From Fischerella sp. CENA71 (GTDB taxonomy: Bacteria; Cyanobacteriota; Cyanobacteriia; Cyanobacteriales; Nostocaceae), in NCBI GenBank assembly GCA_024239075.1, contig JANBVI010000064.1, positions 1-64,000 on the forward strand: a stretch of 64,000 nucleotides of DNA, read 5' to 3'. Below, in pieces: positions 1-64,000 of this stretch (position 1 is the first letter of the stretch; each line of letters opens with the position of its first letter). The notes beneath the pieces are model-generated. The model worked only from the letters and a program-made list of their open reading frames with translations. It ran no database searches and had not been told where the DNA came from. Position numbers and translations under genes: made by a program.

Positions 1-10
1 TTTTATGCTT

Positions 11-39
11 AAAAAGTGCAGTAGAGTACTGCACTTTTT
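11..39. terminator. Bidirectional hairpin terminator
   Basis: A perfect inverted repeat has 13-base arms at 11-23 and 27-39 and a 3-base loop. The arms begin with five A and end with five T, so it reads as a Rho-independent terminator on either strand. It probably ends the minus-strand gene that begins at 1949 and a gene left of the window. Confidence 0.7.
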
Positions 40-179
40 GAGCTAGCCTATCCCACGTGAAGTTTTTCTCAATCTGTTTTCTCTTGAGGGGTCTTACCCC
101 CTATTCGCCAGCTGTATCTTTAGAAAAGTCGGGGATCTCGTTTGTTATGAAAAATTTAAGAATGCTATATCAAATTATT

Positions 180-1949
180 TCAAACTTTTGACTTGTTTGG
201 TTGTTGCGTAGTACTAGGTTGAGAATTTTGATTCGCTACTAGTTGTGAAAGCTGCTGAGGAGTCTCAGTCGCAGGTTGGGGAGTGCCTTTAATTGCTCCC
301 CGATAAATCAATGCACCTACAGTTTCCAGCCCAAAACCCCAACCTTTTGGTAAGTTATCATCACCATCATTTTGTCCCAAATCTATGTAAATACGCGGTG
401 GTACAAAGTACTTTAAGTCGTTATTTACTACCAGACTATCTGCTTTTTCCATAATTGCGTCGAAAGTACTATCGAACTCTGCATCGCTGTCGTAATGCTG
501 TTGTAATTTTGCTTTCACAAATTCTATAAATTCGCGAACCGCCGGTATTCTGGAATCTTCCTGGGGTTGGGGTTCAGGTTGAGAAATAGGTGGGGGAGTC
601 GGTTGAGGAGAAGTGTTAGGAGTATTATTTGCAGACTTCTTGCTAGAAGTGGGAGGATTTGGGGGTACTGGTGCAGGTACTACTATTGGTGGTACGGGTG
701 CAGGTATAGGTTGGGGATTAGAAACACTAATACCCAATTGCTTCATAATTAAAGGCTCTATATATTCCAAGAGTTTAACTTGTGCTTGCACTATTTTCGG
801 ATTGTTCTTGGCATTGCTGCGGGGAAGCAATGTACGGAAAGCACGACGCAGTACTTGAGATAATTTAAAAGGTGGAAGGGGAATACTGTTGGGATCAATA
901 TTTTGTCCATGCTTAGACATTAGTACATCTAAAGGTGGTAAATCTGCTGGTACTAATGGCATTTGAATATTAAAAGCTTTAAATTGCGGATTACCGCTTT
1001 TGAAGCTGAGAATGTTTTCTCGTCTATTATTTTGATGTTCTTGAAGTTTAAGTATCTCTAATGCTTTTGTTTCATTGCCATCTAATAGCAAAGTCAAACC
1101 TTGCTTGTTAAAAGGATAAACAGGTGTATTCAGGCTGATATAAATAAACTCTGCACAGTAGGCTGTATTTTCTGGGCGGTTAAAAAATTCTAGTGCTTGT
1201 GGATCACCAAGGCTAGCAAGGGCGCAGTTTTGCAAAAATTCTTTAAGTGTGGGGCGATCGCAAACACGGGTAGGATCACCGCCATTAAAATCATTAGCCG
1301 CAAATTGCACAAATGGATTAATTAATGCCATCCAACAAATGATACTGTCGGTATAACCACGAGATTGTTCTGGCGTGACAAACTCAGGAAACACCAAACG
1401 CTGGGCAACAGCCACAAAGCCATCGTTACCATACATCCCATTGTGATACGTATCAGGTTCGTTGAAGCTGGCAAATGCTCGTTCTCCTGAAAAGTTCTGA
1501 GCTGGTACGATCGCGCCAGAGTGGTGTCCCTCGTTTTTGATGAAAATCTCCATCAATTCATACTGTTCCTGAACATTGGGAGGCCAGCGCAAATCAATAA
1601 CCTTACCATACCTGTCTTTATTGTATTGAAAAGTACAAACTAAAAGACCATATTTATCTAGAAACTTGAGAACATCTTCGTAGCCAGAAACCATATTACC
1701 TTGAGGATCTGACAATTGTGGTTGATCGGAAATACCAATAAATCCTGGAACTTTAATAGTTTCCGCATCCACAAAACTCTGATCATCTACAATTACAATC
1801 TTGTAGAATAACCGCTTCATATCCTTGAGCGGTGAGCCTCCCTGATCATCTGGGCCTCTAAAAGCATTGAAATAATTTAAATCTACTTCTTCTGGCGATC
1901 GCAAAGGCAAACGATCATTGTTTTCTACTAAAGAATTAGTTTGGCTCAT
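180..1949 (-). CDS. Hypothetical protein with Pro-rich linker
   Basis: This 589-residue protein is not a family I recognise. There is no signal peptide or membrane segment, so it is probably soluble and cytoplasmic. Residues 1 to about 400 look like a folded region. It contains the stretch NTAYCAEFIYISLN, whose Cys-Ala-Glu could suggest a thiol-dependent enzyme, but no complete catalytic motif is visible. Residues about 410-470 form a linker rich in Pro, Gln and Ser. A second small folded region of about 95 residues follows, and the C-terminus is rich in Gln, Thr and Ser. The first Met lies directly after a stop-rich gap and has no clear ribosome binding site. The gene stands alone; its nearest neighbour is the ankyrin gene 455 bases upstream on the same strand. 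The ORF is convincing but the function is unknown. Confidence 0.75.
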   Translation of the reverse strand: MSQTNSLVENNDRLPLRSPEEVDLNYFNAFRGPDDQGGSPLKDMKRLFYKIVIVDDQSFVDAETIKVPGFIGISDQPQLSDPQGNMVSGYEDVLKFLDKYGLLVCTFQYNKDRYGKVIDLRWPPNVQEQYELMEIFIKNEGHHSGAIVPAQNFSGERAFASFNEPDTYHNGMYGNDGFVAVAQRLVFPEFVTPEQSRGYTDSIICWMALINPFVQFAANDFNGGDPTRVCDRPTLKEFLQNCALASLGDPQALEFFNRPENTAYCAEFIYISLNTPVYPFNKQGLTLLLDGNETKALEILKLQEHQNNRRENILSFKSGNPQFKAFNIQMPLVPADLPPLDVLMSKHGQNIDPNSIPLPPFKLSQVLRRAFRTLLPRSNAKNNPKIVQAQVKLLEYIEPLIMKQLGISVSNPQPIPAPVPPIVVPAPVPPNPPTSSKKSANNTPNTSPQPTPPPISQPEPQPQEDSRIPAVREFIEFVKAKLQQHYDSDAEFDSTFDAIMEKADSLVVNNDLKYFVPPRIYIDLGQNDGDDNLPKGWGFGLETVGALIYRGAIKGTPQPATETPQQLSQLVANQNSQPSTTQQPNKSKV

Positions 1950-2403
1950 AAAGTTTATACTGAGTTTATTGTTAATAAAACTTAGGCATTTACGAAAGTT
2001 TGTTCATTTACATGAAGCCCTACGTTAAAAGCTGATTTGAATTCAGCTTGAGAGTAGGAATTTTTAACCTTTTGGGTTATGCTTTTGTATTCTTGACTCT
2101 CAATATATGACTAAGATATCTTGCTTGACATGTAATAAATGTCATTTCCAGACCATTATATTTGTCATGGTTATTTTGTAAAAAAATATTCAGCAAATTT
2201 TTAAATCTTGTAGGTGTATTACGTTCGTTGTCCCAATACACCCTATAAGAATTACAGGTTAGACCGATTCAAAAAATGTTTGCAACACATTCAGAATATG
2301 AGACGCGACATATCGCGTCTCTACAAAATTCACATTTATTCCTTATTAATGACTCTCAAGAAAGGGAAAATATTCCCTTTGTGCTTCCACGCCTGTGGCA
2401 GTT
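1950..2403. other. Intergenic, AT-rich, one dispersed palindrome
   Basis: No gene is seen in this 454-base gap. It holds a palindrome at 2300-2321 with 9-base arms (gagacgcga) and a 4-base loop. Related palindromes occur at 24365-24392 and inside comM at 25385-25412, so it is a dispersed repeat and not a site particular to this gap. Confidence 0.6.
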
Positions 2404-3681
2404 TCACTCTACAGCCCCAGCTGATCGCAACTGCCGCGCCACATCTTGATAACCATTAAACTCTGCTAACATCAAAGCTGTATAGCCGCCTTGATTTTTT
2501 AAATTTACGTTTGCACCTGCTTGTAATAATAGTTGCACAGCTTCTCTGTAACCCCGTGAAGTTGCCCACATTAAGGCTGTCGCCCCGGCTGAATCTTGGA
2601 AATTAACATCTGCACCTTTGACTAATAGCTGCTGGATAATGCTGGTGCGATCGCGTTCCGCGGCTTTGATTAACGGTGTTTTACCGTCATCTGCGGCAAT
2701 ATTGGGATTAGCACCAAACTCTAATAATGTCTGTACTATTTCAGTGTGTCCTTGGGTAACTGCCAACGTTAGAGGTAGTTCACCAAAGTTTCTCACATTT
2801 GCATCTGCTCCATACCGCAGTAGCATTTCGACTATTTGACTATGTCCCTGTAATGCTGCAACAAGCAACGGTGTATCGCCGAGGTTATTTCTAATTTGCA
2901 CATTCGCACCTCGGCTGAGTAATACTTCCACCACATCGGTATAACCTTCAACAACCGCTAGGTGCAAAGCAGTTTCACCATCTTGATCTGGGAAATTCAC
3001 ATCAGCGCCTGCATCTAGTAAACAGGCAGCGATCGCACTATGTCCAGCTGCCACTGCTGCTGATAGTGCCGTAGTGCGATCGCGATTTTGCAGTTTCACA
3101 TCTGCCCCCGCGGCCAATAATGCTTGTACAATTGGCAAATGTCCCAAATCTGCTGCTAGCATCAACGGGGTTTCACCTTCTTCATCCTGGGCATTAATAT
3201 CTGCGCTGACTGATGCAATTGCTTGCACAACAGCAACATGTCCTTGCTTGAGTGCTAATTTCAAAGCAGTATCATCATCATTATCTTTGACATTGACATC
3301 TGCACCCGCCGCCAGTAAGACTTGTACCACCTCCGCATACCCTTTTAGTGCTGCTGCCATCAAAGCCGTACTACCATCTTCATTAGTAGCATTAACATCT
3401 GCACCCCTAGATACTAAAAGTCGCACAATGTCAAGACTCTTAGCACTCGCAGCCAACATCAAAGCTGTTAAACCGTAGCGTTTTCTGTGTAAATTAGCAT
3501 TAGCACCATAATTTAGAAGCGATCGCGCAATTTCCGTATAGCCAAAATTAGCAGCAAACATCAACGCCGTTGTACCTTCGCGATCGCTAACATCAGGTGT
3601 TGCACCCGCAGCCAGTAGCGCCTGCACTTGCTTAATATCACCAGTTTTAACAGCCTTTAGCAGTAAAGCATCATTGGTCAT
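2404..3681 (-). CDS. Ankyrin-repeat protein, 13 repeats
   Basis: The 425-residue protein is almost entirely ankyrin repeats. I count 13 units of about 33 residues, most with a T/S-A-L-x-x-A-A-x-x-G-H/Y helix start and an L-L-x-x-G-A-D-V-N loop. There is no signal peptide, membrane segment or catalytic domain, so it should be a soluble repeat scaffold that binds another protein. The partner cannot be read from the sequence. The start codon lies inside a run of TGACCAATGAC-type heptamers shared with other gaps, and the next gene is divergent. The length and number of repeats are ordinary for cyanobacterial ankyrin proteins. Confidence 0.93.
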   Translation of the reverse strand: MTNDALLLKAVKTGDIKQVQALLAAGATPDVSDREGTTALMFAANFGYTEIARSLLNYGANANLHRKRYGLTALMLAASAKSLDIVRLLVSRGADVNATNEDGSTALMAAALKGYAEVVQVLLAAGADVNVKDNDDDTALKLALKQGHVAVVQAIASVSADINAQDEEGETPLMLAADLGHLPIVQALLAAGADVKLQNRDRTTALSAAVAAGHSAIAACLLDAGADVNFPDQDGETALHLAVVEGYTDVVEVLLSRGANVQIRNNLGDTPLLVAALQGHSQIVEMLLRYGADANVRNFGELPLTLAVTQGHTEIVQTLLEFGANPNIAADDGKTPLIKAAERDRTSIIQQLLVKGADVNFQDSAGATALMWATSRGYREAVQLLLQAGANVNLKNQGGYTALMLAEFNGYQDVARQLRSAGAVE

Positions 3682-3893
3682 TGGTCATTAGTCATTGGTC
3701 ACTAGTCAATAGTCCATCGTCAAGGGTCAAGAGTCAATGGGGATCGGGGATCGGGGATCGGGGATCGGGAAGAGACTTGTTAAATAATTCTTCCTTGTCC
3801 TGCTTGCCCTCCCCGATCCCCAATCCCCGATCCCTAATCCCCGATCCCCAATCCCCGATCCCTAATCCCCGATCCCCAATCCCCGATCCCTAA
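3676..3893. repeat. Heptanucleotide repeat cluster
   Basis: Three tandem runs lie side by side: GTCATTG/GTCATTA-like heptamers (about 3676-3735), GGGGATC heptamers (3739-3770), and alternating CCCCGAT and CCCCAAT/CCCTAAT heptamers (3811-3893). The second and third runs are mutually complementary, so the segment could fold into a long imperfect hairpin. Such short tandem heptamers are typical of heterocystous cyanobacterial genomes. Similar runs recur at 4411-4455, 6090-6165, 8290-8317, 23340-23365, 26405-26435, 33040-33120, 34762-34812 and 41350-41400. Confidence 0.85.
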
Positions 3894-3942
3894 TAAAGGT
3901 TATGCTAATTTTTATGAAGATTTAAGAATAGGGGCAAAGGCA

Positions 3943-4413
3943 ATGAATCTGGAACTATCACCATCGGTCAAATATTGGGCGCAGTTCTTCCACCCAATCA
4001 TGATGTGGGCGTTACTACTGGTATCTGTATATGCTGCCTATTTAGGGCTGCAAGTTCAGCGTACCAGAAATTCCCAAGGTGAACAAAAGAAAGAATTGAT
4101 TAAAGGTAGATACAACATCAGACACTACCAAATTGGTTCTATATTATTGGCACTTATGGTGGCAGGCTCTATTGGTGGGATGGCTGTTACCTACATTAAT
4201 AATGGTAAGTTGTTCGTGGGGCCACACCTACTAGCGGGGCTGGGCATGACTGGTGCTATTGCCTTTTCTGCTGCTTTATCTCCCTATATGCAAAAAGGGG
4301 CAAATTGGGCCCGTGTTACTCATATTTTGCTGAACTTTACCCTTTTGGGTCTGTTTACTTGGCAAGCTATCACAGGTATGCAAATTGTGCAAAAAATTCT
4401 GACTAGTGCTTAG
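3943..4413 (+). CDS. DUF4079 four-helix membrane protein
   Basis: The 156-residue product has four hydrophobic segments (about 14-35, 62-84, 94-112 and 126-148). Conserved His residues lie near the membrane (FFHPIMMW, RHYQIGS, GPHLLAG, THILLNF), the pattern of the cyanobacterial and plastid DUF4079 family. That family resembles heme-b-binding four-helix proteins. A role in membrane redox chemistry is plausible by this analogy but not demonstrated. An AAAGG ribosome binding site lies a few bases before the ATG. The gene is monocistronic between repeat runs and convergent with the DUF1997 gene. Confidence 0.8.
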   Translation: MNLELSPSVKYWAQFFHPIMMWALLLVSVYAAYLGLQVQRTRNSQGEQKKELIKGRYNIRHYQIGSILLALMVAGSIGGMAVTYINNGKLFVGPHLLAGLGMTGAIAFSAALSPYMQKGANWARVTHILLNFTLLGLFTWQAITGMQIVQKILTSA

Positions 4414-4536
4414 TCAATAGTCATTTGTCATTGGTCATTGGTCATTTGTCATTAGAGATTAAGTAAGTCGGTCTGAATAAATAGAACAGGATTTTTAAAA
4501 TCCTTGCCAATGACTAATGACTAATGACTCATGACT

Positions 4537-5238
4537 TTATTTATTTTTCTTGACATTGACTGGTAATTCTATACCCAAAGACTGATGAAAATCTTCTTGA
4601 ACTTTGCGAGTTAAGCGACGGGAGACTTGGCGAACAATTTGATTAAGTAAGCGATCGCCTGTAGATTGAACTAAAGATTTGGGTAGTCGCTGAATAAATT
4701 TAGGAAAGTTGATGTAAACTTTTAAATCCAATTCCCACTCTACTGTTGTGATTTCACTGGAAATTGTAGGAATTGAAGACTCTTGAATTTCTATTAGCTG
4801 TAGCGAAGAATTATAGTCTACTTCATAACCAGGAGCTTGATAATCGGGAATCGGAATTGTACGAATGCGGTAAACACGATCTTCAGGAGGAAGCAGTTCT
4901 AGACCGATTTTTGGTTCCACTTCATAACCAAAAGATCCAAAGCGACCAACTACCAAAGCATAACCATTTTCTCCCAGTGGTTCTACTCTCATCGGTTCGG
5001 CACAACGGGAAAACCAACTACCATGATTATTTAAATACTCAGCAACTGTGTCAGCAGAAGCATACATTTCCATCTTGTCTTGATAACGACCACAAAACAT
5101 CGTAGGTGTGCCTACAGATTTCTCTATATGTACTACTTCATTTTCTGCGATCGATGATGCCACAGACAAAACAACTTCTGCTGATTCCAAGGACTCAAAT
5201 GATTCTATAGACTGATATTCTTTGTTTCTTGAAAGCAT
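4537..5238 (-). CDS. DUF1997 family protein
   Basis: The product of 233 residues matches the cyanobacterial and plastid DUF1997 family in overall pattern: an alternating beta-rich core followed by a C-terminal amphipathic helix (residues about 180-225, with RLLNQIVRQVSRRLTRKV). The fold is thought to resemble START/SRPBCC lipid-binding domains, but the role is unknown. The reading frame extends to a TTG at 5286. I place the start at the ATG at 5238, because the extra 16 residues are Lys- and Asn-rich and come from an AT-rich leader. No signal peptide is seen. The next gene (5415) is divergent, so the two share a promoter region. Confidence 0.75.
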   Translation of the reverse strand: MLSRNKEYQSIESFESLESAEVVLSVASSIAENEVVHIEKSVGTPTMFCGRYQDKMEMYASADTVAEYLNNHGSWFSRCAEPMRVEPLGENGYALVVGRFGSFGYEVEPKIGLELLPPEDRVYRIRTIPIPDYQAPGYEVDYNSSLQLIEIQESSIPTISSEITTVEWELDLKVYINFPKFIQRLPKSLVQSTGDRLLNQIVRQVSRRLTRKVQEDFHQSLGIELPVNVKKNK

Positions 5239-5414
5239 AAGATTTTTGTATATTTTTTTTATTTGTCTAAGATTAATATTTCCCAAACTAAGTGCAAAAT
5301 TTCGTACTGGATGTACATTTTGACCGAAAACTTAAAAATAAATCATAAATTTCATCGAATCTCTACAATAGAGACAGAAAGAAGACATACTAGTTTCCCA
5401 GGATAACGTAGAAA

Positions 5415-6074
5415 ATGAAAGCCTTTGTCGCAGGAGCAACAGGAGAAACAGGTCGTCGCATCGTACAAGAACTGACGGCGCGAAATATTCCAGTTCGCGC
5501 TTTGGTGCGCGATGTCGAGAAAGCAAGGAATATTTTGCCTAGTGAAGTAGAGTTAGTAGAAGGTGATGTGTTAGATCAACAAAGTCTAGCTACTGCTTTG
5601 GGAGATAGTACAGTTGTTTTATCTGCCACAGGAGCAAAACCTAGCTTTGATCCTACAGGTCCATATAAAGTAGATTATGAAGGGAATAAAAATTTAGTTG
5701 ATGCTGCCAAAGCTAAGGGAATAGAACATTTTGTCATGGTTTCTTCTTTAGCTGCTTCGCAATTTTTCCATCCTCTCAACTTGTTCTGGCTAATTTTGGT
5801 TTGGAAAAAACAAGCTGAGGAATATCTGCAAAAAAGTGGTTTGACTTACACAATAGTCAGACCAGGTGGTCTTAAGAATGAAGATAACACCGATTCCATC
5901 GTTATGCAAAATGCGGATACCTTGTTTGACGGTAGCATTCCTCGACAAAAAGTCGCTCAAGTTTGCGTAGAAGCTTTATTTGAACCAGCAGCACGAAATA
6001 AAATTGTAGAGATTGTAGCAAAACCAGAAGCTGCATCGAAAAGCTTTGGCGAGTTATTTGCAGGTGTGGTTTGA
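5415..6074 (+). CDS. Atypical SDR, NAD(P)-binding
   Basis: This 219-residue single-domain Rossmann protein has an N-terminal dinucleotide motif GATGETGRRIV and the spaced VSSLAAS and TIVRPGGL segments of atypical (NmrA-like) short-chain dehydrogenases. The relatives are cyanobacterial and plastid Tic62-like proteins. It lacks the Tyr-x-x-x-Lys catalytic pair of classical SDRs, so it may be an NAD(P)H-sensing or -binding protein; the substrate is unknown. It is soluble and of normal length for the class. It is not clearly in an operon, because the next gene starts after 117 bases of heptamer repeats. Confidence 0.85.
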   Translation: MKAFVAGATGETGRRIVQELTARNIPVRALVRDVEKARNILPSEVELVEGDVLDQQSLATALGDSTVVLSATGAKPSFDPTGPYKVDYEGNKNLVDAAKAKGIEHFVMVSSLAASQFFHPLNLFWLILVWKKQAEEYLQKSGLTYTIVRPGGLKNEDNTDSIVMQNADTLFDGSIPRQKVAQVCVEALFEPAARNKIVEIVAKPEAASKSFGELFAGVV

Positions 6075-6191
6075 AACAAAATTTAATCGTCAAGAGTCAA
6101 GAATCAATTGTCAAGAGTCCAGAGTCCAAAATTTTTTACCATTGACTCTTGACAATTGACCAATTTGTGAAGGAGTTTAACTCTGAAAGGC

Positions 6192-6842
6192 TTGCAATTT
6201 AAAGGCGTTGAAAAATTCATTGGCCCATTGGCTGCTGTACTAATATTTGTGTATTTATTCCAGTGGTATATTATCGGTGATTTGCGATCGCGTCCTGATC
6301 CTGTATTCAGTACCAGACAACCACCCTTAGTGATGAAAGGTGGTGATCCCTATATCCGCGCCTTAATGCGAACTATCTCAGCCAGTGAAGCTAGCGGTTA
6401 TCGTCCCTACTCGCTTTTGTATGGTGGAGAACATGTTAATGATCTCAGTCGCCATCCACAAAAGTGTGTGACAATTGTTGTCGGCCCCAACAAAGGTAAT
6501 TGTTCGACAGCCGCCGGAAGATATCAAATTATTAACACAACTTGGTTTGCGATCGCACCCAAATATCATCCAAAACCAATGCGAATGATGTTTTGGGTTA
6601 ATTACAGTTTTGAACCAGAATATCAAGATACAGTAGTGCATAGTTGGTTGAGTGATTCTCAATTTTGGGGAGTGAATATTTCCCAGTTACTACGTCAGGG
6701 AAAATTAAATGATGTTTTGCGGCGACTATCTCCCACTTGGACAAGTTTAGGATATGGTATTGAAACTAATTCTGTGAGTCCTCTTTTACCTAAGATTTAT
6801 CAGAAAATGCTACAGGAAGAATTAAAAACTGTGAAGCGATAA
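6192..6842 (+). CDS. Membrane-anchored GH104-type muramidase
   Basis: The 216-residue protein has an N-terminal hydrophobic anchor (about 9-29) followed by a lysozyme-like domain. The order SASEASG, LLYGGEHVNDLSRHPQ, STAAGRYQI and YGIETNSVSPLLPK matches the phage lambda R endolysin (GH104 lytic transglycosylase) family. The Glu in SASE is the expected catalytic residue. The anchor suggests it acts on peptidoglycan from the cell membrane. The start is TTG with GAAAGG just upstream; it is preferred over internal ATGs because it includes the anchor. No phage genes are adjacent, so it looks like a domesticated cell-wall enzyme. Confidence 0.8.
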   Translation: MQFKGVEKFIGPLAAVLIFVYLFQWYIIGDLRSRPDPVFSTRQPPLVMKGGDPYIRALMRTISASEASGYRPYSLLYGGEHVNDLSRHPQKCVTIVVGPNKGNCSTAAGRYQIINTTWFAIAPKYHPKPMRMMFWVNYSFEPEYQDTVVHSWLSDSQFWGVNISQLLRQGKLNDVLRRLSPTWTSLGYGIETNSVSPLLPKIYQKMLQEELKTVKR

Positions 6843-6863
6843 AAGTCTAGGGTGAAATACTAA

Positions 6864-7676
6864 CTATGCATTCAAAAAAATTTGAATATTCTCTACAAAA
6901 TCCTTTGGCTTTTCAAAATGAATATTATGACTTGTATTACTAATTATTTTTAGTTGACAATATTGACACATCTCTGCCATTTCTTGATTTATCTCTACAA
7001 ATTTTTCATCACTTTCACCAACTAATAATAGTAAAGAATTGGGATTATCTTTGAGTTTTTCCCATAAAGAAGGTTGACAGCCAGTACCCATTAACCGTAG
7101 GGATTTCGCTAATTCTACAGGGTTATTTTTTGTTCTAATTTCTAGCAAATTTTGAAAATGTGGATGATTTTTGATATTGCCAAAAATTGGCTGTTGATAC
7201 CAATTTGTTAAAAAGGCAATAAAATCATTTTTTTCAATACTTCTTTCTAGTTTTCTCGCAATTTGTCCATCCCGTTTTATTCTTTCTTGACGTTCTGCTG
7301 CTGTTCGTAAACCAGGAGACGCTGATTCTAGAACAACTTTAGGAAATCTATGGGGAAAGAATAAAGTGAGATATAAAGCTAATCTACCACCCATAGAATA
7401 ACCAACTAAAAAGCACTGATGAATTTGTAAATAATCTAATAATTCAATTAAAGCTTTAGCAGTGTTTGCCATTGTGTAAGAATCTTCACTTCCTAAAACT
7501 TTTGTATTTCCATGTCCTGGTAAATCTACTTTTAGACAATAAAAATCATTTTTTAACAATTGTATGGCTTGCTCAAATTCATGGCTGTCACCCATAAATC
7601 CGTGGAGAAAAAGAATTACAGGCTGAGTGCGATCGCCATCGCAAGAATAATAAAATTGGTAATTTGCTACTGCCAT
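6864..7676 (-). CDS. menH: SHCHC synthase MenH, alpha/beta hydrolase
   Basis: MenH forms 2-succinyl-6-hydroxy-2,4-cyclohexadiene-1-carboxylate in phylloquinone synthesis, which supplies photosystem I. The 270-residue protein has the oxyanion segment LFLHGFMGD, the motif DLPGHG, the nucleophile elbow GYSMGGR (Ser94), an acid in VGESDEKF, and His in SNTSHNIHFEKP. GYSMGGR together with the short lid is characteristic of MenH among alpha/beta hydrolases. It is convergent with the muramidase gene, 21 bases away. No other men genes are nearby. A generic hydrolase remains possible. Confidence 0.85.
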   Translation of the reverse strand: MAVANYQFYYSCDGDRTQPVILFLHGFMGDSHEFEQAIQLLKNDFYCLKVDLPGHGNTKVLGSEDSYTMANTAKALIELLDYLQIHQCFLVGYSMGGRLALYLTLFFPHRFPKVVLESASPGLRTAAERQERIKRDGQIARKLERSIEKNDFIAFLTNWYQQPIFGNIKNHPHFQNLLEIRTKNNPVELAKSLRLMGTGCQPSLWEKLKDNPNSLLLLVGESDEKFVEINQEMAEMCQYCQLKIISNTSHNIHFEKPKDFVENIQIFLNA

Positions 7677-8403
7677 GACTATATGTATTATTTTAAGTTC
7701 GTAGTGAGGACTTTAGTCCTCAGTATAAGGACTAAAGTCTTTACTACAAACAAAAGGTGAGAATTGTTTGTGGCAAATATTTTAATTAAAAATTTATTAA
7801 CAAATAGAAAATCTTTGGTTAAAAAAAGCTTATCACATAAGATTTATTGATAATTATCATTAGCCTAATTAAAATAATTTAATAAAAATTACACAACTTC
7901 TTGGCAATATTTAAATATTTAGTAATTTATCTACCTTGGGCAAACTTAAAAAATAAATTAGAGATAAGATTCTCAAATTCTTCAAGAATTTGAGGATATG
8001 TGCTTTGTGATTCTCATAAATCATATAGGATTGTGCTTGATAAAATAGGAGCGTTTACTTGTAATTAACCTAGATCAGGAACAAAGAATTAAATAAAGCA
8101 TTTGAGTGAGGCATATTTAACTATTTAATTATGTAAAAATTTTCTCTGTTCTGCATTATTTCTATCTAACGATAGTTAAGATTTTCTTTTTGAGAGTGCA
8201 ATCACTACAAAAGCATTCTAAATTGCAATGCTAGGTAAGTCGGCTTGAATAAACATAACGCTAGTTACGAAAAGTAAACATGCACCAAACTCTGACCAAT
8301 GACCAATGACAAATGACGACTCCAACTAGTTAGCTTGATTTGTACCGACTTACTTACAGATTTAATTGCGAATTCTAAATTAAATTACAAAGGTGCAAAA
8401 ATA
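7677..8403. other. Long AT-rich upstream region with repeats
   Basis: No gene is seen. A composite palindrome lies at about 7700-7748 (ggactttagtcc and ggactaaagtc arms); relatives occur at 42615-42637 and 54249-54270. Two copies of a dispersed repeat with an aagtcgg core lie at 8233-8267 and 8324-8356, separated by TGACCAA heptamers. The phosphoketolase promoter should be in this gap, but no confident -35/-10 pair can be called. Confidence 0.6.
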
Positions 8404-10845
8404 ATGGTAAGAACACCCCAAAAACCAACCTCTGAAGAAATTAGCTCTATTACCAGTTACGGTCAAGCACGGTCTACAGTTGAGGGTGCGCCCCTCAGTT
8501 CTGATGAACTCCGCAAGATGCACGCTTTCTGGCGTGCAGCCAACTATTTAGCTGTGGGGATGATTTATCTGCGGGACAACCCATTGCTAAAAGAGCCTCT
8601 CAAGCCTGAACATATCAAACACCGCTTGCTAGGACATTGGGGTTCTAGTCCGGGGATCAGTTTTCTTTACACCCACCTTAACCGTGTGATCAAGAAATTT
8701 GATCAGGACATGTTATACATCGTAGGGCCTGGTCACGGTGCGCCTGGATTCCTTGGCCCATGCTACTTAGAGGGTAGCTATTCCAACTACTTCTCCGACT
8801 GTAGCGAAGACGAAGAGGGAATGAAGCGATTTTTCAAGCAATTTTCTTTCCCTGGTGGAGTTGGTAGCCATTGTACTCCTGAAACTCCTGGCTCTATTCA
8901 TGAAGGGGGCGAACTCGGTTACAGTCTATCCCATGCTCATGGTGCTGCATTTGATAACCCCAATTTGATTGTTGCAGCACTAGTTGGAGACGGAGAAGCC
9001 GAGACTGGACCTTTAGCAACTTCTTGGCATTCCAACAAATTCATCAATCCTATTCGCGACGGTGCAGTATTACCGATTTTGCACCTGAATGGTTACAAGA
9101 TTAATAATCCTACCATTTTGTCTCGTGTCAGCCACAAAGAACTAGAAGACTTGTTTAATGGCTATGGCTACACTCCCTACTTTGTGGAAGGATCTGATCC
9201 AGAAAGTATGCATCAAGCAATGGCTGCAACACTCGATCATTGCATCTCTGAAATTCACAAAATTCAGCAGGAAGCTCGTAGTAGTAGTGTTCCTAGCCGT
9301 CCTCGCTGGCCAATGATTGTGATGCGTACTCCTAAAGGTTGGACTGGTCCTCAAGAAGTAGACGGACATAAAGTAGAAGGTTTCTGGCGCGCTCATCAAG
9401 TACCGATGGGAGGAATGCATAACAACCCAGAGCATCTGAGACTGTTGGAAGAATGGATGCACAGCTACAAGCCGGAAGAACTCTTTGATGCTAATGGTAC
9501 GCTAATAGCAGAAATAAGAGATACTGCACCCACTAGTTCAAAACGTTTGGGGTCAACTCCCTATGCTAATGGTGGTGTGTTACGCCGCTCTCTAAAATTA
9601 CCCGACTACCGCAAATATGGCGTTGAGCTGGAAAAACCTGGACAAATTCAGGTGGAAAATACTAAACCTCTGGGTGTTTTCTTGCGTGATGTCATGAAGG
9701 CCAATATGACCAATTTCCGAGTATTTGGGCCTGACGAAAACACCTCTAACAAGCTGAGTGCGATTTACGAAGCCAGCAAAAAGTTTTGGATTGCGGGATA
9801 TTTACCAGAAGATGCTGATGGTGGTGAACTTTCTCCTGATGGTCGCGTCATGGAGATGCTGAGTGAACACACGTTGGAAGGTTGGCTAGAAGGCTATTTG
9901 CTTACTGGTCGTCATGGCTTCTTCTCTACCTACGAAGCCTTTGCTCATATCATTGACTCAATGGTGGGTCAGCACGCCAAATGGCTAGAGATTTCCAATC
10001 ATGTTAGCTGGCGAGCAAAAGTTTCTTCGCTCAACATCCTGATTACCTCTACGGTTTGGCGACAAGACCACAATGGCTTCACTCACCAAGATCCGGGCTT
10101 TTTGGATGTGATACTCAACAAGACTCCAGACGTGGTTCGGATCTATCTTCCGCCTGATGTTAACTCACTGCTGTCAGTTGCTGATCACTGTTTGCGGAGC
10201 GAAAACTATGTCAACGTGATTGTGTCTGACAAACAACTACATTTGCAGTACCATGACATGGAAACTGCGATTCGTAATTGCACCAAAGGTATAGATATTT
10301 GGGAGTGGGCAAGTACAGATGCGGGTGAAGAACCAGATGTAGTGCTGGCTTGTGCAGGTGACATTCCTACTTTAGAAGCATTAGCAGCATCGGTGTTGTT
10401 GAGGGATAATTTCCCTGACTTAAAAATCCGGTTTGTGAATGTGATTGACTTGTTTAGGTTACAACCGGATACAGAACATCCCCACGGTTTGAGCGATCGC
10501 GATTTTGATAGTATATTTACTCTCGATAAACCAGTGATCTTTAACTTCCATGGCTATCCCTGGTTAATTCACCGCCTAGCTTACCGCCGTCATAACCACA
10601 ACAACATGCACGTACGTGGTTATAAAGAAAAAGGTAATATTAACACACCATTGGAACTGGCAATCCAAAATCAAATTGATCGTTTTAGTATTGCGATCGA
10701 TGTTATTGATCGGATACCTAAACTCAAAGTCGCAGGCGCTCACGTCAAAGAAATGCTTAAAGATGAACAAATTTCTTGCCGTAACTACGCCTACGAACAC
10801 GGAATAGATAAGCCCGAAATTGTCAATTGGAAGTGGTCATACTAG
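8404..10845 (+). CDS. xfp: Xylulose-5-P/fructose-6-P phosphoketolase
   Basis: This thiamine-diphosphate enzyme splits xylulose 5-phosphate (often also fructose 6-phosphate) to acetyl phosphate and an aldose phosphate. It links the Calvin and pentose-phosphate pool to acetyl units. The 813-residue protein has the family segments [19 protein letters not shown], the ThDP-binding [14 protein letters not shown], and [12 protein letters not shown] with VSDKQLH in the C-terminal half. The frame is open to a TTG at 8335, but those 23 codons lie partly within a dispersed intergenic repeat. The ATG at 8404 has AAAGGTG about ten bases upstream and fits the family N-terminus. It is monocistronic. Confidence 0.95.
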
Positions 10846-10950
10846 TACTCCGTCACACCAAGTTTGCTAAATAAAATTCAATCGACTGTTGTGGGAGCTA
10901 ATTTACTGTTGAGGTTTTGTAGTAACCACTAAAGTGCTTACTACAAACAC

Positions 10951-11748
10951 TCAATTCAAAATTGACAAACTACTACTTACTTTTTTCACTTCTCCCACAA
11001 TGGGTTTTGATGCTAAATCTGCTAAACCAACATCCTGCAACAAGTTAGCCCAATCTTTGATCAGCATGGGATTTTTTGGATCATCAAGGCGCAGTTGAGC
11101 CAATTCAGACAAAGCTGAATACCAAATTCCATTTTCAGCATAAATTGCAACGCGCTGTCGTGGTTTAGTCGCTGATTTCAAAAGACCTTTTAAGTTTGGT
11201 TGGATTGCTATCTTTTGCACCCATCCACGCACAAATATTGGGTTTGGTAGTTTTTGTTGAGAACAATAAAGTTTAAAGTACCATTGATAATTTTGGTTCA
11301 GTTCTAAAGTTACTGTAGGTGGCACGGTTAATTTCACAACACCTGGTGTATTGGGCAGAGTAAAATTAGTTTTATAGATCGGATTATCTGCTTCATTTTG
11401 TAATACAAATTCTCCAATGGGTGTCTCTTTTTGTCTATACGGTACAAAAAACCAAAAACTAGGATGCTCATCAATTGTTAAACCTACATTTTTTTCTGGT
11501 ATCAATGCAGTTGTGAGCAAATCTAGCGATGGACAATCACCACGGCTTCCAGTTCCTACCCTATTATTCGGTCTACCTCGCCTTGATCCATCTGGCTCTT
11601 TGTCTTGAAAGTGAATCTCTATATTCTGAGAATTATTATTATAATTTTGATTTTCTAGTTGATTGGATTGGGCTATTTCTGGTAAAAAATAGCTCATCCA
11701 CACAAGCAACATACAAGCGATCGCCAATGCCCATTTTGATTTAGTCAT
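10951..11748 (-). CDS. DUF928 secreted/anchored protein
   Basis: The 265-residue protein starts with a hydrophobic signal or anchor (about 7-24) and a polar Asn/Gln-rich stretch. The conserved DUF928 region follows, with RGRPNNRVGTGSRG, FWFFVPY, a beta-rich middle, and a C-terminal WANLLQDVGLADLA. DUF928 proteins are cyanobacterial and probably periplasmic; their role is unknown. It lies 359 bases downstream of the CHAT-CHASE2 gene on the same strand. DUF928 genes often accompany such CHASE2 genes, as I recall, so it may be the periplasmic arm of that cassette. The gap suggests its own promoter. Confidence 0.82.
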   Translation of the reverse strand: MTKSKWALAIACMLLVWMSYFLPEIAQSNQLENQNYNNNSQNIEIHFQDKEPDGSRRGRPNNRVGTGSRGDCPSLDLLTTALIPEKNVGLTIDEHPSFWFFVPYRQKETPIGEFVLQNEADNPIYKTNFTLPNTPGVVKLTVPPTVTLELNQNYQWYFKLYCSQQKLPNPIFVRGWVQKIAIQPNLKGLLKSATKPRQRVAIYAENGIWYSALSELAQLRLDDPKNPMLIKDWANLLQDVGLADLASKPIVGEVKKVSSSLSILN

Positions 11749-12107
11749 TTGTCATTTGTCATTGGTAATAGTTTGAGGTATCTTCACTTTTTGTAAGTCG
11801 CATTATATTTATTGCCGCTAACTTACTTAAAGCTATAAAATACGTAACTCTGACTTTTGAATGCGTGAATGCGTTATTTTCGCGTAGTGATACTATCCTT
11901 TGTATTATTTTTATTGGTGTAATTAAATTAAGATTATGCACTTCAGGAGTAGTTTAAAAACATAAAATCTGTTTATGCTAACCAATGATAAATTTTTGCA
12001 AAATTTAGTTAAAAATATGCTTGTTTAAATTGGCGAAAATCATCAAAACGCGAGTTACGAATATAAACAATGACGACCCTCGCTAGCATTCTCAACGTGT
12101 GGACTCT
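11749..12107. other. Gap between DUF928 and CHAT-CHASE2 genes
   Basis: This AT-rich gap has no convincing gene. TCATTTG/TCATTGG heptamers occur just before the DUF928 start. Nothing else is recognised. Confidence 0.5.
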
Positions 12108-14471
12108 CTACTCTTCACTTTGAGATGAAGTCAAGGTAGCCACTGTTGCTCCACCTGTTAATAAAACTAATGCTGATGGAAGCAGTGGTATCCATAATCC
12201 TTGTATTAATAAGAACAAACAAGCCAGATATAAAATGCCGATCGCACCGATTAAGGTAATGATCAGGCGGAAGCGCGATCGCAACTGCCAAGCCAGTACA
12301 CCTCCCGCCACACACCAAACCCAAATCCACAAGTTTTCACCCCATTTTGGTAAAACCCATAATAGCGGTCGATTATCCAACACAGCACTGAGTATCTGAC
12401 TAACCATATGTGCTTGGATGACGACTCCTGGCATTTGCTTGTGGGGCCACATTTGGGTACTGTAGGGAGTAGACCAGTAATCGTGAAAACTTTCGGCGGT
12501 TGTACCAATAATCACTATGCGATCGCGGACTAAATCGGCAGTCAGTTGATTATTAAGAACCTCTTTGAGAGTAACTGTTTGAGCAACTGGATTGGCAGCA
12601 CGCCAATTTAACAAAACTTGATAACCGAGATTATCTATCCCACTGTAACCACCAATGTTTTGTTCTATAGTCTTAAAGACCACGTTGCCAAACTGCCAAT
12701 TATTTTCAGGTGTCAGTAGTTGAGGTTGAATACCTTGGTTTTTTAAGTAACGGCTAGCAAGGCGAAAGCTAAAAGATTTATCAGTCGCACAGGGAGGCGC
12801 ACCAGACATAGCCAAAATTTGGCGACGGATGACGTTATCAGGATCAGCAACGACATCACTAAAACCTTGACGTTGGATTTGGCTAGAAACTTCTGGGGGT
12901 GGGGGAACACCAGGATTAGTTTTGTCTTCACTGGCTTTGCATATCGCAATAAAGCGATCGCTTGTTTGCATTGTCTTGGCTAAATCTGCATATTCTGGTC
13001 TAGTGGGATTTTCACGATAGATATCCAAACCAATCACACGCGGGTTGAAGCGTTCAATTTTTTTCATCGCTTCAGCCAATGCTTTGTCTGATAGTGATGC
13101 TCCTGCTCTTTCTGTGGCAGGTTGAGCGCTAACATCAGTTTCTGTCACTTCTACTACAAGTATACGGGGATCAGCTTTTTCAGGTGGGCGCGATCGCATC
13201 AATAAATCAAAGGCTGCGAGTTCCCCCAACTGCAATATTCCTAGCGATCTGATACCAATAGCTACGGTTGTTACTACTAGACTGACTTTCAAGATCAGTG
13301 GGAGAATGCGTCGGCTGGGCAAAATGGGGCGGCGATCGCTCACAGACTGTTTTGGCCAAACTAACGGTTCTGCGGCGGGATTCTGGCAAATTACTGGAAG
13401 CCAACTAGCACAGGGAAATTCATTTTCCAAACCCTGTAATTTATCCTGTGCTTCCCGCACTGCTAGATAGAAAGATTCTCCGTGAGCAAAAGCTTCTAGA
13501 AAGTGCTTTAAAAATTCCTGGGCGACAAAATCGGGGACTGGTTCTCGCATGACAATCATTTGCGGAATTTGCAGAGAACCTAATTCCCGCGCTAATTCTA
13601 AACCTTCGCAGGAGTTAAAAACGACTAAATTTAAACCCCGTGCGATCGCTGCTTTGAGAGCATTTTTTAATTGAGCGATCGTCAAAGTATCTGTTTGATT
13701 AATATGAATTCGACCACTTTCTCCTTCAGCATCGGTTGAACCATGGCCTGCGAAAAACAGCATATCCCAGCCTCGTTTATCCCAAAGCCACCGATCCAAT
13801 TCTCGGCGTTGTGGTTCGACTAAAAAAATTATTTCCGCCCCTGGTAATCGCTCCAAAATTGCCCGATCTTGCTGGACATCGATTCCTTGACTATTACCCA
13901 AAACTGCCAATATCCTGATTTTTCGCCCAGAATTTTTGCGTAAAGGCTTAACTTGCTCAACTTCTAAAATGCTTGAACATGCGATCGCCTTTTGGTAATC
14001 TTCAAAAAAATTCCACAGATGCCAAGGTAGACGCCTAACTTGGTTATCTTCTGTTGCTAAAATTAAGCGTATTTCATCATCTGGATTTAATTTTGTACGT
14101 AATTTTTGATCAATGTGCCGAAATGGCTCAGATTTCAACCAAGAATTAATTTGTTTCTGTAAATTGTCGCATAAATTACTAAAATCAATAGAGGAAACAT
14201 TTGTGACATCTTCTTCATCTATCTCGATATCCATATCCTCTAGATCATCTGTGTAATTACGCCAATCTGAGCCGGGATAGAGAGCTTCATAAAGTAATTG
14301 ATAAAGCAGTTGCCAACGTTTGTAGAGTGACCAAAGCTCTGGTGCAGCTGGTAGGCTACCCGTAAATTGCATAGCGATCGGATTACCATCTTCCCATAGT
14401 GCAGCAGTAACAGAGGGAAAGCCTTGCTTTAAATTACCCTTTCCCAAATTCAATACAACCAGTTTACTCAT
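12108..14471 (-). CDS. CHAT protease-like + CHASE2 membrane sensor
   Basis: The 787-residue protein has three parts. Residues 1 to about 160 precede a CHAT domain (about 185-370). The CHAT domain carries the caspase-like dyad, His243 in FFAGHGS and Cys288 in FNSCEG, so it looks catalytically intact. A membrane helix (about 389-411) leads into a CHASE2 sensory domain (about 412-690), and three C-terminal membrane helices follow (about 700-780). CHASE2 is an extracytoplasmic sensor, so the protein probably couples an external signal to a cytoplasmic peptidase. It starts 5 bases after the DUF1822 gene and forms an operon with it and the sigma-like gene. Substrate and ligand are unknown. Confidence 0.93.
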   Translation of the reverse strand: MSKLVVLNLGKGNLKQGFPSVTAALWEDGNPIAMQFTGSLPAAPELWSLYKRWQLLYQLLYEALYPGSDWRNYTDDLEDMDIEIDEEDVTNVSSIDFSNLCDNLQKQINSWLKSEPFRHIDQKLRTKLNPDDEIRLILATEDNQVRRLPWHLWNFFEDYQKAIACSSILEVEQVKPLRKNSGRKIRILAVLGNSQGIDVQQDRAILERLPGAEIIFLVEPQRRELDRWLWDKRGWDMLFFAGHGSTDAEGESGRIHINQTDTLTIAQLKNALKAAIARGLNLVVFNSCEGLELARELGSLQIPQMIVMREPVPDFVAQEFLKHFLEAFAHGESFYLAVREAQDKLQGLENEFPCASWLPVICQNPAAEPLVWPKQSVSDRRPILPSRRILPLILKVSLVVTTVAIGIRSLGILQLGELAAFDLLMRSRPPEKADPRILVVEVTETDVSAQPATERAGASLSDKALAEAMKKIERFNPRVIGLDIYRENPTRPEYADLAKTMQTSDRFIAICKASEDKTNPGVPPPPEVSSQIQRQGFSDVVADPDNVIRRQILAMSGAPPCATDKSFSFRLASRYLKNQGIQPQLLTPENNWQFGNVVFKTIEQNIGGYSGIDNLGYQVLLNWRAANPVAQTVTLKEVLNNQLTADLVRDRIVIIGTTAESFHDYWSTPYSTQMWPHKQMPGVVIQAHMVSQILSAVLDNRPLLWVLPKWGENLWIWVWCVAGGVLAWQLRSRFRLIITLIGAIGILYLACLFLLIQGLWIPLLPSALVLLTGGATVATLTSSQSEE

Positions 14472-14476
14472 GGCTC

Positions 14477-15724
14477 TTAGCCAACAAGCTTCTCAAGCAT
14501 AAAGTCTTCTTTAATACTGATATCACCTAAAGCTACCTGTAAACTAAAACTTTTTCCTGGGGGAGATTTAAACTTTTTGAGTTGAATAAAATGGTCGTGA
14601 CTTCTAGATTGTACTTCCTGAATAATGTTTCCTGACCCCGAAAGCAAAAATAATTTCAGCTCAGGTGGTAAATACATTTCTTCATTGGCTGGATGTAGCT
14701 GCACACGGATACTGACTTTTTCATCGATCTCTGATGTTAGACCAATCAGCAGTACAACAGCAGTATCCCTTAATTGCATCCCTAAATCAATTAACTTAGC
14801 TCCCTTAACCCGAACTTCATTCAAGGTAGCATCATGTCGGAATTGTACAGCTAAAGTATGTTGTTGTGAGCTACAGAAAATGTCAAAAGACTGCCAACCT
14901 GCTTCAAAAACATTTTGAAACCATTTACTTAAGTTATTTACCAAAGAGTAATTGTATTCAACAATATTCCCTTTATGCTTTAAAAGCCTTTTTTGGTACA
15001 AATCTTGTCTCTCGTCATCTAATGCTAGTAATGCCATCCATTCTTCATGACTGACATTTTCAGGTAAATCAGGAGTCCAGTGATCCAGTTGCTTAAGTAA
15101 TTTGTCTACTTGGATGCTTGACAATGTTGGCAAAGTTTTGACCTCTGGTTTTTGTACCGAACATATTTCTCGTGCTACCCACATGACATTTATATCTGCA
15201 ATTAAATCCTCTTCATCTAATAAGTAAGCTCGATCTATTAGGTCATAATTAGCTTTCTCGCGAATTTGTTGGTGAGTTGTGTATCCCCACACTCCTAACC
15301 AGTTTTCTTCTAGATTGATCTGCACAGCTACATAATAATTTGCTACCCAGTTGGGAATGTCAACCCATTCTTGAGGAATGCAAAATTCTGTCAAATTACT
15401 TTTATCGGTGGGGATTAACACTAGCCGCAAATCACCCAAAGTTATGCAAGTACCATTTACAAATTCCCAAATACTAGGTAACTGATGATCACTGGGCCAC
15501 ACATTTGGAGTTTCATCCAAATCTGGGTCTTGTTCCAACATATTAAAAAAAGAATTCAAACATAATAAATTTAGGTAGGCATTCCAACGAGCAGCAGGAT
15601 TAGAGTAATAGTTTTGAGCAGATATTTGCCATGCAGATTGTTGTTCTTGAGATGATATCTCTAACCATAATTTATCCGGATAAATTGTTGTCAAGTCATT
15701 CATTTCTAATTTCATATATTTCAT
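14477..15724 (-). CDS. DUF1822 family protein
   Basis: The 415-residue soluble protein matches cyanobacterial DUF1822. It has an N-terminal AARWNAYLNLLCLNSF segment, a beta-rich middle with WLGVWGYTTHQQI, and a C-terminal domain with VRVQLHPANEEMYLPP and a typical GDISIKEDFML ending. The family has no known activity. The start codon overlaps the stop of the upstream sigma-like gene by four bases (ATGA), and the CHAT-CHASE2 gene follows after 5 bases. This indicates translational coupling and probably a shared complex. A nearby Met at residue 4 or 7 could also serve as the start. Confidence 0.88.
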   Translation of the reverse strand: MKYMKLEMNDLTTIYPDKLWLEISSQEQQSAWQISAQNYYSNPAARWNAYLNLLCLNSFFNMLEQDPDLDETPNVWPSDHQLPSIWEFVNGTCITLGDLRLVLIPTDKSNLTEFCIPQEWVDIPNWVANYYVAVQINLEENWLGVWGYTTHQQIREKANYDLIDRAYLLDEEDLIADINVMWVAREICSVQKPEVKTLPTLSSIQVDKLLKQLDHWTPDLPENVSHEEWMALLALDDERQDLYQKRLLKHKGNIVEYNYSLVNNLSKWFQNVFEAGWQSFDIFCSSQQHTLAVQFRHDATLNEVRVKGAKLIDLGMQLRDTAVVLLIGLTSEIDEKVSIRVQLHPANEEMYLPPELKLFLLSGSGNIIQEVQSRSHDHFIQLKKFKSPPGKSFSLQVALGDISIKEDFMLEKLVG

Positions 15725-17334
15725 CCCTGATTGGCAAGAGAAAATTTACTTTTTAACCATTCTTCAACGAAATCAGCTATTTTATGATTGACTATTTCTA
15801 GGGATTTTTTTTCTATTTTCATACTCTGTTCTAACTCATTTTTGAAGCATATGACTATATTTTTTTTCAGATGTGAAATTATCTTGGATGCGTCGGATAC
15901 AAAGACTGTTATTTGCTGATAATTTGTTTGTCCTAAAAGATGAATTTGATTCATAAGCATTGATAGTTTTTCTTGCTCTGGAAACTGTTCACCAATCCTA
16001 TCTAATGTCGAATAAAATATTTTTTGGCAATGAAAGCGCAAACATTCATTCATAGTGTCTTTGATATTTTCAAGCTCTGTTTCATTTTTAAAGCGAATAT
16101 CTGGATCAAACTTATTCAATTCAATAGCTAAATCCTTTAATATATTTCTAATATATCTAGATGATTGACGAGCTACTTGATATTGTTTTTGTAATTCTGG
16201 ATACTTGTTTTTTAAAATACTTGCTATTTCCGTTTGAGTTAAATTTAGTCCCTGCCAAAGTTTTAACATGGTTTGACCAGCTTCTGGCAGAGATGCAAAT
16301 AAATCTGAAACAATTGACTGAACTTGCTCCCATGCCTCTTGTTGTATGAGGTTATCCCAAGGTGTAGGTATGGGTTCAAAACTATTTTCATATTCTTCTA
16401 AGGGTAAAAAACGTTTGGTGCGATAATCACGAGCTGCCCGCACACATATTGATAATATATGTTGAACTTTTTCACTAGAAATTGGTGCTGTAGGAAAATC
16501 TAGTGTCTTAATTTTCTGATTATAGTAATAGGCAATTTGTTGCAGATGCTGTTGATTTGGAGGTTCTAAGCTACGCCCTCCTTGAGAGCGTGCTGGCTGA
16601 TAAATTTTATCTAAATATTGCCAAACTAAGCAGTAGGAATCAAGTTTTTTGTGATTTATCCCTTGATAAAGTAATGCTTCACGTAATTCTTTAGCATTTA
16701 AATCTTTTAGTAAACCATAGTCAGAAAATTTTCCTCTCTTTGCTTCTAAGTCATGTTGATAAATGGTATTGCTGATCAGTCTGATAATTGCTGTTTTAGC
16801 ATATCCTTCTATATTCGTCAGTGGATGTTCAAAATTAAAATTTTTGAGAAGTTTACTTGCTGGATTAGCAGCTGCGTTAGCAATTTGAAAAAACTCTTCT
16901 AATGGATATTTATGCTGAAGGTATTTAAATCTTTGATAAGATTTTTGAGAAGCCCACAAGCAAGCTTCTTGCAAATATGCAGATAAATGCCTCCCAGCGA
17001 GGAAAGAAGACGTGGAGAGGGGAACAGAGGAAGAGGCGGTGACGCGGTGACGCGGTGACGCGGTGAAATTCCCCGTGTCCCCTTGTCTCCCGTGTCCTCC
17101 TTGTCCCCCTTGTTCTTGTGTCTCCGTGTCCTCTTGTGTTGATTTTTCTCTGATCAGTTTTAGAAAGTATTGCGCCCAAAATTCTTCGTTAGCACCTATT
17201 TCTGACTCCACTAAAATTCTCATACAACGCTCTAGTTCTGGATCTGTTCGCCAAATAGGATTTCCATCACTACCGGGATTACCAAAACTGAGAAACGTTG
17301 AGAACTTTTCAATGATATCTTCACGTTTTTTCAT
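15721..17334 (-). CDS. Sigma-70-like protein, first gene of cassette
   Basis: The 537-residue protein has a region-2-like helical segment with NIEGYAKTAIIRLISNTI (about 175-195). It also has a region-4-like helix-turn-helix with WQGLNLTQTEIASILK (about 365-385), followed by a long C-terminal extension of about 130 residues. The arrangement recalls sigma-70 family proteins that cyanobacteria carry next to DUF1822 and CHASE2 genes. It would be either an alternative sigma factor or a sigma-derived adaptor. Residues about 67-115 are a low-complexity insert rich in Gln, Gly, Ser and Thr, encoded by intergenic-type repeats (see findings). The remainder is uninterrupted, so the gene is probably functional. 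Confidence 0.75.
   Translation of the reverse strand: MKKREDIIEKFSTFLSFGNPGSDGNPIWRTDPELERCMRILVESEIGANEEFWAQYFLKLIREKSTQEDTETQEQGGQGGHGRQGDTGNFTASPRHRVTASSSVPLSTSSFLAGRHLSAYLQEACLWASQKSYQRFKYLQHKYPLEEFFQIANAAANPASKLLKNFNFEHPLTNIEGYAKTAIIRLISNTIYQHDLEAKRGKFSDYGLLKDLNAKELREALLYQGINHKKLDSYCLVWQYLDKIYQPARSQGGRSLEPPNQQHLQQIAYYYNQKIKTLDFPTAPISSEKVQHILSICVRAARDYRTKRFLPLEEYENSFEPIPTPWDNLIQQEAWEQVQSIVSDLFASLPEAGQTMLKLWQGLNLTQTEIASILKNKYPELQKQYQVARQSSRYIRNILKDLAIELNKFDPDIRFKNETELENIKDTMNECLRFHCQKIFYSTLDRIGEQFPEQEKLSMLMNQIHLLGQTNYQQITVFVSDASKIISHLKKNIVICFKNELEQSMKIEKKSLEIVNHKIADFVEEWLKSKFSLANQG
16990..17150. repeat. Repeat insert inside sigma-like CDS
   Basis: Within the coding frame lie consecutive ggtgacgcg units (17036-17064). 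Degenerate runs of gtgtcc/ttgtcc/ctcc type (17075-17140) follow. These match the short tandem repeats normally found between genes in this window. The insert keeps the reading frame. Confidence 0.8.
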
Positions 17335-17726
17335 GAAGTGTCCTCTGCTTTTTGCTGAGGTTAACTTTATAACGAGTCAACCTAATTCTCAAAGTATCCA
17401 AGATGTTGCTATTTATGTATGGGAATTATAAACAGGGAATTATGCAGTAAATCTCATCAAAAGACCTAAATTTTTTGAAAATATAGGCTAAATCTATTTT
17501 CAAGCTTATTTTGCTGTTATTCCATTGACTATCGCTCCGATCCCTGAACTACCTCATCACTTTGATTCATCTGTGCGATCGCCCCCGTGGTCGATTTCCT
17601 AATATCCATCCTGGGAAGGAGGATATTATTGGCTGTGACACTTAATTAGCTGCCAACTACATAGTTAATTCTTAGATCAGTCCATGTTATAGAAGATAAA
17701 ACCAGAAAATTTACAGGAAAAAATCA
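17335..17726. other. Upstream region of the sigma-like operon
   Basis: No gene is recognised in this gap of about 390 bases. It separates the minus-strand cassette from a small plus-strand ORF and must hold the cassette promoter. One GCGATCGC octamer is present. Confidence 0.5.
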
Positions 17727-17966
17727 ATGACCATAAAAACCCAGAAATCTGAATTTTTTAAGCCTCTTGGAGATAAATCAGACGTAGATGATCAACTAAT
17801 AAAAAAACAGCCAGTAAAAATTAATGCTAGTACAGGAATTTATATGGAGTCATCTAAATGGGCTAAAGATGAAAAGACGCTGAGTCCACGTTATCGTTTC
17901 ACATCGCCCAAAGAGCAAGTTTATCAAATCAAGAAAATTTGGTACATTTTCCCCTTTACTCTGTAA
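17727..17966 (+). CDS. Small hypothetical protein
   Basis: This 79-codon ORF follows a good ribosome binding site (CAGGAAAAAA) with suitable spacing before its ATG. The product is polar and Lys-rich, with no signal peptide or recognisable domain. The C-terminus ends in a short hydrophobic run (IWYIFPFTL). It is divergent from the sigma-like operon. It could be a genuine small gene or the remnant of a longer one. Confidence 0.4.
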   Translation: MTIKTQKSEFFKPLGDKSDVDDQLIKKQPVKINASTGIYMESSKWAKDEKTLSPRYRFTSPKEQVYQIKKIWYIFPFTL

Positions 17967-18588
17967 ATTTCTTCAAAATAGTTGGATGTTTAAATCTTTG
18001 ACTGACTACTTATAAATTGCTAGATATTGTTTGAAAATAGCTTGTGTTTGTGAAATTAATCGATTTTGCTAGTGTTTCAGTCATCCTTTCAAGTTCGGAC
18101 TTTCGATTTATGATTTCATCCTTTTGGTAGGCTGCTCCTCAAAGCAACATAACCATAGAAAGAGGATATTAGATTTTTAGATTTTTAATATAGTTTTATA
18201 AGAGCAACTATTTATAAAGAATATTTAAATACTGAATAGTATATTTGTGTTTGTTAATAGCCAGATTAGCTCTAAATCTATTGTAGGGCTGAGTTTGAAT
18301 ATGCAAATTTTTTATTTAGCAAACCACAAAGAACGCAAAGGACGCAAAGAGTTTAAGAAGTTGGTAGGGATTGGTGATTTTTATTCTGTCGTATGAAACC
18401 ACCCTGCCCTCCCCTTGGCAAGGGGAGGGTTGGGGAGGGGTAAAATTCTATGCAGCTTCACGAAGAATTGGTTTAAAAGCTACTGCAAATAGAGATAACT
18501 ATTCAAAGAAAGTAAGCATTTACAGTTATTACAGTTATTCAAAATCTGTCAAATAGATTACACATAAAAATTATAAAGCAAAGTAGAG
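17967..18588. other. Gap with palindromic repeats
   Basis: No gene is seen over about 620 bases. A perfect palindrome with 10-base arms (ccctcccctt) and a 3-base loop lies at 18407-18429. A fragment of the cacaaagaacgcaaaggacg repeat family lies at 18325-18352. A related sequence on the other strand lies at about 27508-27535. Confidence 0.6.
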
Positions 18589-19626
18589 ATGAATATTAAT
18601 TATCAAAACTATCAAAATTTTATAATTGTGGCTGTAATTGTTATAGCTGCATTATTTGCCATCCAATTGATTGTGCAATGGTGGCGAGAACAGCAATATA
18701 GTCTGAAAGGAAAAACGGTGCTGGTTACGGGTGGATCACGAGGATTGGGTTTGGTAATGGCACGTCATTTAGTACAGCAAGGAGCAAATGTGGCAATTTG
18801 TGCGCGTGATCCCGCAGAATTAGAAAGAGCGCGTATCGATTTACAACAACGTGGTGGAGAAGTATTAGCTGTACCTTGTGATCTCACAGATGAACTTGAA
18901 GTTAAGCAGATGATTCGACTTGTGAGCGATCGCTTTGGCCAGATTGATGTGCTAATCAATAATGCAGGTACTATCCAAGTTGGGCCAATACAAGAGATGA
19001 CTCTTGATGATTACGAAGAAGCCATCAAAATTCATTTCTGGGCGCCACTATATACTACTCTGGCTGTTCTACCCCACATGCGCCAGCGACATGAGGGACG
19101 GATCGTAAATATTTCTTCTATTGGCGGTAAGGTGAGCGTACCACATCTATTGCCTTACAGTGCGAGCAAGTTTGCTTTAGTTGGGCTTTCGGAAGGAATG
19201 CACTCAGAATTGGCAAAGGATGGAATTGTTGTAACTACCGTTTGTCCCGGTTTGATGCGTACGGGTAGCCCATATAATGCTTTCTTCAAAGGTAAGCATC
19301 GCGAGGAATACGCTTGGTTTAGCATTAGTGATTCTTTACCCATACTCTCTATCAGTGCTGAAAGTGCAGCTAAACAAATTATTGCTGCTTTCAGGCGAGG
19401 AGATGCAGAAGTCATACTCTCAATTCCAGCGCAGATAGGCGATAAATTTCACGCCCTATTTCCGGGTTTCACCTCTGTACTTCTGAGTTGGGTAAACAGA
19501 TTCTTGCCAGATGCAGATGGTATTGGCAGCGATCGCGTTCAAGGTAAAGACAGTAAATCTCCTATCTCATCATCTGTTTTAACAAGCTTAACCGACCAAG
19601 CAGCACAGCAAAATAATCAATATTAA
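18589..19626 (+). CDS. Membrane-anchored classical SDR
   Basis: The 345-residue protein has an N-terminal membrane helix (about 10-29) and then a classical short-chain dehydrogenase. The features are the cofactor motif TGGSRGLG, NNAG, the catalytic Ser in NISSIGG, and the YSASK pair. An Arg directly after the second strand (ICARDP) suggests NADPH preference. Past the core, about 60 residues form a polar tail rich in Ser. The substrate cannot be assigned; lipid or ketone substrates are common for anchored members. The ATG is preceded by AAAGTAGAGATG. The ChaB gene follows in the same direction 78 bases later. Confidence 0.88.
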   Translation: MNINYQNYQNFIIVAVIVIAALFAIQLIVQWWREQQYSLKGKTVLVTGGSRGLGLVMARHLVQQGANVAICARDPAELERARIDLQQRGGEVLAVPCDLTDELEVKQMIRLVSDRFGQIDVLINNAGTIQVGPIQEMTLDDYEEAIKIHFWAPLYTTLAVLPHMRQRHEGRIVNISSIGGKVSVPHLLPYSASKFALVGLSEGMHSELAKDGIVVTTVCPGLMRTGSPYNAFFKGKHREEYAWFSISDSLPILSISAESAAKQIIAAFRRGDAEVILSIPAQIGDKFHALFPGFTSVLLSWVNRFLPDADGIGSDRVQGKDSKSPISSSVLTSLTDQAAQQNNQY

Positions 19627-19704
19627 TTAATGGGGAACGGGGAACGAAGAAATAATTATGTGTAACTAAATATCTGTATTAATTATTTAAAGAAGTGTGA
19701 TTGT

Positions 19705-19908
19705 ATGCCTTATCAAGAAATAGCCGATTTACCGGACTCTGTGAAAAACCATCTGCCTAAACATGCAGCTGAGATATTTCTTGCAACCTTCAATAATGCT
19801 GAAAAAGAATATAAAGAAGAGGAAACGGCTTTTCGTGTCGCTTGGGCAGCTGTGAAGCGAGATTATGAAAAAGGTGAAGATGGCAACTGGCATAAAAAAT
19901 CAGAGTAA
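19705..19908 (+). CDS. chaB: ChaB family protein
   Basis: The 67-residue protein has the full ChaB pattern: MPYQEIADLPDSVKNHLP at the start, a central helix with AEIFLATFNNAEKEY, then FRVAWAAVK and a Lys-rich end. ChaB was named as a cation-transport regulator in enterobacteria, but the molecular role is not firmly known and it is widespread in cyanobacteria. The length is normal. It follows the SDR gene after 78 bases and precedes a tandem-repeat array. Confidence 0.9.
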   Translation: MPYQEIADLPDSVKNHLPKHAAEIFLATFNNAEKEYKEEETAFRVAWAAVKRDYEKGEDGNWHKKSE

Positions 19909-19926
19909 GTGAATCAAGTTTTGCAG

Positions 19927-20178
19927 TTTTGCGACTCGTAAACTAACTTTTGCAACTCACAAACTAACTTCTGCGACTCGTAAACTAACTTCTGCAACTC
20001 GTAAACTAACTTTTAAGACTCACAAACTAACTTTTGCAACTCGTAAACTAACTTCTGCGACTCGTAAACTAACTTTTGCGACTCGTAAACTAACTTTTGC
20101 AACTCGTAAACTAACTTCTGCAACTCGTAAACTAACTTTTACGACTCGTAAACTAACTTTTGCAACTCGTAAACTAAC
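19927..20178. repeat. 12 x 21-bp tandem array
   Basis: Twelve uninterrupted units follow the consensus ttYtgcRactcgtaaactaa plus a final c. Variation is confined to a few positions (t/c at base 3, a/g at base 7, cgt/cac), with one divergent unit (ttttaagactcac). The unit length is 3 x 7 bases, so the minus strand is open as repeated VSLRVAK/E heptads. There are no spacers, so it is not a CRISPR array. Confidence 0.95.
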
Positions 20179-20310
20179 TTTTGCGTGCGATTTATAAATT
20201 AGCTTCACAAGTCGTCAAACAGTTTTTTAGCTCAAAATCCGGCTTTAATTAAGTAATCAGACACAATTAATAAAACAGATTTTTTCTGTTCGCCATTCCC
20301 TTGACAAGTT

Positions 20311-20343
20311 AGATCCCCGACTTTTTTTAAAAGTTGGGGATCT
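20311..20343. terminator. Hairpin, likely terminator/repeat
   Basis: A 15-base inverted repeat (agatccccgactttt and complement) encloses a 3-base loop. The T-rich arm suits termination, either of plus-strand transcripts from chaB or of the minus-strand pair that begins at 21123. A copy of one arm lies at about 124-138. Confidence 0.55.
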
Positions 20344-20355
20344 GGACAATAGAAA

Positions 20356-20763
20356 TTAAAGCCAATCTCGATAAGCCGAAATTTCATTGACGCTAATTTC
20401 AAATGGTGTTCCTTTACCCATAGGAGGATAAACGCGGATTTTGGCGTCACTGCGATATTTTTCTAACTTACTTCCTATCTGAGGAATATTGTTGACGATA
20501 TGCCAGTAAGTTACTATGTCTGGGCTGTCAATGATTAACTTGAGAGTACCGTCTTTGGTTGTGAGATACCACTGACAAGTAGACAATAACATTTGTGTGA
20601 TGCGATCGCACGCTTGAAAAAAGCACGCACCAATTGATTGTTCTAGTTCCAGATACAACATTCTATCCTGTGGCGTCACCTCATTGGGTGGCATGTCATC
20701 TGGAGGTAAGAAGGGTTTTTTCATTATGCTAGCTCTTGATTTAAGATAAATTCCAGTTTTCAT
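20356..20763 (-). CDS. Hypothetical protein, second of pair
   Basis: The 135-residue soluble protein is not recognised. It is compact and mixed alpha/beta, ending in IRVYPPMGKGTPFEISVNE and a short tail, with no membrane segment. Met14 (start at 20724) is an equally good initiator because the first 13 residues look non-conserved. It starts 15 bases after the stop of the gene at 20779-21123, so the two are probably cotranscribed. Confidence 0.6.
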   Translation of the reverse strand: MKTGIYLKSRASIMKKPFLPPDDMPPNEVTPQDRMLYLELEQSIGACFFQACDRITQMLLSTCQWYLTTKDGTLKLIIDSPDIVTYWHIVNNIPQIGSKLEKYRSDAKIRVYPPMGKGTPFEISVNEISAYRDWL

Positions 20764-20778
20764 TTTTCATTGCGATCG

Positions 20779-21123
20779 CTATTGTTCAGACATTGTTACC
20801 CAATGCAAATCTAACCACAAGCGCGGATCTGCTTGCTTGATTTTCGACATTGGATCGCGTAATAGTCGTGAAGCATTTAGAAAAACTACTTGAACTAACC
20901 CCATGTTCTCTGCTAAATCTCGGAGTATTTCTTTGTGGACTTGCACAAGGGGCATCATTTCATCAGAACAATAAATCCCAATGTAGCGCAAGCGTTTTGG
21001 AGGCCTTCCCCAATAATTAGTGATGACTTTCACATAACAGTCATCTAACAATTCTCCAATTTTGGGGTAGTATTTTTTGACAATTCTCAGATATTCTTTG
21101 GATAATATATCTTCTCTAATCAT
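20779..21123 (-). CDS. Hypothetical protein, first of pair
   Basis: The 114-residue soluble protein is not recognised. Features are a Lys- and Tyr-rich N-terminal helix, GRPPKRLRYIGIYCSDEMMP in the middle, and a Trp-containing end (PRLWLDLHWVTM). It forms a two-gene unit with the 135-residue protein 15 bases downstream. An AT-rich gap without genes lies upstream. Confidence 0.6.
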   Translation of the reverse strand: MIREDILSKEYLRIVKKYYPKIGELLDDCYVKVITNYWGRPPKRLRYIGIYCSDEMMPLVQVHKEILRDLAENMGLVQVVFLNASRLLRDPMSKIKQADPRLWLDLHWVTMSEQ

Positions 21124-21477
21124 GACAAAACCTATTGCAAGAGTGCAAAATATAGGATTAAGTCGAAAGAATGAAGGGAAAAAGCAACACTTCAGTTTTC
21201 ATATTTAATCCTTTTTTGAATCAATAGTTTTTTAGCCACCATGCACTATTTTTGTAAGCTTTATCACAATATTAATATAGCATGACTTTGTCATATTTAC
21301 ATGACTAAATCATATAAAAAATGCTAAATTTTTTGAATTTTATAACATTAAAATCACAGATTTTATTAATTAAATAAACACAAAAAAAAGAAAAGTTTGT
21401 GAGAAATAAAAAATTTCGTCACAAACAGAACAACACACAAGCAATATATAAAAAATTTGATTTTTTCTTCCTACTGA
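21124..21477. other. AT-rich gap
   Basis: About 350 bases of very AT-rich sequence lie between two minus-strand gene groups. No gene, hairpin or repeat stands out. Confidence 0.5.
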
Positions 21478-21789
21478 TTAGCGAAAATGACGTTCTGACA
21501 CTAATACCTCAGCTACCAATCTTGGTATATCTGTCAGATCAGCATATCCTTCTGAACCGCGAATTGGAGAAATAAATGTATAGTCTGGATCACATTCTCC
21601 AGTGTCATAAACTTGTATATACCATCGATCAGGAAATCCCTCTATGGCTATTTCTACAACGTACCAACTCATGCCAATCAGACGAGAATTTACAATGACA
21701 AACCACTCTCTATCTGCTTCTAGAACATTCCACTCAGCCATCAGAAATTCTAAAGCGATTTGTCCTGCGTCAGTTGCAGTCAATAACAT
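21478..21789 (-). CDS. Small YrhB/Imm35-like protein
   Basis: The 103-residue protein starts with an N-terminal helix (AGQIALEFLMAEW). Strands with WFVIVNSRLIGMSWYVVE and WYIQVYDTGECDPDYTF follow, and then a closing helix. This resembles small YrhB/immunity-protein-35-like domains, though I cannot confirm the family. It is the last gene of a three-gene minus-strand operon; its start lies 2 bases after the stop of the 88-residue gene. It may be a small binding partner for that product. Confidence 0.6.
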   Translation of the reverse strand: MLLTATDAGQIALEFLMAEWNVLEADREWFVIVNSRLIGMSWYVVEIAIEGFPDRWYIQVYDTGECDPDYTFISPIRGSEGYADLTDIPRLVAEVLVSERHFR

Positions 21790-21791
21790 CT

Positions 21792-22058
21792 TTACTCCTT
21801 AGCTGGTACTTCAGGAATTTCAGGATAGAATCCTAGTTGTTTCGATAATTCACGCGCAACATGAATTAAAAACTTTGCTCCTTCATCATTACCTTGATGT
21901 GCAAATACAGCAGCAACTTGTAGTATTGTTTGTATAAAACCAGCATCAAGTAATTCTGGATGAGTTTCTAAAACTTCTGGTTCCTGACCATTAGGACAAC
22001 TAAGTAACTGATCAATCAAATCAAAATATAGATTTTGACGTTCTTCTGTAATTGTCAT
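21792..22058 (-). CDS. Stand-alone CHAT-protein N-terminal module
   Basis: The 88-residue helical protein reads as RQNLYFDLIDQLLSCPNG, then PELLDAGFIQTILQVAAV and FLIHVARELSKQLG. From memory this matches the roughly 80-residue module at the N-terminus of many cyanobacterial TPR-CHAT proteins, here encoded on its own. It is the middle gene of three, 17 bases after the two-helix membrane protein and 2 bases before the YrhB-like gene. The function is unknown. The family link is pattern recognition, not a computed match. Confidence 0.65.
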   Translation of the reverse strand: MTITEERQNLYFDLIDQLLSCPNGQEPEVLETHPELLDAGFIQTILQVAAVFAHQGNDEGAKFLIHVARELSKQLGFYPEIPEVPAKE

Positions 22059-22075
22059 ATTTTATTGCGCGTTCC

Positions 22076-22531
22076 TTATTGTTCGATACTTTCTTGCCAT
22101 AACCTTTCTAGCTTATCTACTTGTTGTTGAAAAACTGTAGCGCGATAAACAAGATACCTGTCATATAAAAAAAAGAATATTCCCAAAGTGATAGGAAATA
22201 ATAAAAAGAACCATTTCAAGCAATAAACTACTTTATATAGTCGAGTAGGAGTGAGCAAGATATGCAGAAAATTGGCATCAAAAACTTTAATGGTAGCTGC
22301 ATCTTGAACAAAATTTTGACATTCTTGATCAAGAGTTAATAAATTAGTACTTTTGTTGCCAATAATACTAAATACACCTGCTTGTATTTGCTCTACTTTA
22401 CAACTTAAATGCTGTATTTCGACTAGCTGCATATGCTGCTCCCAAACCACACTCAAGACTACTAGCTCAGGTGAAAGCACTATTAAAGTCAGTAAACAAA
22501 CAATGAGAAACTTAGAAATTTGTAGTCTCAT
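22076..22531 (-). CDS. Two-helix membrane protein
   Basis: The 151-residue protein has membrane helices at about 7-29 and 105-127. The loop of about 75 residues between them contains two Cys (LSCK and QECQN) and is probably periplasmic, and a C-terminal helix of about 25 residues is probably cytoplasmic. The topology suggests a small sensor or anchor. No family is recognised. It is the first gene of the three-gene operon ending at 21478, so its cytoplasmic partners may be the two small soluble proteins encoded after it. Confidence 0.65.
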   Translation of the reverse strand: MRLQISKFLIVCLLTLIVLSPELVVLSVVWEQHMQLVEIQHLSCKVEQIQAGVFSIIGNKSTNLLTLDQECQNFVQDAATIKVFDANFLHILLTPTRLYKVVYCLKWFFLLFPITLGIFFFLYDRYLVYRATVFQQQVDKLERLWQESIEQ

Positions 22532-23719
22532 TTTGGCTCTCTCTTGCTAGGTAGTATGCACCCGGTGAGACGGTACCTTTTTGTCTTGATTTACCCTGTA
22601 TAATAATTAAGGTATGAACACCCAAAAGTTAAGCCCTATCAGTTATCAATGAACATACAAATGTGAAAACTGATAATCATCAGCAACTAAATAGTAACTA
22701 TAGTAACTATTGTTGGACAAAGCTAAATATTTGTCAGAGAACTTACACATTCAAAGCCGCTCAAATTTTAGTTCATCTTGCTTATAAATGTGAGGGCTTA
22801 AGAAGTCCCCCCCTTTGCAGGGGGGGGTAGAGGGGAATCTCTGCGTAAATCCTATAGTTTTTATAGCAGCTGGCTTAGTCGAGAACAGTTGTTTGCAGGC
22901 GGATCAAGATTATTAAATTAATTAAGTTTGTACTCAAAGCTGAGAATTCCCATCGCAGCAGTATTCAAAAAATTTTTTGGGGTATGGGTACTAGCATTTT
23001 GAGATATAGGGACTCGCATTTTTTAGCTAAGGTGCTGGAATTGATGTACTCAATCACTATTTATCGAAATCAAAGCTCAAGAGTCAAAAATCAAAAGCCA
23101 AAAGTATGAATTGAATTTTGATGGCTAGTACTCATCCTCAAACTATTGAAAATTGTGCAAAATTGTAGTAATCAAAAAGTCAGAATTTCAAGAAAATATT
23201 ACTAAGTAAATATACATTGGACGAACATTAAAAATATAGAAATATTATATAATTTGATTCTTAAGCATTTTGGCACCAAAAATTAAAAGTATCATTAAAA
23301 ATTACAGAAATAAACGAACTTCTCTTTTAAGATTGTTGGTCAATGGTCAATAGTCATTTGTCATTGGGCAACAAGTCAAAAATTCTTAATTTTGTAGACG
23401 CTCTGCGGCTACTCTACGAGAAGGGCTACGCCCTACGGTACAGGGTGTGAAGCGTAGACACGATAGCGGCTTCTCCGAAGGAGTAGGGGAAGCCACAAGG
23501 CAATACTGCTCGGATAAGACAAATCGATTGACATTTAAACCCACCAGAGACGCGCCATGGTGAGTCTCTACATGGCCCAAATTATGACAAAAAATCCTTA
23601 ACCGAGAAATATTGAGACGCCTTGCGTCTATGTGCGTCTTTCCGTTAGGGTAGGGCGTCTAACGCTGCGTACCCTACACCGAAGGCTTACGCCCATAACA
23701 TGACACTCAAAGAGTCTTT
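22532..23719. other. Long gene-free repeat-rich region
   Basis: No gene is supported over about 1.2 kb. It contains a C7/G8 hairpin at 22807-22827, a heptamer run near 23340-23365, and two blocks of nested palindromes at about 23396-23503 and 23613-23697 (for example ggcttctccgaagg and gggctacgccc). This looks like a sink for repeats beside the broken psbA gene. Confidence 0.65.
23396..23697. repeat. Palindromic repeat blocks
   Basis: Two blocks rich in short palindromes (gggctacgccc; cttctccgaaggag; tagggtagggcgtc; gaaggcttacgcc) are of the kind dispersed in Nostoc-type genomes. A 64-codon minus-strand frame through the first block is low complexity and not considered coding. Confidence 0.7.
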
Positions 23720-23734
23720 TCAAATATCTTCTAA

Positions 23735-23855
23735 GAGGTTGTTTGAAAAGTCAGGCAGGGTGTAAAAAAGCTCTCTCAGTATAAGCTGTGAATGAATAGT
23801 AAACAGCACCGAGAGAGTGGCATGAGTAAAGCATACAAGAGCAATCTGACTCGCG
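23735..23855 (+). mobile_element. Left-end fragment of IS5-like element
   Basis: The segment begins with gaggttgtttgaaaag, which resembles the terminal repeats of cyanobacterial IS5-type elements. At 23822 an ATG opens a frame reading [11 protein letters not shown], the usual N-terminus of those transposases. After 11 codons the sequence passes directly into the antisense of psbA. Only the left tip of the element therefore remains, and the transposase is destroyed. Confidence 0.75.
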
Positions 23856-24115
23856 TTGGAAGAAGGTACTACTGCACCGGAGATGATGTTGTTTCCGTAC
23901 ATTAAGGAACCTGCTACGGGTTCACGGATTCCATCGATGTCTACGGGGGGTGCGGCGATGAAGGCGATGATGAAGCAGGTGGTTGCTGCTAAGAGGGTTG
24001 GGATCATGAGTACGCCGAACCAGCCTACGTATAGGCGGTTGTCGGTGCTGGTTACCCAGTTACAGAAGCGATCCCATACGTTGGCGCTTTCGCGTCTTTG
24101 TAAGGTTGCTGTCAT
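23852..24115 (-). pseudogene. psbA: psbA 5' fragment (D1 residues 1-88)
   Basis: D1 is the photosystem II reaction-centre core protein of about 360 residues. Here only its first 88 residues remain, from [20 protein letters not shown] to GAVVPSSNA, which includes the first membrane helix. The frame then continues for 43 codons of antisense IS sequence and stops at 23720. All later D1 parts are absent, including the Mn-ligand and quinone sites. The surviving codons are intact with no frameshift, so the break appears recent. A complete psbA must exist elsewhere. Confidence 0.93.
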
Positions 24116-24412
24116 TGTTCTTTATGATTGCTTAACTTTCGTTAATAATTTGCGTAGGTCGAACTACCTACATTTATAAGCTTAGAAGAAAGATTTAGAT
24201 TTGTAAACAATACTTAATTAATTTTTGTTTATTAATGTAAACAAAATATATAAATAGTTCTGATTTTATATTATTTGAAGGTTTTAGTTTGTGAGCGATA
24301 GCTCATTACATATTTATCACTTCAGCTTAAAAATAACAGTCACCATTTATCAGACTGTTCACTGATAACTGTACAGACGCGATGTTCCTCGCGTCTCTGG
24401 CTAACTGCTATA
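24116..24412. other. Former psbA upstream region
   Basis: The sequence is AT-rich. It probably carries the old psbA promoter and leader, with a palindrome gtaggtcgaactac near 24155-24168. A dispersed palindrome (agacgcga/tcgcgtct arms) lies at 24375-24398. No gene is seen. Confidence 0.5.
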
Positions 24413-24817
<405 letters not shown>

Positions 24818-24841
24818 CTAGTGACAAAGGAAATAAAGACT

Positions 24842-26371
24842 ATGCTTGCTAGAGTCTGGAGTGGAGCCATTGTAGGCATAGACGCCGTTAAAGTAGGCGT
24901 AGAAGTTGATGTTTCTGGTGGTTTACCAGGAATAGTTGTATTGGGATTGCCAGATGCAGCAGTACAAGAAAGTAAGGAAAGGGTAAAGGCTACTCTCAAA
25001 AATTCCGGTTTCGCCTTTCCAATGCGAAAAATCGTGATTAATCTCACACCTGCTGATTTACGTAAAGAAGGCCCTTGTTTTGATTTACCAATTAGTGTGG
25101 GAATTTTGGCAGCTTCTGAACAAGTTAAGACTGAGTTATTAGAGAATTATATTTTCATGGGCGAGGTTTCACTTGATGGCAGTTTACGCCCAGTAGCTGG
25201 AGTCTTACCTATTGCTGCGGCTGCCAACAAGATGGGAATTACAGGTTTAGTTATACCTGCGGATAATGCCCAGGAAGCTGCTGTAGTCAAAGGATTAGCT
25301 GTTTATGCTTTTCAAAATCTGGCAGATGTAGCTGATTTTTTAAATAATTCAGGGCGTTACCAGCCTGTAAAGTTAGATGAAAATGTAGAGATGCGCCAGG
25401 TTGCGTCTCTACAAGCTGATTTAAAAGATGTCAAAGCCCAGGCTCACGCCCGTCGAGCATTGGAAATTGCTGCGTCTGGTGGTCACAATTTAATTTTTGT
25501 CGGGCCACCAGGAAGTGGTAAAACGATGTTAGCAAGGCGCTTACCGGGGATTTTGCCGCCATTGAGTTTTGCAGAAGCTTTGGAGGTGACACGTATTCAC
25601 TCGGTGGCTGGTTTATTAAAAAATAGAGGCTCCTTAGTACGCGATCGCCCTTTTCGCAGCCCCCACCACTCTGCATCAGGTCCATCTCTTGTTGGTGGCG
25701 GTACTTTTCCCCGTCCTGGAGAAATTTCTTTATCACATCTGGGCGTACTTTTCCTAGATGAGTTAACAGAATTTAAACGTGATGTTTTGGAATTCCTGCG
25801 TCAGCCTTTAGAAGATGGCTTTGTAACTATTTCACGCACGAAACAATCTGTAATGTTTCCGGCTCAGTTTACTTTAGTGGCAAGTACCAATCCCTGTCCC
25901 TGTGGCTATTACGGTGATACTATTCAACAGTGTACCTGTTCGCCGCGCCAAAGAGAACAATACTGGGCCAAGCTTTCCGGACCGTTAATGGATCGGATTG
26001 ATTTACAAGTGGCGGTGAATCGTTTGAAGCCAGAGGAAATTACCCAACAACCGACAGGAGAATCTTCAACAATAGTCAGAGAACGAGTACAACAAGCACG
26101 CGATCGCGCATCTGCAAGATTTAAAGATGAATCTCATCTACGTTGTAACGCCCAGATGCAAAGTCGCCATTTACCGAAATGGTGCAAACTAGATGATGCT
26201 AGCCGTAACTTATTAGAAAGCGCAATTAAAAAATTAGGATTATCAGCCAGAGCAAGCGATCGCATTCTCAAAGTAGCACGTACGATTGCTGATTTAGCAG
26301 GAGATGAGAACTTACAAGCCCATCATGTTGCAGAAGCAATACAGTATCGCACGATAGATAGAATGCAGTAA
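24842..26371 (+). CDS. comM: ComM/YifB Mg-chelatase-like AAA+ ATPase
   Basis: This AAA+ helicase-like protein, in other bacteria, promotes branch migration during natural transformation. The 509-residue product has the N-terminal Lon-protease-like region (LPGIVVLGLPDAAVQESKER), Walker A GPPGSGKT near residue 221, Walker B VLFLDELTEF, and the four-Cys segment NPCPCGYYGD/CTC. The ATG at 24842 begins MLARVWSGAIVGID, as the family does; the longer frame from a TTG at 24782 lies in repeat sequence. Residues about 181-191 are encoded by an inserted palindrome. With dprA in the same window this supports DNA-uptake competence. Confidence 0.95.
   Translation: MLARVWSGAIVGIDAVKVGVEVDVSGGLPGIVVLGLPDAAVQESKERVKATLKNSGFAFPMRKIVINLTPADLRKEGPCFDLPISVGILAASEQVKTELLENYIFMGEVSLDGSLRPVAGVLPIAAAANKMGITGLVIPADNAQEAAVVKGLAVYAFQNLADVADFLNNSGRYQPVKLDENVEMRQVASLQADLKDVKAQAHARRALEIAASGGHNLIFVGPPGSGKTMLARRLPGILPPLSFAEALEVTRIHSVAGLLKNRGSLVRDRPFRSPHHSASGPSLVGGGTFPRPGEISLSHLGVLFLDELTEFKRDVLEFLRQPLEDGFVTISRTKQSVMFPAQFTLVASTNPCPCGYYGDTIQQCTCSPRQREQYWAKLSGPLMDRIDLQVAVNRLKPEEITQQPTGESSTIVRERVQQARDRASARFKDESHLRCNAQMQSRHLPKWCKLDDASRNLLESAIKKLGLSARASDRILKVARTIADLAGDENLQAHHVAEAIQYRTIDRMQ
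25385..25412. repeat. Palindrome inside comM
   Basis: An imperfect inverted repeat (gtagagatgcg ... tgcgtctctac) is related to the gagacgcga palindromes at 2300-2321 and 24375-24398. It sits in frame in the linker between the Lon-like and AAA+ domains of ComM. Confidence 0.65.
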
Positions 26372-26401
26372 GTAAGTCGATATAAATAAAGCTAATTAGC
26401 T
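26369..26401. repeat. Dispersed 33-bp repeat, copy overlapping comM end
   Basis: The sequence taagtaagtcgatataaata and the following gctaattagct match, in opposite orientation, the copies at 8324-8356 and 42638-42670. The comM stop codon forms its first three bases. Partial copies lie at about 4460-4490 and 8233-8267. Confidence 0.7.
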
Positions 26402-26429
26402 GGGGTCGTCATTGGTCATTTGTCATTTG

Positions 26430-27212
26430 TCATGCTTTCAGTAAAGATTCGCCGCCATCAATCCAAACTTCTGTACCAGTAATATGACTAGAAGCATCTG
26501 AGGCTAAGAAAAATACTAATTGTGCGACTTGTTCTGATGTTCCTGGTTTCCCATCAGTCAGAGGAATTTCGCCTTCAGGAAACTCAACGGGTTCTTGAAT
26601 TTCTTCTAAATCTTGTCTATCTGTATTTTCATCAATATTAGTGGCGATCGCACCAGGACAAATCACATTCACACGGATACGATGTTTTGCTAGTTCTAGC
26701 GCCACCATTTTTGCAAAAGCAACTTGGGCTGCTTTGGTAGAAGAATAAGCAGTTGCACCCGTATTGCTAAATATACGTGTGCCATTAACTGAAGATGTAA
26801 TTATCACCGAACCGCCTTGCTTCTTCAAATAAGGCACAGCATATTTAACTGTTAAAAATGTTCCTGTCAGATTGACGTTAATAGTTTTATTCCAATCTTC
26901 AGGCGTCAATTCTTCTATAGACGCCCAGACACCATTAATTCCAGCATTGGCAAAAACAATATCCAAGCGTCCCCATTTATCAATAATTGCTTGAGTTGCT
27001 TGTTGCATTTGTTCTGGGTTAGAAATATCAGCAACTAACGGTATTGCTTCACCATAACTGTTGTTAATCTCAGCAACAGTTGCTTCTAATTCATTCTTGG
27101 TATGTCCTAAAGCTGCAACCTTCGCACCTTCTTTAGCAAATAGCTTTGCTGTGGCCTTAGCAATACCAGAACCTGCACCTGTTACCAGCGCTACTTTATT
27201 TGTTAGTTGCAT
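26430..27212 (-). CDS. Classical SDR oxidoreductase
   Basis: The 260-residue cytoplasmic short-chain dehydrogenase has the cofactor motif TGAGSGIAKATA, NAGINGVW, the catalytic ITSSVNG Ser and YSSTK pair, and the C-terminal TGTEVWIDGGESL. The pattern is close to FabG and glucose-dehydrogenase-type enzymes, but the substrate is unknown. In the cofactor motif the usual third Gly position reads Ile-Ala-Lys (GSGIAKA), a mild deviation. It is convergent with comM and starts just inside a long gap. Confidence 0.88.
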   Translation of the reverse strand: MQLTNKVALVTGAGSGIAKATAKLFAKEGAKVAALGHTKNELEATVAEINNSYGEAIPLVADISNPEQMQQATQAIIDKWGRLDIVFANAGINGVWASIEELTPEDWNKTINVNLTGTFLTVKYAVPYLKKQGGSVIITSSVNGTRIFSNTGATAYSSTKAAQVAFAKMVALELAKHRIRVNVICPGAIATNIDENTDRQDLEEIQEPVEFPEGEIPLTDGKPGTSEQVAQLVFFLASDASSHITGTEVWIDGGESLLKA

Positions 27213-27747
27213 AATTGTTTCATCAGAGATTTGTTAGTTATTGGTTTTATTTTATAATTTGATTAACAAACAACCAATTTACTTCAAAGCCTTAACTATT
27301 TAACATCAAAGCATAGAACTATTCATACCTCTACTGGCATGAATAAATTTATTTCTTTTGGTAGAAACTGAATTTATTTTCGATTGATTATGATTTGATT
27401 AAAACAACTTAATCCATATAAACAAGAAAGCTGGATAAGCTAAAACACATCAAAATTGCATATCTTCAAATTTTATTTAATACAAACCATCAAACTCTTT
27501 TGAATCTTACTCTGTGCGCTCTGCGTCTCTGCGGTTGAAAATTCTCTTTTATATGTATAAAAGCTTATACCAATTGTAAATGATTTATCCTGAGTTAAAT
27601 TATTTCTTTGTGTTCTTTATAGTTTGGTTAACAAAAAAAATTCAAAAATCACATATAACTACTATCAATCAAATTGCTAATTAATGATTAGCTCCCATAC
27701 AAAAACATATTTATTTTTCATTTTTTATATCAAAAGGGAAAAAACAC
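27213..27747. other. Gap with repeat fragment
   Basis: No gene is recognised over about 535 bases. A ctctgcgtctctgcggtt fragment lies near 27518-27535, related in reverse to the repeat at 18325-18352. The rest is AT-rich and should include the promoter of the secreted protein at 27748. Confidence 0.5.
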
Positions 27748-28203
27748 ATGAAAAGCAAAATTCTGACAATCAGTTTACTTGCCTGTACTCTAAGTTTAAT
27801 CACAACGACTACTATCAAAGCTGAAACTAAAAACCAAGCTAGCACTACTGGAACTGCTAGTACATATAAAGCCGGACCTTGGCAACCTGTAGCAAGATTT
27901 GATAATCCTCAAGGTTTTGTCAGAGTCCAAATATTAAATAAAACAAAAACACCCTTGCAATATAGTTTGTCAACTGGCGATGCATTAAATGCACAAATTC
28001 CTGTTGGAGGGATTGCTACTTTGACTACTAATTCTCTTCCTAGTTATGTTTTAATTTATAACCAAAACCAAGCTCCGTTAAAGTATAACGTCACTGCACA
28101 AGGTAATTCAGCGATTGTTACAGTTGAGCAAGCTAGGACAACTACTGGTGCTGGAGACACCACACTTAATTTACAGCAAAATGGAGGAATTTACGTTTAT
28201 TAG
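27748..28203 (+). CDS. Secreted hypothetical protein
   Basis: The 151-residue protein has a clear signal peptide (MKSKILTISLLACTLSLITT, cleavage near residue 25). The mature part is Thr-, Asn- and Gln-rich and beta-predicted (VQILNKTKTPLQYSLSTGDA; AIVTVEQ). A good ribosome binding site (AAAGGGAAAAAAC) precedes the ATG. No family is recognised, and a periplasmic or extracellular location is likely. It is convergent with the methyltransferase gene. Confidence 0.75.
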   Translation: MKSKILTISLLACTLSLITTTTIKAETKNQASTTGTASTYKAGPWQPVARFDNPQGFVRVQILNKTKTPLQYSLSTGDALNAQIPVGGIATLTTNSLPSYVLIYNQNQAPLKYNVTAQGNSAIVTVEQARTTTGAGDTTLNLQQNGGIYVY

Positions 28204-28227
28204 GTTTTTTTAGCAGTGCTTGATTGC

Positions 28228-29178
28228 TCAATTAGTATTCATCCAAACTTCAGATATCTTATTTGTGTTTATCTTCTGTTTTTCGCCTTCATTGGTATTT
28301 TTAAACAATACTGTAAATGCACCTGCTCCCAAACCATCTTGAGGAAACATGCGATAACAAGGTATTGTAGTCAAATGCGATTGATAGTCTTTTAAATGAC
28401 CAACTTCTACTGGTTGAAATTGAGGAAACTTTCTTAATAACCATTCACAAACTTCTTCATTTTCTTCTGGTGAATAAGTACAAGTCATATAGGCAAGATA
28501 GCCTTGTGGTGCGACAATTTGAGCAGAGTTAGCAATAATGCGTTTTTGTCTATTGGCACTCTTATTAATAGCACTAGGATGAAAACATCCTGGTGCTTTT
28601 TCGCCTTTTGCTAGCAAAGATTGTCCAGTGCAGGGAGCATCAACGATCACCAAATCACTAGATAAAGGTATGTTTTCTGCAAAAATACTAGAATCTCTAT
28701 TGACAACTATAGATGGACTAATGTGACAACGCTTTAAATTAGAAATTAACATTCCCAGGCGTTTACCAATTACTTCATTACTAATGATTAACTCTGGTTG
28801 CAACAGTTTCCAAGCAAAAATACTTTTCCCTCCTGGTGCAGCACACATATCGAAAATAACCTGAATTTGTTGATTAATTTCTAATAAAATTGAAGCTGCA
28901 AATACAGAAGAAAAATCTAAACAGTAGAAATATCCTTGTTCATGTAGTGGATGCTGACCGGGTTTTGTTCCTAAAGATAAACGATCTATAAAAGATGGTT
29001 GCCAACTTATAGATTCTTCTACTACAAAAGGTAAATTTTCTGGTTTTTCTTGACACCAGAGTATGCAGGGAAAAAAAGCTTTAGCTTTAATTAAAGCTTC
29101 GACAAAATTTTCTTGAGTTTCTAAATCTTTAAATAAACGCTTACTAATTTTTAGTAATAAATTTGACGGTGTTTCCAT
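28228..29178 (-). CDS. RsmB/NOP2-type RNA m5C methyltransferase
   Basis: The 316-residue protein has the SAM site DMCAAPGGKS, the VDAPCTGQS motif IV and the catalytic Cys in TCTYSPEENE (motif VI). These are the two-cysteine signature of RNA cytosine-5 methyltransferases. It lacks the N-terminal NusB-like domain of RsmB and resembles shorter RsmF-like members; the target RNA is unknown. The length is on the short side for the family. It is convergent with the secreted-protein gene. Confidence 0.9.
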   Translation of the reverse strand: METPSNLLLKISKRLFKDLETQENFVEALIKAKAFFPCILWCQEKPENLPFVVEESISWQPSFIDRLSLGTKPGQHPLHEQGYFYCLDFSSVFAASILLEINQQIQVIFDMCAAPGGKSIFAWKLLQPELIISNEVIGKRLGMLISNLKRCHISPSIVVNRDSSIFAENIPLSSDLVIVDAPCTGQSLLAKGEKAPGCFHPSAINKSANRQKRIIANSAQIVAPQGYLAYMTCTYSPEENEEVCEWLLRKFPQFQPVEVGHLKDYQSHLTTIPCYRMFPQDGLGAGAFTVLFKNTNEGEKQKINTNKISEVWMNTN

Positions 29179-29289
29179 TATACTATTAAATTTATATTTT
29201 TAATATTACAGAAAAATTGTCTGAGAATAACAATGTATTAACAGCAGATAATTTAGAAATAAAAATATATTGAGATTTTCAATCCGCTT

Positions 29290-30078
29290 TTAAATCGATT
29301 TAACTTTTTCTAACAAAACACAGCTAACAGAAATATCTCTGAAAAGCCATAAAGCATATCGAAGAGAATCGAACCACCTCAAGGGTTGGTAAAACGGTAC
29401 AATAAGTCGAATAAACATTGCAAGTGCATATAGTGCAGGTGGAATAGTAGTTGATTGAACTAAAGAACCTCCTTCAACAATTTCTCCTTTGATAATTTTG
29501 AAATGGGGAAAAAGGTTGCTCAATTCCTCAATATTTGGTCGGAACATTGTATCTATGGGATCACGATGGTAGGGATATTCATAAGGAACTGTAACGAAAA
29601 GATAGCCACCTTCGGGAATAATAGAGCTAATAATGTTACAAATTTCTTCTCGATTTGTGAGATGTTCTAGTAAGTTAGAACACAACACAGATTTAATGTT
29701 CATTTCTGAAAGTTTTTGTAAAAAAACAGGTTCACATAAATCTCCTACTAAATCAACACCTACATCATTTTTCATATCGGTGTGAATGACAGAGTAATCC
29801 TTTTCTCTGGCTGGTTTGAATAATAATTCATCAATCCAAGGTTGTTCTTGCTCTCTAAATTTCTTGTTTGAGCTACCAATATTTAGCATAGGGAATACAC
29901 TGTTTGGCTCTAGAGAATAAATAATATTTGATAACCATATAGCTTCTTCTCTGAACATAATAATTTTATGGACTGTAATTGGACTCTCTAAACCGATAGC
30001 TAACTTGAGAATGAGTGTAGGAGTTCTATTTTCATAATTTTGGGTGTGGGATTTTCCCGTGATTGACTGTTTTGTCAT
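29290..30078 (-). CDS. Class I SAM methyltransferase-like protein
   Basis: This protein of about 262 residues has a Rossmann-like methyltransferase core. MLNIGSSNKKFR corresponds to motif I, VDLVGDLCEP to motif II, and VLCSNLLEHLTNREE to motif IV, with FVTVPYEYPYHRDPID after it. The C-terminal third has two hydrophobic segments and may touch the membrane. The pattern recalls methyltransferases found beside sugar and glycosyltransferase genes, but none is adjacent. The frame opens at TTG (30111); I prefer the ATG at 30078. Confidence 0.7.
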   Translation of the reverse strand: MTKQSITGKSHTQNYENRTPTLILKLAIGLESPITVHKIIMFREEAIWLSNIIYSLEPNSVFPMLNIGSSNKKFREQEQPWIDELLFKPAREKDYSVIHTDMKNDVGVDLVGDLCEPVFLQKLSEMNIKSVLCSNLLEHLTNREEICNIISSIIPEGGYLFVTVPYEYPYHRDPIDTMFRPNIEELSNLFPHFKIIKGEIVEGGSLVQSTTIPPALYALAMFIRLIVPFYQPLRWFDSLRYALWLFRDISVSCVLLEKVKSI

Positions 30079-30199
30079 TCTTGTCAACCACAATATTTTA
30101 TAGGGGTGCAAAGTTTTGCACCCCTAACTGGTAATTATTTGGTTGAAAATTGCTGTAAAAACAGAAAATTGACGTTTGAAATTTTAAGATTTATCACAA

Positions 30200-30439
30200 C
30201 TAATCTTCATGACGATGCTGCCATGCTACACCAAAAGCTGCCGTTGCTCCAGCAACTAATCCAGTACCCATTCCTTCTATAGTTTTAGTAATCGGGTCTT
30301 TGGTCAAACACTCACTGGTAACTGTATTTGCTTGTAAACAGGAATTGCTTTCTGCCCAGCTAGTGGTACCTCCTAAAATTACACCAGCTATACTACAGGA
30401 AACAACGAGCAGTAAAAGGCGCTTGGTTTTTCTATCCAT
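30200..30439 (-). CDS. Small exported/membrane hypothetical protein
   Basis: The 79-residue protein has an N-terminal signal or anchor (about 7-28), a short loop with two Cys (NSCLQ and SECLT), and a second weakly hydrophobic Gly/Ala segment (GTGLVAGATAAFGVA). It ends in a charged tail. No family is recognised. The start follows a plausible AACAACTATCT leader and the gene stands alone. Confidence 0.55.
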   Translation of the reverse strand: MDRKTKRLLLLVVSCSIAGVILGGTTSWAESNSCLQANTVTSECLTKDPITKTIEGMGTGLVAGATAAFGVAWQHRHED

Positions 30440-30781
30440 AGATAGTTGTTAGAAATTAAATAAGTTGCAAATATTCCTCACCTACTTTACACAACACTTG
30501 CCTAGATCGGCAAATTATTGAATGGCTCGAAACTGTAGCCTGCAATTGGAATCGAAATCCAATTCCATTTGAATGTGCAGGGAAATTATACCTCATCCTT
30601 AGGGACGCGGTATTGGTCTACATAAAGTGAGCGGCTCGTCGCTAGCGCTTCCGTTGCTGATCGCACCAACATCAATTGGGTGGTTCTGGTACTTATACAA
30701 CTCAACACACTCAAACACGCAAGCTTTTTCTCCACCAATGACCAATTGGAAAACTTTTAACTGTCAAAGTACATCTTGAGT
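30440..30781. other. Gap with a two-tier hairpin
   Basis: No gene is seen. At 30539-30581 an outer stem (cctgca/tgcagg) encloses an inner stem (aattgga/tccaatt) with a 7-base loop. It may be structured RNA or another repeat. The remainder shows nothing recognisable. Confidence 0.4.
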
Positions 30782-31876
30782 CTAGGATTGATTAACTCGA
30801 CACTGACCAGTATGTCGTAATAGATGATCACATAAAACCAACGCTACCATTGCTTCAACCATCGGAACTGCACGTGGTAACACACAAGGATCGTGACGTC
30901 CTTTCCCTGCTAAAACCGTCTCTTCACCCTCATTAGTTACAGTCTTCTGTTCTTTTCTAATCGTTGCAGTTGGTTTAAATGCTATACGAATAATAATATT
31001 TTCGCCGTTGGAAATTCCGCCTTGAATACCACCAGAACGGTTGGTACGAGTACGAATTTCACCTGCTTCGTCAATATAAAATTCATCGTTATGTTCAAAT
31101 CCACTTAAGAGAGTTCCAGCGAAACCAGAACCAATTTCAAATCCTTTGCTAGCAGGTAGAGACATGACTCCTTTAGCTAGGTCTGCTTCTAATTTATCGA
31201 AAACAGGATCACCTAAACCTTTGGGTACATTGCGTGCTACGCATTCTACTACGCCACCAATAGAATTTCCTTGCCGTCGCACTTCTTCAATTAATTCAAT
31301 CATGCGATCGCCACATTCAGCGTCAGGACAGCGAACGATGTTGCTTTCAACTTGTTCTAAAGTAACGGTGTCAGGATCAATAACAGCTTCTAAATCTTTG
31401 ATGCGCTTGACGTAACCGATGATTTCGACATTGGCGACTTGACGAAGAATTTTTTTGGCGATCGCCCCAGCTGCAACTCTACCTATTGTTTCCCGTGCTG
31501 ATGATCTACCGCCACCTTGCCAATTACGAATGCCATACTTAGCATCATAAGTTGCATCTGCATGGGAAGGACGATACTTGACTGCCATCTCATCGTAATC
31601 TTGGGAACGAGCGTCTTTGTTGCGTACTAAAATGGCGATCGGTGTTCCCAGAGTTTTGCCTTCAAATACTCCAGAGAGAATTTCGCATTTATCTTCTTCT
31701 TTGCGAGGCGTGGTAATTTTACTTTGTCCTGGACGTCTGCGATCAAGTTCTATTTGAATTTCCTCGGTGGAAATTTCTAGTTGAGGAGGACAACCATCAA
31801 TTACAACTCCCACACCACCGCCGTGGGACTCGCCAAATGTAGTGATGCGAAATAGATGTCCGAATGTGTTGCCCAT
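30782..31876 (-). CDS. aroC: Chorismate synthase
   Basis: AroC makes chorismate from 5-enolpyruvylshikimate 3-phosphate using reduced FMN, the last step of the shikimate pathway. The 364-residue product carries the family signatures [17 protein letters not shown] near the start, [20 protein letters not shown] in the middle, and [11 protein letters not shown] plus [14 protein letters not shown] in the C-terminal half. The length and all signatures are normal. It is divergent from the hydroxyacid dehydrogenase with a 168-base gap. Confidence 0.98.
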
Positions 31877-32044
31877 GATGTTGAGGAAGTATGATCTCGA
31901 TTATCTATATTACCGTCCTTCAGTGAAGACAGAAAGTTGAGAACATCAGGAATTTAATCAACAAAAGGTTGCGATCGCATTTTTATCATTATTTGGATAT
32001 GTTGCCATCGATCTTCAAATTTATTGTAATCTTGTAACATTTAT

Positions 32045-33037
32045 ATGCCCTATTCTAAAGTTTTTATCACTCGTCGTTTACCTACACAGTTACACCGACT
32101 AGAAGAAGTTGCAAATGTGGAAGTTTGGCCGGAACGCCAAGCGCCTCCCTATGAAGTTTTATTAGAGAAGGCTAAAGAGATAGATGGATTGCTGTGTTTA
32201 CTGACTGATCAAATTGATCAACAGTTGATAGAAGTGAGCAAGTCTTTAAAAGTAATCAGTCAAATGGCTGTAGGATTCGATAATATTGATATTCTAACTG
32301 CGACAGCGCGACGTATTCCTGTTGGTAATACTCCTGGGGTGTTGACAGATGCGACTGCGGACTTGACTTGGGCTTTATTGATGGCTGCGGCGCGGCGAGT
32401 GGTAGAGGCGGATCGGTTTGTGCGATCGCACCTGTGGCAAACATGGGAACCTGATCTGCTATTGGGGCCAGATATTGCGGGTGCAACCTTGGGAATTGTT
32501 GGTTTTGGGCGGATTGGCCAAGCTGTTGCTCGCCGTGCTAAAGGTTTTAATATGCGAATTATTTATACTAGTAAACACAAATGCAAACCAGAATTAGAGC
32601 AAAGTCTCGGTGTGGAATTTGCCAATTTTGTCAGTTTGCTACAGACATCAGATTTTGTCACTATTCATACACCATTGTCAGCAGAAACTTACCATTTATT
32701 TGGAGAAGCTGAATTTGCATTGATGAAACAGTCTGCGATTCTCATCAACACAGCACGAGGAGCAATTGTAGATCCTGATGCTTTATATCAAGCCTTACGC
32801 ACTGGTGAAATTGCAGGTGCTGCGATAGATGTGACAGAACCAGAACCAATACCAACTGATAGCCCATTATTAACTGTTGATAATTTAATTATTATCCCTC
32901 ACATTGGTAGCGCCAGTCGTCCAACACGAGAAAAAATGGCGAATATGGCTATTGATAATTTGATAGCTGGGTTAAGAGGAGAAAGATTACCGAATTGTGT
33001 GAATCCAGAAGTTTACGATGTGGTTGATGATAAGTAA
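32045..33037 (+). CDS. D-isomer 2-hydroxyacid dehydrogenase
   Basis: The 330-residue NAD(P)-dependent enzyme has the cofactor motif GIVGFGRIGQAVARR. It also has the catalytic Arg in NTARGAIVD, Glu in DVTEPEP and His in IPHIGSAS. It is closest in pattern to glyoxylate/hydroxypyruvate reductases, which would suit photorespiration, but other 2-keto acids are possible. It has no ACT or other regulatory domain. It is convergent with glgA across a repeat-rich gap of about 80 bases. Confidence 0.92.
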   Translation: MPYSKVFITRRLPTQLHRLEEVANVEVWPERQAPPYEVLLEKAKEIDGLLCLLTDQIDQQLIEVSKSLKVISQMAVGFDNIDILTATARRIPVGNTPGVLTDATADLTWALLMAAARRVVEADRFVRSHLWQTWEPDLLLGPDIAGATLGIVGFGRIGQAVARRAKGFNMRIIYTSKHKCKPELEQSLGVEFANFVSLLQTSDFVTIHTPLSAETYHLFGEAEFALMKQSAILINTARGAIVDPDALYQALRTGEIAGAAIDVTEPEPIPTDSPLLTVDNLIIIPHIGSASRPTREKMANMAIDNLIAGLRGERLPNCVNPEVYDVVDDK

Positions 33038-33115
33038 GAGGTCATAAGTAATAGGTGATTGTTAATAGGAGAAAAATATTTTTCCCATTACTCATTACCC
33101 ATTACCTATTACCCA

Positions 33116-34594
33116 TTACCACTTATGTCTGATCCAGTCGTAAATCTCTACATAATTTGCTCCTGGATGGTTCCATGAGTTGTCATAATCCATACCCTGA
33201 AGGGCTAATTGGCGAAACTCTTCGGGCTTTTCATACCACAGTGCGATCGCTCGATCCATTGCTGACTCTAAAGCATGATCATCGGTGTCATAGAAGACGT
33301 AGCCATTGCGTAGTTTTGGAGGTAAATTTTGCTCATAATCTCGGTCAAATACCGTATTCACGAGTCCACCGACACCACGGACAATGGGTACAGTTCCGTA
33401 CTTTAAGCCGATCATTTGAGTTAAACCACAGGGTTCATAATTGCTGGGGACAATAATCATATCTGCCCCGGCATAAATTAGGTGAGATAATTCTTCATTA
33501 AAACCTAGTTCTAAATGAACATCAGGATTACTATTTAAAAACTGTTTTTCGTGCTGGAAATGAGCATTGATTCCAGGTTCTGTTGCAGAACCTAGTAAAA
33601 CAAATTGCGCTCCTTTATTAAGTGCATAATAAATTGCATGATGAACAAGATGCACACCCTTTTGATTATCCAATCGACCGATATAAGCAATGATTGGTTT
33701 ATCACTATGAGCAAGCATTAATCGCTCTTGCAAAGCTTTTTTGTTATATGCTTTTTGTTCAAAATCAGCCTGGCTGTAGTTATAAGGAATGTAGCGGTCA
33801 ATTTCGGGATTCCAAAAATCATAATCAATCCCGTTGAGTACTCCGGTAAATTTGTCTTTGTGGAGATGCAAGGTATGACCTAAACCACAGCCAATATCTG
33901 TAGCTTGCGCTTCCCAAGCATGATGAGGCGAAACTGTGGTTACAGCATTGGAGTAAACAATACCCCCCTTCATCAAGTTCAAGGCGAAGGGATTAAAGTT
34001 GTCGCGTAGGTGATCGTACTGGAAGTAATACGACTCTCGGTTTAAACCTGTTCCTCGGAGAATATCAATACCACCAAGTCCTTGGTGCTTAAAGTTGTGG
34101 ATGGTGTAGCAAACGCGCTGATACTCCATGCCATGATATTTGTAAATTTCATAAAGCATGACTGGAATTAAGCCCGTCTGCCAATCATGACAATGGATGA
34201 TATCAGGTCGCTTGTTGCTTTTGAGCAAGAATTCTAAAGCTGCTTTGCAAAAGAACGCAAAGCGCATGTTGTCGTCATCACAACCGTAATAACAACCCCG
34301 GTTAAAGAAATTATCTTCACAGTGGGGTTCAATAAAGAAACACATCCGTCCATGTACCCAACCGCAATACACAGAACAATGGATTGCAGCGTCATACCAA
34401 GGTACCCACAGGTTCATGTAGGCGTCGTGCAGTCCCCAAATATGGTCATAGCGCATACAATCATACTTGGGCAATATAATTTCAACACAATGCCCACGAC
34501 CTTCTAATTCCCGACTCAGTCCGTAAACTACATCGCCTAAACCCCCTGCTTTGATTACAGGAGCGCATTCGGAGGCGATTTGCACAATATACAT
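33116..34594 (-). CDS. glgA: Glycogen synthase
   Basis: This retaining GT5 enzyme elongates glycogen from ADP-glucose. The 492-residue protein has the N-terminal KAGGLGDVVYGLSREL donor motif, HCHDWQTGLIP, the Rossmann C-half with YIGRLDNQKGVHL, and EPCGLTQMIGLKYGT. Features such as YYGCDDDNMRFAFFCKAAL and its length suggest the second cyanobacterial type (GlgA2) more than the classical GlgA1, which is an inference. Phosphoketolase is in the same window. It is divergent from the PRC-barrel gene. Confidence 0.95.
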   Translation of the reverse strand: MYIVQIASECAPVIKAGGLGDVVYGLSRELEGRGHCVEIILPKYDCMRYDHIWGLHDAYMNLWVPWYDAAIHCSVYCGWVHGRMCFFIEPHCEDNFFNRGCYYGCDDDNMRFAFFCKAALEFLLKSNKRPDIIHCHDWQTGLIPVMLYEIYKYHGMEYQRVCYTIHNFKHQGLGGIDILRGTGLNRESYYFQYDHLRDNFNPFALNLMKGGIVYSNAVTTVSPHHAWEAQATDIGCGLGHTLHLHKDKFTGVLNGIDYDFWNPEIDRYIPYNYSQADFEQKAYNKKALQERLMLAHSDKPIIAYIGRLDNQKGVHLVHHAIYYALNKGAQFVLLGSATEPGINAHFQHEKQFLNSNPDVHLELGFNEELSHLIYAGADMIIVPSNYEPCGLTQMIGLKYGTVPIVRGVGGLVNTVFDRDYEQNLPPKLRNGYVFYDTDDHALESAMDRAIALWYEKPEEFRQLALQGMDYDNSWNHPGANYVEIYDWIRHKW

Positions 34595-34929
34595 ACCCTA
34601 CCCTCGCTTCATAAAACTTCATCTTTCTATCTTCTCACCAGTATATGAAAGATGTACTCATTGACAATAGGGTTGTGGGGTGATACTAGAAATTACGATT
34701 GGGCATTGGGCAACAAGTCAAAAGTTCTTAATTTTGACTTTTGACTTTTGACTTGTTTTGTCCCCCATGTTCCCCGTGTCCCCAATCCCTGATCCCCAAT
34801 CCCCGATCCCAAAATACATCCATAGATAACATCGCTAATAAACTGATTCACTCGTTAGGAAGATAAATAAAACTCAATAACTTAATAGCGTAGTACTGAA
34901 AAGATAAAAAACAGCTTAGGGAGATCAAT
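34595..34929. other. Intergenic region with heptamer repeats
   Basis: Between the divergent glgA and PRC-barrel genes lies a run of repeats: aacaagtcaaaagttctt (also found at 23370-23387 in similar form), ttttgacttttgacttttga, and C-rich CCCCAAT/CCCCGAT heptamers at about 34762-34812. The plus-strand gene has a good AGGGAGA ribosome binding site. Confidence 0.6.
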
Positions 34930-35832
34930 ATGGCTCTTTATAAACTAACAGATTTTGATCCTAACTACCGCGACACTTTTGGTGGAAGTGACATCAAAGG
35001 AATGAGTGTTTATGCAGAAGTAACTGATGAAAAGATTGGTACAGTTCATGATGTTTTAGTAGATGAAGAAGGTCATTTTCGCTATTTAGTTGTGGACATG
35101 GGCTTCTGGATTTTTGGTAAGAAAGTATTATTACCAGTTGGACGTTCTCGCATAGATCATACTAGCGATCGCGTCTATGTGATTGGTATGACTAGAGAGC
35201 AAGCTGATAACTTACCTGAATACGACGAACGTCAAACAGTTGATTACGATTATGAAGAACGAGTCAGAGGTGTATATCGTAATCCTGCACCACTAGAAGC
35301 ATCGGCTCCTCTGACAGATCAAACTAGTGTCGAGATGCCTTATCAGCCAGTTTCTACTAGCGGTTATACTGGTACTACTCCCGTATATGAGCGTGATAGC
35401 TACACCTACGATCACGAACCTTCTTTGTTTGGGTTGAATGAACAAAATCATCAAACTCTCAGACTATACGAAGAACGTTTAATTGCTAATAAACGACGTC
35501 ATAAAGTCGGGGAAGTAACAGTTGGTAAGCATGTTGAAACAGAAACTGCACGAGTTGCAGTTCCTGTAGAAAAAGAGCGAGTGGTCGTCGAACGAATTAC
35601 TCCTGATGAAGCAGGTAGACCAGTTGCTCCTGGTGAAGCAAAGTTCCGTGAAGGTGAAGTTGCTCGCGTGGATATCTACGAAGAAACTCCCGAAATTCGT
35701 AAAGAAGCTGTATTGCGTGAAGAAGTCAGAGTTAGAAAAGAAGTAGAGCGCGATACTGTTGAGACTCAAGACACAATTCGTCGGGAAGAATTGGATGTAA
35801 ATAGCCCTAATCTCCCAATTGATGAACGTTAA
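34930..35832 (+). CDS. PRC-barrel + DUF2382 (AvaK-like) protein
   Basis: The 300-residue soluble protein has an N-terminal PRC-barrel (about 20-80, with GTVHDVLVDEEGHFRYLVVDMG), a low-complexity linker, and a C-terminal DUF2382/YsnF-AvaK domain. In that domain repeated Glu/Arg/Val strands (RVAVPVEKERVVVERI, EVRVRKEVERDTVE) alternate. AvaK is an akinete-associated protein of Anabaena, and related proteins are stress-linked. The molecular function is unknown. The ribosome binding site is strong. A divergent paralogue follows on the same strand after 364 bases. Confidence 0.9.
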   Translation: MALYKLTDFDPNYRDTFGGSDIKGMSVYAEVTDEKIGTVHDVLVDEEGHFRYLVVDMGFWIFGKKVLLPVGRSRIDHTSDRVYVIGMTREQADNLPEYDERQTVDYDYEERVRGVYRNPAPLEASAPLTDQTSVEMPYQPVSTSGYTGTTPVYERDSYTYDHEPSLFGLNEQNHQTLRLYEERLIANKRRHKVGEVTVGKHVETETARVAVPVEKERVVVERITPDEAGRPVAPGEAKFREGEVARVDIYEETPEIRKEAVLREEVRVRKEVERDTVETQDTIRREELDVNSPNLPIDER

Positions 35833-36196
35833 TCATAAATATAATTGTCTTAAGTTTGTTGATAGTCTGTCATGAGTTGGATTATTGACTAAACTCATTC
35901 TTGCACTAATTTTTAGTGGTGGTAAATCTATTTACTAGCTAACCAGCTAAACCTTGAAGATATAAAAGTGAATCAGAATTCTAGTCTGTTTTCACAGGTT
36001 TCAAATTTGAGAGGTAAGCTTGAGTTCATAGCTAAGTGCAAGATGTGAATACAGAAGTATAAACAAGCTTAAGACTGCTCACTACTTCCATAAAAAGTGT
36101 AGGTAAATTAGATTGATTTTGCCTACACTTAATCACTTAATAAAAAAATAATATCACAGTCTTATAATTAAATATTTTTACTTTTATTTTAATAAA
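35833..36196. other. Gap between PRC-barrel paralogues
   Basis: This AT-rich gap holds one hairpin at 36097-36130 with 12-base arms (agtgtaggtaaa; one wobble) and a 10-base loop. A T-run follows it only on the minus strand. No gene is seen. Confidence 0.5.
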
Positions 36197-37054
36197 ATGA
36201 AAAAACAATTAATTAATAATCAAATCCATGTTCACGACTTGCTTAACAAATTGATAAGAAAGATCAGAAGCTTTGCAGTCATTGATAAGGAAGGTTTGCT
36301 AATCGGCAGAGTTAAAGATTTAATTATAGATTACAATCACAAAGTTAATATAATAGTCACTAATTTTACACCGTTACCAAATATACAATCTTCCAAACAT
36401 CACAGTTACCTGTTGTTACCTAGCAAATTAATCAAGAAAATTGACATTGCTAGTAAATCTGTTTTATTAGACATAGATAAATCACAAATTAAACATATGC
36501 CTGAATATTCTCAATCACCAATGGCTAATAAGAATAATTTAGAAAATTCCAGTATAGAGCCAGTCATGAATACTGCTCAAGATATTCATTTAGAACAAAA
36601 TGAAATTGGTGCAAAAACAGAAGAAGAAATTATTCGTTTGTTAAGTGAGCGATTAGTTGTAAATAGAAAAAAACGAAAAATTGGTGATGTCATTGTTCGT
36701 AAAGAAATCGAAACACGAATGGTACAAGTGCCAGTGCAATATGAAAAGCTGGTGATTGAACAAGTCAGTCCAGAAAATAAATTACTTGCAGAATTTGCTC
36801 TCGATCAAGAAGAAATTTCGGGTGTTGAACTGAGCCAAGTAGAAAAACACGAAGTTAATTTAATTGATATAAATGATCATAATTTGAGTGTAAGTGGAGA
36901 CTTTAATTCACCCAAAATCGCTAGTTTGCTGCTAAATGCGATCGCATTAGAACGAAATCATGGATGTCAAAAAGTACGAGTGACTATTGTGGTCGAAAAT
37001 GAAGAATATCAGAAAAAATATCAGGAGTGGTTTGAACGTACGTCAATTAAGTAA
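36197..37054 (+). CDS. Divergent PRC-barrel + DUF2382 paralogue
   Basis: The 285-residue protein repeats the architecture of the preceding gene but is far more diverged. A PRC-barrel-like start (SFAVIDKEGLLIGRVKDLII) is followed by a DUF2382 segment (LLSERLVVNRKKRKIGDVIV; IETRMVQVPVQYEKLVIEQV). A C-terminal region of about 80 residues, absent from the first copy, ends in VRVTIVVENEEYQKKYQEW. The tandem arrangement suggests duplication followed by change of role. It is convergent with the histidine kinase gene. Confidence 0.82.
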   Translation: MKKQLINNQIHVHDLLNKLIRKIRSFAVIDKEGLLIGRVKDLIIDYNHKVNIIVTNFTPLPNIQSSKHHSYLLLPSKLIKKIDIASKSVLLDIDKSQIKHMPEYSQSPMANKNNLENSSIEPVMNTAQDIHLEQNEIGAKTEEEIIRLLSERLVVNRKKRKIGDVIVRKEIETRMVQVPVQYEKLVIEQVSPENKLLAEFALDQEEISGVELSQVEKHEVNLIDINDHNLSVSGDFNSPKIASLLLNAIALERNHGCQKVRVTIVVENEEYQKKYQEWFERTSIK

Positions 37055-37227
37055 ATTAGTGCGAAAAGGTTAAAGGATAAAGGGAAAATTAATTTTCAAT
37101 ACCTTTAAATTTTTCCCCAATTTTCTGCAATAAGTCTTTTGATATTATTAGCTGTGCGTTAGGAATTCTGCCATAACGCACCCTATTATTTAGACATTTT
37201 TTAATTGAAAATTTATAAGCTAACAAA

Positions 37228-38580
37228 TTACAACAAAGGCAACAAAATTGTAAATTTTGTACCCATACCAACTTCTGAAGATAAATTAAATTTACCACCA
37301 TGCCTAGCTGTAATAATGCGATAACTTACTGCAAGGCTCGTTTCTTTATTAGCTCTCGTTTCCACAGAAAAAGATTTTATAATCTGCTCTTTTAATTTAT
37401 CAGGAATTCCGGGACCATTGTCCTGAATATAAATGGCAACCCATCGTGAATCGGGCAATTCTGCTTTGGTAGATTCTTGAGATATGACTTCTGTAGTAAT
37501 CTCTATGCGGGGTTTATTAGCTGTTTTGATAGGATTTAACTGATATCGTACTGCCTCATCAAGCAATAAGTCTACAGAGTGACTGAAAAGATTCATAAAT
37601 ACTTGATGTAATTGTCCAATGAAACAAGATATTGGAGGTAGACGGCCATAATTTCTAATTATTTCTATTTCTCCATGAATTCTGCTATTGATGATTAACA
37701 AAATATTATCAATACATGCATGTAAATCCGCAGGTTTGGGATAAACTTCATCGATATGACAAAAATTCTGTAAGCTGATCACTAATTTTTTTAATCTTTC
37801 TGCTCCCGTACGAATACTAGTAAGAGCTTGTAATAAATCTTGTTCTAAGAAATCAAATTCTATTTCTTGTTTGAGGGAATTTATTTGTTCACAAGGTGAA
37901 GATAACTTACTTTCATAAGCTGCGATCAGTTTGAGCAAATCTTGGCTGTAGTCGGAGACATAAGTTAAGTTACCCCAAATAAAACCTACTGGATCTAATA
38001 TCTCATGAGCAATCCCATCTACCAAGCGTCCTAGATTTGCCATCTTATCATTTTGAATCATTTGAGCTTGGCTACGTTCGTAGCGTACTTGAGTTTCAAT
38101 ACCACGAATTTGCCAAGAAGCTATACTCAATTGCTGTATATCTAATAATGTGTAAGTATCATCGATAGTTTGCACAATCACTGGTTCTGTTAAAAGTTCA
38201 GGCGATCGCCTCAGCGCTACTTGCATCGCTTCTAAAATCGGTGTAGTTTCAGGCAAGATTAAAATTGGAGTACGAGCATAACTGTAAATTACACTTAAAG
38301 GTTGGCTAAAAAATAACTCTTGTCCGTAGGGACGGATGAAAAATTCCAGCAGTCGTCGCCGTGAAATCATTCCAATATATTTTCCCTGTTCTACCAAGAT
38401 TAGCCCTGGTAGCAGTGGGTTTTTTTCAAGAACTTTGGCTACTTGTGTACCAGTACAACTGCTTTCAACTTGGAAGTTGTACCGCTGTAGCTCTTGGAGA
38501 GTAGACTCTAAATCAAGATCGCGATCGCTCCCACTCAAAAGTAATGGTGGTGCTATTTCTGAATAATATTCCTGTGCCAC
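37228..38580 (-). CDS. CBS-type sensor histidine kinase
   Basis: The 450-residue cytoplasmic kinase has an N-terminal CBS-like pair (about 45-150) and a dimerisation/phosphoacceptor segment GIAHEILDPVGF with His192. Its ATPase domain has DNGPGIPDKL and GMGTKFTILLP. The N-box reads MNLFSHSVDLL: the second Asn that normally contacts Mg-ATP is His334, so kinase activity may be altered. No membrane segment and no response regulator is adjacent, making it an orphan kinase. The ligand of the CBS region is unknown (adenine nucleotides are common). Confidence 0.88.
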   Translation of the reverse strand: MAQEYYSEIAPPLLLSGSDRDLDLESTLQELQRYNFQVESSCTGTQVAKVLEKNPLLPGLILVEQGKYIGMISRRRLLEFFIRPYGQELFFSQPLSVIYSYARTPILILPETTPILEAMQVALRRSPELLTEPVIVQTIDDTYTLLDIQQLSIASWQIRGIETQVRYERSQAQMIQNDKMANLGRLVDGIAHEILDPVGFIWGNLTYVSDYSQDLLKLIAAYESKLSSPCEQINSLKQEIEFDFLEQDLLQALTSIRTGAERLKKLVISLQNFCHIDEVYPKPADLHACIDNILLIINSRIHGEIEIIRNYGRLPPISCFIGQLHQVFMNLFSHSVDLLLDEAVRYQLNPIKTANKPRIEITTEVISQESTKAELPDSRWVAIYIQDNGPGIPDKLKEQIIKSFSVETRANKETSLAVSYRIITARHGGKFNLSSEVGMGTKFTILLPLL

Positions 38581-38940
38581 TTGACACCTTAATTTTTATA
38601 CAACACTTAGATGAGAAGCCAATATTCTAACCGTTGAAGTCGGTAATGGGTAATTGGTGTATTGAACTAAATTTTTGCGATCGCAGAACCTTACGAGTGT
38701 GCAAACTATACACCCCTACATTTGTGTAGGCAAATAAAAGCGAAATAGTATTAATTCTTAGCCGCAGTTTTTAGTACAAAAGTACTAAAATATATATTAG
38801 TTCGATATGAATTTATTTTGCTCTCGGTAAATAATTATTCTCTACATCAGGGAACTATATGTCTAACCAAACTTTTGGTTTTGCAGAATTCCCTGTAAAA
38901 CTCGTTGGTAAATAACTAAATCACATCATTGAGAGGCAAT
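38581..38940. other. Gap with short leader-type ORFs
   Basis: No full gene is seen. A 5-base-stem palindrome tagtacaaaagtacta lies at 38773-38788. An 18-codon ORF (38859-38915, MSNQTFGFAEFPVKLVGK) follows a CAGGGAA ribosome-binding-like site. It could be a leader peptide for the next gene, but the evidence is weak. Confidence 0.4.
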
Positions 38941-38991
38941 ATGGAAATTAAACTAGGATTTGGAAGCATACCAAAACCTTAGTATGTTTTT

Positions 38992-39651
38992 GTGAGTAGA
39001 GAGGCAGATCACTGTTGGTATATGCTTTCTGAAGAAGAGAAACATATTCCAATTTATGACAAAGCTTTGACTGGAGTAATCACAAAGATAGAATGTAACA
39101 AAATAGTTGAGACAAAGTTTGGAAAGACAAAGAAAACAGATTTGCATATTTTAGCAGAACAACCTTATATTATCCGTTCCGGTAGAGATTCTTACTTCTC
39201 TAAAAGCTTATTGCTATCTTTGGATCTTCTCACGAGTGAACAGTTGCATCAACCATTGACGATTGCAGTTACTCCTGGAGATAAAAAAGTTGTATTTTGT
39301 ACAATTTATAATCCAATAACTTATCAAACAATCCAGATTAATTGGGACGAAAACAGCGAAATTGACTTGCTATCTTTAGAAGAAAAAGTTAGTTATAAAA
39401 TTAATCAGATACAAAAATCACAAATTACTACACAACCTGAATTACGAGGGATAATTATGGCACAAACTGATACTTATTTGAAACAATTAGGCTGGAATTC
39501 AGAACAAGGAAGACAGTATTTACAACAGAAATATGGCAAGCGATCGCGCCGAGAATTAGATGATAGAGAATTAGTAGATTTTACGATGACAATTTTTGAA
39601 ATGTTATGCACTCAAGAAAATAGATTTATGATGAATAATTTAGCAGGATAG
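38992..39651 (+). CDS. Hypothetical protein; upstream in-frame amber
   Basis: The 219-residue soluble protein is not recognised. It has a beta-rich first half (YMLSEEEKHIPIYDKALTGV) and a helical C-terminal part that resembles a DNA- or partner-binding helix bundle (YLQQKYGKRSRRELDDREL). The frame begins at a GTG. Upstream, in the same frame, an ATG at 38941 with a GAGAGG site opens MEIKLGFGSIPKP and is closed by TAG at 38980, nine bases before the GTG. The original gene may have started there. The DUF980/MtfA-like gene follows after 74 bases. Confidence 0.6.
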   Translation: MSREADHCWYMLSEEEKHIPIYDKALTGVITKIECNKIVETKFGKTKKTDLHILAEQPYIIRSGRDSYFSKSLLLSLDLLTSEQLHQPLTIAVTPGDKKVVFCTIYNPITYQTIQINWDENSEIDLLSLEEKVSYKINQIQKSQITTQPELRGIIMAQTDTYLKQLGWNSEQGRQYLQQKYGKRSRRELDDRELVDFTMTIFEMLCTQENRFMMNNLAG

Positions 39652-39725
39652 TGTTTGATAATAAACGCATCAGGTGCAATTGTTCCTGATGCACATACTC
39701 AGCTTACAAAACAAAATAAAAAATA

Positions 39726-40550
39726 ATGATTAAAAGTATTATTGTTTTAATTATAATTTCCTTAATTATCACTGGAATTTTAATCAGTCCCATTATCACT
39801 AAACAACGAAGAAATCGTCTGAAAAAACGTATTTTTCTTCCAATTTGGAACGCCATTATTGAAAATAATCTTCCTATTTACACCCGTCTTTCTCCCGATG
39901 AACGCAGACGCCTACAAGGACATGTGCAAGTATTTTTAGCAGAAAAACAATTTATTGGTTGCCAAGGATTGCAGGTGACAGAAGAAATGAAGCTAACTAT
40001 TTCTGCTGTCGCATGTCTACTATTACTGAATGAACGAGGCGAATATTTTCCTAAACTACGTTCGATTTTAATTTATCCCAGCGCCTATTTTGTCAATGAA
40101 ACTGTTGCAACTAGTGAATATGTTGTGGAAGAAAGGCGTGTAGCAAGATTGGGTGAGTCCTGGAGTCGCGATCAAGTAGTATTATCTTGGGAACAGGTCG
40201 AACAAGACACTCGCAACTGGAATGACGGACATAACGTGATTCTCCATGAATTTGCTCATCAGCTAGATCAAGAGGAAGGTAAAACGCAGGGTGTGCCGAT
40301 TTTGGCACAGAAATCAGATTATCCCATTTGGTCTAGGGTGATGACACAAGCATATCAACAACTCTGCAATGATGTGCAACGAGGTATAAAAAATGTGATG
40401 AATAGTTATGGTGCGACTAATCCCGCAGAGTTTTTTGCTGTGGCGACTGAGACATTTTTTGAAAAGCCGCAGCAGTTGTTAAAGATGCATCCGGAATTGT
40501 ATAAGTTATTGCAACGTTACTATCAGGTAGATCCTGGGGAATGGGTTTAG
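39726..40550 (+). CDS. mtfA: MtfA-like zinc peptidase (M90)
   Basis: The 274-residue protein has one N-terminal membrane anchor (about 4-23) and a metallopeptidase domain with HEFAHQLDQEEG (HExxH) and a downstream Glu in NPAEFFAVATETFF. The core matches the MtfA/DUF980 (M90) family. In enterobacteria MtfA binds the glucose-regulator Mlc and has peptidase activity; here the anchor indicates a membrane location. The gene follows the hypothetical gene at 38992 after 74 bases and may be cotranscribed with it. Confidence 0.9.
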   Translation: MIKSIIVLIIISLIITGILISPIITKQRRNRLKKRIFLPIWNAIIENNLPIYTRLSPDERRRLQGHVQVFLAEKQFIGCQGLQVTEEMKLTISAVACLLLLNERGEYFPKLRSILIYPSAYFVNETVATSEYVVEERRVARLGESWSRDQVVLSWEQVEQDTRNWNDGHNVILHEFAHQLDQEEGKTQGVPILAQKSDYPIWSRVMTQAYQQLCNDVQRGIKNVMNSYGATNPAEFFAVATETFFEKPQQLLKMHPELYKLLQRYYQVDPGEWV

Positions 40551-40599
40551 AGATTTAGCTGCGATCGCTGTGTTGTGTAGTTTCGGTTCAAAGCGATTA

Positions 40600-40669
40600 T
40601 TCCCCACCTCAAAGTAGTTTGCATCCACAAATGCTGATGCTTAAATAAATGTATGGTGGGGAATTTTTT
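40600..40669. terminator. Terminator with long loop
   Basis: The arms ttccccacc (40600-40608) and ggtggggaa (40655-40663) are followed by six T. The 46-base loop is unusual for a Rho-independent terminator. It lies just downstream of mtfA. Confidence 0.5.
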
Positions 40670-40694
40670 GGTCGATGCTTTACATTTCTCTGGA

Positions 40695-41351
40695 TTAATC
40701 TTTAGCAGAACGTTTTGATTTTAAATAGGCAAACACTGACTTATCTCCAATATCTGCTGGAATTGCCTGTACTGTCTTCCGTATAGCAAAAACTACAAAT
40801 AAAATTGCCCAAGTTCCTAACAATACCTGTTCTAACTGTGTTGGCAATATACCAACTAAATGTCCAAGTAATAATAAAGGTACGATAGGAGTTAACAATT
40901 TTGTTTCCAGACGATTAAAACAAAATGCTTCTTTAAAATAAATACCAGTCAAAGCTGCAAATGTAAAACCAACACCCAATAATGTCAATGGTTGACTGTA
41001 AATAGTAATGGCGAAAGGCTGACTATTTGTAATTGCCAAAATCATTGCGGATATACTACCAATCAACCAAAAAACTTGTAAAGCTCGGTGCAACTCCACC
41101 ATGTAAATATGAATGGTGAGTAAACTAATACCAAGCCCTAAACTGAAACAGGCGTATAAAGGTGTTAGTAATTTAAAAATAGTGGGGTTAGGGTTCAACA
41201 ATACTAAAGCACTACCCACAGCAAAGCAAATTGCAGCCAGCATTAACCCACTACGGTAAATAATCACGCCTTTGCGATCGCTCTCATTAATCGTAAATTC
41301 GCCAAATTGACCTTGATAAACTTCTGATGCTGATATTGTTTGAGTAGTCAT
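40695..41351 (-). CDS. DUF2301 integral membrane protein
   Basis: The 218-residue protein begins with a soluble segment (QGQFGEFTINESDRKGVIIY) and has six to seven membrane helices. The pattern matches the cyanobacterial DUF2301 family, which has no known function. It follows the DUF62 gene on the same strand, 93 bases downstream, and may be cotranscribed with it. It is convergent with mtfA. Confidence 0.82.
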   Translation of the reverse strand: MTTQTISASEVYQGQFGEFTINESDRKGVIIYRSGLMLAAICFAVGSALVLLNPNPTIFKLLTPLYACFSLGLGISLLTIHIYMVELHRALQVFWLIGSISAMILAITNSQPFAITIYSQPLTLLGVGFTFAALTGIYFKEAFCFNRLETKLLTPIVPLLLLGHLVGILPTQLEQVLLGTWAILFVVFAIRKTVQAIPADIGDKSVFAYLKSKRSAKD

Positions 41352-41444
41352 ATGTCAAATTAGTTAGTGGTCATTGGTCATTGGTCATTGGTTTTTCTCT
41401 GCGTCCCCGTGTCTCCCACTCTCCCTTGTCTCCCTTGTCCCTTT

Positions 41445-42254
41445 TTAATCATTCTCGATCACTACTTGTATGGTATCTCTCAAATTCATCTGTAACTGCG
41501 ATCGCGCGTTACCAGTATTGATAGCTAATTCTACCCAGCCGTGACTACCAACGAGGGCGATCGCATCGCCAATTTCCCCATCTCCATAAGTTTGACGTCC
41601 CGGTATGATTTTCTCACCCACAAGTACACCCCAACTTTTGTTTTGCAGGTCAGTTCCAGGAATATTGGTAACTAAGTTACCAAAATGATCAATATATTGA
41701 ATACAACCTGTGATCATATTCTCACTTTGAGTGCATTTGGCTATCTCTAGCTTGACTAAGCTTTCTGGATTGATTTCTGTTCCTAACTGTCTCAGAGGAA
41801 CACCACAAGCTAGATGCGCCCCAGTAGGAGCGAAAATATCTCTACCATGAAATGTGTTGCTAGGATTTGGAGTACGCCAATAATGAGGATTTGTTAGTTC
41901 TACCGCAGCGATAGCAGGACTCTGACTCAATACCCCACTAAATAAGCCATTATCTGGCCCAATTAAGAATCCATGGGCAAATTCTACAGCGATCGCTCTT
42001 CTTTGTCCTCCCACACCCGGATCTACTACCGCTACATGCACAGTTCCTACAGGAAAGTAAAGATAAGCATCCATGAGACAAAACCTAGCAGCAGCAATGT
42101 TTTGCGGCGGAATTTGGTGTGTTAAGTCTACCACCTTTAGCCAGGGGTTAATTTGGGCGATCGCTCCCTTCATCACACCTACATACACATCGCGATCGCC
42201 GAAATCGGTGAGTAAAGTCAGCAGTGATTGTGGATTTTGTTGCTTCTCGAACAT
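41445..42254 (-). CDS. DUF62 SAM hydroxide adenosyltransferase-like
   Basis: The 269-residue protein matches the DUF62/SAM-dependent halogenase-hydrolase fold: LLTDFGDRDVYVGVMKG near the start, VVDPGVGGQRRAIA, GPDNGLFSGVL and a C-terminal beta-barrel with YIDHFGNLVTNIP. Most such proteins hydrolyse S-adenosylmethionine to adenosine and methionine; fluorinases and chlorinases are the exceptions. The halogenase-specific sequence features are not visible, so SAM hydrolysis is the better guess. Confidence 0.88.
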   Translation of the reverse strand: MFEKQQNPQSLLTLLTDFGDRDVYVGVMKGAIAQINPWLKVVDLTHQIPPQNIAAARFCLMDAYLYFPVGTVHVAVVDPGVGGQRRAIAVEFAHGFLIGPDNGLFSGVLSQSPAIAAVELTNPHYWRTPNPSNTFHGRDIFAPTGAHLACGVPLRQLGTEINPESLVKLEIAKCTQSENMITGCIQYIDHFGNLVTNIPGTDLQNKSWGVLVGEKIIPGRQTYGDGEIGDAIALVGSHGWVELAINTGNARSQLQMNLRDTIQVVIEND

Positions 42255-42373
42255 GTGATCTTAGTTGATATATATGACCAAGTTTAATTTTTCTGTAACA
42301 TATGCAACTAAAAATTCGATATGTTATGATCACAAGACATAAATAAATAATGATTCAGATCAAAGAAATTCCT

Positions 42374-42529
42374 ATGATTACAAGCAAAACAGAAGTAGTT
42401 AAAAAAGCACGGGAAGCTCACAGAGAAAGCATTAGAAGAAGTTTGCAGCATCGCTTGGAAGTAGCTAGAGCCAAGGGCGATGAAAACCTCATTCGTCAGC
42501 TAGAGGCTGAAATGAAATATTTCAGTTAA
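42374..42529 (+). CDS. pirA: PirA-like small protein
   Basis: This 51-residue ORF reads MITSKTEVVKKAREAHRESI and ends LIRQLEAEMKYFS. It is a charged helical hairpin with AHRESIRRSLQHRLEVARAK and KGDENLIRQLEAEM. This resembles the small cyanobacterial PII-interacting regulator of arginine synthesis PirA, which is about 51 residues long. The same frame opens at an ATG at 42350, but the second Met gives the expected length. It is divergent from the DUF62 gene and is followed at once by a terminator. The family call is from memory. Confidence 0.6.
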   Translation: MITSKTEVVKKAREAHRESIRRSLQHRLEVARAKGDENLIRQLEAEMKYFS

Positions 42530-42578
42530 ACCATAAAGTTTAATGCACATAGGTTGTTCATAGTTCTGTTGTGTTTCT

Positions 42579-42608
42579 GCCTGCTGTTTTAGCAGGCTTT
42601 CTTCTTTT
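42579..42608 (+). terminator. Rho-independent terminator of pirA-like gene
   Basis: The hairpin gcctgctgttttagcaggc (7-base stem, 42579-42597) is followed by a T-rich run (tttcttctttt). Confidence 0.8.
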
Positions 42609-43048
42609 TAGTTTGTAGTGAGGACTTTAGTCCTCAGAACTAGTTAGCTTTATTTGTGCCGACTTAGTTAAGTATTCTTGCTCAGATAAAAAATTTTAGT
42701 AAAAATTAGGTCAATCCTAGTAGCTGCAAATATTGTGGATATTAATACGCTGTATATTAGTTTCTGATGACTGCTGTGTGCTGATAAAGCAAATAGCTAT
42801 CAGTTAAAGGGACAAGTAAATGTCTAATGGGTAGATATTTGTAGGATTCAACCTTCATTCTTCCCTTGTAGTAGGATAAAGTCAAAGCGAACAAACACAA
42901 TATAAGCCCCTGGGCTAAGTTAGCGAGCTTTGTTACAAAACTTTATCTATTCCACAGGAAACTACTCAAAAGTTCTTTACAACCTTTCACTAAGCGCTAC
43001 TAGCTGAAAACTTTTTATTTCGGTTTGATGGAAAGAGGTGGAAAAATC
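42609..43048. repeat. Dispersed repeats upstream of psbU
   Basis: A ggactttagtcc palindrome (42621-42633, related to 7700-7748 and 54249-54270) is followed directly by a copy of the 33-bp repeat at 42638-42670. The rest of the gap is the upstream region of psbU, where no confident promoter could be called. Confidence 0.6.
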
Positions 43049-43474
43049 GTGAAAAAATTGGTGCGTTTATTAACAGTCTTTAGTTTTTTGTTGGTAGGAT
43101 GCTTGGCATGGTTAGGTACGCCTCAGATAGCCCAAGCTAGCAATTTTAACAGTTTTGCTTTGCCGTCGGTTTCTGTTCTAGCCTTACAAAATCCAGCAGA
43201 TGCAAAGCTTGCAGATGTATATGGTGCCAAAATTGATTTAAACAACACCAATGTGCGAGCTTTTCAGAAATATCCCGGCTTGTATCCTACCCTTGCAGGC
43301 AAAATTATCAAATATGCTCCTTACAATGAGGTAGAGGATGTATTAAAGATTGAAGGATTGAGCGAACGTCAAAAACAAATCCTGCAAGCTAACCTAGATC
43401 ACTTCAAAGTTACAGAAGTAGAACCAGTCTACACCGAAGGATTTGACCGTTATAACAACGGAATTTACAGATAA
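43049..43474 (+). CDS. psbU: Photosystem II 12 kDa extrinsic protein PsbU
   Basis: PsbU stabilises the oxygen-evolving complex on the lumen side of photosystem II. From the GTG at 43049 the product is 141 residues. It has a signal peptide ([19 protein letters not shown], ending QIAQA), then [20 protein letters not shown] and a helix-hairpin-helix region ([20 protein letters not shown]), ending DRYNNGIYR. An AGAGGTGG ribosome binding site lies about 7 bases before this GTG. The frame is open to a TTG at 43025, but GTG fits known PsbU N-termini. The length is normal. Confidence 0.96.
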
Positions 43475-43512
43475 GACACAACTGTAAATACGCTTATTTG
43501 CTATCAAATAGC

Positions 43513-43545
43513 ATCCCGCTCCTTTTTCTAGGGAGTGGGATTTTT
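43513..43545 (+). terminator. psbU terminator
   Basis: A stem of about 10 bp (atcccgctcc with ggagtgggat, one wobble) is followed by five T, about 40 bases after the psbU stop codon. Confidence 0.8.
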
Positions 43546-43872
43546 GTATTTTTACAAAAAAGGAAGAGGCGTTGCATAATTGCGGGATGATTTTGGAATT
43601 TGCATAAAAAATAATCACCGTGTCATCGCATCTCCCCGTCTCCGTGTCAGCCTAAATCATCCCCTTATTCAGCAACGCCAAGGAAGATAAGGGGGACAAG
43701 GGAAAGGAGAGAAGAAAAGTTACGCTGTATGAGCGCAACTTCGTTTGAGTGAATGCAAAATAATCCTTCAGACATACAGAAATTTCAGGTGAACCAGATT
43801 TTAGAAAGATGAATCTGTACCCTTATTCTTTTTAAACTGTTTGCAGAACAAAATGATAAGGAGTGAAAATTT
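43546..43872. other. Gap with low-complexity sequence
   Basis: No gene is seen. A purine-rich run (gataagggggacaagggaaa) occupies about 43686-43705. A good AAGGAGTG ribosome binding site at the right end belongs to the next gene. Confidence 0.5.
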
Positions 43873-44109
43873 ATGTCTGAGCAACAACAAAATAGAGAGT
43901 CTTCATCCATGAAACCTGGTGAATACGAAACAACTGGATCTGGTGGTTACGAAAACCCTCTTGAAGAAGATATCACCGATATTGATTCCGCAACTCGTAG
44001 AACTAGCAGTGGCTCCGACGAAACTAATGCCAAAACTAGTGCTACACCAGAATCAGCTAGTGAGGATACTGTAGCAGGTAGCCCCAATCAAGGAACAGAG
44101 TCTCGTTAA
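43873..44109 (+). CDS. Small disordered hydrophilic protein
   Basis: The 78-residue protein is almost all Ser, Thr, Glu, Gly, Asp and Asn, with no hydrophobic core, so it is predicted disordered. The acidic middle reads GYENPLEEDITDIDSATRR. The ribosome binding site (AAGGAGTG) is excellent, which argues for a real gene. Composition resembles stress-type hydrophilic proteins, but no family is recognised. Confidence 0.7.
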   Translation: MSEQQQNRESSSMKPGEYETTGSGGYENPLEEDITDIDSATRRTSSGSDETNAKTSATPESASEDTVAGSPNQGTESR

Positions 44110-44385
44110 TTTATTGACCCTATCTTTAAAAACTAGCTCGTGTAGTCATACTCATTTCTAGATCAGTGACTTAGCAACAATTATGAGTGGAATTGTGTCT
44201 ACAAAATGCACATTTTCCACTCAATTTTTATTTTATTTAATCAAACGATGTACAACTTTAATTTCATGCTCTAGGCTTGACACTCTGAACTGAAAATTTT
44301 TTGATACACCAAAAGTGTTAATAATTTATCTGAAAAAAAGAGGTTGCTTATATATGAATAAATATCATTCTATACTAAAAAAATT

Positions 44386-44931
44386 ATGCAACCGAGAGTT
44401 TGGGCTTGTGGCATTGGATTGGCTTTATCTTGCCTGATATCACCAGTTATGGGCGTAGAAGCACTCAAGCTTCCCAGTAAACAAACACAGAATGCTACAA
44501 CTGCTAAACCAATTATTGTCAATAAAGCTGAATTTGGGGTTCTCAGAGTTGAAAAAGACGGGAAGACTACCCTTATTCCTACAAAAAAAGTACCATTTCA
44601 AGAGGGAGTTGCATATGGCTGGCGGATTCAACTCAAGGACTACCAAGGTGAGGTAACATGGCGAGAAGTCCTTCAGTTACCAAAACCTCCTGAAAGTTGG
44701 GCTACAAGTAATACTGAAAATTTCTCATTGTCACCTGACGGTAAAGCAGCAAATATTCAACGCACAGATAAAATCAAAGATGGTGTGATTAAAAACTCTT
44801 GGACGATCGCAAGTGGTGATCCTATAGGTAAGCATAAGATTGAAGTTTATATTGGCGATCGCCGTATTGCTACTTTTGAGTTTGAGGTTGTTCCTCCCAT
44901 CAGACTACAAAAGCCAACTCCAAAAGCGTAA
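44386..44931 (+). CDS. Secreted beta-rich hypothetical protein
   Basis: The 181-residue protein has a signal peptide (VWACGIGLALSCLISPVMG) and a beta-sandwich-like mature part with VAYGWRIQLKDYQGEVTWRE and a final YIGDRRIATFEFEVV. It may belong to a DUF3859-like family, but this is not certain. A periplasmic location is likely. It is convergent with psb34 across a shared terminator region. Confidence 0.65.
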   Translation: MQPRVWACGIGLALSCLISPVMGVEALKLPSKQTQNATTAKPIIVNKAEFGVLRVEKDGKTTLIPTKKVPFQEGVAYGWRIQLKDYQGEVTWREVLQLPKPPESWATSNTENFSLSPDGKAANIQRTDKIKDGVIKNSWTIASGDPIGKHKIEVYIGDRRIATFEFEVVPPIRLQKPTPKA

Positions 44932-44992
44932 TAGCAAGTTTTGATATGTAACAATCGGTTTGAAGCGATCGCATCAGCATACGCAACAAAAA

Positions 44993-45015
44993 ACCTCGGT
45001 GTTAAGTACCGAGGT
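44993..45015 (-). terminator. psb34 terminator
   Basis: On the minus strand an 8-base stem (acctcggt/accgaggt, 7-base loop) is followed by six T. It lies about 50 bases after the psb34 stop codon. Confidence 0.8.
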
Positions 45016-45065
45016 AAAACAGAAGTACGAATGACATTGAGAGATATCGCGAGAAATAAAAAATC

Positions 45066-45236
45066 TTAACTAACGCTAAAACCAACCAAAACTAGAGTCG
45101 TAACAATTAAGGAAGCAAAAACAGCTTGGATAACGTATTTGCGTTGTTCCCAAATTGCAGGGTACTCGGCATAGTACATCTTGGGTTCAGTTGCGTAGTT
45201 ATTTAGAACGCCGTCTTCATTAACAGTGGTATACAT
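45066..45236 (-). CDS. psb34: Psb34 (Ssl1498-family HliP-like protein)
   Basis: The 56-residue protein starts MYTTVNEDGVLNNYATEPKM and has one C-terminal membrane helix (about 36-55, VIQAVFASLIVTTLVLVGF) ending in SVS. This matches the cyanobacterial Ssl1498/Psb34 family. Psb34 binds photosystem II assembly intermediates (the CP47 side) during maturation and is related to high-light-inducible proteins. It has its own terminator, and a stem-rich AT leader lies upstream. It is too short to be found by length-based gene calling. Confidence 0.88.
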   Translation of the reverse strand: MYTTVNEDGVLNNYATEPKMYYAEYPAIWEQRKYVIQAVFASLIVTTLVLVGFSVS

Positions 45237-45628
45237 AGCTTGTTTCCTTTATTTGTTTCTTTATGTAAATAAATATAACAATACTGTTACAAAGAGTCAA
45301 CATGACTTGACAAAAAAACTTTGATACCCCTGATAAGAGTGGCTTATCAGGGATGGGAGTGATAATCGCAATTATTCAAACAAACAGCGATAAGCCTTCG
45401 GCATGGCTTCGCTTACCACACTCTTAAAAATTCTCAACATCATTTCCATTTTTCCGAAATCATCAAGCGTACTGTGGTAGTAATCAAAAGACTTACAACT
45501 ATAACTAAATCTCTATAAAGAAAGCGCGGGGATATACCCCAACAAAAACCCAGTCTTGTGACTGGGTTTTTGAGTTTGAGTGCAAGCGATCGCATCAAAC
45601 GCTCAACTTCGGGTGTTTGAATCCCATA
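45237..45628. other. Gap upstream of psb34, with terminator
   Basis: A bidirectional terminator hairpin at 45544-45571 (12-base arms aaaaacccagtc, loop ttgt) serves the membrane-protein gene at 45629 or a transcript from the left. A short palindromic repeat gccttcggcatggcttcgc lies at about 45393-45411. No gene is seen. Confidence 0.65.
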
Positions 45629-45931
45629 TCAAAGAGCGAAATTCCCAAGTGCATCAATACCTACAGTTCTTGAGGCAATAATACCAATAAGCACAATCAG
45701 ACCTAGCGCTCTACGAAAATAATTAACGCCTTGAAATAATTCCAGCCATGCCCAAGTAAACAAAGAACCATTTGCCAGTACGTCTAAACCTGTATTAATT
45801 TCGCCTGTTGTAAAAACTAGTTTGAGTAAACTAGCCGTGAACCAGGCAATAATTGGTAGATTTGGCATCTGAGCTAAAACAATTTTGCCATCAATATCAC
45901 GGAAGGTTTTATCAAATAATGTATTGTTCAT
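45629..45931 (-). CDS. Hypothetical membrane protein
   Basis: The 100-residue protein has two to three hydrophobic segments (about 22-41, 55-68, 74-90). It begins with a soluble DKTFRDIDGKIVLAQMP segment and carries a Trp-rich loop (FTWAWLELFQG). No family is recognised. It lies downstream of the GlsB-type gene on the same strand (91-base gap) and upstream of the terminator at 45544. Confidence 0.65.
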   Translation of the reverse strand: MNNTLFDKTFRDIDGKIVLAQMPNLPIIAWFTASLLKLVFTTGEINTGLDVLANGSLFTWAWLELFQGVNYFRRALGLIVLIGIIASRTVGIDALGNFAL

Positions 45932-46022
45932 GACTTTGTCTCCAAGCTTGCGTACTCAAAACAAAAAAGTAAGGGAAAAACTTTTTCCCTTACTCTTTTC
46001 CATTACCCTTGACACCTAAGCT

Positions 46023-46292
46023 TTAGTATGCTCTGCGACTAAATTGGTAGTACAAGAAGATTGCAATAATCGCACCAATTACCGCTACAAATAAACCAGC
46101 AATACTAAAACTTGCACTCGTTATTGCCAAAGTTCCCGTTTGCAATAAATTCAGTAAAGATCCTCCGATGATAGCACCTACAATTCCCAACAGCATCGTT
46201 GCGAGAATGCCACCACCTTGATAACCAGGATAAATAGCTTTCGCGATCGCACCAGCTAATAGACCTAAGATAATCCAAGCAAGAAGATTCAT
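46023..46292 (-). CDS. GlsB/YeaQ/YmgE stress membrane protein
   Basis: The 89-residue protein has three Gly/Ala-rich membrane helices: LAWIILGLLAGAIAKAIYPG, then ATMLLGIVGAIIGGSLLNLL, then a last helix ending in FLYYQFSRRAY. This is the pattern of the transglycosylase-associated (GlsB) family, which is widely induced by stress and of unclear function. A strong AAGGAGTC ribosome binding site precedes the ATG. The leader has a structured element (46382-46431). Confidence 0.9.
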   Translation of the reverse strand: MNLLAWIILGLLAGAIAKAIYPGYQGGGILATMLLGIVGAIIGGSLLNLLQTGTLAITSASFSIAGLFVAVIGAIIAIFLYYQFSRRAY

Positions 46293-47912
<1,620 letters not shown>

Positions 47913-48082
47913 GGAAAACAGAGTTTGAGCAATTTGATGGGGCGATCGCTCCATCAATTTTTATATATTTTTAAGTAAAATAGGCTAAATTCTTTTGCGT
48001 TTACCAATTCCTAACTACCAACCAATGACAAATCACTATCAACGCGAGTAACCTTGACTTGATACTCAATGAGGGTTGAGAA

Positions 48083-49201
48083 TTGGCAGTTGAAAGTGCG
48101 TATTGGCTAGCTTGGTCACAAATATCAGGGATTGGCCCGGTATTGCTGCAACGATTACAACAGCATTTTGGCACGCTCCAGGCAGCTTGGGAAGCTAGTC
48201 CAGCACAGTTACAAGCGGTGGAAGGTTTTGGTTTTCAGACATTGCAAAAAGTGGTGAGACAGCGATCGCATCTTCATCCTGAACAATTACTCATCCAACA
48301 CCAAGAACAAAACCCGAATTTTTGGACACCAGCAGATCCAGAATATCCCCGCTTGCTAATAGAAATTCCCAGTCCACCGCCATTATTATATTTTCGTGGT
48401 GAAGTCGAACTTGCAGAAAATCTCGGCGAAACTCCATTAGTTGCGATCGTTGGTACGCGCCAGCCCTCAGAATATGGTATCCGTTGGACTCGTCAGATTA
48501 GCACAGCTTTAGCTAAAAACGGTTTTACAGTTGTTTCTGGTTTAGCAGAAGGAATTGATACAGAAAGTCACACCGCTGCTTTGAAAGCTGGAGGACGCAC
48601 CATAGCAGTTTTAGGTACAGGTGTGGATGTTATCTATCCAGCTAAGAATCAGCAACTGTACAAACAAATTTTAAGTGCGGGGTTAGTTTTGAGTGAGTAC
48701 CCAGCCAAAACCCCACCAGATCGCACTCAATTTCCCCGTCGCAATCGGATTATTGCTGGATTGAGTCGCGCTGTCTTGGTGATGGAAGCGCCTTTAAAAT
48801 CCGGTGCATTAATTACTGCTAACTATGCAAATGAATTTGGTAGAGACGTTTATGTTTTACCGGGTAGAGTCGATGATTACCCATCTCAAGGATGCTTAAA
48901 ATTACTCAGTCAAGGTGCTGCTCCCATTTTAAAAGAATTAGATGAACTATTAAAAATGCTGGGAGCCATACCAAAAATAGATTCTTCTCCAATTTCCCCA
49001 GAACCGCAACAATTAATCTTGCCTGATTTGCCACCAGAACTGCAACAAGTAATAAATGTAATTTCCTCAGAATCTTTACCCTTCGATATGATTATCCAAC
49101 AAACAGGTATGGCTGCGAGTGCTGTTTCTAGTGCGTTATTGCAGTTGGAATTGATGGGTTTAGTTTCGCAACAACCAGGAATGAGATATCAACGCAGCTA
49201 A
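48083..49201 (+). CDS. dprA: DNA-processing protein DprA
   Basis: DprA loads RecA on incoming single-stranded DNA during natural transformation. The 372-residue product has an N-terminal SAM/HhH-like region (QISGIGPVLLQRLQQHFGTL) and a Rossmann-like core with AIVGTRQPSEYG, VVSGLAEGIDTESH and IIAGLSRAVLVMEAPLKSGA. A winged-helix C-terminus (MAASAVSSALLQLELMGLV) completes it. The start is TTG with GAGGG seven bases upstream. Together with comM this suggests competence genes are present. Confidence 0.95.
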   Translation: MAVESAYWLAWSQISGIGPVLLQRLQQHFGTLQAAWEASPAQLQAVEGFGFQTLQKVVRQRSHLHPEQLLIQHQEQNPNFWTPADPEYPRLLIEIPSPPPLLYFRGEVELAENLGETPLVAIVGTRQPSEYGIRWTRQISTALAKNGFTVVSGLAEGIDTESHTAALKAGGRTIAVLGTGVDVIYPAKNQQLYKQILSAGLVLSEYPAKTPPDRTQFPRRNRIIAGLSRAVLVMEAPLKSGALITANYANEFGRDVYVLPGRVDDYPSQGCLKLLSQGAAPILKELDELLKMLGAIPKIDSSPISPEPQQLILPDLPPELQQVINVISSESLPFDMIIQQTGMAASAVSSALLQLELMGLVSQQPGMRYQRS

Positions 49202-49466
49202 AAAAGTTTATTGGCCTGGGTTGAAAATGGGTATGGCGGTATAAGGGTATAGGAAGAGTCAATAAATATAAATTTGATCAAAAACTGAGGACAGAATCTG
49301 GAATCAACTTCATTCTGTTGGTATCTAAGTTTATTACTGAGACTACTTGCAAAATTATATGAGTGCAGGGATTGGGAAAAGGTTAAAGGATTTTTCAATC
49401 GATTTAACTCTTTGCCAGACTTCTGCAATGAAGATGAGAAAGATTTAATTTCAGGGTAATTGATCA

Positions 49467-50318
49467 ATGCAGACACCACAATCTAACCAAATTAATGAAT
49501 TAAATGGTAAAGCCATTAAAAAGACAATTTTTGGAGCAGGTTTTATCATTGCTGCTCTTTATTTTTTAGTGACTTTATCCGGTTTTGGTTATACATTTTG
49601 GCAATATTCCGAAATGGGAGGCATTTCTTGGGGCTGGAAAATCGCTCTAATTATTACTCATTTGCTTCCCTTTGTCATTGTTCCCATCAGCATGAAAGTG
49701 TTTTATGAACGAGCTGATTATTTAGTATCCAAGGGCTTAAGTTCTCCTTTTGCTCTTTATTTAGGATTACCCTTTCAAATGGTTGCTATTGCCTTTGAAA
49801 TTGGTTGGCATATTCAACAACATTGGTTTTACCAAAATGATTTCACCTTCTTAAATTTCCTATTTTATGCTTTTTTAATTTCATCTTTTGCGTTGTGGGC
49901 AGATGCTTTTGCTCGTAATCATTTAGTTGACTTGTTATTTGTAGGCAGTTTAATAGCTATCTCAATTTTGTATCCTCTAGGCGCAAGTTTAGATATTTCT
50001 GCTTTCAAAATTCCCATTTATATTGCTCTGACAATAGTTTTTGGATTTTTGACATATCGAGCTTACAAAGTTCTACGAGATTGGCGAATTATCTTCGTAC
50101 CTATTTTTTCTGTCGGTGTCAACTTATTCTTTGTATTCCTTTTAGCTCAACACCAATCTAACCCTGTTCTCAATCCGCTTTTCCACATTTTGCATGATTT
50201 AGCTGGTACAGAAATGGGAATTATAATTTTTACCTATCTAGTGTACATTAATCCCCGACGTCAATCTCAACCAGTTCAGCAATCTAAAAAAGCCGACACC
50301 TTATTTATAAGCCAATAA
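49467..50318 (+). CDS. Multi-helix membrane protein, first of pair
   Basis: The 283-residue protein has seven to eight membrane helices and no recognisable family. Notable are His-containing helical segments (GWHIQQHWF, THLLPFVI, HDLAGTEMG) that could bind a cofactor or metal. A soluble Lys- and Gln-rich tail follows. The ATG is preceded by a weak site. The gene for a second membrane protein starts 55 bases later on the same strand, so a two-gene unit is likely. Confidence 0.6.
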   Translation: MQTPQSNQINELNGKAIKKTIFGAGFIIAALYFLVTLSGFGYTFWQYSEMGGISWGWKIALIITHLLPFVIVPISMKVFYERADYLVSKGLSSPFALYLGLPFQMVAIAFEIGWHIQQHWFYQNDFTFLNFLFYAFLISSFALWADAFARNHLVDLLFVGSLIAISILYPLGASLDISAFKIPIYIALTIVFGFLTYRAYKVLRDWRIIFVPIFSVGVNLFFVFLLAQHQSNPVLNPLFHILHDLAGTEMGIIIFTYLVYINPRRQSQPVQQSKKADTLFISQ

Positions 50319-50373
50319 TCACTATAGTTGTCATACAAAATATTTAAATATATTTGGAAATAAAAAAATAATT

Positions 50374-51102
50374 ATGAATATGTTGCCAGTGATTTATCCA
50401 CTTTGTCATATTGGCTATATTATTGCCCAATTAATATTGCTAAATAAATCAATTCAAACTTGGCATAAGTCAAATAGTATAGCAATGATTGTTTTACCTA
50501 TGCTGTTGTTATTTAGCACCTATGACAATTTAGTTCTGCTCATGGGAAGCTTCATCGGTGAAGGGGAATTACTCAAATCATTAAATATGTTGCGTTTCCT
50601 CTCCCATTACATAGTGGTTCCTTTATTTATTGTTGTCGTAGTTGAACTTGCTCATCGTGCTGGAGCAAATTGGGCTGCTAGTCAGTTTATACGAATTTTT
50701 GGTTGGATATTAGCGATCGGATTAGGAATATACGATATCACTACTCAATTTATAGATATACAATTAGTTCCTGAAACCTTTGCTGGTATGTTGCGTTATG
50801 TTGTCGCTGCACCTAGTAAACCACCAATGATCACTATTTTAGTTAACCTGTTTGTGATGATTATTGGTATTGGTATTTGGCGGAGATTGCAATGGTATTG
50901 GTTATTTGTTGGTGCTTTAGTTTCTCTTGTTGGTAATGCTATACCCACGGATATGGTTGGTACAGTCTTTGCTAGCGGTTCTGAATTAATAATGGCTTGG
51001 TGTATGCTATTAACTGAACAGCGAACACAGTATATGTTTGCTCTATGGAATCTTTCAAACCCAAGAACTGAGAAATCTAAATTCAATTTACAACTTTCTT
51101 AA
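50374..51102 (+). CDS. Multi-helix membrane protein, second of pair
   Basis: The 242-residue protein has about seven helices. Charged and polar residues are sparse; ELAHRAGANWAASQF is the main polar segment. No family is recognised. The gene follows the 283-residue membrane protein gene at 55 bases, so the two products may form a heteromeric complex. The tail is short and basic. Confidence 0.6.
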   Translation: MNMLPVIYPLCHIGYIIAQLILLNKSIQTWHKSNSIAMIVLPMLLLFSTYDNLVLLMGSFIGEGELLKSLNMLRFLSHYIVVPLFIVVVVELAHRAGANWAASQFIRIFGWILAIGLGIYDITTQFIDIQLVPETFAGMLRYVVAAPSKPPMITILVNLFVMIIGIGIWRRLQWYWLFVGALVSLVGNAIPTDMVGTVFASGSELIMAWCMLLTEQRTQYMFALWNLSNPRTEKSKFNLQLS

Positions 51103-51131
51103 CCACAGTAGAATTTGGTAGGCTAAATGAT

Positions 51132-51194
51132 AACGGGCTAGAATCCCATTCCACCAGAACAATTTTTGATTGGTGAAGTGGGTTCTCGCCCGTT
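51132..51194. repeat. Long nested inverted repeat
   Basis: The outer arms aacgggc/gcccgtt enclose complementary inner segments (tcccattccacca and tggtgaagtggg) around a T-rich loop. It follows the membrane-protein pair and could act as terminator or be a small mobile palindrome. Confidence 0.6.
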
Positions 51195-51267
51195 CAATTT
51201 ATTAAACCCTCATCTAGTTCAATTTCTTCATTGAGGGAGCTTTTTAGGAAATTGGTAAAAGATTAAT

Positions 51268-51759
51268 TTAAGCAGGAATGACTTGAAGAATCAGTGAGCG
51301 CTTATCAAGTGACTGAACTTTACCCACTGAATTGAGATCATCGACAATGCGGTCTAGTAATTTTCCAGCTTGATCACGATATTGATGTTCTCGACCTCGT
51401 AAACGAATGGCAAACTTTACTGAATCGCCTTTACTTAACCACTGAGTTGCTTGATTTATACGTAAACTGTAATCAGCCGCACCCACATTTGGACGGAATC
51501 GTACTTCCTTGACGGTGGGTCTGGCACTCTGAGTCTGACGCTTTTTCTTTTGATACTGAAGCTTACCATAGTTGAGAATCTTCGCCACTGGAGTCTCTTT
51601 ATCTTGGGAGACTACAACTAGGTCAAGATCCACACTCTGAGCTAGTTCTAGAGCTTCACGGGTGTCTATCAGACCACGATTGTTATTTTCATGGTCAATC
51701 AATAAGACTTGAGCTGACTTGATTTGGGAGTTAATTAGTTGCTTTTGGACTACGATAAT
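51268..51759 (-). CDS. infC: Translation initiation factor IF-3, AUU start
   Basis: IF-3 binds the 30S subunit and checks start-codon choice. Residues of the C-terminal domain (VKEVRFRPNVGAADYSLRI, FAIRLRGREHQYRDQAG) and the N-terminal domain (LIDTREALELAQSVDLDLVV) identify it. An ATG/GTG/TTG start gives only a TTG at 51702, which would cut off the first strand of the N-domain (LINSQIKSAQVLLID). The frame instead opens at ATT (51757-51759), directly after an in-frame TGA at 51769-51771, with GAGAGG five bases before it. An AUU start is the classic autoregulatory feature of infC. The lack of rpmI/rplT neighbours suggests a second IF-3 paralogue. Confidence 0.88.
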   Translation of the reverse strand: MIVVQKQLINSQIKSAQVLLIDHENNNRGLIDTREALELAQSVDLDLVVVSQDKETPVAKILNYGKLQYQKKKRQTQSARPTVKEVRFRPNVGAADYSLRINQATQWLSKGDSVKFAIRLRGREHQYRDQAGKLLDRIVDDLNSVGKVQSLDKRSLILQVIPA

Positions 51760-51764
51760 GATTT

Positions 51765-51770
51765 CCTCTC
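51765..51770 (-). promoter_or_regulatory. infC ribosome binding site
   Basis: GAGAGG on the minus strand lies 5 bases before the ATT codon and decides the start. No ordinary start codon lies between the upstream stop and this site. Confidence 0.8.
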
Positions 51771-52015
51771 AGTTTTTCAAGAGTTTAGTTTTACTAGTAA
51801 TACTAAGTTAACACAACGTTCAGTATGAGTAAGCTAGTGTATCATCAAAAATTGCGATCGCCAGTAATCTATCAATTTTCAATTGATCGGAAGAGGAAAA
51901 AGTAAAATCCTGAACAGTGAAAAACTGTTTGTCACACTAAACTTGACACAGTACATGGTTCAGCACCATGATGAATAGGTTAAGCCGACGACAGCAGCTT
52001 TCATTGAAAAAAACA

Positions 52016-52798
52016 ATGGCAAATATTCCCTCAATTCTCGCCTTAGACTTTGATGGTGTAATTTGCGACGGACTAATTGAATATTTTGAGGTAGCGTGGC
52101 GTACTTATTGCCAAGTTTGGTTTCCTGCTAACGAAACACCACCAAATGGTTTAGCTTCTCAATTTTATCGACTCAGACCAGTCATTGAAACAGGTTGGGA
52201 AATGCCTGTTTTAGTCAAAGCTTTGTTAGAGGGAATTGCAGAAGTAGAAATTCTCCAAGATTGGCATAATATTAACCAGAGAATTTTGCTTGAAGACAAT
52301 CTCAATGCTAAAGAAATTAGCACTAAATTAGATAAATTACGCGATGCATGGATTGCTGATGATTTAGAAGGTTGGTTGAGTTTGCATCGATTTTATCCAG
52401 GTGTAATTGATAAACTCAAATCGACAATTGCCAGCACCAGTAAACTATATATTATCTCTACAAAAGAAGGACGTTTTGTCCAGAAACTATTACAGCAAGA
52501 AGGAGTAAATTTAGGTTCAGAAGATATTTTTGGGAAAGAAGTGAAGCGTCCCAAATATGAAATTTTACGTGAATTAATTCAATTACACAAAGTCCCACAA
52601 GAGACAGTCTGGTTTGTAGAAGATCGATTAAAAACATTACAGTTAGTAGACCAGCAAACAGACCTGAAAGATGTAAAACTCTTCCTCGCAGACTGGGGTT
52701 ACAATACTCCTTTAGAAAAAACTACAGCCAAAAATGATCCACGCATTCAGTTATTATCATTGTCTCAATTTGAGCAAGATTTTTCGGAATGGGTTTAG
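52016..52798 (+). CDS. HAD-superfamily hydrolase
   Basis: The 260-residue protein has the nucleophile motif LALDFDGVICDG, with the DxD pair. It also has a large alpha-helical cap (about 20-140), IISTKEGR as motif II, KRPKYEILREL near the Lys motif III, and VEDRLKTL as motif IV. The substrate is unknown; phosphosugars or glycolate-type phosphates are common for the class. The frame extends to 51968; the ATG at 52016 places the nucleophile about 13 residues in, as usual. It is divergent from infC. Confidence 0.9.
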   Translation: MANIPSILALDFDGVICDGLIEYFEVAWRTYCQVWFPANETPPNGLASQFYRLRPVIETGWEMPVLVKALLEGIAEVEILQDWHNINQRILLEDNLNAKEISTKLDKLRDAWIADDLEGWLSLHRFYPGVIDKLKSTIASTSKLYIISTKEGRFVQKLLQQEGVNLGSEDIFGKEVKRPKYEILRELIQLHKVPQETVWFVEDRLKTLQLVDQQTDLKDVKLFLADWGYNTPLEKTTAKNDPRIQLLSLSQFEQDFSEWV

Positions 52799-52823
52799 TG
52801 GTTAGTGGTTAACTACAAACAAA

Positions 52824-53984
52824 TTAAGATAATTCCTGTTGTAACCGCTTGTGAAAGGCTTCGATTCCAAAATTTGCGATCGCCATTTCTCGCAACCACT
52901 CACCATCACATCGTTGATCTTCGCCTTTGAGGATTTCTATACAAGCCGTAGCTACAGCATCAGGATCGCGGTGGGGGACTCGCCATCCTAGTTTACCATC
53001 TAGTAGTGGCTCGGCGGAACCATCAGCATCACCAGACAGTACAGGTACACCACAAGCCATTGCTTCTAAATAGACAATCCCAAACCCTTCTTGAGAAGGC
53101 ATAATGTAAGCATCAGCTAGACGGTAGTGTTCTACTAGTTCTTCTGTGGGTACAAACCCAGCAAATACAACGCGATCGCTAACTCCCAAATCTTGTGCTA
53201 GCTTGGCAAGACGGGGTTGATCATCACCACGACCTATAACTAAATATTTCACTTCTGGGAAAACTTGAGCTATTTGTGGTAAGGCTTGAATTGTAATATC
53301 CACGCCTTTGTAAATATCACCAGACCACAACCGCGCTACAGTCATTAATACTTTAGCTTTTTGTAAACCATAGCGTTCGATTAAATTAACTGGTTTGTCT
53401 CCAGGAGTCAGGCGATCGCCATCCACAGCACAAGGTAAAATTTTGACGCGATCAGGATTAAGATGATTGACAATACAGGCAACTTCACGAGTGTAGCGGC
53501 TAATTGTCCAAACTTGGTCTGCTTTTTGCAAACTGGATTGCATAGACTTTGGTAATGGTTCCCAAACCTCTTTACCATAGGTGATTACAGTATAAGGAAT
53601 TCCCAAAAATTGACATAACATCCCCACCAAAGGCGCTAGCTTGATATGACCGCAAAAAACACGCTGGGGTCGTTCACGGATCAGATGAGTGAATAATGCG
53701 ATCGCCATTTTCACTCGTCCAAGTCGGGGAGACGAAGTTTTAAAATAATGAAATTGGCAGCGTTCAGATATAAAAGAATTCGTGCAATTGGGAGCATCAC
53801 GTAATATAAATATATCTGCATGTATTGGTTTAGCTAATTTCAAATAAGCTTGAAAAATATCTTTCACATAAGATTGGATTCCACCTTCACAGGAAAATAT
53901 TTCCAAAAATACGAATGTATGATTAATCGGTGCATTTATCGTTTGGTTAAAGTCTAAGTTTTCTGGAATTGGTGAAGTTAGCAT
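52824..53984 (-). CDS. GT4-type glycosyltransferase
   Basis: The 386-residue soluble GT-B enzyme has the N-terminal FSCEGGIQSYV acceptor-side loop, the central YKGVDITIQALPQI segment, and the donor-binding EGFGIVYLEAMACGVPVL (EX7E) motif. It fits GT4 enzymes that transfer sugars to lipids or polysaccharides; the specific donor and acceptor are unknown. It is convergent with the HAD gene with a 25-base gap and has no glycan cluster around it. Confidence 0.9.
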   Translation of the reverse strand: MLTSPIPENLDFNQTINAPINHTFVFLEIFSCEGGIQSYVKDIFQAYLKLAKPIHADIFILRDAPNCTNSFISERCQFHYFKTSSPRLGRVKMAIALFTHLIRERPQRVFCGHIKLAPLVGMLCQFLGIPYTVITYGKEVWEPLPKSMQSSLQKADQVWTISRYTREVACIVNHLNPDRVKILPCAVDGDRLTPGDKPVNLIERYGLQKAKVLMTVARLWSGDIYKGVDITIQALPQIAQVFPEVKYLVIGRGDDQPRLAKLAQDLGVSDRVVFAGFVPTEELVEHYRLADAYIMPSQEGFGIVYLEAMACGVPVLSGDADGSAEPLLDGKLGWRVPHRDPDAVATACIEILKGEDQRCDGEWLREMAIANFGIEAFHKRLQQELS

Positions 53985-54378
53985 TTGTAGTCAGAGTCGT
54001 GATGATTCCAATCTAAAAAATCTCAGGATAGAAATAAAGTAAATTCAAGTAATTATGAATTTGGATATACATGAATAGAATGCTTTAAAATCCTAACAAA
54101 TGCTTTAGTAAAAACCGAATGTTAACTTTACGGAATTGAATATTTTTTTGAGTTTATACTTAATTGTAGCTTTATAATTATTTGAAAAAAATAAGTAATT
54201 TTTCTGATAAATTATGTTGCGATCGCAGTTTCCACAGCTTCCTCAGAATTAAGGACTAAAGTCCTTACTACTAACTTAAATTACAAACTAGGTATTCTTT
54301 CCTTCACAAAAAGACATAATTAGGTAAAATTAGGTAAAGCAATTTATGCAGTTGTAAAACAAAGGCGTCAGCAATCTC
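53985..54378. other. Gap with a dispersed palindrome
   Basis: This AT-rich gap lies between divergent genes and holds a ggactaaagtcc palindrome near 54253-54264, related to copies at 7700-7748 and 42621-42633. No gene is seen. Promoters for both neighbours must lie here. Confidence 0.5.
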
Positions 54379-55470
54379 ATGCAGCTGAAATTCAGTGCAT
54401 CTCGGCTTTCCTTAACTCCCCTACTGTTAATCGCACCCTTCTTTTTATGGGGAACGGCGATGGTAGCGATGAAGGGAGTGATTTCCCACACAACACCACT
54501 GTTTATGGCGGGGGTGCGGATAATCCCAGCAGGGGTACTGATTTTAATTGCAGCCGCTTTTATGGGGAGATCCCAACCCAAAACCTGGACTGCTTGGCTG
54601 TGGATTGCTTTATTCGCCTTGGTAGATGGGACTTTATTTCAAGGCTTTTTGGCTGAGGGATTAGTCAGAACTGGTGCTGGGTTGGGATCAGTGATGATCG
54701 ACTCGCAACCATTAGCAGTTGCTTTGATGTCTTCATGGTTATTTCAAGAAAGAATTGGTTTGTGGGGATGGTTAGGACTTTTATTAGGTGTGACGGGGAT
54801 CAGTTTAATTGGCTTACCTGATGAGCTGATTTTAGGTTTTTTGTCTCACAAAACTCCCGAAATTTTGCTTTCTCCGACTCTCCCACTTTTAAATTCTCTG
54901 TTTGCTAGTGGCGAATGGTTAATGCTGTTAGCAGCGTTGAGTATGGCGGTGGGTACAGTGATGATCCGCTTTGTCAGCCGTCATGCTGATCCCGTCACTG
55001 CTACAGGATGGCATATGATTATAGGTGGCTTACCGTTATGGGGGATTTCATCGGTTACAGAATCCCAACAATGGCAGAATCTTGTACCATCAGACTGGGC
55101 AGCTTTAGGGTATGCTACGGTATTTGGTAGTGCGATCGCCTATGCATTGTTTTTCTATTTTGCTTCTAGCGGGAATCTTACTAGTCTCAGTTCTCTGACT
55201 TTTCTCACGCCTGTCTTTGCTCTCTTATTCGGTAATTTATTACTGCAAGAAATCCTTAGTCCCTTACAGTGGATAGGAGTAGGTTTGACTTTAGTTAGTA
55301 TTTACCTGATTAATCAACGCGACGTTTTAGCTGGTGCAGAGGGAATTGGGGATCAGGGACAGGGACAAGGGAGACAAGAGAACGCGGGGAAAAGGGGACA
55401 AGAGGAACAAGGAGAGACAGAGAGTGTAGCAAGTGTGGGGAGTGTGGGAAGACAAGGGAGAATTATTTAA
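54379..55470 (+). CDS. EamA/DMT transporter with repeat-derived tail
   Basis: The 363-residue protein has ten membrane helices in two EamA repeats (about 10-150 and 180-315), the drug/metabolite transporter architecture. The second repeat includes GYATVFGSAIAYALFFY and ends LTLVSIYLINQRD. The substrate is unknown. After residue about 319 the tail is low complexity (Gly, Gln, Glu, Ser) and is encoded by gacaaggg/gtgtggga-type tandem repeats like those found between genes, so the original stop was probably lost. It is convergent with the patD-like gene 37 bases away. Confidence 0.88.
   Translation: MQLKFSASRLSLTPLLLIAPFFLWGTAMVAMKGVISHTTPLFMAGVRIIPAGVLILIAAAFMGRSQPKTWTAWLWIALFALVDGTLFQGFLAEGLVRTGAGLGSVMIDSQPLAVALMSSWLFQERIGLWGWLGLLLGVTGISLIGLPDELILGFLSHKTPEILLSPTLPLLNSLFASGEWLMLLAALSMAVGTVMIRFVSRHADPVTATGWHMIIGGLPLWGISSVTESQQWQNLVPSDWAALGYATVFGSAIAYALFFYFASSGNLTSLSSLTFLTPVFALLFGNLLLQEILSPLQWIGVGLTLVSIYLINQRDVLAGAEGIGDQGQGQGRQENAGKRGQEEQGETESVASVGSVGRQGRII
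55340..55470. repeat. Repeat-derived 3' end of transporter gene
   Basis: Low-complexity purine-rich repeats (gggacagggacaagggagac; gtgtggggagtgtgggaag) encode the last 40-odd residues of the transporter. Equivalent sequence occurs in gaps elsewhere in the window. Confidence 0.75.
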
Positions 55471-55507
55471 CTAGTTTCTTCTCAATGCCCTATGACAATT
55501 GACCATA

Positions 55508-55858
55508 TCACTTTTCTGGTGCTTCTGATTGCAGAATCGCTTGGCAATATTCGATGATAATTGTGAGGCGATCGCTAATCGTTTTGAGTCGATCAACAGC
55601 AGTAGCAGCTTGTCGCGCACCTTGAAAAAACATGATGTCAATTTCTAATAGTCGCAGTTGCTTACTGATCTCTGTCCTATAGGATAGTTCTCGTGTTTTT
55701 TCCTCTGCTAAAGGTAAAATATCCTGCTGAAAAAATTGTTGTAAAGACAAAAGATGCTGTCGCAGTTGCTGTGCATCAGTTTGGTGAGTTGCTGTTTGTG
55801 AGCGGAGTTGCTCTAATAGTACTACGAAGGTGTGATATCTCTCTTTATTAACGGACAT
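55508..55858 (-). CDS. patD: Heterocyst frequency control protein PatD-like
   Basis: The 116-residue helical protein has KERYHTFVVLLEQLRSQTA, a central QQFFQQDILPL and the conserved LRLLEIDIMFFQGARQAATA. It matches my recollection of the cyanobacterial PatD family. PatD affects heterocyst frequency and FtsZ stability in Anabaena. Its presence supports a heterocystous host, though homologues also occur in some non-heterocystous strains. It is divergent from relA. Confidence 0.7.
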   Translation of the reverse strand: MSVNKERYHTFVVLLEQLRSQTATHQTDAQQLRQHLLSLQQFFQQDILPLAEEKTRELSYRTEISKQLRLLEIDIMFFQGARQAATAVDRLKTISDRLTIIIEYCQAILQSEAPEK

Positions 55859-56172
55859 TCAGTGCTAATTGAGATACTATTAATGTCAAGTAATTTTTCT
55901 TATACAATATTCTTCTCTAACCTTTTGTTAAGGTTATGGACTCCAAAATATTAAATTTGGAGTCTGGTTTGGCATCATTGGACTCTGATGACTATTATGC
56001 TTGACACCTAGTACAGGATGATTTGCAACAAGCTGTTTGTTTGAGCAATTATCCTGCGATCGCTTTTTAGTTTGCCGTGTCAATAGCAATATAGTTTTTC
56101 GATGACATTATCGTCAACTGTGTTCACTCCTCCCTTTAAACCACCGAATTATCTCCAGCCCCGCTATATTTT
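55859..56172. other. Gap between patD-like and relA genes
   Basis: No gene is recognised. One GCGATCGC octamer and a short tccaaa/tttgga palindrome (about 55941-55963) are the only features. The promoters of both divergent genes should lie here. Confidence 0.5.
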
Positions 56173-58455
56173 ATGATGAGCAGCACAATTGTCAACCACC
56201 CTATTGATATAACTCTTCCAGAATGGCTAGAAACCTGTTTACGCACACCGCCGACAGACAGCGGTGCAACGGAAGAAGACCGAAAATATTATGATACAAG
56301 TTTGATATGTCGAGCCTTTGAGTTTGCTTATCAGCTGCATCATGGTCAGTACCGCAAATCAGGAGAACCATATATCTGCCATCCAATTGCTGTAGCTGGA
56401 ATGCTGCGTGATTTAGGTGGTAGTGCAGCTATGATAGCAGCTGGATTTCTCCATGATGTAGTGGAAGATACAGATGTTACAATTGAAGATATAGAACAGC
56501 GTTTTGGCTCAGAAGTTAGATGCTTAGTTGAAGGCGTCACAAAGTTATCTAAAATCAATTTCAAAAGCAAAACTGAAAGTCAAGCCGAAAACTTTCGGCG
56601 GATGTTTTTGGCGATGGCGCAAGATATCCGCGTGATTGTGGTGAAATTGGCGGATCGCTTACACAACATGCGAACATTAGAATACATGCCAGATGAAAAA
56701 CGCCGTCGCACCGCTACAGAAACGCGAGAAATTTTTGCTCCCCTAGCAAATCGCTTGGGGATTTGGCGTTTTAAATGGGAATTAGAAGATTTAACATTTA
56801 AGTATTTGGAACCGGAAGCTTTTCGACAGATTCAGCAGCTGGTTTCAGAAAAACGCACCGATAGAGAAGAGAGATTAACAAAGATTTCTGAAACATTGAG
56901 AACTCGACTTGCAGAAGCAGGAATTCGCTGTCTTGATATTAGTGGACGTCCCAAGCATCTTTATAGTATCTATCAAAAGATGCAACGGCAAAATAAAGAA
57001 TTTAACGAAATTTACGATTTAGCAGCACTGCGAATTATTGTCCAGACAAATGACGAATGCTATCGTGCTTTAGCAGTAGTTCACGATGTTTTCCGTCCAA
57101 TTCCTGGTAGATTTAAAGATTATATTGGATTGCCCAAGCCTAATCGTTACCAATCATTGCATACTGGCGTGATAGGCCCTTGGGGACGACCCTTAGAAGT
57201 GCAAATTCGGACATTAGAAATGCACCGTGTAGCAGAGTATGGTATTGCTGCTCACTGGAAATATAAAGAAACTGGTGGTTCTAGTGCTAGTCTAACTGCA
57301 TCGGATGAAAAATTTACCTGGTTGCGGCAGTTATTAGAATGGCAAAGTGATTTAAAAGATGCTCAAGAATATTTAGAAAGCATCAAAGATAATCTATTTG
57401 AAGAAGATATTTATGTATTTACTCCTAAAGGAGATTTAATAGCTTTAAAACCAGGTTCTACAACAGTAGATTTTGCCTATCGTATCCACACAGAAGTCGG
57501 AAATCGCTGTACGGGAGTGCGAGTAAATGGTAGAATGGTACCGCTTTCGACGCGCTTGCAAAATGGTGATATCGTCGAAATTATCACTCAAAAAAATGGT
57601 CATCCTAGCTTAGATTGGTTGAACTTTGTTCGGACGAGTGCAGCCAAAAACCGGATTAAACAATGGTACAAGCGATCGCGCCGAGAAGAAAATGTTGCTC
57701 GCGGCCGAGAATTGTTAGAAAAAGAACTTGGGAGAACAGGTTTTGAAAATGTGCTGAAGTCCGAAGCAATGCAAGCTGTAGCAGAAAAATGTAATTACCA
57801 TTCCACAGAAGATTTACTCGCAGGTTTAGGCTATGGGGAAATCACACTCAACTTAGTACTTAACCGTTGGCGAGAAATTATTAAAGCACAACAGCCTGCT
57901 GCTAGTGAGCCAGATCATACCACAAACCTACCCACCACAGCCAAAGCAGCTGCCTTATTACGAGAGGCGAGTCTGAACACAACCTCCCGCGCTACTGATT
58001 CCCCTATCGTCGGCGTCGAGGGATTATTATATCACTTAGCTGGGTGTTGTACCCCCATTCCCGGCGAAGCAATAATTGGTGTAGTGACACGGGGTAGGGG
58101 AATTTCTATCCACCGCCAAGGTTGTCATAACTTAGAAAAAGCAGAGTGCGATCGCTTAGTACCAGTAAGTTGGAACCAAGCCTTAGAATATACTGGCCGT
58201 CCCCAAACTTACGCGGTGAACTTGCAAATTGAAGCCCTAGACCGAGTCGGAGTCTTAAAAGATATTTTGTCACGTTTGAGTGATCAGGGGATTAACGTTC
58301 GTCATGCAAATGTCAAAACGTCATTCGGTCAACCAGCGTTGATTGATTTGGGGATCGAAATTCGCGATCGCCCTCAATTAGAACAGATATTTACTCAAAT
58401 TAAAAAAATGAGTGATATTCTTAATATCCGTCGCATTGGTCAAATTGACGAATAA
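56173..58455 (+). CDS. relA: Bifunctional (p)ppGpp synthetase/hydrolase
   Basis: This RelA/SpoT-family enzyme makes and degrades the stringent alarmone (p)ppGpp. The 760-residue protein has a hydrolase HD domain (about 45-190, with HPIAVAGML and AGFLHDVVEDTD), a synthetase domain (about 240-370, with GRPKHLYSIYQKMQ), a TGS domain (about 395-455, YVFTPKGDLIALKPGSTTVD) and a C-terminal ACT domain (about 680-760). HD residues and synthetase motifs both look intact, so a bifunctional enzyme is expected. The start is ATG at 56173, with a second ATG directly after it. Confidence 0.96.
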   Translation: MMSSTIVNHPIDITLPEWLETCLRTPPTDSGATEEDRKYYDTSLICRAFEFAYQLHHGQYRKSGEPYICHPIAVAGMLRDLGGSAAMIAAGFLHDVVEDTDVTIEDIEQRFGSEVRCLVEGVTKLSKINFKSKTESQAENFRRMFLAMAQDIRVIVVKLADRLHNMRTLEYMPDEKRRRTATETREIFAPLANRLGIWRFKWELEDLTFKYLEPEAFRQIQQLVSEKRTDREERLTKISETLRTRLAEAGIRCLDISGRPKHLYSIYQKMQRQNKEFNEIYDLAALRIIVQTNDECYRALAVVHDVFRPIPGRFKDYIGLPKPNRYQSLHTGVIGPWGRPLEVQIRTLEMHRVAEYGIAAHWKYKETGGSSASLTASDEKFTWLRQLLEWQSDLKDAQEYLESIKDNLFEEDIYVFTPKGDLIALKPGSTTVDFAYRIHTEVGNRCTGVRVNGRMVPLSTRLQNGDIVEIITQKNGHPSLDWLNFVRTSAAKNRIKQWYKRSRREENVARGRELLEKELGRTGFENVLKSEAMQAVAEKCNYHSTEDLLAGLGYGEITLNLVLNRWREIIKAQQPAASEPDHTTNLPTTAKAAALLREASLNTTSRATDSPIVGVEGLLYHLAGCCTPIPGEAIIGVVTRGRGISIHRQGCHNLEKAECDRLVPVSWNQALEYTGRPQTYAVNLQIEALDRVGVLKDILSRLSDQGINVRHANVKTSFGQPALIDLGIEIRDRPQLEQIFTQIKKMSDILNIRRIGQIDE

Positions 58456-58644
58456 TTAATCATTGTTCAGGGTGCTTTTGCAGTTATCAGTTAACAAATT
58501 TATCAAATCAACTCTTCTTTATTTATGCATTTTCTGCGCTTGTGGTACACCCCTACCCAAACCTACTAAGCGCTTACGTTTAGGGTGCGCGTAGCGCGGG
58601 TGGGGTTCTTCTGTAACTCATGCTTGTTGAAAAATGCTGTAAAC
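58456..58644. other. Short gap with repeat
   Basis: A repeat of gtacacccctacccaaacc and gtgcgcgtagcgcgggtggg type occupies about 58543-58606. No gene is seen. Confidence 0.5.
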
Positions 58645-58971
58645 TTATGAAGTTAAACTGATCAACCAAATCCAACAACCACCATTAAGTAAAGCTGTGA
58701 CAATCGCACCAATAATAACCCCCTTCATTAAGGCAAATTTTTCTTGTCTTTTCAGTCGCAAAAGCACAGGAATTATATATACAAGTTGAGTTATACCAAT
58801 CCCAAAAAAATAGATTCCAAAAATTGGCTGAAAAAATCTGATGTTATATTGAGAAGCGAGCATTAACTCTATATAAGCAAGAATACCCAAAATTAAAGTT
58901 GCGATAACATGCATTCCCAGGACTAGAAAAATTCCGCCGATTACATAAGAAAATTCGTTTCTTCTCGACAT
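58645..58971 (-). CDS. Hypothetical three-helix membrane protein
   Basis: The 108-residue protein has three membrane helices (about 9-35, 49-70, 83-104) with a basic loop (LRLKRQEKFALMKG). No family is recognised. It starts 9 bases after the radical-SAM gene stop, so the two form an operon. A membrane partner for a lipid-modifying radical-SAM enzyme is a reasonable inference but untested. Confidence 0.7.
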   Translation of the reverse strand: MSRRNEFSYVIGGIFLVLGMHVIATLILGILAYIELMLASQYNIRFFQPIFGIYFFGIGITQLVYIIPVLLRLKRQEKFALMKGVIIGAIVTALLNGGCWIWLISLTS

Positions 58972-58980
58972 GCAGTTTCC

Positions 58981-60411
58981 TTAATTGTCAAAATTAAATC
59001 TTTTATTATTAACCAAATCATACCCTGCACTACCTTCACGATAAAACATATTAAAAGTATCAAAAGGAATGATTCTTCCATCCGGATGGACGATATGAAT
59101 ACATGATCGCTTCACAGAACGCACATCAAAATTATAGGGATCAAGAAACTGGACAATCATCACCCGAAAAATATTGGCGTAGGTAATTCCTTCTGGTACA
59201 GGCAGCATTGGCAAACAACACAAAAGCTGTTTTAATGATGTAGCCGCAGAACTGGGTGAATGACTGGTAGAAAATAACTCAAAAATGTGGCGTTTGAGTT
59301 CTGGATTTTGTTCGTAAAGTACACTGTTGGGCATAATTTCCACAAACTTTTCCGGATTAATTAACCCAGTTAGGGGTATAACTTTACCATCAATTTTGAG
59401 TGCATAAGCCATTGCCAAACAATCGGGATGGCAAGGAACAGGTAGAATATCTTCTGGTTTAAAATAAGGACTTTGTTGGAAAATTGACCTGCGGACTTCG
59501 GTGAGTGTGTACCTGTCTCGCTTGGGATCAAAGCCTTGCAAACGTCCAGCGGCTTGGATTGGTTGAAACGTCACTCCGCGTACACAAGGCTGTTGCAAAG
59601 CATACTCAATTATTTTGCCGATTTCGTGATCATTCAGCCCTTTTTTGAGGGTGACTACTAGAGTAGTAGAGATATTGTATTCGTTGAGGTGAGCGATCGC
59701 CATTTCCCTGACACTACGCAAATCTGTACCCCGCAAGTCCTTTAGCGCTTCTGCCTCAAAGCTATCAAATTGCAGATATACTTCTATACCAGGCATGTAT
59801 TGACTCAGGCGGCTGCAAAAAGTTTTATCTTTCGCAATTCGTACGCCATTAGTATTAATCATTAAATGTTTAATTGGCTTGCTTTTGGCAAGATTCATAA
59901 TTTCAAAAAACTCTGGGTGAAGCGTCGGTTCGCCACCACTCAACTGCACAATTTGCGGTTCTCCCTCATTCGCCACTACCGCATCAATCATGCTTTCAAT
60001 TTCTGCTAAACTGCGATGACGTCTAGGTTGATGAGAAATTTCAGAAAATTCTTCAGTACCGGAATCAGCATAACAAATTGGACAGGAAAGATTGCATTTA
60101 TCTGTGACTTCTATTAAGGTTAAACAACTATGCTGTTCATGATCTGGACATAACCCACAATCATACGGACAACCATATTTGATTGGTGTATTAAACTTGA
60201 GTGGCAGATCTCCTGGCTTGATAAATTCCAGGGATTTTTTGTAATATTCAACATCATCAGCAATTAAAACTTCTTCTCGTCCATGTGTGGGACAATGTTT
60301 AATTAAGTAAACGCGATCGTCTTGGAAAATGATTTTTGCTTCGACTTTGGTGAGACACTTGGAACATACGCTATTTGTCAAAGCATAAAATAAGTAATTA
60401 CGAGTAGGCAT
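58981..60411 (-). CDS. Radical SAM enzyme, Tes/MJ0619-like
   Basis: The 476-residue protein has an N-terminal zinc-ribbon-like segment (C16xxC19 and KHCPTHG), an additional CPYDCGLC motif at 81-88, and the radical-SAM cluster motif C106NLSCPICYA. The later segments QLSGGEPTLHPEFFE, HLMINTNGV and VTLKKGLNDHE complete the TIM-barrel. The layout resembles the archaeal tetraether synthase and MJ0619 methylase group, which act on lipids or pterins. The reaction here is unknown. The frame extends to 60456; MPTRNYLF at 60411 is the likely start. Confidence 0.85.
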   Translation of the reverse strand: MPTRNYLFYALTNSVCSKCLTKVEAKIIFQDDRVYLIKHCPTHGREEVLIADDVEYYKKSLEFIKPGDLPLKFNTPIKYGCPYDCGLCPDHEQHSCLTLIEVTDKCNLSCPICYADSGTEEFSEISHQPRRHRSLAEIESMIDAVVANEGEPQIVQLSGGEPTLHPEFFEIMNLAKSKPIKHLMINTNGVRIAKDKTFCSRLSQYMPGIEVYLQFDSFEAEALKDLRGTDLRSVREMAIAHLNEYNISTTLVVTLKKGLNDHEIGKIIEYALQQPCVRGVTFQPIQAAGRLQGFDPKRDRYTLTEVRRSIFQQSPYFKPEDILPVPCHPDCLAMAYALKIDGKVIPLTGLINPEKFVEIMPNSVLYEQNPELKRHIFELFSTSHSPSSAATSLKQLLCCLPMLPVPEGITYANIFRVMIVQFLDPYNFDVRSVKRSCIHIVHPDGRIIPFDTFNMFYREGSAGYDLVNNKRFNFDN

Positions 60412-60585
60412 GGTGCTGAAGTTTGCTTTTAATCTTACACCAAGAAACAATAGCAAGCATCATTGTTGCGGACGCTTTGTTTTTAGCTTCACGTCTCTCA
60501 ATATTAAATAAAGGGGCAAATATTAAGATATATTAGCCAGATTTTTTGTAAAAATTAAACTACATTTGTAATTAGGTAAACTTAT

Positions 60586-61410
60586 TTGCTGATTCCATCT
60601 GTGCAATTACCCCTACACGGTAAGCGTATTCTTGTCACAGCGCCCCACAATTACGCTGCTAGATTATTGCCAGAATTAATTGATCAAGGTGCTTTACCTC
60701 TGCTGATGCCAACGATAGAAACTTGTGTAGTAGAAGACTCTACAGCATTAGATGCTGCACTGACGCAAATAAATACGTTTGATTGGATTGCTTTTACCAG
60801 CAGAAATGGTATCAATGCATTTTTTCAACGTTTAGAACAGTTGGGAATAACACCTTCGGCGCTGGAAAATTGTCGAATTGCTGCTGTTGGTAAAGATGCA
60901 GAAAGATTAACTAGTTTTGGTATAAAACTAGACTTGCTTCCCCAAGAACCCAGCCCCAAAGGAATTATTGCTGAGTTGGCTAAAATTCCAGATATCAACA
61001 AGCAAACTGTACTGGTTCCTGTTCCAGAGGTAGTTGGGATTGCAGAACCGAATATTATTCCTAATTTTCTGGCTGGATTAAAAAATTTGGGTATGGCTGT
61101 AACCCGTGTACCAACCTACATGACACGTTGTTTAGACAAGAGTTTATATGATGTAGAGTTAAATTTAATCCGTCAAGGCAAAATAGACGTGATTGCTTTT
61201 AGCAGTACTGCTGAAATTTCAGGCTTCTTGCAAATGATCAACTCAAAAGCAGATTATCAGCAGAGTATTATTGCTTGTTTTGGCCCCTACACCGCAGCCA
61301 ATGCCAAAAATCTGGGTATGAATGTTTCTATTGTTGCCAAAAACTACAGTTCATTTGCTGGTTTTGCAGAAGCGATCGCTAACTTCATGTTTAGGTATTC
61401 TTCTAAGTAA
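60586..61410 (+). CDS. hemD: Uroporphyrinogen-III synthase
   Basis: HemD cyclises hydroxymethylbilane to uroporphyrinogen III, the first cyclic tetrapyrrole. The 274-residue protein has the two-lobed HemD pattern with LHGKRILVTAPHNYAARL at the start. FDWIAFTSRNGINAFF and CRIAAVGKDAERL follow in the first half, and DVIAFSSTAEISGFLQMI with IACFGPYTAANAKNLGM in the second. HemD is poorly conserved, so the call rests on this overall pattern. The start is TTG with AGG nine bases upstream; a GTG at 60601 is the alternative. It is divergent from the radical-SAM gene. Confidence 0.88.
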   Translation: MLIPSVQLPLHGKRILVTAPHNYAARLLPELIDQGALPLLMPTIETCVVEDSTALDAALTQINTFDWIAFTSRNGINAFFQRLEQLGITPSALENCRIAAVGKDAERLTSFGIKLDLLPQEPSPKGIIAELAKIPDINKQTVLVPVPEVVGIAEPNIIPNFLAGLKNLGMAVTRVPTYMTRCLDKSLYDVELNLIRQGKIDVIAFSSTAEISGFLQMINSKADYQQSIIACFGPYTAANAKNLGMNVSIVAKNYSSFAGFAEAIANFMFRYSSK

Positions 61411-61665
61411 TATTACTACTTGCAATGTTACAATTAGCCTGATATAACGGAGGAAGAATACTTATCAGTGTGTTACCAATATTCAGATTTTTCCCAGAAA
61501 TCTACGATAAGAATGTAAAAATATTACATTTTTCTTAACTAGATTAAATTAAGTATTATTGTCTCTTAATATCTTAAATAATTGATATTCCGGCTCAAGT
61601 ATTCGCTTTAGCTGGGAAATTTGTCTTTAAAACATAGTTTTTTCACATCCCTTAAGAAAAGAACC

Positions 61666-62784
61666 ATGTCTTCACTCTCGCATCTATCTAATGTATTTTC
61701 TGCCTTACCCACAACAACTGACTCTAGCTTGGGATCTGAACTTGAAAAGGTAGCTGGGAGTTCTCATACTTCTGCTTTATTACCGCCTCTGCAACAAAAT
61801 CCTCATTATGTGAAAGCATTAACACTAACAGATACTAGCGCTGTACTCCAAAGTGCCTCATTGCTAAAATCTAAAAATTTGAGGTGTATACATACTCTTG
61901 TAGGTAATTCCCAAGCTATTACCCTTAGCCCAGATAGCAAACTGCTTGCAAGCGGTAGCTCGTTTATTAAACTGTGGAATCTGGAAACAGGACGAATAGT
62001 TTGCACCTTAAAGGGAAATACAGGTATCCTCAAGTCTATTGCTTTCAGCCCTGATTGCAAAACACTCGCCAGTTGTGGTTTAAGTCAGACTATCGAATTG
62101 TGGGATCTAGAAACAGGAAAAATAATTCGCCAATTCACTGGAAAATCCTACGGTGTTAATTCTGTTACCTTTAGTCCAGACGGACAGATGCTTGCCAGTG
62201 GCGATCGCGGTAGAAGTGTTCAACTATGGAATCTCACAACAGGAAAGGCAATTCGCACCTCTTGTGGAAATTTCCCAGTCATGGAACATGGAGATTGGGT
62301 GAATTCTGTAACTATTAGTCCTCTTTTCCCCACCCAAGAAGGATGCGGAGGAATTTTAGCCAGTGGTAGTCACGATAAAACTATCAAACTTTGGAGTCTC
62401 AAGACCAAAGAAGCAATTGCTACTCTCAAAGGTCATTTATCCCTGGTTTATACCGTAGCCTTTAGCCGAGATGGGCAAGTTCTGGCGAGCGGTAGTGCCG
62501 ATGAAACTATTAAACTGTGGGATCTCAAGACAAAACAGGAAATTTGTACTCTCGCTGGACATAGACATGAAGTTTATTCTCTAGCCTTTAGCCGAGATGG
62601 GCAAATTCTGGCGAGCGGTAGCGCCGATAAAACTATTAAACTGTGGGATCTCAAAACAAAAGAGGAAATTTGTACTCTTGCTGGACATGAAAATGAAGTT
62701 TATTCTGTAGCCTTTAGCCGAGATGGGCAAATTCTTGCTAGTAGTAGTGCTGACGGAACTATCAGGATTTGGCTGTGTGAATAG
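61666..62784 (+). CDS. Seven-bladed WD40 repeat protein
   Basis: The 372-residue protein has a Ser-rich N-terminal stretch of about 65 residues and then seven WD40 repeats of about 42 residues (for example VAFSRDGQILASGSADKTIK ending in LWDL). Seven repeats make one complete beta-propeller, a docking platform for other proteins. The first blade is short by several residues. The last three repeats are nearly identical in DNA, which suggests recent unit duplication. The ATG at 61666 is preferred over the TTG at 61621. The gene stands alone. Confidence 0.9.
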   Translation: MSSLSHLSNVFSALPTTTDSSLGSELEKVAGSSHTSALLPPLQQNPHYVKALTLTDTSAVLQSASLLKSKNLRCIHTLVGNSQAITLSPDSKLLASGSSFIKLWNLETGRIVCTLKGNTGILKSIAFSPDCKTLASCGLSQTIELWDLETGKIIRQFTGKSYGVNSVTFSPDGQMLASGDRGRSVQLWNLTTGKAIRTSCGNFPVMEHGDWVNSVTISPLFPTQEGCGGILASGSHDKTIKLWSLKTKEAIATLKGHLSLVYTVAFSRDGQVLASGSADETIKLWDLKTKQEICTLAGHRHEVYSLAFSRDGQILASGSADKTIKLWDLKTKEEICTLAGHENEVYSVAFSRDGQILASSSADGTIRIWLCE

Positions 62785-63039
62785 CTTTTTGCAAAAGTCG
62801 CGATGCATGTAAAAGGAAAAGGGGAAAAGTAAGAAAAATACCTTTCCCCCTTATTTTACAGAAGTACCAATCGAGCAATTAAGTACCTCAACAGAATTAA
62901 TTACAGAAATTTTTTCCTCACTCCCCGTTCCCTGTCTCCACAATCTATTATTGATTTTGATGTTCCTATGGACTCGTTTGGTACTAATCTCTGAGATAGT
63001 GTGAAATAAATGATCTGAGTTTTTAAAGACGAAATTTTA
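62785..63039. other. Short gap upstream of bciB
   Basis: No gene is seen. The region holds the usual C-rich/G-rich fragments (ctccccgttccctgtctcca near 62920-62939). Confidence 0.4.
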
Positions 63040-64000
63040 ATGACGTCAGTAGATTTTCCCAAACACAAAAAAGCTAAAGCCCTCAAACCCGGTAGCCGTC
63101 GCCCCGCCAAGGAACTATGCAGTGAATGTGGACTGTGCGACACATACTATATTCACTATGTCAAGGAAGCCTGTGCTTTTATTAATCAGCAAATAGACGA
63201 ACTCGAAGCACAGACACACAGCCGTTCTCGCAATTTAGACAACTCTGATGAACTCTATTTTGGTGTTCATCAAGACATGATGGCGGCACGAAAACAACAA
63301 CCGATTCCCGGCGCGCAATGGACAGGAATTGTCAGTGCGATCGCCATTGAAATGCTAAATCGGGGCATGGTCGAAGGCGTGGTCTGTGTGCAGAATACCA
63401 AAGAAGACCGCTTTGGGCCTATGCCTGTAATTGCCCGTACCCCAGAAGAAATACTAGCAGCGCGGGTAAATAAACCAACACTTTCACCAAATCTCTCGGT
63501 GTTGGAACAAGTAGAAAAATCAGGGATGAAGCGGCTGTTGGTGATTGGTGTTGGTTGCCAAATCCAAGCTTTGCGGGCGGTGGAAAAGAAATTGGGTCTA
63601 GAAAAATTGTACGTATTGGGTACGCCTTGTGTAGACAATGTAACTCGTGCCGGACTGCAAAAATTCTTAGAAACCACTAGTAGATCGCCTGATACAGTGG
63701 TACATTACGAGTTTATGCAAGATTTCCGAGTTCATTTTAAACACGAAGATGGTTCAACTGAAACAGTTCCCTTCTTTGGCTTAAAAACAAACCAACTCAA
63801 GGATGTGTTTGCCCCTTCTTGCATGAGTTGCTTTGACTACGTAAATTCCCTAGCTGACTTAGTAGTTGGGTATATGGGCGCACCCTTCGGCTGGCAATGG
63901 ATCGTAGTTAGAAATGAACGCGGTAAGGAAATGCTGGAATTGGTGAAAGAGCAACTAGAAACTCAGCCAGTCATGTCTCAAGGCGATCGCACAGCAGCAG
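63040..64000 (+). CDS. bciB: Divinyl (proto)chlorophyllide 8-vinyl reductase, partial
   Basis: This ferredoxin-dependent flavin/iron-sulfur enzyme (BciB/F-DVR; cyanobacterial Slr1923 type) reduces the 8-vinyl group of chlorophyll precursors. The frame is open from ATG at 63040 to the window edge (320 codons), and the protein should continue for roughly 80 residues. It has ELCSECGLCDTYYIHYV and CMSCFDYVNSLADLVVGYMG as cysteine clusters, plus VIGVGCQIQALRAVEKKLGL and LGTPCVDNVTRAGLQKFL. It belongs to the F420 hydrogenase/dehydrogenase beta-subunit family. The match to BciB is close along its full visible length. An AT-rich leader precedes it. Confidence 0.95.
   Translation, partial: MTSVDFPKHKKAKALKPGSRRPAKELCSECGLCDTYYIHYVKEACAFINQQIDELEAQTHSRSRNLDNSDELYFGVHQDMMAARKQQPIPGAQWTGIVSAIAIEMLNRGMVEGVVCVQNTKEDRFGPMPVIARTPEEILAARVNKPTLSPNLSVLEQVEKSGMKRLLVIGVGCQIQALRAVEKKLGLEKLYVLGTPCVDNVTRAGLQKFLETTSRSPDTVVHYEFMQDFRVHFKHEDGSTETVPFFGLKTNQLKDVFAPSCMSCFDYVNSLADLVVGYMGAPFGWQWIVVRNERGKEMLELVKEQLETQPVMSQGDRTAA

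Follow-up and report, generated by a model that had tools for sequence, protein, structure and literature searches.

A group of neighbouring genes in the cyanobacterium Fischerella sp. CENA71, encoding a sigma-70-like protein, DUF1822, a CHAT-CHASE2 protein and DUF928, raises the question of whether an outside signal could be relayed to a sigma factor by proteolysis. An earlier note on the window, by which we mean the whole 64,000-nucleotide stretch of DNA that was analysed, had proposed that CHASE2 could activate CHAT cleavage of either DUF1822 or the sigma-like protein, and was aware of no characterised pathway for this set. The latter holds for experiments in the literature searched, but the set and its sigma output were predicted in 2021 (PMC8195603). 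In the text available to us, Kaur et al. 2021 (PMC8195603) predicted EACC2-caspase proteins whose C-termini vary, with CHASE2 among those named, linked these proteins to ECF sigma and DUF1822, and put sigma forward as the output, as a prediction only. The core idea of an EACC2-caspase acting with sigma and DUF1822 is thus already in print; new here are DUF1822 as a two-part linker and DUF928 as an outside partner, both of which are testable.

The cassette and its conservation

Minus-strand open reading frames and Pfam matches confirm the four-gene, same-strand arrangement with its tightly packed first three genes (Table 1). From the ORF coordinates, the sigma-like and DUF1822 genes overlap by four bases and a gap of five bases leads from DUF1822 to CHAT-CHASE2, while 359 bases separate the latter from the DUF928 gene downstream. 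The TGCATAATT-N12-TCCCAT-type block upstream of the sigma gene is a possible promoter, and a regulon search with this block, allowing no mismatches, found the cassette's own copy as the sole exact site in the genome. There are seven DUF1822 genes in the Fischerella sp. CENA71 genome, and across the class 73 of 116 genomes have DUF1822.

Table 1 Features of the cassette, with coordinates in the window.
Feature	Position	Strand	Description	Basis
Upstream block TGCATAATT-N12-TCCCAT-type	17419..17446	-	5' of sigma gene, conserved in close relatives	
Sigma-70-like gene	17334-15721	-	537 aa; diverged; family carries regions 2 and 4	
DUF1822 gene	15724-14477	-	415 aa	ORF, Pfam DUF1822 3.3e-90
DUF1822 N-terminal alpha/beta domain	14975..15703	-	residues 8-250; version tracks sigma family	
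DUF1822 linker	14810..14974	-	residues 251-305; 296-301 pLDDT <50; putative cleavage stretch	
DUF1822 C-terminal beta-sandwich (Ig-like)	14495..14809	-	residues 306-410; CHAT-associated version	
CHAT-CHASE2 gene	14471-12108	-	787 aa	Pfam CHASE2 1.2e-65, CHAT 4.9e-15
N-terminal alpha+beta domain	14052..14471	-	residues 1-140; EACC2-like by position	
CHAT peptidase domain	13377..13994	-	residues 160-365; His243, Cys288	
Membrane-type helix 1	13245..13319	-	residues 385-409	
CHASE2 sensor	12357..13244	-	residues 410-705; Cys511, Cys561	
Three membrane-type helices	12114..12347	-	residues 709-786	
DUF928 gene	11748-10951	-	265 aa; signal-peptide-like N-terminus	Pfam DUF928 4e-61

The earlier note had made its proposal depend on conservation of the gene order in other genomes, and the order is indeed retained, the genes recurring together in many cyanobacteria. 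Among 88 distinct DUF1822 genes, 80 are directly preceded by a sigma-like gene, which belongs to a long family in 54 cases and to a short ECF-like one in 26, and 47 are directly followed by a CHAT gene; the neighbourhood of the three genes exceeds chance. Some CHAT cassettes have no sigma gene beside DUF1822: a TPR-CHAT gene stands there in 3 of 32 CHAT-CHASE2 loci (sample A) and for 7 of 60 DUF1822 genes (sample B), and another 19 of these 60 have neither a sigma nor a TPR-CHAT gene within 400 bases.

Because DUF1822-sigma pairs persist without CHAT (41 of the 88 DUF1822 genes lack one directly downstream), the tie between DUF1822 and sigma needs no protease. This would suit a DUF1822 that is never cut and serves as an adaptor or co-activator, docking or helping sigma while a CHAT-driven change of shape sets the output. 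We consider this quite unlikely, as the catalytic dyad, kept in every relative that could be scored (see below), argues instead for catalysis.

A scan of 52 neighbours of the CHAT-less DUF1822 pairs revealed no common partner gene: the commonest family, nSTAND1, accounts for 4 of the 52, among the families listed (25 of 150). The 52 cover the majority of the downstream neighbours and were drawn from 135 untagged neighbours plus one large gene of L083. Near four sigma-DUF1822 pairs that lack CHAT there are large nSTAND1/WD40-type genes, and the two of these that were scanned both contain a caspase domain. Such surroundings, and the grouping of proteins of this kind with conflict systems in the available text of Kaur et al. 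2021 (PMC8195603), are what would be expected of a conflict or cell-death device in which CHAT strikes other cell proteins and sigma is an extra transcriptional arm. Against this explanation, which strikes us as improbable, PADLOC defence models gave a single match at chance level, and there are up to several cassettes per genome, equipped to sense the outside.

The CHAT-CHASE2 protein

The structural model has the same four membrane helices plus CHASE2 as had been read from the sequence, with one membrane-type helix (385-409) before CHASE2 and three (709-729, 733-756 and 763-786) after it. Its structural matches are led by the Craspase TPR-CHAT (3.8e-8) and include separase, SAVED-CHAT and DdvA, in agreement with a caspase-like fold of the CHAT domain; PDB sequence searches with the CHAT-CHASE2 profile and with its CHASE2 part yielded nothing usable. 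The C-terminal part is variable: of 117 relatives, some of them retrieved by means of a CHASE2 protein, 90 contain CHASE2, and among 18 others Peripla_BP_6 occurs in 5, TPR_2 in 4 and WD40 in 2. Within CHASE2, Cys511 and Cys561 are invariant in 50 of 50 aligned sequences.

His243 and Cys288 are intact in the window protein, as the earlier note had stated, and the loss among homologues that it had named as counter-evidence was not seen: the dyad is present in all 113 relatives that could be scored, that is, those of the 117 covering both dyad columns, the other 4 being fragments. This retention argues for catalysis, which is predicted. Its target need not be DUF1822. The caspase-fold domain might cleave its own chain and so free or activate part of it, with DUF1822 and sigma lying downstream uncut, as proposed for EACC2 systems in the available text of Kaur et al. 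2021 (PMC8195603). In the model, the segment that joins CHAT to membrane helix 1 includes a disordered stretch (376-384), which would permit release of CHAT. Self-cleavage would, however, leave unexplained why the C-terminal half of DUF1822 tracks CHAT (see below), and we regard it as unlikely.

The sigma-like protein

The identification of the first gene as sigma-70-like is supported at the level of its family, although the window copy on its own scores poorly (3.2e-6 to TIGR02937, 26.9 bits, under the curated cut-off of 42.9). TIGR02937 is matched at E 0.01 by 49 of 50 family members, picked from 67 complete ones, the best at 7e-38, and the family profile matches FliA (3.4e-12, profile 303-370) and RpoS (1.2e-5, profile 87-147) in the PDB. 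Regions 2 and 4 of sigma-70 are thus present in the gene family, and the window protein is, judged by sequence, a diverged member. The suggestion that CHAT cleaves the sigma-like protein itself gained no support.

DUF1822 has two halves that follow different neighbours

The DUF1822 model consists of an alpha/beta N-domain, a floppy linker and an Ig-like C-domain. In the available text of Kaur et al. 2021 (PMC8195603) DUF1822 is instead a TPR protein, a label with which the model disagrees and for which there is no TPR among the best 50 Foldseek matches. Searches of Pfam, NCBIfam and further sources revealed no known anti-sigma family in DUF1822; NCBIfam gave no family at E 1, and none of the best 50 of 824 PDB folds reached E 0.001.

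We clustered 139 distinct DUF1822 sequences without labels, treating the halves separately. One N-half group holds all 65 long-sigma DUF1822 genes and another all 38 short-sigma ones, and the N-half type matches the sigma family in all 103 genes with a sigma neighbour. The C-half is of a single type in all 98 genes with a CHAT neighbour, and 28 of 30 long-sigma genes without adjacent CHAT have the other type. Two long-sigma genes with no CHAT beside them (L147 and L154) carry the CHAT-type C-half, as do two short-sigma genes to which CHAT is not adjacent. By averages in a thinned set, the N-half of sig+CHAT genes is nearer sig-only and the C-half nearer ecfS+CHAT in 21 of 21 cases, whereas with the nearest single neighbour the C-half result is recovered in no more than 5 of 21. 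Along the sequence the switch from one affinity to the other comes at about residue 250, where the model places the boundary between the domains. We also considered a basic cleavage motif of the linker that would be specific to CHAT cassettes, but Arg296, beside the linker, is retained in CHAT-less DUF1822, and the motif was discarded as evidence.

The half-by-half pattern involves many genes yet rests on few evolutionary events. The long-sigma N-half tree calls for a single change of C-half type and for three gains or losses of CHAT, and one of three independent pairs was informative in a small tree test of independence. Sigma type switches six times on the CHAT tree (three of them forced) and three times on the C-half tree. 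With so few events behind it (one to a few), the pattern might reflect a few past recombinations among genes that share regulation or function while their products never touch. We give this little credence, as the N-half never leaves its sigma family in 103 genes, even though the CHAT tree forces at least three switches of sigma type. The co-variation supports, as a domain-level argument from sequence, a place for DUF1822 between CHAT and sigma.

DUF928 and CHASE2

The N-terminus of DUF928 has a signal-peptide-like stretch, and a CHASE2 gene adjoins DUF928 in 23 of 39 DUF928 loci, whose outputs varied. This linkage supports the idea that DUF928 is the periplasmic arm of the system, and the exported protein probably belongs with CHASE2.

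A proposed signalling route

The likeliest account, which we put forward tentatively, is that CHASE2 and DUF928 sense a signal, CHAT then cuts DUF1822, and sigma is freed. Weighing against it are the CHAT cassettes that have no sigma gene beside DUF1822, the DUF1822 genes not directly followed by CHAT, the small number of evolutionary events, the absence of a match of DUF1822 to anti-sigma families or Csx30 in the searches made, and the divergence of the window sigma. The genes, folds, dyad, conserved order and co-variation of the DUF1822 halves with sigma and CHAT are computed. As for direct contacts, the sign of the effect (inhibition), where and whether DUF1822 is cut, what signal arrives and which genes respond, we infer the following. 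CHASE2, anchored by the four membrane helices, would act outside the cytoplasm with exported DUF928, and this receptor would activate the cytoplasmic CHAT domain of the same chain. At rest, the N-terminal domain of DUF1822 would keep the sigma-like protein inactive, while its linker and Ig-like C-terminal domain would be presented to CHAT. A cut in or near the disordered linker would lift the inhibition, allowing sigma to transcribe its genes. Of the route first suggested, the order CHASE2, CHAT, DUF1822, sigma finds backing in gene order, dyad and the domain-level argument; the branch through cleavage of sigma does not.

More broadly, DUF1822 may represent a new class of two-faced sigma regulator, in which one domain suits the sigma family and the other a CHAT protease. 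Cyanobacteria would then mix sigma, protease and sensor parts into switches, type III-E CRISPR with Csx30 having arrived independently at the same logic, and CHASE2 with exported DUF928 would be a portable receptor pair feeding proteases, kinases and cyclases. If so, cleavage of a sigma partner by a CHAT peptidase extends beyond a single CRISPR type, and cyanobacteria have a modular switch in several copies per genome. CHASE2, a widespread sensor domain, would gain an exported partner open to assay, and two domains of unknown function would become assayable parts.

Comparison with known systems

In the available text of Kaur et al. 2021 (PMC8195603), EACC2-caspase proteins have a constant N-terminal alpha+beta domain followed by a caspase-fold domain, as in the window model (alpha+beta 1-140, then CHAT), a variable C-terminal part including CHASE2, and ECF-like sigma and DUF1822 neighbours. 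DUF928 and a two-part DUF1822, in contrast, are absent from that text. Type III-E CRISPR (Csx29 TPR-CHAT, Csx30 and CASP-sigma), as far as the accessible text goes, combines a CHAT protease, a two-part sigma inhibitor and a sigma factor: the N-domain of Csx30 binds sigma and the CHAT protease cuts its C-terminal part (PMC10028731). That system is triggered by RNA that Cas7-11 has bound, whereas here the trigger would come through a membrane receptor on the same chain as CHAT. DUF1822 showed no resemblance to Csx30 in NCBIfam or among the best 50 of 824 PDB folds, sets that may not contain Csx30. By analogy, the layout of DUF1822 appears to be that of Csx30.

HetF is also a CHAT protein. Like the proposed system, it is a cyanobacterial protease acting on a regulator, cleaving PatU3 according to the available text (PMC12288457), but against the HetF model the window CHAT reaches no better than E 0.11, and HetF has neither sigma nor CHASE2. 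A caspase-fold protein with CHASE2 is also found in the cyanobacterium Trichodesmium, where it is listed as a metacaspase, with sigma, DUF1822 and DUF928 going unmentioned in the portion of the source available (PMC2853523). Finally, DdvA (PDB 8rot) matches the CHAT-CHASE2 model with a Foldseek E of 2.0e-6. DdvA is itself the anti-sigma factor, a transmembrane protein described in the accessible text as controlling the ECF factor DdvS in response to an external, unknown signal (PMC4374960). Because of the alignment length, the aligned part of our model is probably its CHASE2 half.

Cassette composition and conservation

The four minus-strand genes described in the earlier note (sigma-like, DUF1822, CHAT-CHASE2 and DUF928) were confirmed from ORFs at the positions it gave; a 4-base overlap and a 5-base gap couple the first three, and 359 bases lie ahead of DUF928. 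In the window, DUF1822, CHASE2, CHAT and DUF928 have strong Pfam scores. The sigma-like protein alone matches TIGR02937 weakly (3.2e-6, below the cut-off); this model is matched by 49 of 50 members of its family, chosen from 67 complete ones, and the family profile matches FliA (region 4) and RpoS (region 2) among solved structures. The host genome is 7.47 Mb, and the relatives nearest to the CHAT-CHASE2 protein (90-93% identity) come from Pelatocladus, Westiellopsis and Fischerella. Window positions 17011-17133 (sigma residues ~68-108) form an in-frame low-complexity insert, variable in length among close relatives (L015, L016, L017 and L023), that looks like a repeat tolerated within an N-terminal linker.

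DUF1822 is present in 73/116 sampled genomes of the class. Loci were drawn from 80 of the 81 top-ranked rows outside the own genome (the one left out being G073:C92:24098-25057) plus own-genome loci, a sample that favours strong matches. Gene order, proposed as a test of the cassette, is kept in other genomes: a sigma-like gene lies directly upstream of 80/88 distinct DUF1822 genes, 54 of the window's long family (sig) and 26 of a short ECF-like family (ecfS), and a CHAT gene lies directly downstream of 47, 32 of these with CHASE2; 41/88 have no CHAT directly downstream. Among 34 short sigma proteins scanned at E 0.01, Sigma70_r4_2 was found in 9 and Sigma70_r2 in 4, and their family profile matches RpoE/SigE (2q1z) at 7e-5. 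In a second set, collected from named genomes by searching with the CHAT-CHASE2 protein, 58/64 loci have a DUF1822 gene. The CHAT His/Cys dyad, likewise expected to persist, is retained in 113/113 proteins covering both columns (117 in total, 4 of them fragments).

Variant arrangements were also seen. Four CHAT-less sig-DUF1822 pairs (L083, L093, L095, L100) lie close to a gene of ~1660-1680 aa; in the two scanned, L083 and L100, it has an N-terminal caspase C14 domain, joined in L083 by nSTAND1 and WD40, and those of L093 and L095 are grouped by size and N-terminal likeness only. The own genome holds a second DUF1822, CHAT-CHASE2 and DUF928 copy (L010, C64:503000-520000), where a TPR-CHAT gene with a signal-peptide-like start occupies the expected sigma-gene place, and a scrambled cassette (L011, C66) that runs from sigma through a CHASE2-less CHAT protein of 541 aa and a gene on the opposite strand to DUF1822. 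Against plasmid records, the CHAT-CHASE2 protein gave 59 matches, 8 over 80% of its length; Nostoc plasmids carry the relatives L206, on a plasmid typed conjugative, and L207, where sigma and DUF1822 precede the match.

DUF1822 halves follow different partners

The DUF1822 model (60 aligned sequences, pLDDT 87.7, pTM 0.75) has two domains separated by a poorly ordered stretch. Kaur et al. 2021 (PMC8195603), in its accessible text, labels DUF1822 a TPR protein. Foldseek against the PDB listed no match at E 0.001, and since Ig-like sandwiches occur in the best rows listed (beta-glucuronidase, RhoGDI, alpha2-macroglobulin), we read the predicted C-terminal sandwich as Ig-like.

Features of the modeled DUF1822 and CHAT-CHASE2 proteins
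Protein	Feature	Residues	Basis
DUF1822	Alpha/beta domain (N-half)	8-250	model
DUF1822	Part of poorly ordered stretch, pLDDT < 50	296-301	model
DUF1822	Beta-sandwich (C-half)	306-410	model
CHAT-CHASE2	Alpha+beta domain, then CHAT	1-140 (alpha+beta)	model
CHAT-CHASE2	Disordered link	376-384	model
CHAT-CHASE2	Helix ahead of CHASE2	385-409	model
CHAT-CHASE2	Three helices after CHASE2	709-729, 733-756, 763-786	model

When the halves of 139 distinct proteins were clustered separately and label-free, one N-half cluster held all 65 long-sigma genes and another all 38 short-sigma genes, whereas one C-half type held all 98 CHAT-neighbour genes and the second, with 33, none. The 30 long-sigma genes without adjoining CHAT have the second C-half type in 28 cases and the first in two (L147, L154). 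After thinning, mean distances placed the N-half of sig+CHAT proteins nearer sig-only and the C-half nearer ecfS+CHAT in 21/21; when just the one closest neighbour was taken, this held for the N-half in 21/21 and for the C-half in 5/21, the latter probably because L147 and L154 belong to the sig-only group. The crossover along the chain falls at about residue 250, the domain border of the model. By hhalign, the types of each half are distant homologues of one another (probability 98% for the N-half, 58% for the C-half), versions rather than unrelated domains.

In the long-sigma N-half tree the C-half type has a single switch (support 98) and CHAT presence has three, with informative independent pairs 1/3. 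There are 6 switches of sigma type in the CHAT tree, of which well supported branches force 3; the C-half tree has 3 such switches, and a long-branch warning applies to it. The half-by-half pattern is clean, yet few events lie beneath it, and we weigh it as anatomy, not statistics.

In the type III-E CRISPR system, the N-domain of Csx30 binds a sigma factor and its C-terminal part is cut by a CHAT protease, according to the accessible text of PMC10028731; that system combines the three parts seen in the DUF1822 cassette, and its inhibitor consists of two portions. By this analogy CHAT would cut DUF1822 and cleavage would free the sigma factor, which we tentatively favour as the likeliest reading. 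An alternative already in print, in the portion of Kaur et al. 2021 available, is that the protease cleaves itself, which we consider less likely; the gene set and a sigma output were also predicted there. For EACC2, the term that paper uses for such systems, one unrelated use besides it appeared in the literature searched. The searched literature, which covers few subscription papers or preprints, yielded no description of a two-part DUF1822 or of a general DUF928-CHASE2 pairing.

Putative receptor-protease and DUF928

The CHAT-CHASE2 model (50 aligned sequences, pLDDT 89.3, pTM 0.57) has as its best PDB structural matches Craspase TPR-CHAT (3.8e-8), separases and SAVED-CHAT, and matches the transmembrane anti-sigma factor DdvA at 2.0e-6; DdvA, per the available part of PMC4374960, holds back the ECF factor DdvS pending an unidentified external signal. 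CHASE2 Cys511 and Cys561 are kept in 50/50 aligned members and perhaps form a disulphide.

DUF928 goes with CHASE2. Among fetched loci, leaving aside 7 truncated or edge genes and proteins <380 aa, DUF928 lies downstream on the same strand, no more than 1.2 kb away, for 74/85 CHAT-CHASE2 genes with enough flanking sequence to judge and for 1/22 CHAT genes without CHASE2; the single exception may be L072, whose CHASE2 lies in a separate reading frame. Independent tree pairs number 5, of which ~3 agree and 0 disagree, too few for a test. Starting from DUF928, we drew 40 rows out of the 156 listed (every fourth row for 35 of them, the other 5 hand-chosen; 39 loci after one duplicate) and found an adjoining CHASE2 gene in 23/39 loci, an adjoining TPR-CHAT gene in 13/39 and neither within 5 kb in 10. 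Outputs on 20 CHAT-less CHASE2 proteins (19 of the 21 in DUF928 loci, two cut ones being excluded, plus 1 from the own genome) were cyclase in 10, protein kinase in 3, histidine-kinase ATPase in 2 and AAA_35 in 1. As a control, 38 DUF1822 loci without same-strand CHAT within 5 kb had CHASE2 within 5 kb in 3, each with a divergent CHAT-CHASE2 gene and DUF928. By a crude test, the N-terminus is hydrophobic in 64/88 DUF928, 28/40 TPR-CHAT and 1/68 sigma proteins.

PMC5587647, the only literature found on DUF928, describes in its accessible text an acid-stress-responsive Synechocystis DUF928 protein and one Nostoc cluster combining CHASE2 and DUF928. In the own genome, L159:6416-9325 (C63) encodes a 628-aa CHASE2 protein, histidine-kinase-like by eye, followed by DUF928, with a TPR-CHAT gene nearby; this locus looks like the putative CHASE2 and DUF928 receptor pair with a different output.
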